DNA of 34,894 bases from Candidatus Portnoybacteria bacterium RBG_13_40_8. Lineage in GTDB: Bacteria; Patescibacteriota; Minisyncoccia; RBG-13-40-8-A. Within the stretch, counting starts at the first letter, position 1; each line of letters begins with the position of its first letter. The notes beneath the pieces were generated by a model. That model worked only from the letters and a program-made list of their open reading frames with translations. It was not told the DNA's origin and made no database searches. Shown in pieces: positions 1-34,894 of this stretch. The stretch spans positions 1-34,894 of the forward strand of contig MHMT01000020.1 of assembly GCA_001819435.1 (NCBI GenBank), in the 5' to 3' direction. The translations under genes and the position numbers were made by a program.

Positions 1-2
1 AA

Positions 3-362
3 GATATCGGCAATAACGAATTACCGGTTTTGGGAAACGAACTCAGATATAATATCAGATATTTCAATCCCACTGAGTTTAATTTTTCAAATGTTGTTAT
101 TATAAGCGATTATGACCAAAATGCTATGGACATTGTAAGAATTGACGGAGGAGGGGCAGATGATGGTGATAAAATAACCTGGAATCTGGGTAATCTCTCG
201 GCTGGTCAACCGCCGCAAAGTAGCCCGGCTTGTATAGGTTATAATTTTACTGTTATTGATTACGGCACATGGTATATGGGACAATTCACAAAAAATGTTT
301 TCTATTTGATGGCAAATGGCGGAATTCTGGAGACTCGTAATGACGTTTACGCTAATCCCTAA
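3..362 (+). CDS. C-terminal fragment of a surface/DUF11-like repeat protein (5' truncated by window edge)
   Basis: Frame open from base 3 to TAA at 360-362; sequence (NELRYNIRYFNPTEFNFSNVVIISDY...ITWNLGNLSAG) resembles DUF11/conserved-repeat beta-sandwich domains. Confidence 0.6.
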   Translation, partial: DIGNNELPVLGNELRYNIRYFNPTEFNFSNVVIISDYDQNAMDIVRIDGGGADDGDKITWNLGNLSAGQPPQSSPACIGYNFTVIDYGTWYMGQFTKNVFYLMANGGILETRNDVYANP

Positions 363-378
363 ACAATAATTTATTACA

Positions 379-419
379 AAATTTAAAATAGCGGGTTTTG
401 GACCCGCTATTTTAAATTT
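379..419. terminator. Bidirectional intrinsic terminator between convergent genes
   Basis: Perfect hairpin AAATTTAAAATAGCGGGT-tttgg-ACCCGCTATTTTAAATTT. Confidence 0.85.
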
Positions 420-433
420 AAATCGCAAATAGG

Positions 434-2158
434 TTATCGATTTTTTAAAACCTTTAAGAATACATCCGAAGGGATGGTTATTTTACCAATCTCAGCAAGG
501 CGTTTTTTGCCTCTTTTTTGTTTATCTAATAATTTTCTTTTCCTGGTAACATCTCCGCCGTAAAGATAACCAGTCACATCCTTTCTCATCGCTTTTTTGG
601 TTTCCCGGGCAATTATTTTTCCCTCAACCGCTGCTTGAATGGGCAGAGCGAATTGATAATATGGTAAAACGTCTTTTAAAAGTTCGACAATTCTTTTTCC
701 TTCTTTATATGCTTCGTTTCTTCTAACTGTTTTTGAAAATGCCTCTATTTTTTCTTTATTTATCAAAATATCTAAATTAACCAAATCCGCTTTTTTATAC
801 CCGATTAATTTATAGCTCATTGAAGCGTATCCAGAAGTCGTGTTTTTTAATTTATCGTAAAAACCCTGCAAGATAATATCTAATGGTCCTTCGTAAAAAA
901 CAAGAATCTTCTCTTCGGTAAGCCATTTTGTAGCTTTAAATTCTCCGGAAAAACCGCCCAACAAATTATTAATTTGACCAAGGTATTTAGCCGGACTAAT
1001 AATTTCTATCTCTATCCACGGTTCTTCCATGACTTCTCTATTTTTTTTATAAACAACTGATGGTGAGGTGGTTATTAAATCAAGACCATAATCTCTTTTT
1101 AATCTTTCGTTAACAATCTCCAGGTGAAGCATTCCTAAAAAACCGCATCTAAACCCCCGCCCCAAAGCGCTCGATGATTCGGGAAAAAAATTTAGTGCCG
1201 CGTCATTTAGTTTTAATTTCTTTAAGCCATCGCACAATAAATCATAATCATTAGAGTTGACCGGATAAAAACTGGCAAAAACCACTGATTGCGGCTCCAT
1301 ATAGCCTTTTAAATTTTGAATTTTGAATTTTGAATTTTGAATTGTTATGGTGTCCCCAACTCGACATTCCTCTATTTCTTTTAGTCCTGTGGCAATATAG
1401 CCAATCTCTCCAGCTTTTAATTCATTGGCAGCAACTAAATCTGGTTTGAAATAACCCAATTCTAAAACCTCGCCGTGAGCTCGCGAACCCATTAGATAAA
1501 TCTTTTCTGCTTTTTTAATCTGCCCGTCAAAAACTCTAACATAGGCAACCACGCCTTTATAGGAATCGTACTCGGAATCAAAAATTAAAGCCCTAAATGG
1601 TCTATCAACTACTTCACTCGGAGGAGAAATTTTCTCTATTGCTCTTTCTAGAACCTTCTCGATATTCTCTCCTGTTTTGGCTGAAATTAAAATAATCTCA
1701 TCTTTCTTAACATTTAAAAGTTCTTCAACTTCTTTAATCGATTGTTCAATATTGGCAGTGGGTAAATCAATTTTGTTGATAACCGGAATAATTTTTAACT
1801 TCTCCCGCCTGGCAAATTCTAAATTGGAAAGAGTCTGGGCTTGAACTCCCTGAGTGGCGTCAACTAATAAAATTGCTCCCTCGACAGCGGCCAAGCTTCT
1901 GGAAACCTCGTAAGAAAAATCGACATGACCAGGAGTATCAATCAAGTTCAGAATATAGTCTTTCCAAATCATCCTGACTGGTTGCATCTTAATGGTTATA
2001 CCCCTCTCTCTTTCTATTGCCATACGGTCAAGGTATTGGGGTTGCATTTTTCTGATATCGACCGTTTTGGTGATTTCTAAAAAACGGTCAGCCAAAGTTG
2101 ACTTTCCGTGATCAATATGAGCCATGATAACAAAATTACGAATATTGGCGTGATTCAT
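434..2158 (-). CDS. lepA: Elongation factor 4 (LepA)
   Basis: 574 aa; N-terminus NIRNFVIMAHIDHGKSTLADRFLE, RERGITIKMQ, DTPGHVDF; LepA C-terminal RKDVTGYLYGGDVTRKRKLLDKQKRGKKR. Confidence 0.97.
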   Translation of the reverse strand: MNHANIRNFVIMAHIDHGKSTLADRFLEITKTVDIRKMQPQYLDRMAIERERGITIKMQPVRMIWKDYILNLIDTPGHVDFSYEVSRSLAAVEGAILLVDATQGVQAQTLSNLEFARREKLKIIPVINKIDLPTANIEQSIKEVEELLNVKKDEIILISAKTGENIEKVLERAIEKISPPSEVVDRPFRALIFDSEYDSYKGVVAYVRVFDGQIKKAEKIYLMGSRAHGEVLELGYFKPDLVAANELKAGEIGYIATGLKEIEECRVGDTITIQNSKFKIQNLKGYMEPQSVVFASFYPVNSNDYDLLCDGLKKLKLNDAALNFFPESSSALGRGFRCGFLGMLHLEIVNERLKRDYGLDLITTSPSVVYKKNREVMEEPWIEIEIISPAKYLGQINNLLGGFSGEFKATKWLTEEKILVFYEGPLDIILQGFYDKLKNTTSGYASMSYKLIGYKKADLVNLDILINKEKIEAFSKTVRRNEAYKEGKRIVELLKDVLPYYQFALPIQAAVEGKIIARETKKAMRKDVTGYLYGGDVTRKRKLLDKQKRGKKRLAEIGKITIPSDVFLKVLKNR

Positions 2159-3783
2159 TTTTTAAAAAATTTATTAATTATGGCAATTGTTTCTGATGAT
2201 TTTAAAAACAAGGAAACCAAAAAGTAAATGATTATACCTCCGACTGCGGCAACTCCTGCCTGAATAAAAATTCCTATAAACGTTCTGGTATTAACGAATA
2301 AATCAAGAAAATGTAAAAGAGCATATACCGCAATCGCCATAAACATGCAGGCCAAAATTATTTTGATAAAAGAATCGATAACAATTTTGGGCTGCCATAG
2401 TTTAATTTTTTTATCAAAATATTTAAGCAAGAAAATAAAATTAAAAACTCCGGAAATCACAAAAGCGATAACCAAGCCAAGAACCGAAAAATTGCTAATT
2501 CCTTCCAGCTTTAAAGATTGAGAGATAAATTTAGAAAACATATTCTCGCCTTTTAGAAGCCAAATAAGGAAAATACTGCCCAAAATATTTAAACCAATAC
2601 TCCACAAGCTAATAAGTACCGGGGTCTTTGTATCGTGAAAAGAATAAAAGGCTCGAGAAAGCAGAGGAATTAAACTTTGGGCAAAAATCCCGAAAGAAAA
2701 TATACCCAAAGCGGCGGCGGTTAAACGAGTATCCAACCAGCCAAACTGTCCGGTTCCTAAAACCATTCTCACAATCTGAGCCCTGAGAAGAAAAAGTAAA
2801 ACCGTAAACGGCAAAACCACGTAAAGAATCCGATTAAAGGTAAATGAAAAATCATTAGAAAATTCTGCCTTATTCTTTTCGGCATATGCTTTGGCTAAAC
2901 GAGGAAACACGGCCAAAGAAAAAGAAATACCAATAATACCAATTGGAATATATTGTAAATTATTCGCCAAATTAAAAACAGCGATACTGCCTGATGCCAG
3001 AGTTGAAGCAAGGGCAGTGGTTACAACCAAATTAAACTGAGAACCGGCCAAGCCAACTGTTCGAGGAATCATTAATTTTATAATCTTTCTGATTCCTTCA
3101 TGATAAATGGTCAAAATATTTTGCCAACGAAATCCAGAATAAATTGTGCTGGGTAATTGAATTAAAAAATGCAAAAAAGCACCCAAAACAACACCCCAGG
3201 CTAAACCCACCAATCCAAATTTTGGAATAAAAACCAAAATACCAAAAATAATTCCAATATTATACATTACAGGCGCCAATGAAGAAACAAAAAAGCGGTG
3301 AAAATATTGTAAAACACCGCTTAAAATACTGCTCATTCCCAAAAATAAAGGACTTAAAAACATGATTCTGGTTAAAATAATGGTCATTTCTTTTTTTGCA
3401 CCAGAAAAACCGGGAGTAATAACAGAAATCAATGCCGGGGCCAAAAAAATAAGAATTATGGATGAAAAAATTAAAATTAGAGAAGCAAAATTAAAGACTC
3501 CGCTCGTCAAATGCCAGGCCTCTCTTTCGTCTTTTTTAAAATATTGTGCAAAAATAGGAATAAAGGCAGAAGAAATTGCTCCAATAATCAAAATATTATA
3601 AATCAAATCCGGCAATCTGAAAGCGGCAAAATAAATATCAAGCTCATCACCGGCTCCAAATCTACCAGCTAATAACCTGTCTCTGACAAGACCCAAAAGC
3701 CGACTAGTTAAAGAGGTGACCGCTAAAATAAAAGCGGCCGAAAAAATTGTTTTTGATTTGTGGTTTAAGATTCTATTTACCAT
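2155..3783 (-). CDS. murJ: Lipid II flippase MurJ/MviN family
   Basis: 542 aa polytopic protein with SRLLGLVRDRLLAGRFGAGDELDIYFAAFRLPDLIYNI; 4-nt overlap with lepA start. Confidence 0.95.
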   Translation of the reverse strand: MVNRILNHKSKTIFSAAFILAVTSLTSRLLGLVRDRLLAGRFGAGDELDIYFAAFRLPDLIYNILIIGAISSAFIPIFAQYFKKDEREAWHLTSGVFNFASLILIFSSIILIFLAPALISVITPGFSGAKKEMTIILTRIMFLSPLFLGMSSILSGVLQYFHRFFVSSLAPVMYNIGIIFGILVFIPKFGLVGLAWGVVLGAFLHFLIQLPSTIYSGFRWQNILTIYHEGIRKIIKLMIPRTVGLAGSQFNLVVTTALASTLASGSIAVFNLANNLQYIPIGIIGISFSLAVFPRLAKAYAEKNKAEFSNDFSFTFNRILYVVLPFTVLLFLLRAQIVRMVLGTGQFGWLDTRLTAAALGIFSFGIFAQSLIPLLSRAFYSFHDTKTPVLISLWSIGLNILGSIFLIWLLKGENMFSKFISQSLKLEGISNFSVLGLVIAFVISGVFNFIFLLKYFDKKIKLWQPKIVIDSFIKIILACMFMAIAVYALLHFLDLFVNTRTFIGIFIQAGVAAVGGIIIYFLVSLFLKSSETIAIINKFFKK

Positions 3784-3844
3784 TTATTTTAATTCTATTA
3801 TATCAGACCTTTATAAATAAATCTATTTGTTTTATTATAAAACC

Positions 3845-5584
3845 ATGGGAATGATTAACCATATAGAAATAAAAAAACTAATCCGCTTGCGAAATATCTT
3901 AATCGGAGTTGTAATTTTTTTAGTTATTATAATCTTCTTTTTTATTCTTGATATTGCCAATAATTATAAAATAAATTGGGGAACAAAGGTAGCCGGCATA
4001 TCAGTTGGCGGAGAAACTCCGGAAGACGCTCAAGAAAAATTAACAAAAACCAGTGAAGAATTTTTAAAAAAAGAAATATTATTAAGCTACGAAAATCAGA
4101 ATTGGCGAACTAATCCCGAGGAATTGGGCGTAGAAATAAATATCGAAGATACTATTATTTCCATTTTTGAAAAAGGGCACAAAGGAAATAAATCTGTATA
4201 TAATGCCTACTGGCAAATACTGTCGCTTTTAGGATATAATTTTGAACCAATTTGGCAAATAGATGAAGAAAAATTAGAAAACCTTTTTAAGGAAAATCTT
4301 TCTTCAATCCACCAACCGGCAAAAAACAGTAGTCTCACATACGAAAATCAAAAACAAGATTTTACCATTACTAAAAGTAGCAATGGGGTTGTAATTGACA
4401 AAATTAAATTCAAAAAAGATTTGGCTAAAAATATAAATAATTTTGAAAATAAAAATATCCAACTAAATTTGATTAAAGATTACCCCGAAGTAATGGAATC
4501 CGAAACTGATATTGCTTATCAAGAAGCGAAATCGATTTTGTCAGCTTTGCCATTTAAAATAGTTATACCCGAAGACAAGGAAATAAAAGAAATTGCAAAA
4601 ATAGAAAAAGAGGACTTACTCTCTTTAATAGAATTTTATCCTGTTTTAGACCCCAAAAATCAAAATAACAAAATTTTAGGCATTCGAGTAAACCAATCAA
4701 AATCTAAAGATTATTTGATTATTCTGGCTCCTTCGATAAACCGTGAACCGATTGATGCCCAGCTAACCATAAAAAATGGCAAGGTCGCTGTTTTCGCCTT
4801 ATCACAAGACGGACTTAGCTTAGAAATTGACGGAAATATTCCCGTTATCTCGGACGGAATTTTAAATTCATCAGCAGATGGAAAAATTCAATTAAAAATA
4901 GATAAAATCCAACCCAAAATAACCACGGAAAGTATCAATAATCTAGGAGTAACGGCCTTTCTGGCTACCGGGGTTTCTAATTTCTCCGGCTCGCCAAAAA
5001 GTCGCATGCACAATATAAAAATAGGGGCAGCTAAATTTAATGGCGTTTTAATAAGGCCGAATGAAGAATTTTCTTTCAATACTACATTGGGAGAAGTGGG
5101 TCCGGAACAAGGCTATGAACCAGAATTGGTAATTAAGAAAAATAAAACAATCCCCGAATACGGAGGCGGGCTTTGTCAAGTTTCAACTACCATGTTTAGA
5201 GCGGCAATTAATGCGGGATTTAAAATAATCGAACGCTATCCTCATGCTTTTCCGGTAAAATATTATAATCCCCAGGGTTTTGATGCTACAATTTATCCTC
5301 CCTCGCCGGATCTAAGATTTATCAATAATACACCGGCCCATATTCTTATCCAGACAAAAATTGTTGGTTATGAATTATTTTTTGAGCTTTTCGGAACCAA
5401 TGACGGAAGAAGAGTCGCCATTGATGGTCCATACCAATATGAAATAAAAGAAGATGGCTCAATGAAAGCAAAAATAACTCAGAAAGTTTATGATAAAGAC
5501 AATAACATAATTATTGATAAAACATTTTATTCAAATTACAAATCACCGGCTTTATATCCGGTGGAACGTAACCCGTTAGAGTAG
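3845..5584 (+). CDS. VanW family protein with N-terminal TM anchor
   Basis: FNGVLIRPNEEFSFNTTLGEVGPEQGYEPELVIKKNKTIPEYGGGLCQVSTTMFRAAINAG is the VanW signature; upstream peptidoglycan-binding-like repeats; ATG at 3845 preferred over TTG 3827. Confidence 0.9.
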   Translation: MGMINHIEIKKLIRLRNILIGVVIFLVIIIFFFILDIANNYKINWGTKVAGISVGGETPEDAQEKLTKTSEEFLKKEILLSYENQNWRTNPEELGVEINIEDTIISIFEKGHKGNKSVYNAYWQILSLLGYNFEPIWQIDEEKLENLFKENLSSIHQPAKNSSLTYENQKQDFTITKSSNGVVIDKIKFKKDLAKNINNFENKNIQLNLIKDYPEVMESETDIAYQEAKSILSALPFKIVIPEDKEIKEIAKIEKEDLLSLIEFYPVLDPKNQNNKILGIRVNQSKSKDYLIILAPSINREPIDAQLTIKNGKVAVFALSQDGLSLEIDGNIPVISDGILNSSADGKIQLKIDKIQPKITTESINNLGVTAFLATGVSNFSGSPKSRMHNIKIGAAKFNGVLIRPNEEFSFNTTLGEVGPEQGYEPELVIKKNKTIPEYGGGLCQVSTTMFRAAINAGFKIIERYPHAFPVKYYNPQGFDATIYPPSPDLRFINNTPAHILIQTKIVGYELFFELFGTNDGRRVAIDGPYQYEIKEDGSMKAKITQKVYDKDNNIIIDKTFYSNYKSPALYPVERNPLE

Positions 5585-5587
5585 CCA

Positions 5588-5632
5588 GCCCAAGGCTGAT
5601 CCGCCTGCCTGCCGTAGGCATGGCCTCGGGCA
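5588..5632. repeat. REP-like GC-rich palindromic repeat
   Basis: GCCCAAGGCTGATCCGCCTGCCTGCCGTAGGCATGGCCTCGGGC; shares GCCCAAGGC, GGCTGATC and GGCCTCGGGC blocks with 33018-33060. Confidence 0.55.
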
Positions 5633-5654
5633 GAAAAGAAGCCCATTGGAATAA

Positions 5655-5680
5655 AAAATGACCGAAAGGTCATTTTTTTT
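5655..5680 (+). terminator. Intrinsic terminator
   Basis: AAATGACC-gaaa-GGTCATTTTTTTT. Confidence 0.85.
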
Positions 5681-5685
5681 ATTTG

Positions 5686-5771
5686 TGCCGAGGACAGGAG
5701 TTGAACCTGCAAGGCCTTACGGCCACTGGGTCCTAAACCCAGCGCGTCTGCCAAATTCCGCCACCTCGGCA
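5686..5771 (-). tRNA. tRNA-Leu(TAG)
   Basis: Reverse complement forms a type II tRNA: acceptor GCCGAGG/CCTCGGC, anticodon arm CTGGG-TTTAGGA-CCCAG. Confidence 0.93.
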
Positions 5772-5809
5772 TATTTATAAATTAATCCAAATTTAACTAA
5801 AAATCAATC

Positions 5810-5870
5810 CCCCACCAAGTCTTGGTGGGAGAAAATTAAAAGCTGGTAATAAAATCTATCACCAGCCTTT
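5810..5870 (-). terminator. Hairpins downstream of the pilin-like gene cluster
   Basis: CCCACCAA-gtc-TTGGTGGG followed by AAAGCTGGT...ACCAGCCTTT stem. Confidence 0.5.
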
Positions 5871-5916
5871 AAAAGCTATTTGATGTTAAAAATCAAATTC
5901 TAGACTAATCTTGCTA

Positions 5917-6255
5917 TTACGTGCATGGGTTGCCCATCATATCAATTCCGCTTCTAACCAATAATCCTTGAACTAAAGCCAGAAGAAAAGCAGCTGCCAA
6001 GATTATGATAATACCAATAATGGCATTAATAATCAGGTTTTTAGCACTTCCTGCTTTTTCAGCATCACCACCAGAGGTTAAATAACGGATACCACCAAGA
6101 ATCAAAACAATTACCGCAATACCGAGACCAATCGCCAATAGAATCGTCTGGATTACTTCCAAAATATTACAAATAGCAACCACTGGATCTACCTGAGCGC
6201 TGGCAACTAACGGCAATGCCAAGGCAAACAACCCAATAACTAAATATTTTTTCAT
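5917..6255 (-). CDS. TrbC/VirB2-like (pilin-like) membrane protein
   Basis: 112 aa; signal peptide plus two TM helices; GLGIAVIVLILGGIRYLTSGGDAEKAGSAKNLIINAIIGIIIILAAAFLL pattern. Confidence 0.8.
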   Translation of the reverse strand: MKKYLVIGLFALALPLVASAQVDPVVAICNILEVIQTILLAIGLGIAVIVLILGGIRYLTSGGDAEKAGSAKNLIINAIIGIIIILAAAFLLALVQGLLVRSGIDMMGNPCT

Positions 6256-6331
6256 AGTCGTTTAAATAATTATTAATAATTATCTCTCGACCTTTAAGGT
6301 TTTTATAATTTTATTCTTCGATAATCAACCA

Positions 6332-6697
6332 TTAACCAAGTAGTCTATTGATTACCGTTTCTTGAAGTAAATTAATTATAAAAGAAGCACAAAAAATTAT
6401 AACCGCACCAATTAATCCATACATAATAATTTTTTTAGCATTTGTTACCTTGGATTCGTCCGATCCTGCGGTCATATACATAATACCGCCAACAATCACA
6501 ACAAGAATTGATAAACCTACGCCTAACCAATAAAGAATAAGTGCGACATCCATTATTAAATCGCATAATTTAGTAGCTTGCGGCCTACCCTCTGATTCAA
6601 GCGAATTACATGGATCTGGGGTAATCCATATCTGTGCCCTTACAATTACAGGCAAAGTCAGTAAAAATATTATAAAAATAAAAAATAATTTTTTCAT
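6332..6697 (-). CDS. TrbC/VirB2-like (pilin-like) membrane protein
   Basis: 121 aa; signal peptide; VVIVGGIMYMTAGSDESKVTNAKKIIMYGLIGAVIIFCASFIINLLQE. Confidence 0.8.
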   Translation of the reverse strand: MKKLFFIFIIFLLTLPVIVRAQIWITPDPCNSLESEGRPQATKLCDLIMDVALILYWLGVGLSILVVIVGGIMYMTAGSDESKVTNAKKIIMYGLIGAVIIFCASFIINLLQETVINRLLG

Positions 6698-6738
6698 GAT
6701 ATTAAAAATGAATATTTAATTATTATGATTTATGTTTT

Positions 6739-7077
6739 TTACAAAACCTCCCTAATCAAATCCACTATAAAATCTACTGCCAAAACCACGGCTACTCCAA
6801 TAATCGCGTAAAGCAAGGTGGCTTTTGCTCTTCTGATTTTATCTTCGTTGCCCAATGAAGTTAAATACTGAATTCCGCCAATAACGATCATCACTGTGGC
6901 AATGGGAATCACCAACACTTTCAATGCCTCGGTAATGCAGCTTATCAAACCGTCAATTGTCTCTACCGGTTGTCCGCCGCAGCGAAGAGGATTTGGCAAG
7001 CCCTGAGCTTTTATAACCAAAGGAACAGCTATTAAAATTGTACAACAAACAATTATAAAAAACAAGGCTTTTTTCAT
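6739..7077 (-). CDS. TrbC/VirB2-like (pilin-like) membrane protein
   Basis: 112 aa; IATVMIVIGGIQYLTSLGNEDKIRRAKATLLYAIIGVAVVLAVDFIVDLIRE. Confidence 0.8.
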   Translation of the reverse strand: MKKALFFIIVCCTILIAVPLVIKAQGLPNPLRCGGQPVETIDGLISCITEALKVLVIPIATVMIVIGGIQYLTSLGNEDKIRRAKATLLYAIIGVAVVLAVDFIVDLIREVL

Positions 7078-7081
7078 TTTT

Positions 7082-8401
7082 TTATTTTTTCATCAATAAA
7101 TTAATCTGACTAGCGGCTGTTTCTAATGCCCTGGAGATACTGGAACTGCCCAAATTGACTGAAGTGATGGCATTGGCAAGGATTGTTTCAACTTTATTAT
7201 TATCAATTTGATACCAGCTTTTAGCGGTAAGAGATTGTTTGGCAAAAACACCGAATTCTAAATCTTCTTTCTGCCAATCAACCAAATCCCTACGGGCAGT
7301 CGGTTTTTTGGTATTTTCCAAATATTTCTGGGAATTTTCTTTATTGGTTAAATAAATGAGGAATTTCCAGGCTTCTTCGGGCAGTTTTGTTCTTTCGGAG
7401 ACCGCGAAAGCCCAATAATTAGCGTAATTAATATCAAAGTTCCTTTCTTTTAATTGGGGCATTGGACTAACGGCAAAATTCAAATAAGGAGCTTTTGACT
7501 TAATCGTGGCAATATGGTGAGAATAATTAATCATCATTGCTGCTTTTCCTTCGGTAAATGCGTCAATCGAATAAGGCATTTGTCTATTCCAGGTATAAGT
7601 TATCTTTGATGGATTGGCAAAATCAGTATAAAAACGCAAAGCATCCTGACCCGGATAATATAAGCTATCCTCTCTTCTGACGCTATTATCAAAATTAACC
7701 GAATCCCTGTTCTCGCTAACCATTTCTGTGCCATTTTGAAGCATTAAAAGAGACAAAATATCGGTTGGACGATTAATGTTCTCAACCGTTCCCAGGGTTA
7801 TGCCCGCTCTTTCGATTTGGCCGGATTGATTTCTCTTGGTTAATTTTTCTGCGGCTAATATCAAATCATCCCAGGTTGCTGGTGGATAAGAAATGCCGGC
7901 TGTATTAAAATACTCCTTATTATAATAAAGAGCTAAAGTATCAACATAAAGCGGCAATCCGTAAATCATATTTTCATCAGTTATGTCTTGCTCAACCACA
8001 TCCACAAAAGCAGTTCGAAAATCAACAAAAGGCAAAATGGTTTCGGAGGATTCCTTGATTTTATCCTTGTGTTTCGGCAACCAGGTATTATGAATCATAA
8101 AAATATCCGGCGCTTTATCGGAAGCAAAAGCATTTATAAGTTCTTCCTCATAATCATTAAAGTTTTTCTTTTTGTAATCAATTTTAATATTGACACATTC
8201 TTTATTCTGCTTTTCGTATGTCTCTATTAATTTATTGAAAACTTCTGGCTCATCGTAGACTCCCCAAATTTCTAAATCTACCATTACTTTCTTACAGGGT
8301 TTTTTACAAAGACCGGGAAATAAAGTCGGACAAAGAAAGAATATAAAAACAAGGATTAATACAATCCCTCCGGCTATCATTAAAAGTTGTTTTCTACTCA
8401 T
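7082..8401 (-). CDS. Extracellular solute-binding protein (family 1), membrane/lipid anchored
   Basis: 439 aa; N-terminal TM; DLEIWGVYDEPEVFNKLIETYEKQNKECVNIKIDYKK...APDIFMIHNTWLPKH; ATWDDLILAAEKLT; GKAAMMINYSHH. Confidence 0.85.
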   Translation of the reverse strand: MSRKQLLMIAGGIVLILVFIFFLCPTLFPGLCKKPCKKVMVDLEIWGVYDEPEVFNKLIETYEKQNKECVNIKIDYKKKNFNDYEEELINAFASDKAPDIFMIHNTWLPKHKDKIKESSETILPFVDFRTAFVDVVEQDITDENMIYGLPLYVDTLALYYNKEYFNTAGISYPPATWDDLILAAEKLTKRNQSGQIERAGITLGTVENINRPTDILSLLMLQNGTEMVSENRDSVNFDNSVRREDSLYYPGQDALRFYTDFANPSKITYTWNRQMPYSIDAFTEGKAAMMINYSHHIATIKSKAPYLNFAVSPMPQLKERNFDINYANYWAFAVSERTKLPEEAWKFLIYLTNKENSQKYLENTKKPTARRDLVDWQKEDLEFGVFAKQSLTAKSWYQIDNNKVETILANAITSVNLGSSSISRALETAASQINLLMKK

Positions 8402-8404
8402 GAT

Positions 8405-8953
8405 TTATTTTTGGAAAACCATCCCCCAATGGTATTTATCAACCAAAATTTCTTTCTTAAATGTTAACGCCTCGTCTCGACCCATTTTCTTTATTGAATC
8501 CGTAGAAACAATCAATTCTTTGGGCGGACCCATTGGTTGATTCTCTTGCCAATCAATAATCACCAATTCTCCTCCTTTCTTTAAAACTCTTTTTGCCTCT
8601 TTAATTATATCAATTTTTTTAGAAGACTGAAATAAAATATTGGCCAATAAGACCATATCAAGAGAATTATCTGGCAAACCCGAACTGCTCGGAATTTCCA
8701 AATTACATCGTTTTGTCTCAATATTAAAAAGCCCCTGAAGTTTGGCCCGACTTCGGACCGATTCAAGAGCTTGCTCTAAAACATCAAAAGCGTAAACAAG
8801 GCCCTCTCCCACCGCCTTGGCTAAGGGTAGAACAAAATAACCCGCTCCACAACCAAAATCCGCAACCTGCATTCCCTTTTTGATATTTAATTGTTTAATG
8901 ATTTCTTCTGGTTGAAGAAATCCTCCGGTACCAGCCATAATAATTTTAAACAC
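8405..8953 (-). CDS. Class I SAM-dependent methyltransferase
   Basis: 182 aa; VADFGCGAGYFVLPLAKAVGEGLVYAFDVLEQAL; overlaps gyrA stop by 8 nt. Confidence 0.85.
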   Translation of the reverse strand: MFKIIMAGTGGFLQPEEIIKQLNIKKGMQVADFGCGAGYFVLPLAKAVGEGLVYAFDVLEQALESVRSRAKLQGLFNIETKRCNLEIPSSSGLPDNSLDMVLLANILFQSSKKIDIIKEAKRVLKKGGELVIIDWQENQPMGPPKELIVSTDSIKKMGRDEALTFKKEILVDKYHWGMVFQK

Positions 8954-11462
8954 AGGCGATTGAAACTACTTTATCTCCCGGCTCTAAACGCATTATTCTG
9001 ACTCCCTGGGTTACCCTTCCTACTTTACATATAGTCTTAATTGGGGTTCTGATTACATTTCCTTTCTGAGACGTTACAATCAGATCCTCTTTTTCTTGGG
9101 TAACTATTCTAATCGCTACCAGGGCGCCGGTTTTCTCGGTTACCTTCGCTGCTTTTACCCCAACTCCTCCCCGATGTTGAACTTTAAAATAATTCAAAGG
9201 CGTTTTCTTGCCATAGCCATTGCTGCTGATGATTAAAACTTCGGGATTGGTTTTTACTAAATCTGGATTAATTACCTCCATTCCAACCACGGCATCAGTA
9301 AATTCTTCTTTATCTTTTGTTTTGCCGAATGTTCTCAATTTTATACCCCTGACTCCTCTTGCGCTTCGGCCCATTGGTCTTAAGTCTTTTTCTGAAAATT
9401 TAATTGATTGACCAAGTTTCGTAGTCAGCATTATTTCATTTTGACCACTGGTTACTTTTACCCACTTTAAACTGTCGTCTTTATCCAGTTCAATAGCCAC
9501 GATACCTCCTTTACGGATATTGGCAAATTTTTCTATATCTGTCTTCTTTATTATACCATCTTTAGTAACCATTGCCAAAAATCCAGGCACAGAACCATTT
9601 TGTTTTTGTTTTCTCAAGGGAACAACAGCACTTATTTTCTCCTCCGAGGCCAAGCCCAAAATATTTACTATTGCTTTTCCTCGCGAAGCTCTGGTTGCTT
9701 CGGGAATTTCGTAGGCCTTGGCCTGATAAACCTTACCTTTATTACTAAAAAACAACAAATCATCGTGAGTAGAAGCAACAAAGAAGTGTTCTACAAAGTC
9801 CTCTTCTTTGGTTTTGATACCTATCATCCCCTTACCGCCCCTTCTTTGAGCTCGATAGGATTTGGGATTAACTCTTTTAATATAACCTGTGTTAGTAACC
9901 GTGATAATCGTCTCTTCTTCGGGAATTAAATCTTCTTCGGCAAATTCGCCTATCCTGGAAGTAAATACTCTTGTTCTTCTCTCGTCGCCATATTTATTCT
10001 TAAGTTCAATTAATTCGTCTTTAATTGCTTTCAAAATCTTTTTGGGACTAGATAAAACACCCTCTATCTCTGCTATTAGTTTCTGTTTTTCTTTTAATTC
10101 ATCTAAAATTTTCTGGCGCTCTAAAGCGGCTAGTGTTTGGAGTTTCATTTCCAAAATTGCGTTAGCTTGAATTTCGGTAAGTTTAAATGTCTTCATCAAC
10201 CCCAGCTTAGCCGTATCTCGATCTTTTGATTTCTTTATAAGACTTATTACCCTATCAATATTTTTTAATGCCTTGGCCAGGCCCTCTAAAATATGAACTC
10301 TATCCTTGGCTCGGTCTAAATCATATTTGAGGCGACGAGTAATTACTTTTTCCCGATGATCAATAAACTGACTTAATAACTGCTTCAGAGACAGGGTCTG
10401 AGGCTGAATTCCTTCGGTTAGGGCAATACAATTTAAATGAAAAACTTTTTGAAGTTCGGTGTATTTATAAAGCTTATTTAGAACTTTTTGAGGAAAAGCG
10501 TCATTCCTCAATTCAATAACGATTCTTATCCCATCTTTGTCTGATTCGTCTCGAATATCCCTTATCCCATCAATCTTTTTATCTTTTGTCAGTTCGGCGA
10601 TTCTTTCTAATAAAACTGATTTATTGGTTTGATAGGTCAATTCTGTAATTATTATTTTAAACTTGCCCTTTTCCTCAACGATCTCGGCCTTGGCCCGAGC
10701 CACGATCGGACCACGGCCAAACACATAGGCCTGAACAATCTCTTTTTTATTATAAATTTCCCCGCCGGTTGGAAAATCCGGTCCTTTAATAAACTTGAAA
10801 ATGTCTTCAACTGTCGCTTTCGGTTGATCAATCAAATAACAGATTGCATCCACTAATTCATTTAAATTGTGAGGGGGAATACTGGTGGCCATACCAACAG
10901 CAATCCCCAGGGTTCCATTCAAAAGAAGATTTGGCACTGGCGAAGGAAGAACCGTAGGTTCTTTTCTTGTTCCGTCGTAATTATCCGTGAAATTAACAGT
11001 TTCTTTTTCAATATCCTTTAGCATTTCCTCGCCTAATTTTGATAAACGGCATTCGGTATATCTTTGAGCGGCTGGAGCGTCTCCATCAACGCTTCCCCAA
11101 TTTCCCTGACCATCAACTAAGGGATAGCGGAGGGAAAAATTCTGAGCCATTCTGGCGAGAGCGTCATAAATTGCTTGGTCGCCGTGAGGATGATAATAAG
11201 CCATGGTAATACCGGTAACATTGGCTGACTTTCTGTGTCTGGTCCCGGCGGTTAAACCCATCTCATGCATAGCATATAAAATCCGGCGATGAACCGGCTT
11301 TAAACCATCGCGAGCATCAGGAATGGCCCGAGAAATGATTACGCTCATTGCGTAATCTAAATACGATTCTTTCATTTCTTGACTGATTTCTCTAAGCTGT
11401 ATCCTTCTGCCCAAATCTGAATTTTCGCTATTTTTATTATTGTTGCTCTTCTCCTTCTTCAT
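8946..11462 (-). CDS. gyrA: DNA gyrase subunit A
   Basis: 838 aa; SYLDYAMSVIISRAIPDARDGLKPVHRRILYAMHEMG, AAQRYTECRLSKLG, C-terminal beta-pinwheel with QRRGGKGMIGI (GyrA box-like). Confidence 0.96.
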   Translation of the reverse strand: MKKEKSNNNKNSENSDLGRRIQLREISQEMKESYLDYAMSVIISRAIPDARDGLKPVHRRILYAMHEMGLTAGTRHRKSANVTGITMAYYHPHGDQAIYDALARMAQNFSLRYPLVDGQGNWGSVDGDAPAAQRYTECRLSKLGEEMLKDIEKETVNFTDNYDGTRKEPTVLPSPVPNLLLNGTLGIAVGMATSIPPHNLNELVDAICYLIDQPKATVEDIFKFIKGPDFPTGGEIYNKKEIVQAYVFGRGPIVARAKAEIVEEKGKFKIIITELTYQTNKSVLLERIAELTKDKKIDGIRDIRDESDKDGIRIVIELRNDAFPQKVLNKLYKYTELQKVFHLNCIALTEGIQPQTLSLKQLLSQFIDHREKVITRRLKYDLDRAKDRVHILEGLAKALKNIDRVISLIKKSKDRDTAKLGLMKTFKLTEIQANAILEMKLQTLAALERQKILDELKEKQKLIAEIEGVLSSPKKILKAIKDELIELKNKYGDERRTRVFTSRIGEFAEEDLIPEEETIITVTNTGYIKRVNPKSYRAQRRGGKGMIGIKTKEEDFVEHFFVASTHDDLLFFSNKGKVYQAKAYEIPEATRASRGKAIVNILGLASEEKISAVVPLRKQKQNGSVPGFLAMVTKDGIIKKTDIEKFANIRKGGIVAIELDKDDSLKWVKVTSGQNEIMLTTKLGQSIKFSEKDLRPMGRSARGVRGIKLRTFGKTKDKEEFTDAVVGMEVINPDLVKTNPEVLIISSNGYGKKTPLNYFKVQHRGGVGVKAAKVTEKTGALVAIRIVTQEKEDLIVTSQKGNVIRTPIKTICKVGRVTQGVRIMRLEPGDKVVSIACV

Positions 11463-11745
11463 TTGCTTTTAATAACTCCTCCAAGTCTTGTTGATTAATT
11501 TCTTCACCTTCTATCTCTTCGTTAAATTGTTCTTTAAATGTAGAAAAATCTGTTTTTATGCTTTCAAATAAAGATGGTATTTTTAAATCTTCTTTTTCTG
11601 ATTTTTTCCCAAGTCCGCGAGAAAAAGAAAAAAACCAAATGGCCACAATTATAATCATTACTACAAGCGTAGATATCCATAAAATTAAAATCCGCGCTGA
11701 TTTCGGTTTTCGCTGAATTTTTTTTATAAAATTTTTTATTTTCAT
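11437..11745 (-). CDS. Hypothetical single-TM protein
   Basis: 102 aa; RILILWISTLVVMIIIVAIWFFSF TM; in tandem with gyrA and the MBL gene. Confidence 0.65.
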   Translation of the reverse strand: MKIKNFIKKIQRKPKSARILILWISTLVVMIIIVAIWFFSFSRGLGKKSEKEDLKIPSLFESIKTDFSTFKEQFNEEIEGEEINQQDLEELLKANEEGEEQQ

Positions 11746-11750
11746 GGTTT

Positions 11751-12407
11751 TTAGCCCAGGGATTTCATTACTACCACTTTCATCTCTTCCTCGGTAAAAT
11801 CTTTTTTCTGAATAGATAATTCTTCCATTACTTGCTTATCTGCGCCAATTTCCTCTAAAAATTTTTCTACGGGATTTAATTTAATATTCAATTTGGGAAC
11901 CTTATAATGCATGGGGATTACCATGTTTGGCTCAATTTGATTTATAATTTTTACCGCCTCACTGCCATTAATTGTAAAATTACCTCCGACTGGAACCATT
12001 AAAATATCTATTTCTCCGATTTTTTCAAGTTGGTTATCGGATAATTCTTTTTGTCCTAAGTCACCCAGATGACATATTTTCATATCTTCTGCTTCAATTA
12101 CCGAAATTGTGTTTATCCCCTTTTCTTCGCCCTTAACATCATCATGAAAAGAATAAACTCCTCTAATGAAAACTTTTTTAATATCATATTCTCCTGGTCC
12201 TTCAATAATAAACGGCTCGCCGCTTACTGATTTTATATTATTATGATCAAGATGATCATGAGAAGCGATAACAATATCGACATTGCCCCGAGGTGGGGTT
12301 AGACCGATATCTTTAGAGAACGGATCAATAATAATGGTGATTTTATCGCCGTTATTTGTTTTGACCAAGAGCTTAAAACAGCTTTGGCCATACCAAACAA
12401 TCTTCAT
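11751..12407 (-). CDS. MBL-fold metal-dependent hydrolase (UlaG-like)
   Basis: 218 aa; MKIVWYGQSCFKL, ASHDHLDHNN, CHLGDLG, VIPMHYK. Confidence 0.88.
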   Translation of the reverse strand: MKIVWYGQSCFKLLVKTNNGDKITIIIDPFSKDIGLTPPRGNVDIVIASHDHLDHNNIKSVSGEPFIIEGPGEYDIKKVFIRGVYSFHDDVKGEEKGINTISVIEAEDMKICHLGDLGQKELSDNQLEKIGEIDILMVPVGGNFTINGSEAVKIINQIEPNMVIPMHYKVPKLNIKLNPVEKFLEEIGADKQVMEELSIQKKDFTEEEMKVVVMKSLG

Positions 12408-12450
12408 ACAGTTTTATCTTATCATAAAAAAATCTCTTCAACAAATTCAC

Positions 12451-12560
12451 CCCCACACCAATCTCGGCAACAGACCTGATTATATTTTGATTCGAAGGCG
12501 AGGCCGACATTCGTCTCCGAGCACGATATGACAAATTCCGTTATGAAGATTGGTGTGGGG
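12451..12560. repeat. Inverted-repeat-bounded element in divergent intergenic region (CCCCACACC family)
   Basis: 13-bp perfect inverted repeats CCCCACACCAATC ... GATTGGTGTGGGG about 110 nt end to end. Confidence 0.6.
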
Positions 12561-12569
12561 ACGAGTCTC

Positions 12570-12598
12570 TTGCCAAAAATTTTAATATCATTTATACT
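12570..12598 (+). promoter_or_regulatory. Sigma70-like promoter of the S1 gene, near-leaderless
   Basis: TTGCCA-N17-TATACT; -10 hexamer ends about 10 nt before ATG 12609. Confidence 0.6.
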
Positions 12599-12608
12599 TT
12601 TAAATACT

Positions 12609-13712
12609 ATGCCTACAAAGTTGATAAACGACAAAAAAATAGGCCTAATGGCAACCCTTATCTCCAGGGTCGATTTTGTTATTCCTAAGCCCGGAGATGT
12701 CATCGAGGCAACGGTTGTAGCCATAAAGCCGTTAATGATTTTTCTTGATTTAAAGAATTTTAAAACAGGGATTATCTTGGGCAGCGAGATAAAACAAAAC
12801 CCTCAGCAATTTAAAAATATAAAGCTCAACGATACTTTAACTGTAAAAATTGTTGATTTGGAAAATGAAGACGGCTACACCGAGGTTTCTATGCTTGAGG
12901 CCGGAGAAGAAAAAAAATGGCAATTCCTAAAAGAAAAAATGGATAATAGTGAAATTATTGAAGCCAAAGTCTTAAAAGCAAATAAAGGTGGCTTGATGAT
13001 GGAAATGGAAAACGCCGAAGCTTTTATGCCGGTTTCTCAACTTTCCTCTTCTCATTATCCTCGCGTAGAAGGGGCCAATAAACAAAAAATTCTTTCTGAA
13101 TTAAATAAATTGGTTAATCAGATTTTAAAAATTAAGATAATTGACCTTGATGCGAGAGAGAAAAAAATCATTGTTTCTGAGAAATCGGCCGAAGAAAAAA
13201 AATTGAAAAAAGCCCTTGAAAAATACGTTGTCGGAGACATTGTTGAAGGAATCATTACCGGAGTGGTTGATTTTGGTGCTTTTGTAAAATTTGATGAATT
13301 AGAGGGCCTAATTCATATCTCGGAAATTGACTGGCAAATTATTGATAATCCGGCTGATTTTTTCAAGGTTGGCGAAAAAATCAAGGCCAAAATAGTAGAA
13401 ATAGAGGGCGATAAAGTTTCTCTCTCAACCCGAGCCTTAAAAGAAAATCCCTGGGAAAAAGTCAGAGATGATTATAAAACTGGTCAAATCGTTCGAGGAA
13501 GCGTGAGTAAATTTAACCCTTTTGGCGCTTTTATAAAATTAGATGAACATGTTCAGGGGTTGGCCCACATCTCCGAATTCGGTACAGAAAAGAAAATGAA
13601 GGAAAAATTAGAACTTGACAAAACCTATAATTTCAAAATCATCTCAATAAAACCATCGGAATATCGAATGGCTTTAAAGCCGATTTTTGAAGAAGAAATA
13701 GAAGAAAAATAA
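12609..13712 (+). CDS. rpsA: S1 RNA-binding domain protein / 30S ribosomal protein S1-like
   Basis: Four S1 motifs: GDVIEATVVAIKPLMIFLDL, IIEAKVLKANKGGLMMEM, GDIVEGIITGVVDFGAFVKF, GQIVRGSVSKFNPFGAFIKL. Confidence 0.88.
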   Translation: MPTKLINDKKIGLMATLISRVDFVIPKPGDVIEATVVAIKPLMIFLDLKNFKTGIILGSEIKQNPQQFKNIKLNDTLTVKIVDLENEDGYTEVSMLEAGEEKKWQFLKEKMDNSEIIEAKVLKANKGGLMMEMENAEAFMPVSQLSSSHYPRVEGANKQKILSELNKLVNQILKIKIIDLDAREKKIIVSEKSAEEKKLKKALEKYVVGDIVEGIITGVVDFGAFVKFDELEGLIHISEIDWQIIDNPADFFKVGEKIKAKIVEIEGDKVSLSTRALKENPWEKVRDDYKTGQIVRGSVSKFNPFGAFIKLDEHVQGLAHISEFGTEKKMKEKLELDKTYNFKIISIKPSEYRMALKPIFEEEIEEK

Positions 13713-13721
13713 AGGAATTTT

Positions 13722-13810
13722 AACCCCACACCGATTTTGCCGTATATTATCATTGCGAGGCGCGCAGCGCCTCGCTTTTAAATTACCTCGCAAAATTCGG
13801 TGTTGGGGTT
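13722..13810. repeat. MITE-like inverted-repeat element (CCCCACACC family)
   Basis: Ends AACCCCACACCGATTTTGC and GCAAAATTCGGTGTTGGGGTT are near-perfect inverted repeats; internal perfect palindrome GCGAGGCGC-gca-GCGCCTCGC at 13755-13775. Confidence 0.6.
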
Positions 13811-13837
13811 GACAGATTTTTGTTTTGGGTGTATAAT
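13809..13837 (+). promoter_or_regulatory. Consensus sigma70 promoter
   Basis: TTGACA-N17-TATAAT exact consensus; -35 overlaps the end of the 13722-13810 inverted repeat. Confidence 0.88.
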
Positions 13838-13895
13838 GATAATAGTACCCTGTATAGGGGAAATATCCTGTCCTTTTCTTTATGAGGAGGTTTTT

Positions 13896-14501
13896 ATGGA
13901 AAAGTACCTGGCTCAATTCAGAGTTGGGGGAGCGTTGCTTACGCTCCACGGAATTGCCGTAATCGAAGATGGCTACGGTCGTCCAGTGTACAACCAGTGC
14001 GGGACGATCTGGAAACCGTGGGAAAACGACAATCCTACGATCAAGGCGATGGTCGGCGCAATCCTGGAAGGAGATCCCGGTCCTGGAGTCGAAATCATCA
14101 TTGGCGAGGGATATCCAGGAGACCGCAAGCCAGAAAGAACAATCTCCCCCTTTTATCAAAACCAGAACAAAGGGGTCAAGATGTTCTCAACCGACCGCGC
14201 TCTCTACGTCGCCATCAAGGGAAAAGTCAGGGAAACTTGGATCATTTCTTGGTGGTGGGCGCCCAGCGGCATTATCCACTTCGACGAGGCAAAAAACAAG
14301 TTCCGGATCGAAGAGCCCAAGACCGACGACAAACCTCTGGTTCAAGACATGAGCCTGAATGTTCTGCCCCAGGTCACGGATGATGGCGAAAACGGTGACA
14401 AGCCCGGTGATGAACTGGACCAAGCTACCAAGGAAGCCATTGCCGATGCCCAACTCGACCACGGCGTTGCCAAAAACGGCAACTGCCGAAGACGCGAATA
14501 A
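13896..14501 (+). CDS. Hypothetical protein, GC-rich orphan gene
   Basis: Start ATG preceded by AGGAGG; visibly higher GC than flanking genes; own promoter and terminator; no family recognised. Confidence 0.75.
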   Translation: MEKYLAQFRVGGALLTLHGIAVIEDGYGRPVYNQCGTIWKPWENDNPTIKAMVGAILEGDPGPGVEIIIGEGYPGDRKPERTISPFYQNQNKGVKMFSTDRALYVAIKGKVRETWIISWWWAPSGIIHFDEAKNKFRIEEPKTDDKPLVQDMSLNVLPQVTDDGENGDKPGDELDQATKEAIADAQLDHGVAKNGNCRRRE

Positions 14502-14516
14502 CACCCGCGCATCTAA

Positions 14517-14552
14517 GGCCGAACTTCTTGTGAAGTTCGGCCACTTTTTTTA
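14517..14552 (+). terminator. Strong intrinsic terminator
   Basis: GGCCGAACTTC-ttgt-GAAGTTCGGCC followed by T-tract. Confidence 0.92.
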
Positions 14553-14553
14553 T

Positions 14554-14581
14554 TTGAATTTTTCCCTAATTATGTTATTAT
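14554..14581 (+). promoter_or_regulatory. Possible ftsH promoter, near-leaderless
   Basis: TTGAAT-N16-TATTAT ending 8 nt before ATG 14590. Confidence 0.4.
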
Positions 14582-14589
14582 TAAAAACA

Positions 14590-16410
14590 ATGAAAAATCT
14601 ATTTAAAAATATCTTAATAGTAATTTTTGCTCTGATGGTTCTATCGGCTCTTTTTACTATTTATACCAGTCCGCTTAAAGAAAAAGAAGAAATTTCTCTT
14701 AATCAAGTAGTTTCTTATATTAATAATGATGAGGTTAAAAAAATTACGATCAGAGAAAATAATTTAGAAATAGAACATAAAGATGGAACGATAAAATCAA
14801 GTCGCAAAGAAGGTGAACTTGGCATAACTGAAACCTTAAAAAATTTGGGAGTTGATAATGAAAAATTAAAAACCATAAATTTAGAAATAAAAGGCGAATC
14901 AGGACTGGGTTTTTGGATGGCTAATCTTTTGCCATTTATTTTACCCTTTATTTTTGTGGCCGTGCTTCTGTGGTTTATGTTCCGCCAAGCTCAAAAGGGA
15001 CAAACTCAAGCCTTGTCTTTCGGAAAATCAAGGGCCCGACTAAATCAACCCATGGACAAAAAACAAAAAATTACCTTCAGGGATGTGGCCGGAGTAAAAG
15101 AAGCCAAAGAAGAATTAAAAGAAATTGTTGATTTTCTCAAATTTCCCAAAAAATTTATTGATATCGGCGCCAGAATTCCTCGGGGAGTTTTATTAATGGG
15201 CCCGCCTGGAACGGGTAAAACTTTATTGGCTCGAGCCGTGGCCGGAGAAGCTAATGTCCCCTACTTCCATATTTCTGGCTCGGAATTCGTAGAAATGTTT
15301 GTCGGAGTCGGCGCTGCCAGGGTACGTGATTTATTTGATTTAGCCAAGAAAAATGCTCCGGCAATTGTTTTTATTGATGAAATCGACGCGGTGGGCAGGC
15401 ATCGCGGCGCGGGATTGGGTGGCGGACATGATGAGAGAGAACAAACCCTGAATCAGATACTTGTGGAAATGGATGGTTTTGACGTCACCACCAATTTAAT
15501 TGTTATAGCCGCTACTAATCGTCCGGATATTTTGGATCCCGCCCTGCTAAGACCGGGTAGATTTGACCGAAGAGTTGTTTTGGATATGCCCGATATTGAC
15601 GATAGAGAGGCAATTTTAAAAATCCATGCCAGAAACAAAAAATTGGCCAATGATGTCAGTTTAAGGGAATTGGCCGAAAGAACGCCGGGATTTTCTGGGG
15701 CGGATTTGGCTAATTTGGTAAACGAAGGAGCAATCTCGGCTGCCAGAAAAAATCAAAAAATAATCAATCAACTGGATTTGTTGAATTCAATTGAAAAAGT
15801 TATGCTCGGACCGGAAAGAAAAAGTCATATTTTATCCAAAAAAGAAAAAGAAATCGCCGCTTATCATGAGGCCGGTCACGCTTTGATCGCTGCAAGTCTG
15901 AAAAATACCGATCCAATCCATAAAGTCTCCATTGTTGCTCGTGGCCAAGCAGCCGGATATACTTTAAAGATTCCATCCGAAGACAAGCATCTAAGAAGTC
16001 GCTCTGAGTTTCTTGATGAGCTGGCAGTGCTTTTGGGCGGTTATTGCACGGAAAAACTGATTTTCAACGAATTAACCACTGGTGCTTCTTCGGACTTAAA
16101 ACAGGCCTCGGAATTGGCTCACGCTTTGGTCACCCGCTACGGAATGAGCGAAAAAATGGGCCCGGTTACTTTTGGCGAAAGGGAGGAATTGATTTTCCTC
16201 GGTAAAGAAATATCCGAAGGAAGAAATTATTCGGAAAAAGTGGCCGGGGAAATCGATGTTGAAGTGGAAAAATTTATCCGCGATGCCGAAAAAACCGCTG
16301 ACAAAATTTTAAAGCGAAGAAAGTCCAAGCTCATTCTCATCGCCAAAAGATTAATTGAAAAAGAAACCATTGAGAGAAGGGAGTTTGAAGAATTAATGAA
16401 AAGAAAATAA
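14590..16410 (+). CDS. ftsH: ATP-dependent zinc metalloprotease FtsH
   Basis: Two N-terminal TMs, [18 protein letters not shown] Walker [18 protein letters not shown] zinc site. Confidence 0.97.
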
Positions 16411-16415
16411 TTTAC

Positions 16416-16489
16416 GCGCATGTAGCTCAGTTGGTTAGAGCACGGCTCTTATAAAGCCGGGGTCCTTGGTTCAAATCCAAGCATGCGCA
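16416..16489 (+). tRNA. tRNA-Ile(TAT)
   Basis: Acceptor GCGCATG/CATGCGC; anticodon arm CGGCT-CTTATAA-AGCCG; anticodon TAT. Confidence 0.9.
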
Positions 16490-16494
16490 TTTTT

Positions 16495-16519
16495 AAAACC
16501 CCCGCGTCGCGGGGGTTTT
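16495..16519. terminator. Bidirectional terminator
   Basis: AAAACCCCCGCG/CGCGGGGGTTTT hairpin between tRNA-Ile and convergent speD. Confidence 0.85.
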
Positions 16520-16535
16520 AAATTTTTCTATTGAA

Positions 16536-16901
16536 TTATTTCTTGCCTACTGATATTGGTCTCTGGATAAAATCAACCGAGACTGGTTTTAGACCCTCCT
16601 TGAAAATTTCATAAGTTTTCACTCCGTCGCCATCTCTTCTGCAACTATAAAGTCCGAAATAAAGAGAATTATATTCTGGATAAGTATGGATAGAGACATG
16701 GGATTCAGCCAACAAAACAACCAACGTATATCCTTTGGGACTAAATTCATAAGATGCCTTGTCCAAAATGTGAAAGCCGTCCTGTTTTAATGCATCCAAT
16801 AATTTTTCTTCTAATCCTTTGCCATCATCCAAAAGAACGGGGTCTATGCCGTACATTACGCAAGAAATTTCATTCCCAATAGAGGAAGATTTGTATCCCA
16901 T
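16536..16901 (-). CDS. speD: S-adenosylmethionine decarboxylase proenzyme
   Basis: 121 aa; LLAESHVSIHTYPE pyruvoyl-forming site, VDFIQRPISVG. Confidence 0.93.
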   Translation of the reverse strand: MGYKSSSIGNEISCVMYGIDPVLLDDGKGLEEKLLDALKQDGFHILDKASYEFSPKGYTLVVLLAESHVSIHTYPEYNSLYFGLYSCRRDGDGVKTYEIFKEGLKPVSVDFIQRPISVGKK

Positions 16902-16999
16902 AGGCCATTGAGATGAAAAACTTGCTTTTAAAGCAGCCTTTTGTTAAGATTAATTATTATAATTTAAATTATAATATAAATAAAAAAGATTACAAATTT

Positions 17000-17077
17000 G
17001 GGCGGTTAGCTCAGTTGGTTTAGAGCGTCACATTGACATTGTGAAGGTCGCAGGTTCAAATCCTGCACCGCCCACCA
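17000..17077 (+). tRNA. tRNA-Val(GAC), CCA encoded
   Basis: GGGCGGT...ACCGCCC acceptor, anticodon arm TCACA-TTGACAT-TGTGA, CCA at 17075-17077. Confidence 0.92.
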
Positions 17078-17081
17078 AGTT

Positions 17082-17750
17082 ATGAATATTCCGATTATTT
17101 ATGAAGATGATGATATAGTTGTAATCGATAAACCCGCGGGAATCCTGGTTCATCCAGTAACAAACGAAAAAAACACTTTACTGGATTTTTTAAAAATCAA
17201 ATATCCCAAAGTACAACTAGTCCATCGTTTAGATAAAGATACTTCCGGATTAATGGTTGCGGCGAAAAATGAAAAAGCATACGACCAGCTAAAGGGCCAA
17301 TTTTTAAACCGGGAAATCAAAAAAAAATACATTGCATTGGTTTATGGAATCTTAAAGGATAAAAAAGGAATAATCGCTAAATCAATATCTAGGTCCAGAA
17401 AAAGAGGCGGAAGTCAGACAACTACGCCAATTGGTAAAAAACGGGAAGCGATTACCAGATATGAGGTGGTTGAAGAATTTAAAAATTATTCACTTCTAGA
17501 AGTATTCCCCGAAACCGGACGTACCCACCAAATCAGGGTTCATTTGGCTTCAATTGGCCATCCGATTGCTGGCGATAAAAAGTATAAATTCAAAAGACAA
17601 CCAAAATTAGAGAGTTTGACAAGACAATTTCTTCATGCTAATTATTTAAAAATCACCCTGCCCAAGAATGGAACGAAAGAATTCGTTTCTAATCTACCGA
17701 ATGACCTAAATAAAATCTTAGAAAAATTACGCCCAGTGCTACAACTTTGA
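17082..17750 (+). CDS. RluA/RluD family 23S rRNA pseudouridine synthase
   Basis: 222 aa; VHRLDKDTSGLMVAAKN, GRTHQIRVHLASIGHPIAGDKKY; last residues VLQL* are encoded inside the 17731-17869 repeat. Confidence 0.93.
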   Translation: MNIPIIYEDDDIVVIDKPAGILVHPVTNEKNTLLDFLKIKYPKVQLVHRLDKDTSGLMVAAKNEKAYDQLKGQFLNREIKKKYIALVYGILKDKKGIIAKSISRSRKRGGSQTTTPIGKKREAITRYEVVEEFKNYSLLEVFPETGRTHQIRVHLASIGHPIAGDKKYKFKRQPKLESLTRQFLHANYLKITLPKNGTKEFVSNLPNDLNKILEKLRPVLQL

Positions 17751-17869
17751 TGCCACAAAGCGGCACAGATGTAGTATCGTGGCACAATAGATAAACAAAC
17801 ATTTTTTGATGTATAATCTATAACTTTGATGATTTCAGTATAAAAATCGAAGTTGTAGCACCGGGTATG
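17731..17869 (+). repeat. MITE-like / leader element, copy 1 (upstream of rplS)
   Basis: Near-identical (about 128/139, no gaps, hand alignment) to reverse complement of 29995-30133; terminal inverted repeats CCCAGTGCTACAACTT / AAGTTGTAGCACCGGG; internal TATAAT. Confidence 0.88.
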
Positions 17870-18274
17870 ACAAATAAATTAGATGTTTTTAATCAAAATC
17901 AAATTAAGAAAGAAATCCCTGACATTCGTCCGGGAGATGTTGTTCGTGTTCAATTAAAATTGGCCGAAAAAACCAAAAGAGGAGCAGAAAGAACTCAAGT
18001 ATTTGAAGGCCTGGTCATTGCCAAAAAGCATGGCAAGGGGATAAATAGTACATTTACAGTCAGAAAAATATCTGAGGGCATCGGAGTTGAAAGAATATTT
18101 CCTTTATTTTGTCCTTCCATTATTAAAATTGAATTAGTTAAGCGTTCAAAGGTAAGGCGAGCAAAACTTTATTACATGAGAGAAAGAGCTGGTAAAAAAG
18201 CTAGAATGAAAACCAAAGAATTGTTGGGCGCGGAATGGGAAGGACCGGCTGAAGAAATTAAAAAAGAACAATAA
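17867..18274 (+). CDS. rplS: 50S ribosomal protein L19
   Basis: IRPGDVVRVQLKLAEKTKRGAERTQVFEGLVIAKKHGKGINSTFTVRKISEGIGVERIFPLFCPSIIKIELVKRSKVRRAKLYYMR. Confidence 0.97.
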   Translation: MTNKLDVFNQNQIKKEIPDIRPGDVVRVQLKLAEKTKRGAERTQVFEGLVIAKKHGKGINSTFTVRKISEGIGVERIFPLFCPSIIKIELVKRSKVRRAKLYYMRERAGKKARMKTKELLGAEWEGPAEEIKKEQ

Positions 18275-18276
18275 TT

Positions 18277-19209
18277 ATGATTATTAGAAAGGCCCGAAAA
18301 TTAAAACCAGGCGATAAGGTTGGAGTGGTTTCTCCTTCTGAGCCAATAGTTTTTAGAAATAAATTCAAAAGCTCGATCAGAGAGTTAGAAGAAATGGGAT
18401 TGGAAGTAGTACTGGGAGAAAATGTTTTTAAAGAATATCGAGGATATTCAGCCGGAACAGTTGAAGAAAGAATAAAAGACCTCAACACCATGATAAAAGA
18501 CCGCCAAGTAAAAGCAATATTTACTTCTCTTGGCGGTTTTACTTCTAATCAACTTCTGCCATTAATTAATTATTCAGCAATTAGAAAGAATCCTAAAATT
18601 ATTATTGGTTATTCTGATATCTCCGTGCTTTTGAATGCGATTTATGTTAAAACCAAGCTCATTACCTTTCATGGTCCAACTTTAGAATTTGGCATACCGC
18701 ATTGGAAAAAATTTACCAGAGATCATTTTGAAAAAGCTCTTTTTGAGTCTGGGCCAATCGGAAAAATTAAGGCATTTAAAGTATTGAAATCCGGCAAGGC
18801 AACCGGCAGATTAATTGGTGGGAACTTATCGGTTCTAAGAACATTATGGGGCACAAAATTCAGTCCCAAATGGCGAGATACAATTTTCTTTTGGGAAGAT
18901 GAAAATATAACATTTGAGGACTTGGAGCACTTTTTGGCCCATCTAAAATTGGTTGGGGCCTTAGAAAAAATGAGAGGGATGGTGATTGGAAAATTGAAAA
19001 ATATCTACAAATTTAAAAGTAAAAGAAGAAAAGCGAATACAGTAGAACAAATTATATTGGAGGCCACTAAAAATTATAACTTTCCGATTATTATGAATGT
19101 TGATTTTGGTCATTTTCCAAAACAAATCACTATCCCCATTGGCGCAAAGGCTACCATTGATACTTCTAAAAATCTATTCTCTATTGATGAGGCGGGGGTA
19201 GTGGATTAA
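18277..19209 (+). CDS. LD-carboxypeptidase, peptidase family S66
   Basis: 310 aa; KPGDKVGVVSPSEPI, IGYSDISVLLNAIYVKTKLITFHGP, GGNLSVLRTLWGT. Confidence 0.92.
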   Translation: MIIRKARKLKPGDKVGVVSPSEPIVFRNKFKSSIRELEEMGLEVVLGENVFKEYRGYSAGTVEERIKDLNTMIKDRQVKAIFTSLGGFTSNQLLPLINYSAIRKNPKIIIGYSDISVLLNAIYVKTKLITFHGPTLEFGIPHWKKFTRDHFEKALFESGPIGKIKAFKVLKSGKATGRLIGGNLSVLRTLWGTKFSPKWRDTIFFWEDENITFEDLEHFLAHLKLVGALEKMRGMVIGKLKNIYKFKSKRRKANTVEQIILEATKNYNFPIIMNVDFGHFPKQITIPIGAKATIDTSKNLFSIDEAGVVD

Positions 19210-19224
19210 AATTATTATTTGAAT

Positions 19225-19308
19225 GCGCGGGTGCTGTAATTGGTAGCCAGGCTAGCTTGAGGGGCTAGTGTCCGCAAGGACGTGGAGGTTCAAATCCTCT
19301 CCCGCGCA
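19225..19308 (+). tRNA. tRNA-Leu(GAG)
   Basis: Type II tRNA; acceptor GCGCGGG/CCCGCGC; anticodon arm CTAGC-TTGAGGG-GCTAG. Confidence 0.92.
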
Positions 19309-19372
19309 TAAAATATCGGTTCGAGCTACATTTTCTAAAAGAAATTTTTTAAAAGACCAGTAATTGATCTAT

Positions 19373-19398
19373 AAATCAGCGGGGGTGCTGATTTTTTA
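19373..19398 (+). terminator. Intrinsic terminator
   Basis: AAATCAGC-gggggt-GCTGATTTTTT. Confidence 0.8.
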
Positions 19399-19414
19399 TT
19401 TTTACCTCTCGCGC

Positions 19415-19443
19415 TTGACTTTTTTGTATAGATATGATAAGAT
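19415..19443 (+). promoter_or_regulatory. Sigma70-like promoter
   Basis: TTGACT-N17-TAAGAT upstream of GC-rich ORF 19487. Confidence 0.65.
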
Positions 19444-19486
19444 ATGAATGGCACCTAAGAAATGGGTGGCCGAAAGGAGAATTGCT

Positions 19487-19792
19487 ATGGACCATAGCAA
19501 CTTTGTGGGTCAGCGGCATCCTCACGGTCAGTGTGTTCACGGTAAATGCCTGAACCACGATCCGGAGTGGGAAAACGTCGGCGAAAAGCGACGCGAACCG
19601 AATCCAGGAATCTTCGGCAAGAAGACTTACTGGACGAAACGTCACTGCGGAAAGCCGATGGCGCGGTACAAGGAAGTACAGACACAGCGGTGCAAGAAGT
19701 GCGGACGTATCAAGGTCGTAGTAACAAACTACTACCTTGCACTTTGCCTCTGCTGCGGCTACCACTTCACCAACGTCTCGGACGATTACTAG
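19487..19792 (+). CDS. Hypothetical small cysteine-rich (zinc-ribbon-like) protein, GC-rich orphan gene
   Basis: SD AAAGGAGA before ATG 19487; CGKPM...RCKKCGRIK and CLCCGYH cysteine pairs; own promoter and terminator. Confidence 0.72.
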   Translation: MDHSNFVGQRHPHGQCVHGKCLNHDPEWENVGEKRREPNPGIFGKKTYWTKRHCGKPMARYKEVQTQRCKKCGRIKVVVTNYYLALCLCCGYHFTNVSDDY

Positions 19793-19808
19793 ACGAGACG
19801 CCACAATC

Positions 19809-19845
19809 GGGGCTGCGAGAGAAATCTCGTAGCCCCATTTTTTTA
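19809..19845 (+). terminator. Strong intrinsic terminator
   Basis: GGGGCTGCGAGA-gaaa-TCTCGTAGCCCC-ATTTTTTT. Confidence 0.92.
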
Positions 19846-19894
19846 TTTTTGAATCGAGAATTTTCATTGAAAAATTTTACGCCGAAGAATAAAA

Positions 19895-19926
19895 CAAAAA
19901 ATACGGCTTTGAAGCCGTATTTTTTG
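19895..19926 (-). terminator. Terminator downstream of the minus-strand tRNA cluster
   Basis: AAAAAATACGGCTT-tg-AAGCCGTATTTTTT palindrome. Confidence 0.75.
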
Positions 19927-19928
19927 TT

Positions 19929-20003
<75 letters not shown>

Positions 20004-20023
20004 AACGTAAGAAATTTTACGAT

Positions 20024-20096
20024 GGCACGTAAATTTTGCTTCGCAAAATAACGTGCCTATCGCGTTAAAATTTACGAAGTAAATTTTTTGCGCGAT
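20024..20096. repeat. Twin-hairpin palindromic element abutting tRNA-Phe 3' end
   Basis: GGCACGT-aa-ATTTTGC-ttc-GCAAAAT-a-ACGTGCC then ATCGCG..AAATTTAC-gaa-GTAAATTT..CGCGAT. Confidence 0.65.
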
Positions 20097-20167
20097 GCCG
20101 AGGGAGAGGATCGAACTCTCGACACCGCGATTTTCAGTCGCGTGCTCTACCACTGAGCTACCTCGGC
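20096..20167 (-). tRNA. tRNA-Phe(GAA)
   Basis: Acceptor GCCGAGG/CCTCGGC; anticodon arm CGCGA-CTGAAAA-TCGCG. Confidence 0.93.
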
Positions 20168-20175
20168 TTAAACTT

Positions 20176-20247
20176 AGGCCCGAGCCGGACTTGAACCGGC
20201 GCATAGCTGTTTTGCAGACAGCCGCGTTACCTCTTCGCCATCGGGCC
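20176..20247 (-). tRNA. tRNA-Cys(GCA)
   Basis: Acceptor GGCCCGA/TCGGGCC; anticodon arm GCTGT-CTGCAAA-ACAGC. Confidence 0.93.
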
Positions 20248-20290
20248 ATAGATAATTTTATTTTATCAGATAATATGACCTTGTAAATAG

Positions 20291-20338
20291 TGGGCACCGA
20301 GGGATTTGAACCCCGACCCTTCGGACTTGCCCCGTTAA
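20291..20338 (-). pseudogene. tRNA 3'-half fragment (isotype uncertain, possibly Trp-like)
   Basis: Minus strand ...CAAGTCCGAAGGGTCGGGGTTCAAATCCCTCGGTGCCCA has anticodon-stem 3' strand, T-arm and acceptor 3' strand but no GGGCACC 5' partner. Confidence 0.5.
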
Positions 20339-20339
20339 A

Positions 20340-20410
20340 TGGGCGATTAGGGAATTGAACCCCATCCTCTTCGATGTAAACGAAGCGTTCTACCGGTGAA
20401 CTAATCGCCC
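20340..20410 (-). tRNA. tRNA-Val(TAC)
   Basis: Acceptor GGGCGAT/ATCGCCC; anticodon arm CTTCG-TTTACAT-CGAAG; T-arm TGGGG-TTCAATT-CCCTA. Confidence 0.88.
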
Positions 20411-20412
20411 AA

Positions 20413-20497
20413 TGCCGGGGGCGGGACTCGAACCCGCACGACTTATGCAGTCACAAGATTTTAAGTCTTGCGTGGCTACCAGTTACACCACCCCGGC
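20413..20497 (-). tRNA. tRNA-Leu(TAA)
   Basis: Type II tRNA; acceptor GCCGGGG/CCCCGGC; anticodon arm CAAGA-CTTAAAA-TCTTG. Confidence 0.92.
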
Positions 20498-20498
20498 G

Positions 20499-20834
20499 CT
20501 AATTATTTTTTATCATTCTCAAAATCTTTTCAATCCTATCGGCATTTTCTTCGGTTACATCTATCTCAAATTTAACTTTGGGAACAAACTTTATTTTTAT
20601 GGCAGAGTTTAATTCTTTTTGAATGTTTGGTAAGTTTCTTTCTAAAATTTTTAAAACCTTCCCAGATTTCTCGAATGGTATTACGCTAACTTTTATTTTG
20701 GTATATTTTAAATCTTTTGTGGTATCTGCGCTTTGAACAGTAATCAAGCCATTCTCAATAAATACTTCTTTTAATAATATTTCGGCGATTTTTTCCCTTA
20801 TCAGTTTATTGATTCTTTCTATTCGATTTTTCAT
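20499..20834 (-). CDS. rbfA: Ribosome-binding factor A
   Basis: 111 aa; RIERINKLIREKIAEILLKEV...LITVQSADTTKDLKYTKIKVSV; downstream of infB. Confidence 0.85.
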   Translation of the reverse strand: MKNRIERINKLIREKIAEILLKEVFIENGLITVQSADTTKDLKYTKIKVSVIPFEKSGKVLKILERNLPNIQKELNSAIKIKFVPKVKFEIDVTEENADRIEKILRMIKNN

Positions 20835-22369
20835 AATTCTCTTTTTTTCTTTTCCACTCTATAGTTTTCTAGAATGTCTCCTTCCTCGATTATCGGCTCG
20901 CCCTCAAATAAAATTCCCGCCTCTCTGCCCTTTTCAACTTCTGCCATATCCTTTTTATTGTGCTGGAGTTGAATAATTTTCCCGGAAGTGATTTTTTCGC
21001 CGTTCCTTATCACGTCAAGATTGGTCTTATTAACTATTTTGCCTTCCAAAACTTTTCCGCCGACTATCATTCTTGATTTTTCTTTCCTGAAAATAGCGAT
21101 AATTTTTAATTTTCCCAACTCCTCTCTCTCTGTTTCTGGTTTCAATAATTTAGACGCGTCTTTTCTAACTCCTTCGAACAATTCATAGATTATTTCGTAA
21201 TTTCTAATTTTTGCTCCGGTTCTTTTGGCTAAATTCAGAACAGCGGCTGAAGCCTTAACTCGAAAACCGATTATCGTGGCGTTAGCCGGATAAGCCAATT
21301 TTACATCGGTCTCAGAAATATCACCAACATCTGATTTTAAAATATTTAAACAAATATTTTCAAGGTCTAGCTTCATCAAGCTATCCTTAACTGCTTCCAG
21401 CGATCCCTGAACATCGGCCTTAAGAATTATATCAAATATTTTGGCCTCCTCGCCTAAGCCTTCGGATTGTAGCTCGCCTCGCTGCGAAGCGGACGGACCT
21501 GCCTGAATGTTTTTTGGGCTTTCGACAAGTTTCTCCACTATTTTACTTTTTGCCGCTTCTTCGCTTTCTACCACTTCGAATCTTTCTCCAACAATCGGTA
21601 CCTGATTTAAACCAAGAACAATGGTCGGAGTACTCGGTCCGGCTTCCTCAATCTTCTCTTCCTTAAAATTTTCTAAACTTTTTATCTTCCCGTATGTATG
21701 TCCGCAAATTATCCATTGACCGACTTTTAAGATTCCTTCCAAGACCAAAAAGGTAGCAGTAACTCCCCGTTGGCTATCCATATAAGATTCAACTACCACG
21801 CCCTCGGCTGGTTTTTCAATATCGGCTTTTAATTCCTCCATCTCGGCTACTAAAGCCACCATTTCCAATAAATCTTTTATGCCCTCACCGTTAATAGCTG
21901 AGATCTTAACTGCTGGAATCTTGCCGCCTCTCGACTCAACAACCAAGCCCTCTTTTTCTAATTCCCCGACTGTTTTTTCATAATTTACCTGTGGTTTATC
22001 CATCTTATTTACTGCCACAATTACCGGGATCTCTTCTCTTTTTATGCAATCTATTACTTCTTTTGTCTGTGGCCTTACCCCTTCTTCGCCAGCTACAACC
22101 AAAATCGCAATATCGGCTGCTTTGGCGCCTCGCGACCTCATTTGGCAAAATGCCTCATGGCCAGGCGTATCAATAAAAGTGATAAATTTACCATTGTGCT
22201 CAACCTGATAAGCACCGATATGTTGAGTAATTCCTCCCGATTCTTTAGCCACTACATTTGTTTTTCTAATTGTGTCTAATAAAGTGGTTTTTCCGTGATC
22301 AACGTGCCCCAAAACGACCACTATTGGTGGTCTTGGTTGAAGTTTTTTATTTGTTTCATTCTTATCCAT
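20831..22369 (-). CDS. infB: Translation initiation factor IF-2 (short form)
   Basis: 512 aa; PRPPIVVVLGHVDHGKTTLLDTIRKTNVVAKESGGITQHIGAYQV; begins about 15 aa before the G domain. Confidence 0.96.
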   Translation of the reverse strand: MDKNETNKKLQPRPPIVVVLGHVDHGKTTLLDTIRKTNVVAKESGGITQHIGAYQVEHNGKFITFIDTPGHEAFCQMRSRGAKAADIAILVVAGEEGVRPQTKEVIDCIKREEIPVIVAVNKMDKPQVNYEKTVGELEKEGLVVESRGGKIPAVKISAINGEGIKDLLEMVALVAEMEELKADIEKPAEGVVVESYMDSQRGVTATFLVLEGILKVGQWIICGHTYGKIKSLENFKEEKIEEAGPSTPTIVLGLNQVPIVGERFEVVESEEAAKSKIVEKLVESPKNIQAGPSASQRGELQSEGLGEEAKIFDIILKADVQGSLEAVKDSLMKLDLENICLNILKSDVGDISETDVKLAYPANATIIGFRVKASAAVLNLAKRTGAKIRNYEIIYELFEGVRKDASKLLKPETEREELGKLKIIAIFRKEKSRMIVGGKVLEGKIVNKTNLDVIRNGEKITSGKIIQLQHNKKDMAEVEKGREAGILFEGEPIIEEGDILENYRVEKKKREL

Positions 22370-22835
22370 GAATTGCTTTTTTAATTACTTCTTGTTCCTC
22401 GTCGGTCAAGTTATAACTTGAAGTTCCTCCTTCTATTGGCTTTGAATATATCCTTGTCCCCTCTCGACTGTGTAGAGAAGATAAAACCAGACCATTGTTT
22501 TTGCTATCTAATAAAGCAATGACAAAACTTTGGTCTCCGCCCGTATCTTTGAAGGGATTAAAACGAACCACCCCAATTTTGGTAATAGAGATATCGCATA
22601 TTTTCTGTAATTTCTCATTCCACTCCGAAAGATTTTTTATATCGCTTTCAATTCCTCTCATTCTTTTTATTTGCTCGGAAATCACCTCTTCCAGGTCTTT
22701 AACTTTTTTGCCTTTTAAAAATATCTTTACTTTTTTTCTTGTTCTTGAAACCCAGATTTGTAAAACAATAGTCCAGGCAATCAAAATTACCAGTAAAAAT
22801 ATAATAATTAAATTTTCGGTTGAAAGATTAATCAT
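22362..22835 (-). CDS. DUF4446 family membrane protein
   Basis: 157 aa; N-terminal TM and VVRFNPFKDTGGDQSFVIALLDSKNNGLVLSSLHSREGTRIYSKPI. Confidence 0.85.
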   Translation of the reverse strand: MINLSTENLIIIFLLVILIAWTIVLQIWVSRTRKKVKIFLKGKKVKDLEEVISEQIKRMRGIESDIKNLSEWNEKLQKICDISITKIGVVRFNPFKDTGGDQSFVIALLDSKNNGLVLSSLHSREGTRIYSKPIEGGTSSYNLTDEEQEVIKKAIHG

Positions 22836-22844
22836 ATTTTAATC

Positions 22845-22919
22845 GTGACGTAATAAATTTTTTTCAAAAATTTAAACGTCACAGCAACGTTTAAATTGCG
22901 AAGCAATTTATTACGTTGC
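22845..22919. repeat. Twin-hairpin palindromic element abutting tRNA-Ser 3' end
   Basis: GTGACGT..AAATTTTT-ttc-AAAAATTT..ACGTCAC then GCAACGT..AAATTGC-gaa-GCAATTT..ACGTTGC. Confidence 0.68.
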
Positions 22920-23000
22920 GGAGAGTGCAGGGCTCGAACCTGCAAGGCCTTGCGGCCACTCGCTTTCGAGGCGAGCGCATTACCATTCTGCCAACTCTCC
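22919..23000 (-). tRNA. tRNA-Ser(CGA)
   Basis: Type II tRNA; acceptor GGAGAGT/ACTCTCC; anticodon arm CTCGC-CTCGAAA-GCGAG. Confidence 0.9.
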
Positions 23001-23002
23001 TC

Positions 23003-23076
23003 TGGTGGACCCGCGGGGATTTGCACCCCGGACTCATCCATGCCATGGACGTGTTTTACTCCTAGACTACGGGCCC
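23003..23076 (-). tRNA. tRNA-Ala(GGC), CCA encoded
   Basis: Acceptor GGGCCCG/CGGGTCC with G3:U70 identity pair; anticodon loop ATGGCAT; CCA encoded. Confidence 0.85.
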
Positions 23077-23084
23077 CTAATCTT

Positions 23085-23282
23085 TGCCCTTGAGAGGAAT
23101 TGAACCCCTATCTCACCCTTAGGACGCCTGCCTGCCGGTAGGCAGGGGTTTGCCCCGCCTGCTTTGCCAATGCCCTGACGAGGAGTCGAACCCCGATCTC
23201 TCCCTTAGGACGGGATTGCTCTATCCATTGAGCTATCAGGGCAAGCATTGGCGGGCAGGTCTGTCCGTTGAGCTACAAGGGC
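23085..23282 (-). pseudogene. Interrupted tRNA-Arg(CCT)-like gene (two halves flanking an intact tRNA-Arg)
   Basis: 5' half GCCCTTGTAGCTCAACGGACAGA (23260-23282) and 3' half GTCCTAAGGGTGAGATAGGGGTTCAATTCCTCTCAAGGGCA (23085-about 23125) have perfect 7-bp acceptor complementarity. Confidence 0.65.
23171..23242 (-). tRNA. tRNA-Arg(CCT)
   Basis: Acceptor GCCCTGA/TCAGGGC; anticodon loop GTCCTAA in ATCCC/GGGAG arm. Confidence 0.88.
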
Positions 23283-23324
23283 TCAATATAAAACATATCC
23301 TACCACATTTTTTAAAAAATTTAA

Positions 23325-23354
23325 ACCCCCACACCAAAATTTGGTGTTGGGGGT
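23325..23354. terminator. Palindromic terminator-like hairpin (CCCCACACC family)
   Basis: ACCCCCACACCAAA-ATTTGGTGTTGGGGGT near-perfect palindrome. Confidence 0.6.
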
Positions 23355-23377
23355 AAAGACCTGTAATATATTATTTC

Positions 23378-23593
23378 TTACTCTACCATAATTACCTGCA
23401 CCGGACAACTGGTTGCTGCTTCTTTGTTACAGCCCAAATCAACTATTTCCAGTTCAAATTTATTTCCTCCGGCATCTTTAGCATCCTTTAAAACCGACTT
23501 TCCATCATCGCCCATATGCCAAAAAGCTGGACAAACTGCCACGCAAGTTCCGCAACCAATGCATTTGTCTCTTTGTTGAATAACTTTCGCCAT
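23378..23593 (-). CDS. 4Fe-4S ferredoxin
   Basis: 71 aa; KCIGCGTCVAVCPAFW and C-terminal SCPVQVI. Confidence 0.93.
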   Translation of the reverse strand: MAKVIQQRDKCIGCGTCVAVCPAFWHMGDDGKSVLKDAKDAGGNKFELEIVDLGCNKEAATSCPVQVIMVE

Positions 23594-23662
23594 AATATTT
23601 ATTACTTATTAATTGTTACTCATTACTTGATACTTATTATATTTTATTATAACCTATCTAAT

Positions 23663-25897
23663 GTGAAAAGGGCAATTATTTTTTCTCTAATCGTCCTCGG
23701 CATCACATCGATTGTCTCACAGTTGATTGTTATCCGAGAACTAAATACCAGTTTTTTTGGCAATGAATTTTTTATTGGCTGGACTCTTTTTTCTTGGTTA
23801 TTTTGGACGGGTATTGGCAGTTTACTTTTGAATAAATTGGTTAAAGAAGAAAATATCTTTAAACTTCTTGTTATATCCAATATTTTAATTCCCATATTTC
23901 TAAGTTTGGAAATATTCTTAATTCGTTTTTCCCGAATTTTAATCACCGCTCAAGCTGGCCAAATACCCAATTTAATTCCTGCGCTTTTGTATGGTTTTAT
24001 TGTTTTAGCTCCCTTATGCTTGATTTTGGGCCTACAATTCACGATTATCGCCAGATTGTGGAAATATAATTACCAAGGCATAGAATTAAGTCGAGCCATT
24101 GGAAAATCCTATATCTTAGAAACAATTGGTTTTATTATCGGGGGATTGGCTTTCGGTTATTTTTTAATTTTCGTTAATGAATTTTATGGTGCTTCAATTA
24201 TTGCTTTACTAAATTTATTAGCCGGGATTTTTATTTTGGCACATAGAAAAATTGCTGGATTAAAATTTTTATCAATTGCTTTTTTTGGTTTTTTTATTCT
24301 CATATTTATCTTTTCTCCTTTTATTGATTACCAAACCAATGTTTTCCGATTTCCAAACCAAACTTTAATTGAATCAAAAAATTCTCTTTACGGAAATATC
24401 GCTGTAACCCAATTAAAAGACCAGTATAATTTTTATGAAAGCGGACTATTCCTGGGGACCAATAAAGAAAATATTTTTAATGAGTGTGTTCATATTCCGC
24501 TTTTATATCATCAAAATCCCAAAAATATACTTTTAATCGGCAATGGTTTTAATGGGATTATAAAAGAAATCTTAAAACATAATCCGGATAAGATTTATTA
24601 TTTGGAATTAGACTCTGAATTGATTAAAACTACCGAAAAATATTTTTCTAATAACTTATCGGTTAATTTGAATGACAAACGAGTTGAAATAATTAATCTG
24701 GATGCCAGATATTTTTTAAAAAATAGTGCGGAAAAATTTGATCTAATAATCGTAAACCTACCAAATCCCTCGACTGCCCTGATAAATAGATTTTACACCG
24801 ATGAATTCTATAAAGAAGCAAAAATTCACTTATCCGAAAACGGGATTTTATCAACCTATTTAAAATTATCAGCCAATTATTTTGGGCCAGAAATAGAAAA
24901 TTTAGATACTTCTTTATATTTGGCTCTTAAAAATAATTTTGATTCCGTTTTAATCTTGCCCGAAGACCAGCATTTATTTATTGCTTCCCAAAATCAGCTT
25001 GATAATAATCCGGATTCACTCATCCAAAGACTTGAAGAAAGGGAAATAAAAAGTAATTTTGTAAATGAAGAATATATTAAATACAGATTAAACAATGACA
25101 GGGTTCGAACTTTAAATGATTTATTGGATAAAAATCAAACAGCCAAAATAAATCAAGACCAACTGCCAATTAGTTGTTATTATAATTTTATTTATTGGAT
25201 ATCGTCTTTTTATCCCAATTTAGCCAAAATTTTTGCTTCATTAGGAGAATTAAAATTTGGATGGATAATTGTTATGGCTATTTTTGGATCTTTGATATTC
25301 TTTCACGGCCCGCGAAAAAAAATTCCTCTTGTTATGGCAATTGCGGGATTTTCTTTAATGGCAATTGAAATAATAATTATTTTCGGGTTTCAGATTTTTT
25401 ACGGATATTTATATTACAAAATTTCTCTCATCATCACCGCCTTAATGACAGGAATGACTCTAGGTTCCTGGCTGGCAAATAGAAAATTAGAGCAAAAAAC
25501 AATCAAATCTATAATCAAAATTCACGCTTTAATAATTGTCTTCTCGCTGATTCTTTTATTCGGATTTTATTCTTTATTTAGAATTTCGCTCAAATCATCA
25601 ATTTTTATAGAAATAACTTTCTTGATTGCCGCTGGTCTAATTGGTGCAATTGTTGGTTTTGAATTTCCGATTATTAATAAATTATATTTGGAACAAAAAA
25701 CCCTCCTTCGCTCTTCGAGCTACGGAGGGCAGGCAGGTATCATTTATGGCGCGGACTTAATCGGTTCTTGCCTTGGCGCTTTTCTGGTTAGTATTTTTCT
25801 TGTTCCAATCTTCGGTATTTATCAAGCTTTAATCTTTTTGGGAATTTTGAATTTTATAATTTTAATCTACTTAACACTCTCTTCGTCAAAAACTTGA
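23663..25897 (+). CDS. Fused membrane / spermidine-synthase-like protein
   Basis: GTG start; N- and C-terminal multi-TM blocks flank a Rossmann domain (NILLIGNGFNGIIKEILKHNPDKIYYLELD...RFYTDEFYKEAKIHLSENGI) typical of fused MFS/spermidine synthases. Confidence 0.85.
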   Translation: MKRAIIFSLIVLGITSIVSQLIVIRELNTSFFGNEFFIGWTLFSWLFWTGIGSLLLNKLVKEENIFKLLVISNILIPIFLSLEIFLIRFSRILITAQAGQIPNLIPALLYGFIVLAPLCLILGLQFTIIARLWKYNYQGIELSRAIGKSYILETIGFIIGGLAFGYFLIFVNEFYGASIIALLNLLAGIFILAHRKIAGLKFLSIAFFGFFILIFIFSPFIDYQTNVFRFPNQTLIESKNSLYGNIAVTQLKDQYNFYESGLFLGTNKENIFNECVHIPLLYHQNPKNILLIGNGFNGIIKEILKHNPDKIYYLELDSELIKTTEKYFSNNLSVNLNDKRVEIINLDARYFLKNSAEKFDLIIVNLPNPSTALINRFYTDEFYKEAKIHLSENGILSTYLKLSANYFGPEIENLDTSLYLALKNNFDSVLILPEDQHLFIASQNQLDNNPDSLIQRLEEREIKSNFVNEEYIKYRLNNDRVRTLNDLLDKNQTAKINQDQLPISCYYNFIYWISSFYPNLAKIFASLGELKFGWIIVMAIFGSLIFFHGPRKKIPLVMAIAGFSLMAIEIIIIFGFQIFYGYLYYKISLIITALMTGMTLGSWLANRKLEQKTIKSIIKIHALIIVFSLILLFGFYSLFRISLKSSIFIEITFLIAAGLIGAIVGFEFPIINKLYLEQKTLLRSSSYGGQAGIIYGADLIGSCLGAFLVSIFLVPIFGIYQALIFLGILNFIILIYLTLSSSKT

Positions 25898-27396
25898 GCA
25901 GTAAAAACGTAAAGGTCCGTATCCTCGTCTTTCCAACAGTCGGCTGATAAGCCGGCTTTTTGCGTACATAAAATACTCAAAAATGTATCTCTGTCCCAGT
26001 TATTTTCTGTAGCTACTTGAGGTAGAAATACCCCTGAACGTGAACCTCTGACAATTTTTACTCCGTGTTTGCCGATTTCTACGTCTTTGTATGAATCAAC
26101 TTTTTTCAGCGGGCTTAAAACTGAAATTTTATATTCCAATAATGGTAATTCTTCCTTGGTCACCGGCATAAATCTTGGATCATTAATTGCCGAAGAAATA
26201 ACTGTTTCGGCCACAACTTGATATAAAGGAATATCCGGCTCGAACACACCGATACAGCCCCTTAATTCGCCATGCTCTTTCAAGGTCACGAAAGCGCCCA
26301 TTGGTTTGTTTAGAAGCGAGTCGTCTTCTTCAAATTTCAAAATCTTTCCCTCTTTGAGATATGATTCTAAGGATTGTTTGGCAATCTCCAATAATCTTTT
26401 CTGTTGTTCTTTGTTCAGCTCGTTCTCTGATTTTTCGGAAGTAAAAACAATTGCCGTATAACCGACAACCTGATTTTTTTCTCCGCTTACATCACCTGAA
26501 TTAGCATATTTTAATAATTGTGATTTTTTGCCTTCCATTAGGCCCATTACTACCTCAATCGCATCATGACCGCAAGCACAGGTTTGTAGGTTTTCTATGC
26601 CTTCATTTTCTAATTTATTTATAGCTTCTCTAAGTTTCTCTCTTTCGCCAGCCAAAATTGATTCAATTACTTTACCATCACTATATTTGGCATCATCATA
26701 TTTGGGATAATGAGACAAATCAGTGCTGGCAATAAGTAAAACATTTTCATTCATTAATGGTTTCAAGGCATTAATTAAAATATCACTCGCGCCTGGCTGA
26801 TTGCCTAAAATAATCGGTACAATTTTCCAACCCGAGACTGATAAGACCATTTGTAAAAACGGCAATTGAACCTCTAGGGAATGTTCCTCTGAATGGGCGC
26901 TTTCTTTAAAATATATTTTGTCATTCGCCTCCATTAATTTTTGGGCAAATTCTGCGTCAATTTCAACTTTGCCAAGAGGTGTTTCAAAATATCCTTTGGG
27001 ATAAATCGAAGCGCCATCAAAATATTCCCGATGACTATTACCGATCAATATAACTGTATCTATATTTTTTCCTACCAATGCTTTATATCCATATGCCGCC
27101 ACTTGACCAGAATAAACATAACCAGCATGAGGAACAATCAAAGCACGGATATACGGATCTAACTTTGGCAATTCTGCTTTAGTCAAAAAATTATCAATCA
27201 TTGAACTTAATTCTTCTTTTGAACCAGGATAAAATTGCCCAGCCACAACCGCTTCGCGCACCGGTCCCTCATCTTTTTGAATGTTATTTTTATTTCCTTC
27301 TTGTTTTTTCATAAATTCCAATTTTCCCTGGTCTATAACCAAAGCCGCTCCAATAACCAACAATATAAATATAACAAAAATTATTACTTTTTTCAT
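25867..27396 (-). CDS. AmmeMemoRadiSam system Memo-AMMECR1 fusion protein with N-terminal TM anchor
   Basis: 509 aa; Memo part VREAVVAGQFYPGSKEELSSMI...LIVPHAGYVYSGQVAAYGYKAL; AMMECR1 part KPMGAFVTLKEHGELRGCIGVFEPDIPLYQVVAETVISSAINDPRF; N-terminal MKKVIIFVIFILLVIGAALVI. Confidence 0.93.
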   Translation of the reverse strand: MKKVIIFVIFILLVIGAALVIDQGKLEFMKKQEGNKNNIQKDEGPVREAVVAGQFYPGSKEELSSMIDNFLTKAELPKLDPYIRALIVPHAGYVYSGQVAAYGYKALVGKNIDTVILIGNSHREYFDGASIYPKGYFETPLGKVEIDAEFAQKLMEANDKIYFKESAHSEEHSLEVQLPFLQMVLSVSGWKIVPIILGNQPGASDILINALKPLMNENVLLIASTDLSHYPKYDDAKYSDGKVIESILAGEREKLREAINKLENEGIENLQTCACGHDAIEVVMGLMEGKKSQLLKYANSGDVSGEKNQVVGYTAIVFTSEKSENELNKEQQKRLLEIAKQSLESYLKEGKILKFEEDDSLLNKPMGAFVTLKEHGELRGCIGVFEPDIPLYQVVAETVISSAINDPRFMPVTKEELPLLEYKISVLSPLKKVDSYKDVEIGKHGVKIVRGSRSGVFLPQVATENNWDRDTFLSILCTQKAGLSADCWKDEDTDLYVFTAQVFDEESVK

Positions 27397-27404
27397 TTAT
27401 TTTC

Positions 27405-28517
27405 TTATTTCCAAATCCCGGGAATTACTTCACCATCCAAACATTTGCCATCAACTAAATTATTGGCTTGAATCATATAACCCCGTCTTTCAATGGCAAT
27501 CTCTTTTGACCCCGGACAATAAGTTGATTCTCCTTCGGGATAAATAATGTTTCCGGTATAAACAAATTTTAATCCCTCTTCCATGGCAACCTGCCTGGCT
27601 TTAATTATTGTTTCCGACGGAGTTGACGGCAAATTCTGTAATTTATATTCCGGATGAAAGGCCGAAAAATGAAGCGGTACATCGTCGCCCACATTTTCTT
27701 TTATCCATTTTGCCATTTCTCTTATTTCTTCTTTGCTTTCATTTTCTCCGGGAATCAATAAATTCACAATTTCTAGCCAAACACCGCTATTTTTAATAGT
27801 CTTTATTGTTTCCAGAACCGGCGCCAAATGACCGCCGGTAAATTTTTGATAAAATTCTTCTTTAAACGCTTTTAAATCAACTTTATAAGCATCGATATAG
27901 GGTAATAATTCTCTTAATGGTTCAAGGTTAATATAACCGTTGCTCACTACTACGGTTCTTAATCCTTTTTCTTTGGCTAATCTTGCCACATCATAAACAT
28001 ATTCATAATAAACGATTGGTTCGTTGTAAGTAAAAGCAATTACTTCGCTCCCGCTTTGTAACGCATCGTTGACTACCTGCTCTGGTGTCATTTTGGTTGT
28101 TTCCACCTCCCAGGGAAAAACCTGAGAAATATCCCAATTCTGACAAAAGGAACAGCGCATATTGCAACCGGTTGTAGAAATTGAATAAGCCTTGGCTCCG
28201 GGCAAAAAATGAAAAAAGGGCTTTTTTTCAATTGGGTCGACATGCTGGGCAGCCACATTGCCGTAATTTAAAGAATAAAGCTCGCCATCAATATTTTTCC
28301 TGGCTTTACACAAACCAATCTGACCCCTAGATAAGATGCAGCGATTAGGACAAAGCCCACACTGAACCATATTGCCAGATAATTTCTCAAAAAATTTCGC
28401 CCGATAAAAATCTTCGGCATTATTCGCCTCTTTGGCTCCTTTTTCCCGTGTAAAAATCAAATACCCGGCCAGGCCGACTATCAAAATTAAAAACAAAATG
28501 GCAAAAAACTTTTTCAT
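27405..28517 (-). CDS. AmmeMemoRadiSam system radical SAM enzyme with N-terminal TM anchor
   Basis: 370 aa; CGLCPNRCILSRGQIGLCKAR, TTGCNMRCSFCQNWDIS radical SAM motif; N-terminal MKKFFAILFLILIVGLAGYLIF. Confidence 0.94.
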   Translation of the reverse strand: MKKFFAILFLILIVGLAGYLIFTREKGAKEANNAEDFYRAKFFEKLSGNMVQCGLCPNRCILSRGQIGLCKARKNIDGELYSLNYGNVAAQHVDPIEKKPFFHFLPGAKAYSISTTGCNMRCSFCQNWDISQVFPWEVETTKMTPEQVVNDALQSGSEVIAFTYNEPIVYYEYVYDVARLAKEKGLRTVVVSNGYINLEPLRELLPYIDAYKVDLKAFKEEFYQKFTGGHLAPVLETIKTIKNSGVWLEIVNLLIPGENESKEEIREMAKWIKENVGDDVPLHFSAFHPEYKLQNLPSTPSETIIKARQVAMEEGLKFVYTGNIIYPEGESTYCPGSKEIAIERRGYMIQANNLVDGKCLDGEVIPGIWK

Positions 28518-28519
28518 AT

Positions 28520-29155
28520 TTAAATAGCATGAAATAAGGTCAGACCTCTAATAATATAATAAATCCCGTAAGTTAAAAAGGCAAAACCAACAATTAAACC
28601 AGCAATTCTGGCGATCAAGCGAAATTCCTTCATTTTTCCCAAAAATCCCAAAAAAGTAACCGGCAGAAAATAAAGTGTTGTCCCCAAAAAGAACATCAAA
28701 AAATAAATTATTCCTTTAAAAACGCTGTGTAAGGAAAAAACATAAGCCAAAGACATTAAAAACGGCGGACAGATATTTATGCCCATCAGAAATCCCATCA
28801 AAAGCGGTGATTTTTCCCTGAATTTAATATATTTTGATGAACAAAAAATGCCCTTGGGCTTTAAAAGACCCAAGGCATAAAAAATCAAAACAACTGCCAA
28901 AACCATCAGAGAAATAATCAAAATCAAATTTACTGCTTGATTGGAAATTTTTTCTCCCAAATAGCCAAAAATTGCGCCAAAAAGAATATAGCCACCTAAA
29001 CGACCGAGAATAAATTCCAAAATCACTTTAAAATTCTTGGCTAGTTTCCTTTCTTCGGAGACTAAATATGGCGCTATAAAGGGCACGCAATAAGTAAAGC
29101 AAAAGATTCCAGTGGAAATCCCCAAAAGAAATGGTTGAATGAGAAAATCTTCCAT
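28520..29155 (-). CDS. CcdA/DsbD-like (or UreH/TauE-SafE-annotated) six-TM membrane protein
   Basis: 211 aa; CFTYCVPFIAPYL and GINICPPFLMSLAYVF cysteine-proline motifs in TM helices; 2-nt spacing from radical SAM gene. Confidence 0.75.
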   Translation of the reverse strand: MEDFLIQPFLLGISTGIFCFTYCVPFIAPYLVSEERKLAKNFKVILEFILGRLGGYILFGAIFGYLGEKISNQAVNLILIISLMVLAVVLIFYALGLLKPKGIFCSSKYIKFREKSPLLMGFLMGINICPPFLMSLAYVFSLHSVFKGIIYFLMFFLGTTLYFLPVTFLGFLGKMKEFRLIARIAGLIVGFAFLTYGIYYIIRGLTLFHAI

Positions 29156-29231
29156 ATATCCTAAATTAGCACAATTTTTGCTATAATAATAGGGTAATAA
29201 TTAAAATCGCCCCGTTAATCGGGGCAAATCT

Positions 29232-29423
29232 ATGGACAATAATCTTTACAATTTAATGCTCCAATTGACCCAGGAACAAAAATCTATTTGGCGCGTAAAA
29301 AGATATTATATTAGTGATGCGGGAAATTGCGAAGAGTGTAAAAGATTCTGGACCGATTTTTTGGAACAAAAAGAAAACAATGTTGCCCAAATGAAAGAAT
29401 TGATTAAAAAGCATATTGGGTAA
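29232..29423 (+). CDS. Small hypothetical protein
   Basis: 63 aa; ATG start, GCCCCG-ttaat-CGGGGC hairpin in leader; convergent with efp. Confidence 0.6.
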   Translation: MDNNLYNLMLQLTQEQKSIWRVKRYYISDAGNCEECKRFWTDFLEQKENNVAQMKELIKKHIG

Positions 29424-29424
29424 A

Positions 29425-29997
29425 TTATTCCCCTTTTTCGACTCTTTCTGTATATTCTCCGGTTTGGGTGTTTATTTTGATAATGTCTCCTTGTTCAATA
29501 AATAAGGGGACATTTATTAATGTGCCGGTTTCAATCTTAACTGCTTTTACCCCGCCCTGGGCAGTATTACCTTTAATCGATGGCGGCGCTTCAATAACCT
29601 TAAATTCCATTTTAATCGGTAAAAACACATTCACGATTTTGTCCTCAAATTCCATTACATCAACGTTGCTATTCGGTTTTAAAAACTTGCTTAAATCGCC
29701 AATTTGTTCTTCATCAATTTCGAACCTCTTTGACGGGTCGCTTATTTCGCAAAATACAAATTTGCCGCGATGAACATATAAAAATTTCACTTCGCGGTAT
29801 TTAATTTCCGCCTCCGCAAAGCTTTCCGTATGCTGAAAACTACGGCTGATGACTTTGCCGTTAATCAAGTTCTTGATTTTTGTCTGGGCAACGGGTTTTC
29901 TTTGCTGCATTCTTACAAAATTAAACTCAACCACCTGATATGGTTGGCCGTCTAAAATAAAAACCGTTCCCGGTTTTAAATTATTATAGTTAATCAT
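29425..29997 (-). CDS. efp: Elongation factor P (variant modification loop)
   Basis: 190 aa; NNLKPGTVFILDGQPYQVVEFNFVRMQQRKPVAQTKIKNLINGKVISRSF...IKGNTAQGGVKAVKIETGTLINVPLFIEQGDIIKINTQTGEYTERV. Confidence 0.95.
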   Translation of the reverse strand: MINYNNLKPGTVFILDGQPYQVVEFNFVRMQQRKPVAQTKIKNLINGKVISRSFQHTESFAEAEIKYREVKFLYVHRGKFVFCEISDPSKRFEIDEEQIGDLSKFLKPNSNVDVMEFEDKIVNVFLPIKMEFKVIEAPPSIKGNTAQGGVKAVKIETGTLINVPLFIEQGDIIKINTQTGEYTERVEKGE

Positions 29998-30133
29998 ACC
30001 CAGTGCTACAACTTCGATTTTTATACTGAGTTCATCAAAGTTGTAGATTATACATCAAAAAACGTTTGTTTATCTATTATGCCACGATACTACATCTGTG
30101 TCGCAAAGTGGCATCAAAGTTGTAGCACCGGGC
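29995..30133 (-). repeat. MITE-like / leader element, copy 2 (upstream of efp)
   Basis: Inverted second copy of 17731-17869, ending at the efp ATG. Confidence 0.88.
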
Positions 30134-30198
30134 ATAAATCTCACTCTATCAAAAATCCTTGACTCGGTCAAGGATTTTTGAAAATCTAAATATTTCAA

Positions 30199-30597
30199 TT
30201 ATTCGGTAGTTTTGCCGTCAAATTCCGCTTCTTTGGCCATAGCTTCTTCTTTGGTCACGCGCACAATACCTTCCTTGTGGTGAGCCGGAGAATAAATAGT
30301 GTAAAGCTTAAGTTCTTCTGTATCAGAGACATTAATGATATTGTGCTGGGCGCCGGCCGGCACAACCACTGCTGTACCGTCTTTGAGTTCGTATTCATTA
30401 TCGTCAATAATGCATTTGCCTTGCCCTTTTTCAAAACGGAAAAATTGGTCATTGTCAGAATGAACTTCCATTCCGATTTCTTCTCCTGGCCGGAGACTCA
30501 TCAATACCAACTGGCTGTGTTTCCCGGTATAAAGCACCTTGCGAAAATTAGTATTTTCCAAGGTTTCTTTTTCAATATTATCCACAAATCCTTTCAT
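30199..30597 (-). CDS. Cupin-domain protein
   Basis: 132 aa; LRPGEEIGMEVHSDNDQFFRFEKGQGKCIIDDNEYELKDGTAVVVPAGAQHNIINVSD. Confidence 0.92.
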   Translation of the reverse strand: MKGFVDNIEKETLENTNFRKVLYTGKHSQLVLMSLRPGEEIGMEVHSDNDQFFRFEKGQGKCIIDDNEYELKDGTAVVVPAGAQHNIINVSDTEELKLYTIYSPAHHKEGIVRVTKEEAMAKEAEFDGKTTE

Positions 30598-30610
30598 ATT
30601 TTTTTTACCT

Positions 30611-30667
30611 CGTTAAATATCCCGCGGTGCGGGATGCCGCTTTGCGGCATTTAACGGGGTGAACCCC
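30611..30667 (-). promoter_or_regulatory. Structured 5' leader: three-way junction plus GGGG/CCCC hairpin upstream of cupin gene
   Basis: CGTTAAAT|ATCCCGC-ggt-GCGGGAT|GCCGC-ttt-GCGGC|ATTTAACG pairs completely with no unpaired junction bases; ends 13 nt before the cupin ATG. Confidence 0.6.
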
Positions 30668-30843
30668 TTAATTATTAATCAAATTTTGACCCTTGAACTC
30701 CTATTATATCATTTCAATAAATTTAATGTAAACAAAAACCGCTAAAACCCAAAAAGCCCGCAAAACCTTTGAATTTATTTATTTATGCTCTATAATATAA
30801 TTATATAGGCAAATGCCTTAATAATAATTAAATAAATAAATTT

Positions 30844-31107
30844 ATGGCAAAAAGAAAACCCAATGCTGCGTTTATGAGACCGTTAAAAGTCAGCGAAGAA
30901 CTGGCTATGGTTATTGGCAAGGGCCCGATGCCCAGACCAGAAGTAGTCTCAAAGCTCTGGGTATATATCCACGAGCACAACCTTCAGGATAAGGTCAATA
31001 AGCGCAACGTCAATGCCGATGCGAATTTGAAAGCAGTTTTCGGCGGGAAAGGAACAGTAGATATGTTTGAGATGCAGAAGCTCATTTCAAAACATCTTTC
31101 CAAATAG
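30844..31107 (+). CDS. SWIB/MDM2 domain protein
   Basis: 87 aa; FMRPLKVSEELAMVIGKGPMPRPEVVSKLWVYIHEHNLQDKVNKRNVNADANLKAVFGGKGTVDMFEMQKLISKHL. Confidence 0.93.
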   Translation: MAKRKPNAAFMRPLKVSEELAMVIGKGPMPRPEVVSKLWVYIHEHNLQDKVNKRNVNADANLKAVFGGKGTVDMFEMQKLISKHLSK

Positions 31108-31135
31108 ACTTTTTAAATTTTTCAAAAATTTAAAA

Positions 31136-31169
31136 CAAAAAATCCGACCTCTTGTAGGCGGATTTTTTG
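31136..31169 (+). terminator. Intrinsic terminator
   Basis: AAAAAATCCG-aCCT-cttgt-AGG-CGGATTTTTT. Confidence 0.8.
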
Positions 31170-31199
31170 AAAAAAGCACATAACGTGTATGTGCCTTTT
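31170..31199. terminator. Repeated 30-nt hairpin terminator, copy 1
   Basis: AAAAAAGCACATAACGTGTATGTGCCTTTT, identical to 33082-33111. Confidence 0.7.
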
Positions 31200-31224
31200 G
31201 TAAAATTTTAATTTTGAATCCACG

Positions 31225-32943
31225 CTATACTTCAATTATTACCGGCAAAATCATCGGCCTCCTCCGGGTTTTACTGTATAAAAATTGACCCATTTTATCT
31301 CGTAAATTATCTTTAACATATGCCCAGTCAATCGGCGCGCCAGCAATAGTTGTATGTCTAACAATTTCTTTTACTTTTTTACGTGCTTCCGTTAAAAGTT
31401 CCTTTGATTCTTTCATGTAAATAAATCCGCGAGAAATAATATCCGGATTATTTTTAACTTTTCCGGTTTGCCGGTCTATTGTAGTTATAATTACAAACAT
31501 TCCGTCCTCGGCCATTGTCTGACGGTCGCGCAAAACAATGTGACCGACATCGCCAATACCCAGCCCGTCGACAAAAACATAACCGGTATCAATTTTTTTG
31601 TTTAGAACCCTGGCTGTTCTGTTTTGAAATTCAATAATTGAACCGTTATCGAGAACAAATATTTTATCTTTGGAAATTCCGGACTGCATGGCCAATTTCG
31701 CCGCTTCTTTCAAAAAATAATGATTGGCATAAACCGGCAGAAAAAAATCTGGCCGGACTTGCTTTATTATTTCCTTAATATTGGCGGCATTGGAATGACC
31801 GCTAATATGCACATCCATGATATCACTATGAATTACATTATCGCACTTGCGATAAAGACTGTCTTTCAATCGCTGAATTGTTCTTTCGTTTCCCGGGATA
31901 ACGGACGATGAGAAAATAACGGTATCGTTTTTTTTGATGCGGATGAATCTGTGATTGCCGGTAATTATCCGCGATAAAACCGCATTGCCTTCGCCCTGCG
32001 CTCCGGTACAAATAATTATAATTTTATTCTCCGGATATTTATGGATATCTTCGATGGAAATAAGCACTTCCTTACCGGCTTTTATATATCTCAGTTTTTG
32101 GGCTATTTCAATATTCATTTTCATGCCGTAACCGTCCGGGGCAACTTTTTTGCCGATTTTTTTGGCGTATTCGATAATATGGCTAATCCTTTTTATTTGA
32201 GAAGAAAAAGTGCCGATGATTACCTTGCCTCTTGCCTCTCTGATAAGTTTTTCCAGGTTGGCATACATATCTTTTTCTGAGACCAATTCGTGGGTGGTAT
32301 CGAGTGAACCCAGGCTTTCAAGCATTAAAATTTTTGGCGCCGGCAAAGAAGATAAATGATTATAGGTAATCGCCTGTTGATTAATTGGATTTTTCTCCAT
32401 TGTCCAGTCGCCTGGATGAATAATCGTTCCGTTCGGCGTATTGATAATAACGCCAACCGCATCCATAATTGAATGCTCCACATTGAAAAAGCCGATTCTG
32501 AATTTACCTAAATTAAACCGATCATTAATTGATTTAACCTTAATAATCTTTAGGCGCTTAACCGATTCTTTGGCGTATTCTTCCATTCTTTTCTCGATTA
32601 GGGCAATGGTCAAGTCTCTGCCAATAATTGTCGGATAACCGAGTTTTTTCAAAAGTAGCGGAGCAGCGCCAATATGATCAAGATGTCCGTGGGTAAAAAT
32701 TACTCCGCGAATATTTTTTTCCTTGCCGCGCAAATAACTGACGTTGGGGACAATAAAATCAATGCCGGGCATATCTTCTTCCGGGAACTGAATACCCATA
32801 TCTAAAATAACAATATCGTCGCCGTATTCAAAAACAGTCATATTCCGGCCAACTTCTTCCATCCCTCCCAGAGGAATAATTCTTAAAGCGGATTGTTGTC
32901 TTGTATTTCTTTGCCTTATTGGCCTATGTTTTAATTTTTCCAT
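31225..32943 (-). CDS. rnj: Ribonuclease J
   Basis: 572 aa; LRIIPLGGMEEVGRNMTVFEYGDDIVILDMGIQFPEEDMPGIDFIVP, FTHGHLDHIGAAP, SGHSNAANIKEII. Confidence 0.96.
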   Translation of the reverse strand: MEKLKHRPIRQRNTRQQSALRIIPLGGMEEVGRNMTVFEYGDDIVILDMGIQFPEEDMPGIDFIVPNVSYLRGKEKNIRGVIFTHGHLDHIGAAPLLLKKLGYPTIIGRDLTIALIEKRMEEYAKESVKRLKIIKVKSINDRFNLGKFRIGFFNVEHSIMDAVGVIINTPNGTIIHPGDWTMEKNPINQQAITYNHLSSLPAPKILMLESLGSLDTTHELVSEKDMYANLEKLIREARGKVIIGTFSSQIKRISHIIEYAKKIGKKVAPDGYGMKMNIEIAQKLRYIKAGKEVLISIEDIHKYPENKIIIICTGAQGEGNAVLSRIITGNHRFIRIKKNDTVIFSSSVIPGNERTIQRLKDSLYRKCDNVIHSDIMDVHISGHSNAANIKEIIKQVRPDFFLPVYANHYFLKEAAKLAMQSGISKDKIFVLDNGSIIEFQNRTARVLNKKIDTGYVFVDGLGIGDVGHIVLRDRQTMAEDGMFVIITTIDRQTGKVKNNPDIISRGFIYMKESKELLTEARKKVKEIVRHTTIAGAPIDWAYVKDNLRDKMGQFLYSKTRRRPMILPVIIEV

Positions 32944-32956
32944 ATCTTTATTCTAC

Positions 32957-32987
32957 CAAAAAATCGTCTTAATTAGAAGACGATTTT
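32957..32987. terminator. Intrinsic terminator-like hairpin
   Basis: AAAAAATCGTCTT-aattag-AAGACGATTTT. Confidence 0.75.
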
Positions 32988-32999
32988 ACCAGGGTGGAC

Positions 33000-33075
33000 G
33001 AGTGGACTGGACTATCAGCCCAAGGCCCGCCCACGGCGGGCAGGCTGATCGGCCTCGGGCCGAGAGCCTGTTTGA
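33000..33075. repeat. Copy of GAGTGGACTGGA...CCTGTTTG repeat, interrupted by a REP-like palindrome
   Basis: GAGTGGACTGGACT ... GAGCCTGTTTGA; insert GCCCAAGGCCCGCCCACGGCGGGCAGGCTGATCGGCCTCGGGC at 33018-33060. Confidence 0.6.
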
Positions 33076-33081
33076 GTATAT

Positions 33082-33111
33082 AAAAAAGCACATAACGTGT
33101 ATGTGCCTTTT
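33082..33111. terminator. Repeated 30-nt hairpin terminator, copy 2
   Basis: Identical to 31170-31199. Confidence 0.7.
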
Positions 33112-33127
33112 AAAAAATGTAAGTAAA

Positions 33128-33484
33128 TTATTTTTCTTCTTCTTTTTCTTCTTCGCGCTCACAATTAACGCAATACCCATCAATGTGTGAATGCACTCCA
33201 CCGCCGTGAATAGTCAAAAGAGGTGAAATGGCAGTTATTCTAAGCTCGTTATTGAGTTCTTTGAATTGCGCAAGCGTTCTCAGAAAATCCTCAGATTCAC
33301 TTGTCTCAAAGTAGAATATCAAGTGCCCAGAATATTCTACATTCTCCGGAAGATTTAATTTTTCTTCTATTATCTCCTTTTCTAATGTCTCCTTTCTTAG
33401 TCTCTCTTTTTCAAGAGCTGAGTCACGTTCAGCCTTTTCTTTTTCAATTTTTGCTAGTTTTTCAATTTTTGATTCTTTTCCCAT
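33128..33484 (-). CDS. Hypothetical charged coiled-coil protein
   Basis: 118 aa; Lys/Glu-rich ends flank NVEYSGHLIFYFETSESEDFLRTLAQFKELNNELRITAIS; own promoter. Confidence 0.6.
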   Translation of the reverse strand: MGKESKIEKLAKIEKEKAERDSALEKERLRKETLEKEIIEEKLNLPENVEYSGHLIFYFETSESEDFLRTLAQFKELNNELRITAISPLLTIHGGGVHSHIDGYCVNCEREEEKEEEK

Positions 33485-33520
33485 ATTTTTATTTTCCTCT
33501 TAATTAATTATTATACTTTT

Positions 33521-33549
33521 ATCATAAGCTCTTACTCAGCAAAAGTCAA
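33521..33549 (-). promoter_or_regulatory. Sigma70-like promoter
   Basis: Minus strand TTGACT-N17-TATGAT upstream of 33484 start. Confidence 0.75.
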
Positions 33550-33556
33550 CACAAAA

Positions 33557-33587
33557 ACCCGAGAAAAAATCTCGGGCTTTTTTAAAA
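33557..33587. terminator. Intrinsic terminator
   Basis: CCCGAGA-aaaaa-TCTCGGGCTTTTTT. Confidence 0.8.
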
Positions 33588-33739
33588 TATCTTTGGGTCT
33601 TAACTCAAAGATTATTATAAATCCTTTAATAAAGCTATTGCAGAATCCTGACTATGTTGAAGAGTTAAGAATGAAGTTAGAGATAATAAAAGAGTTAAAA
33701 TCAGCAACTGAACTAGTTTAGAGCCTATTTGATAAGTAT

Positions 33740-34009
33740 TTAAACCTGGGCTTGCGGATTTTTGGGTAAAACGGGCTGTTTTTTGGCAAAGATAACTACT
33801 ACTATTGTTATTAATGCGATAACGCCAACCATAACCAAATCAACACCCTGAGAAACAAACAATATAACGCCTCCCATAATTATATAAAAAATAGATAAAC
33901 CTATTACCGCCCTTCCAGTAATTTCTTTTTTTGAAGAAATCTTAATTTTTTTCTTCACTAAGCCAGTTATCCCAATAACCAATAAAATAACTAATAATAT
34001 TAAATCCAT
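33740..34009 (-). CDS. Small membrane protein, hypothetical
   Basis: 89 aa with three predicted TM segments. Confidence 0.5.
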   Translation of the reverse strand: MDLILLVILLVIGITGLVKKKIKISSKKEITGRAVIGLSIFYIIMGGVILFVSQGVDLVMVGVIALITIVVVIFAKKQPVLPKNPQAQV

Positions 34010-34127
34010 AAAAGTTTTAAATATATAATAATAACGACCTTTATTAAATTACCTCTTTTTATTATACCAAAAAATCGTCTTTTAAGCGACTTTTTTGATA
34101 ACTATAATAAACATATCGCTGGGTCAG

Positions 34128-34155
34128 CGAGTGGACTGGATTAGAACCTGTTTGG
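34128..34155. repeat. GAGTGGACTGGATTAGAACCTGTTTGG repeat copy
   Basis: Same sequence as 34806-34832. Confidence 0.75.
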
Positions 34156-34186
34156 ATTCAAGTTTGGGTTAGATTTATATAAAAAA

Positions 34187-34222
34187 AGAGCGTCAGAGCA
34201 GGATTTTAACCTGATAACGCCC
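34187..34222 (-). terminator. Hairpin downstream of 34230-34703 gene
   Basis: GCGTcagagCAGG-attttaa-CCTGataACGC. Confidence 0.5.
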
Positions 34223-34229
34223 CGAGATA

Positions 34230-34703
34230 CTAATGTAGAATCTGCCCAGATTCACCACGATAATCGTTAGGCCACGAATAACTAACTGATCTCTTCTTGT
34301 CCGTCGCATATACAGTCTCTACAACTTTAATCCTGTCTCCCTTTCTCAATAATGAACATTTGGTGCAATTGTTATCGGTCAGACTCTCTTCAATAGTGAA
34401 ATCAAGACGAGTACCATTGTCAAGTTTCACTACAAATTTGCACCCAAGTAATTCTTCAGATACAACGATTTTTCCTTGTCTGTTCTCAACTGCGGCTCCT
34501 ACTATTGCTCCTGTAGTGCCAGCAGCTAACGCTCCAAATATTGCACCCCCAACAGGATCTCCTTTTCCTTCGGTTTTTTGCGTAACTGCAGAGGTTGTTC
34601 TTACATCTTCAACAGTGCCCCAAAGCTCTTGTGTTTCTGTCTTGCATCCAAAGTTCATAACCAATACCATCAAGACCATACCGGCAATTAAAAATCTAGA
34701 CAT
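34230..34703 (-). CDS. Glycine-zipper lipoprotein-like protein
   Basis: 157 aa; signal peptide ending NFGC; VGGAIFGALAAGTTGAIVGAAVENRQGK glycine zipper; strong SD AAGGAGG. Confidence 0.75.
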   Translation of the reverse strand: MSRFLIAGMVLMVLVMNFGCKTETQELWGTVEDVRTTSAVTQKTEGKGDPVGGAIFGALAAGTTGAIVGAAVENRQGKIVVSEELLGCKFVVKLDNGTRLDFTIEESLTDNNCTKCSLLRKGDRIKVVETVYATDKKRSVSYSWPNDYRGESGQILH

Positions 34704-34768
34704 TTTTCATACACCTCCTTTTTATTTTTTTAAAAACAAGAACTGATAACAGTTTTTGTACTATTATC

Positions 34769-34797
34769 AGTATAGCATATCCATTCTTAAAAGTCAA
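34769..34797 (-). promoter_or_regulatory. Sigma70-like promoter
   Basis: Minus strand TTGACT-N17-TATACT; overlapping 8-bp palindrome ACTGATAA/TTATCAGT. Confidence 0.8.
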
Positions 34798-34805
34798 GGG
34801 TCGTA

Positions 34806-34832
34806 GAGTGGACTGGATTAGAACCTGTTTGG
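34806..34832. repeat. GAGTGGACTGGATTAGAACCTGTTTGG repeat copy
   Basis: Identical core to 34128-34155. Confidence 0.75.
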
Positions 34833-34847
34833 CTTTAATATAAAAGA

Positions 34848-34870
34848 AAAACCCGCTTATGAGGCGGGTT
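34848..34870. terminator. Terminator-like hairpin
   Basis: AACCCGC-ttatga-GGCGGGTT. Confidence 0.65.
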
Positions 34871-34894
34871 CAGAGAAAAAGTCCTTCAACGGAT

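Follow-up and report, generated by a model that had tools for sequence, protein, structure and literature searches.

AmmeMemoRadiSam is a three-part system consisting of a radical SAM enzyme, a Memo protein and an AMMECR1 protein (amrS, amrB and amrA), for which we know of no established function; humans have the relatives MEMO1 and AMMECR1, and a 2019 paper by Burroughs in JBC reportedly deals with Memo-Ammecr1 systems. Radical SAM enzymes depend on three things that are generally regarded as cytoplasmic: SAM itself, a low-potential electron and an Fe-S cluster. To our knowledge, there is no case of SAM-dependent radical chemistry outside the cytoplasm, nor are SAM and low-potential electrons known to exist there. 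A literature search, with most subscription papers beyond its reach, found no paper on radical SAM enzymes that are exported, lie in the periplasm or are bound to a membrane, and met AmmeMemoRadiSam only in passing mentions.

Here we analyze a locus in a 34,894-nt stretch of DNA (the window) from Candidatus Portnoybacteria bacterium RBG_13_40_8 (GCA_001819435.1, contig MHMT01000020.1). The locus is like AmmeMemoRadiSam in that all three families score above their cut-offs, the radical SAM motif is intact, and Memo and AMMECR1 are linked. It differs in that the window-type proteins appear to be exported and tethered, Memo is fused to AMMECR1, and the module is tied to a 14-TM spermidine synthase (SpdSyn)-like protein; this exported variant also often shares a genome with a signal-less copy.

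Other described systems resemble individual parts of the locus. Membrane spermidine synthases and fused MFS-spermidine synthases (PRK03612 and NF037959) also combine TM helices with a SpdSyn-fold domain, whereas the window protein flanks this domain with 7+7 TM helices, has changed aminopropyl-transfer aspartates, misses the NCBIfam cut-offs and belongs to a family that tracks exported radical SAM enzymes. CcdA/DsbD proteins (PF13386) share the multi-TM architecture with cysteines in TM1 and a later helix, but the window cluster has no thioredoxin-like partner, and linkage to a radical SAM gene is limited to some lineages. The pyruvate formate-lyase (PFL) activating enzyme (3cb8) provides the nearest solved fold for the radical SAM barrel, but the window enzyme is putatively exported, falls below the PFLA family cut-off and has additional cysteine-rich regions at both termini. 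Finally, NapH/NosR-type polyferredoxins (Fer4_5) are absent from the window and are a possible electron donor beside one Omnitrophota subtype described below.

Gene content and layout of the locus

All the genes named in a sequence-only reading of this DNA were recovered by ORF and profile searches (Table 1), and the two N-terminal anchors it had proposed are real, with mean hydropathies over 17 residues of 2.84 and 3.52. The DsbD_2, radical SAM and Memo-AMMECR1 genes form an operon with intergenic gaps of 2 and 8 nt, and the SpdSyn-like gene is convergent with it, its 3' end overlapping that of the Memo-AMMECR1 gene by 31 nt. An openable upstream start for the SpdSyn-like ORF at 23516 was dropped; alignment of relatives (e.g., L202, MKKVFIFSFIVLGISS) favors a GTG codon that is likely the true start (Table 1), in which case the ferredoxin gene is divergent from the SpdSyn-like gene without overlapping it. 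We also rejected the ferredoxin, originally noted as lying near the cluster, as a part of the module, there being no consistent ferredoxin beside it in homologous loci.

Table 1. Features of the Portnoybacteria locus, in window coordinates
Feature	Position	Strand	Evidence
DsbD_2/CcdA-like multi-TM protein	28520-29155	-	PF13386, 81.8 bits (cut-off 24.9)
Radical SAM enzyme (amrS type)	27405-28517	-	TIGR04337, 386 bits (cut-off 220)
Memo-AMMECR1 fusion (amrB-amrA)	25867-27396	-	TIGR04336, 260 bits (cut-off 26); TIGR04335, 179 bits (cut-off 99)
14-TM SpdSyn-like protein	23663-25897	+	PF01564, 83 bits
Small one-cluster ferredoxin	23378-23593	-	ORF with CxxCxxC and a distal C
Terminator-like hairpin separating efp from the operon	29207-29227	-	Consensus scan only

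The closest Omnitrophota relative (L002) carries the same four genes in an order and orientation identical to those of the window, and the module recurs across phyla, with homologs in about 10. This identical arrangement and recurrence indicate that the cluster did not arise by chance. In Aminicenantes the Memo-AMMECR1 gene lies apart from the radical SAM-SpdSyn pair, as might be expected of an accidental grouping of unrelated neighbors, but that explanation is already contradicted by the shared gene order in CPR and Omnitrophota together with the linkage and co-occurrence reported below, and we give it almost no credence.

Predicted export of the radical SAM enzyme and Memo-AMMECR1

The window radical SAM enzyme has a single N-terminal anchor (residues ∼4 to 22), with a net charge of +2 before it and -1 after it. 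Its CxxxCxxC motif (C118/C122/C125) is invariant in the alignment, and the protein also contains an N-terminal C-x2-C-x3-C-x9-C motif and a partly degenerate C-terminal Cys-pair motif. An AlphaFold model (pLDDT 95.4) predicts an intact barrel whose nearest fold is 3cb8 (TM-score 0.80 by target), although the score against the PFL activating enzyme equivalog TIGR02493 was only 78.5 bits, versus a cut-off of 231.75. The N terminus has no RR and no Tat signal, carrying a Sec-type anchor instead, and the best TatC score in the genome was only 17.8 bits, below cut-off. The fusion protein has its own N-terminal anchor (MKKVIIFVIFILLVIGAALVI) and is the only Memo and the only AMMECR1 in the genome.

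Export signals were called in homologs by motif and hydropathy, with Tat signals defined by an RRxFL-type motif ahead of a hydrophobic stretch and a TatC in the genome. In a tree of 148 radical SAM sequences, the exported forms fell into one group of 83 (49 Tat, 20 Sec, 14 with no signal), and nearly all paralogs from the same genomes were signal-less and lay outside it. Most genomes with an exported form also encode such an unexported paralog, and CxxxCxxC is kept in all copies. The type of signal follows the available machinery, with Sec signals or anchors in 13/15 TatC-less genomes and Tat signals in 24/28 TatC-bearing ones (p=5e-6). Five Chloroflexota enzymes combine a Tat signal with a haem-c CxxCH and a CHxxH motif, located by protein search, immediately ahead of CxxCPxxC; ResB/CcsA is adjacent to all five, compared with 0/134 others. 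N-terminal hydrophobic signals also occur in 46/55 fused Memo-AMMECR1 homologs versus 0/14 unfused ones, and some of these homologs have a lipobox.

The sequence-only reading had put the catalytic domains outside the cytoplasm, and the Tat signals of homologs, the Sec/Tat switch with TatC, the exported Memo-AMMECR1 proteins and the CxxCH motifs beside ResB/CcsA strongly support this placement; they are strong evidence that these homologs form an extracytoplasmic system. A signal-less subtype departs from this pattern: some SpdSyn-linked radical SAM enzymes have no signal in Nitrospirota, where a tail anchor was sought and not found, and in about one-third of the linked Omnitrophota sampled. 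In one genome (G004) Memo-AMMECR1 is anchored and the sole radical SAM enzyme is signal-less. Topology is thus not uniform across the system, and the signal-less SpdSyn-linked enzymes may work inside the cytoplasm. In several Omnitrophota the anchor missing from the enzyme is found on a separate upstream ORF, and this split-anchor subtype adjoins the NapH/NosR-type membrane polyferredoxin mentioned above. A programmed frameshift joining the two ORFs was considered and dropped because their overlaps vary (ATGA, TAATG, ATGAATAA or spaced) and would demand shifts in both directions.

A conventional arrangement, in which the anchored enzymes face the cytoplasm (N-out/C-in) and the signals of relatives mislead for the window genome, would accommodate the signal-less subtypes and the mixed charge behind the radical SAM anchor (3 K/R, 4 D/E). 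We nevertheless regard it as very unlikely given the Tat signals and CxxCH/ResB association of orthologs, the lipobox in some Memo-AMMECR1 homologs, and the MKK ahead of the window anchor with an acidic balance behind it.

The SpdSyn-like membrane protein as a fourth component

The SpdSyn-like gene, initially taken as a merely convergent neighbor, emerges from linkage and co-occurrence as a core part of the module and its most consistent fourth component, tracking exported rather than cytoplasmic radical SAM enzymes. It is linked to 31/42 exported radical SAM loci versus 6/57 signal-less ones (p=1e-10), and all 6 of the latter fall inside the exported tree group. Among 93 CPR genomes it is present in both of those with an anchored radical SAM enzyme and in none of the 91 others; in Omnitrophota it occurs in 70/71 genomes with at least two radical SAM copies versus 14/74 others (p=7e-26), some of the Omnitrophota that encode it having one copy or none.

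The AlphaFold model of this protein (pLDDT 88.6, pTM 0.90) places seven helices on either side of the spermidine-synthase-fold domain. Inner loops hold 13 to 24 K+R and outer loops 1 to 5 in 38/38 homologs, and from this charge distribution and the model the nucleoside-binding domain is predicted to be extracytoplasmic. Foldseek matched the domain over the whole fold to aminopropyltransferases (1uir, E 3e-12, TM-score 0.73 by target). Aligned to T. maritima 1inl, the window protein has lost the catalytic DxxDP aspartates of SpeE (IVNLPNP versus IIDSTDP) and its GGGDG aspartate (GNGFNG versus GGGDGG); across the family the first site reads N/D-x-x-E/D-P, with N-x-x-N-P in the window. The best score against an NCBIfam aminopropyltransferase equivalog was 179 bits versus a cut-off of 472.

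The complete fold, and the occurrence in the window of a gene for SpeD (AdoMet decarboxylase) at a distance of 7 kb (16536-16901), would fit a true alkyl- or aminopropyltransferase that uses decarboxylated SAM on an envelope molecule outside, with the radical SAM enzyme and Memo-AMMECR1 modifying the product further. Given the replaced aspartates, the missed cut-offs and a second, 7-TM SpdSyn encoded on contig 17 of the same genome, we consider this unlikely.

Candidate electron relays

The DsbD_2 protein has C-x3-C-x-P in TM1 and C-P-P (C-P-P/PC-x-P) in a later helix, with cysteines conserved in the alignment, and is a candidate trans-membrane thiol electron relay. Its proposed role as the key partner stands in part. 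It is linked to the module in L002, L107, L004, L005, L008, L011, L017 and several Omnitrophota, but this link is lineage restricted (Omnitrophota, Elusimicrobiota and two CPR genomes) and other membrane redox proteins take its place elsewhere, including ResB/CcsA with the haem-c site, a nitroreductase or b561, a NapH-like polyferredoxin and an Sdh_cyt-like protein.

These redox neighbors (haem c, nitroreductase, NapH-like, DsbD_2) suggest electron transfer, and the radical SAM protein might accordingly be exported without performing SAM chemistry outside. Instead it would carry electrons on its Fe-S cluster or act as a structural partner of Memo-AMMECR1, which would do the work. The signal-less subtypes and the lack of a known external SAM pool also favor this possibility. 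We judge it distinctly improbable, since CxxxCxxC is retained in every copy, the predicted barrel is intact and PFL-AE-like, and the exported form is tracked by a nucleoside-binding SpdSyn protein.

A proposed extracytoplasmic AmmeMemoRadiSam variant

We consider it probable that the system is an extracytoplasmic, membrane-attached AmmeMemoRadiSam variant. The parts, export, linkage and topology in this proposal draw on sequence evidence, and for SAM supply, electron route and substrate we infer the remaining steps. The radical SAM enzyme and Memo-AMMECR1 would remain attached to the cytoplasmic membrane on its outer face, through Sec anchors in the window and through Tat or lipoprotein signals in relatives, and the 14-TM protein would present its aminopropyltransferase-derived domain on the same face, where it could supply or handle SAM or a nucleoside product. 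Electrons would be delivered by a lineage-specific membrane redox protein, the DsbD_2/CcdA-like one in the window. The radical SAM enzyme would generate a radical on its substrate, either a protein or an envelope component, and Memo-AMMECR1 may complete or use the resulting modification. As a counterpoint, Sec would export the Fe-S enzyme unfolded in Tat-less genomes. More tentatively, many phyla could possess a complete SAM-dependent radical pathway outside the cytoplasm, in which the SpdSyn-derived protein moves or manages SAM and electron relays differ by lineage.

The SpdSyn-like protein can now be named as a fourth, testable AmmeMemoRadiSam component, and the presence of inside and outside copies in one cell offers a natural comparison pair for this system. 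If a conserved radical SAM enzyme is indeed exported, it would follow that SAM is either pooled outside the membrane or delivered there.

Organization of the gene cluster

The genes named in the sequence-only reading were recovered where it had placed them, among them those for the CcdA/DsbD-like protein (DsbD_2), the radical SAM enzyme of the TIGR04337 family, the Memo-AMMECR1 fusion, and a 14-helix membrane protein with a spermidine-synthase-like (SpdSyn-like) domain. The first three form a minus-strand run with intergenic gaps of 2 and 8 nt, and the plus-strand SpdSyn-like gene is convergent with them, overlapping the Memo-AMMECR1 gene by 31 nt at the 3' ends. Alignment with relatives places its start at GTG 23663, and ATG 23516 was dropped as a start on the same basis. 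The genome (0.69 Mb, 33 contigs), whose size and gene content suggest a CPR member, encodes only one Memo and one AMMECR1 but a second radical SAM copy, an anchorless and signal-less paralog lying among IscS-, IscU-, glutaredoxin-, thioredoxin reductase-, and thioredoxin-like genes. The window also encodes SpeD (S-adenosylmethionine decarboxylase) and three tandem short secreted proteins resembling TrbC/VirB2-type pilins, each with two hydrophobic stretches.

Coordinates of features in the window and at related loci (L)
Feature	Location	Position	Strand
DsbD_2	Window	28520-29155	-
Radical SAM enzyme	Window	27405-28517	-
C-terminal Cys pairs, residues 334-362	Window	27405-27520	-
Memo-AMMECR1 fusion	Window	25867-27396	-
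SpeD	Window	16536-16901	-
Pilin-like tandem genes	Window	5917-7077	-
Signal-less radical SAM paralog	L106 (same genome, contig 7)	4798-5691	
7-TM spermidine synthase-like protein	L220 (same genome, contig 17)	4870-6354	
CxxCH/CHxxH radical SAM enzyme with Tat signal	L016	4481-5779	
Same type	L021, L022, L352, L353		
NapH-like polyferredoxin by signal-less radical SAM gene	L288	1-642	
Same type	L298	1770-2300	
Same type	L318	1843-2301	
Same type	L319	3-446	
Same type	L316		
Anchored Memo-AMMECR1	L049	841-2382	
DUF362 and DUF6599 genes	L050	3959-4852 and 2932-3846	

Predicted export of the radical SAM enzyme

The AlphaFold model of the window's radical SAM enzyme has an intact barrel (pLDDT 95.4), its nearest fold being that of pyruvate formate-lyase (PFL)-activating enzyme in complex with AdoMet and a peptide (TM-score by target, 0.80). 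C118, C122, and C125 are invariant in 49 homologs, as are C53, C56, C60, and C70, which may hold a second cluster. Of the C-terminal TYCPxC...GKCxxC pairs, the window's enzyme keeps only half (CPGS, CLDG).

Across 80 related loci (Omnitrophota, Elusimicrobiota, Aminicenantes, Nitrospirota, Chloroflexota, Zixibacteria, KSB1, WOR-3, Latescibacterota, Acidobacteriota, and others), most radical SAM enzymes start with either a Sec-type signal or anchor or a twin-arginine signal such as MDRRDFLKCSLSGCSLCLLPGISA. Hydrophobic N-terminal signals are also present on most of the linked Memo-AMMECR1 proteins, and some of these include a lipobox. Most of these genomes encode one or more further TIGR04337 copies, and the second copies retrieved were signal-less, bar a few Tat-bearing ones adjoining SpdSyn. 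A tree of 148 sequences places the exported forms in a single group of 83, of which 49 have Tat signals, 20 have Sec signals, and 14 have no signal (91% SH-aLRT support by a quick method). This set was picked in part for its likeness to the window, which makes the same-genome paralogs the useful control. Among 52 genomes searched for TatC, exported forms have Tat-type signals in 24 of 28 TatC-bearing genomes and Sec-type signals in 13 of 15 lacking it (p = 5e-6; this and the p-values below are indicative only, related genomes not being independent). Signal type thus tracks TatC, and the predicted export is retained while the route switches. A Woesearchaeota contig (L049) has an anchored Memo-AMMECR1 next to a radical SAM gene, and anchoring may thus extend to DPANN archaea.

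Three Chloroflexota enzymes combine a Tat signal with a CxxCH/CHxxH insertion immediately N-terminal of CxxCPxxC, and a phylum sample yielded two more of this type. The cytochrome c biogenesis genes ResB and CcsA adjoin all five (Pfam matches for L022 and L016), whereas ResB was found within 3.5 kb of 0/134 other loci (p = 2e-9). Attachment of haem c by System II takes place on the outer side of the membrane, which makes this neighborhood a separate line of evidence for export, and these are possible haem-c radical SAM enzymes. The earlier proposal that the catalytic domains lie outside the cytoplasm is therefore well supported by homolog signals, their match to TatC, and the CxxCH enzymes beside ResB/CcsA.

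A membrane SpdSyn-like protein as fourth component

Hydropathy in 38 homologs gives seven transmembrane helices before and seven after the SpdSyn-like domain, as does the AlphaFold model (pLDDT 88.6, pTM 0.90). In all homologs, loops on the N-terminal side hold 13 to 24 Lys and Arg residues versus 1 to 5 opposite, an imbalance that places the domain, by prediction, outside the cytoplasm. Top Foldseek matches are aminopropyltransferases. The ribose/adenine motifs ExD and D-G/A-R are retained, the DxxDP aspartates of the aminopropyltransferase SpeE are replaced in the window (NxxNP), and the GGGDG aspartate is lost; residue roles are presumed from SpeE. Most simply, the protein would bind a nucleoside and have lost aminopropyl transfer, and we infer that it would supply or handle SAM. 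The genome encodes a second, 7-TM spermidine synthase-like protein on contig 17.

At well-flanked loci, SpdSyn-like genes lie near 31/42 exported versus 6/57 signal-less radical SAM genes (p = 1e-10), all six of the latter falling within the exported tree group. Among 93 CPR relatives, two genomes, the window's own and G006, are the only ones with the full-length SpdSyn-like form and also the only ones with an anchored radical SAM enzyme. Across 145 Omnitrophota genomes spread over the phylum, SpdSyn-like genes are present in 70/71 with at least two radical SAM copies, 13/40 with one, and 1/34 with none (p = 7e-26), and 53/85 of these genes have a radical SAM gene no more than 5 kb away. Radical SAM enzymes examined in SpdSyn-lacking genomes are signal-less with two exceptions, one flagged through an upstream start and one an exported copy whose genome (G280) yielded no match to SpdSyn. 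The closest branches to the window's enzyme in the tree are L107 and L002, an Omnitrophota locus. L002 has the window's gene order and orientation, which makes it probable that the module was transferred between phyla as a block. In Aminicenantes and relatives, DUF362 and DUF6599 genes repeatedly flank the Tat-type radical SAM-SpdSyn pair.

What speaks most strongly against placing every such enzyme outside is a signal-less subtype of the SpdSyn-linked forms, which begins right at the first cysteine motif alongside Memo-AMMECR1 and SpdSyn domains predicted to face outward. Searches found no anchor for those of Nitrospirota. At eight Omnitrophota loci (L288, L290, L297, L298, L300, L316, L318, L319), an overlapping or adjoining upstream ORF terminates near the radical SAM start, in most cases encoding a hydrophobic stretch and then the missing HPAKYWK-type segment; in L288 and L316 that segment sits on the C-terminus of a NapH-like protein. 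Of two close CPR relatives, G004 (L237) has an anchored Memo-AMMECR1 and a sole, signal-less radical SAM enzyme, and G002 (L241) has an unanchored fusion; these are possible stages of loss.

Redox partners and implications

DsbD_2 retains the membrane cysteines of the CcdA/DsbD type and is linked to the module in Omnitrophota, Elusimicrobiota, and two CPR genomes. In G006 there is also a small membrane protein resembling Sdh_cyt (weak match, under the cut-off), and other lineages have a nitroreductase, a b561-nitroreductase fusion, ResB/CcsA, or a NapH-like polyferredoxin. Membrane redox partners thus look to be swapped around a fixed core. The originally proposed membership needs revision: the SpdSyn-like protein comes in as a core part, the ferredoxin drops out, and DsbD_2 is optional. 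Radical SAM catalysis outside the cytoplasm is an unproven candidate activity; the parts come from known families, and it is the compartment and the fourth component that set this variant apart.
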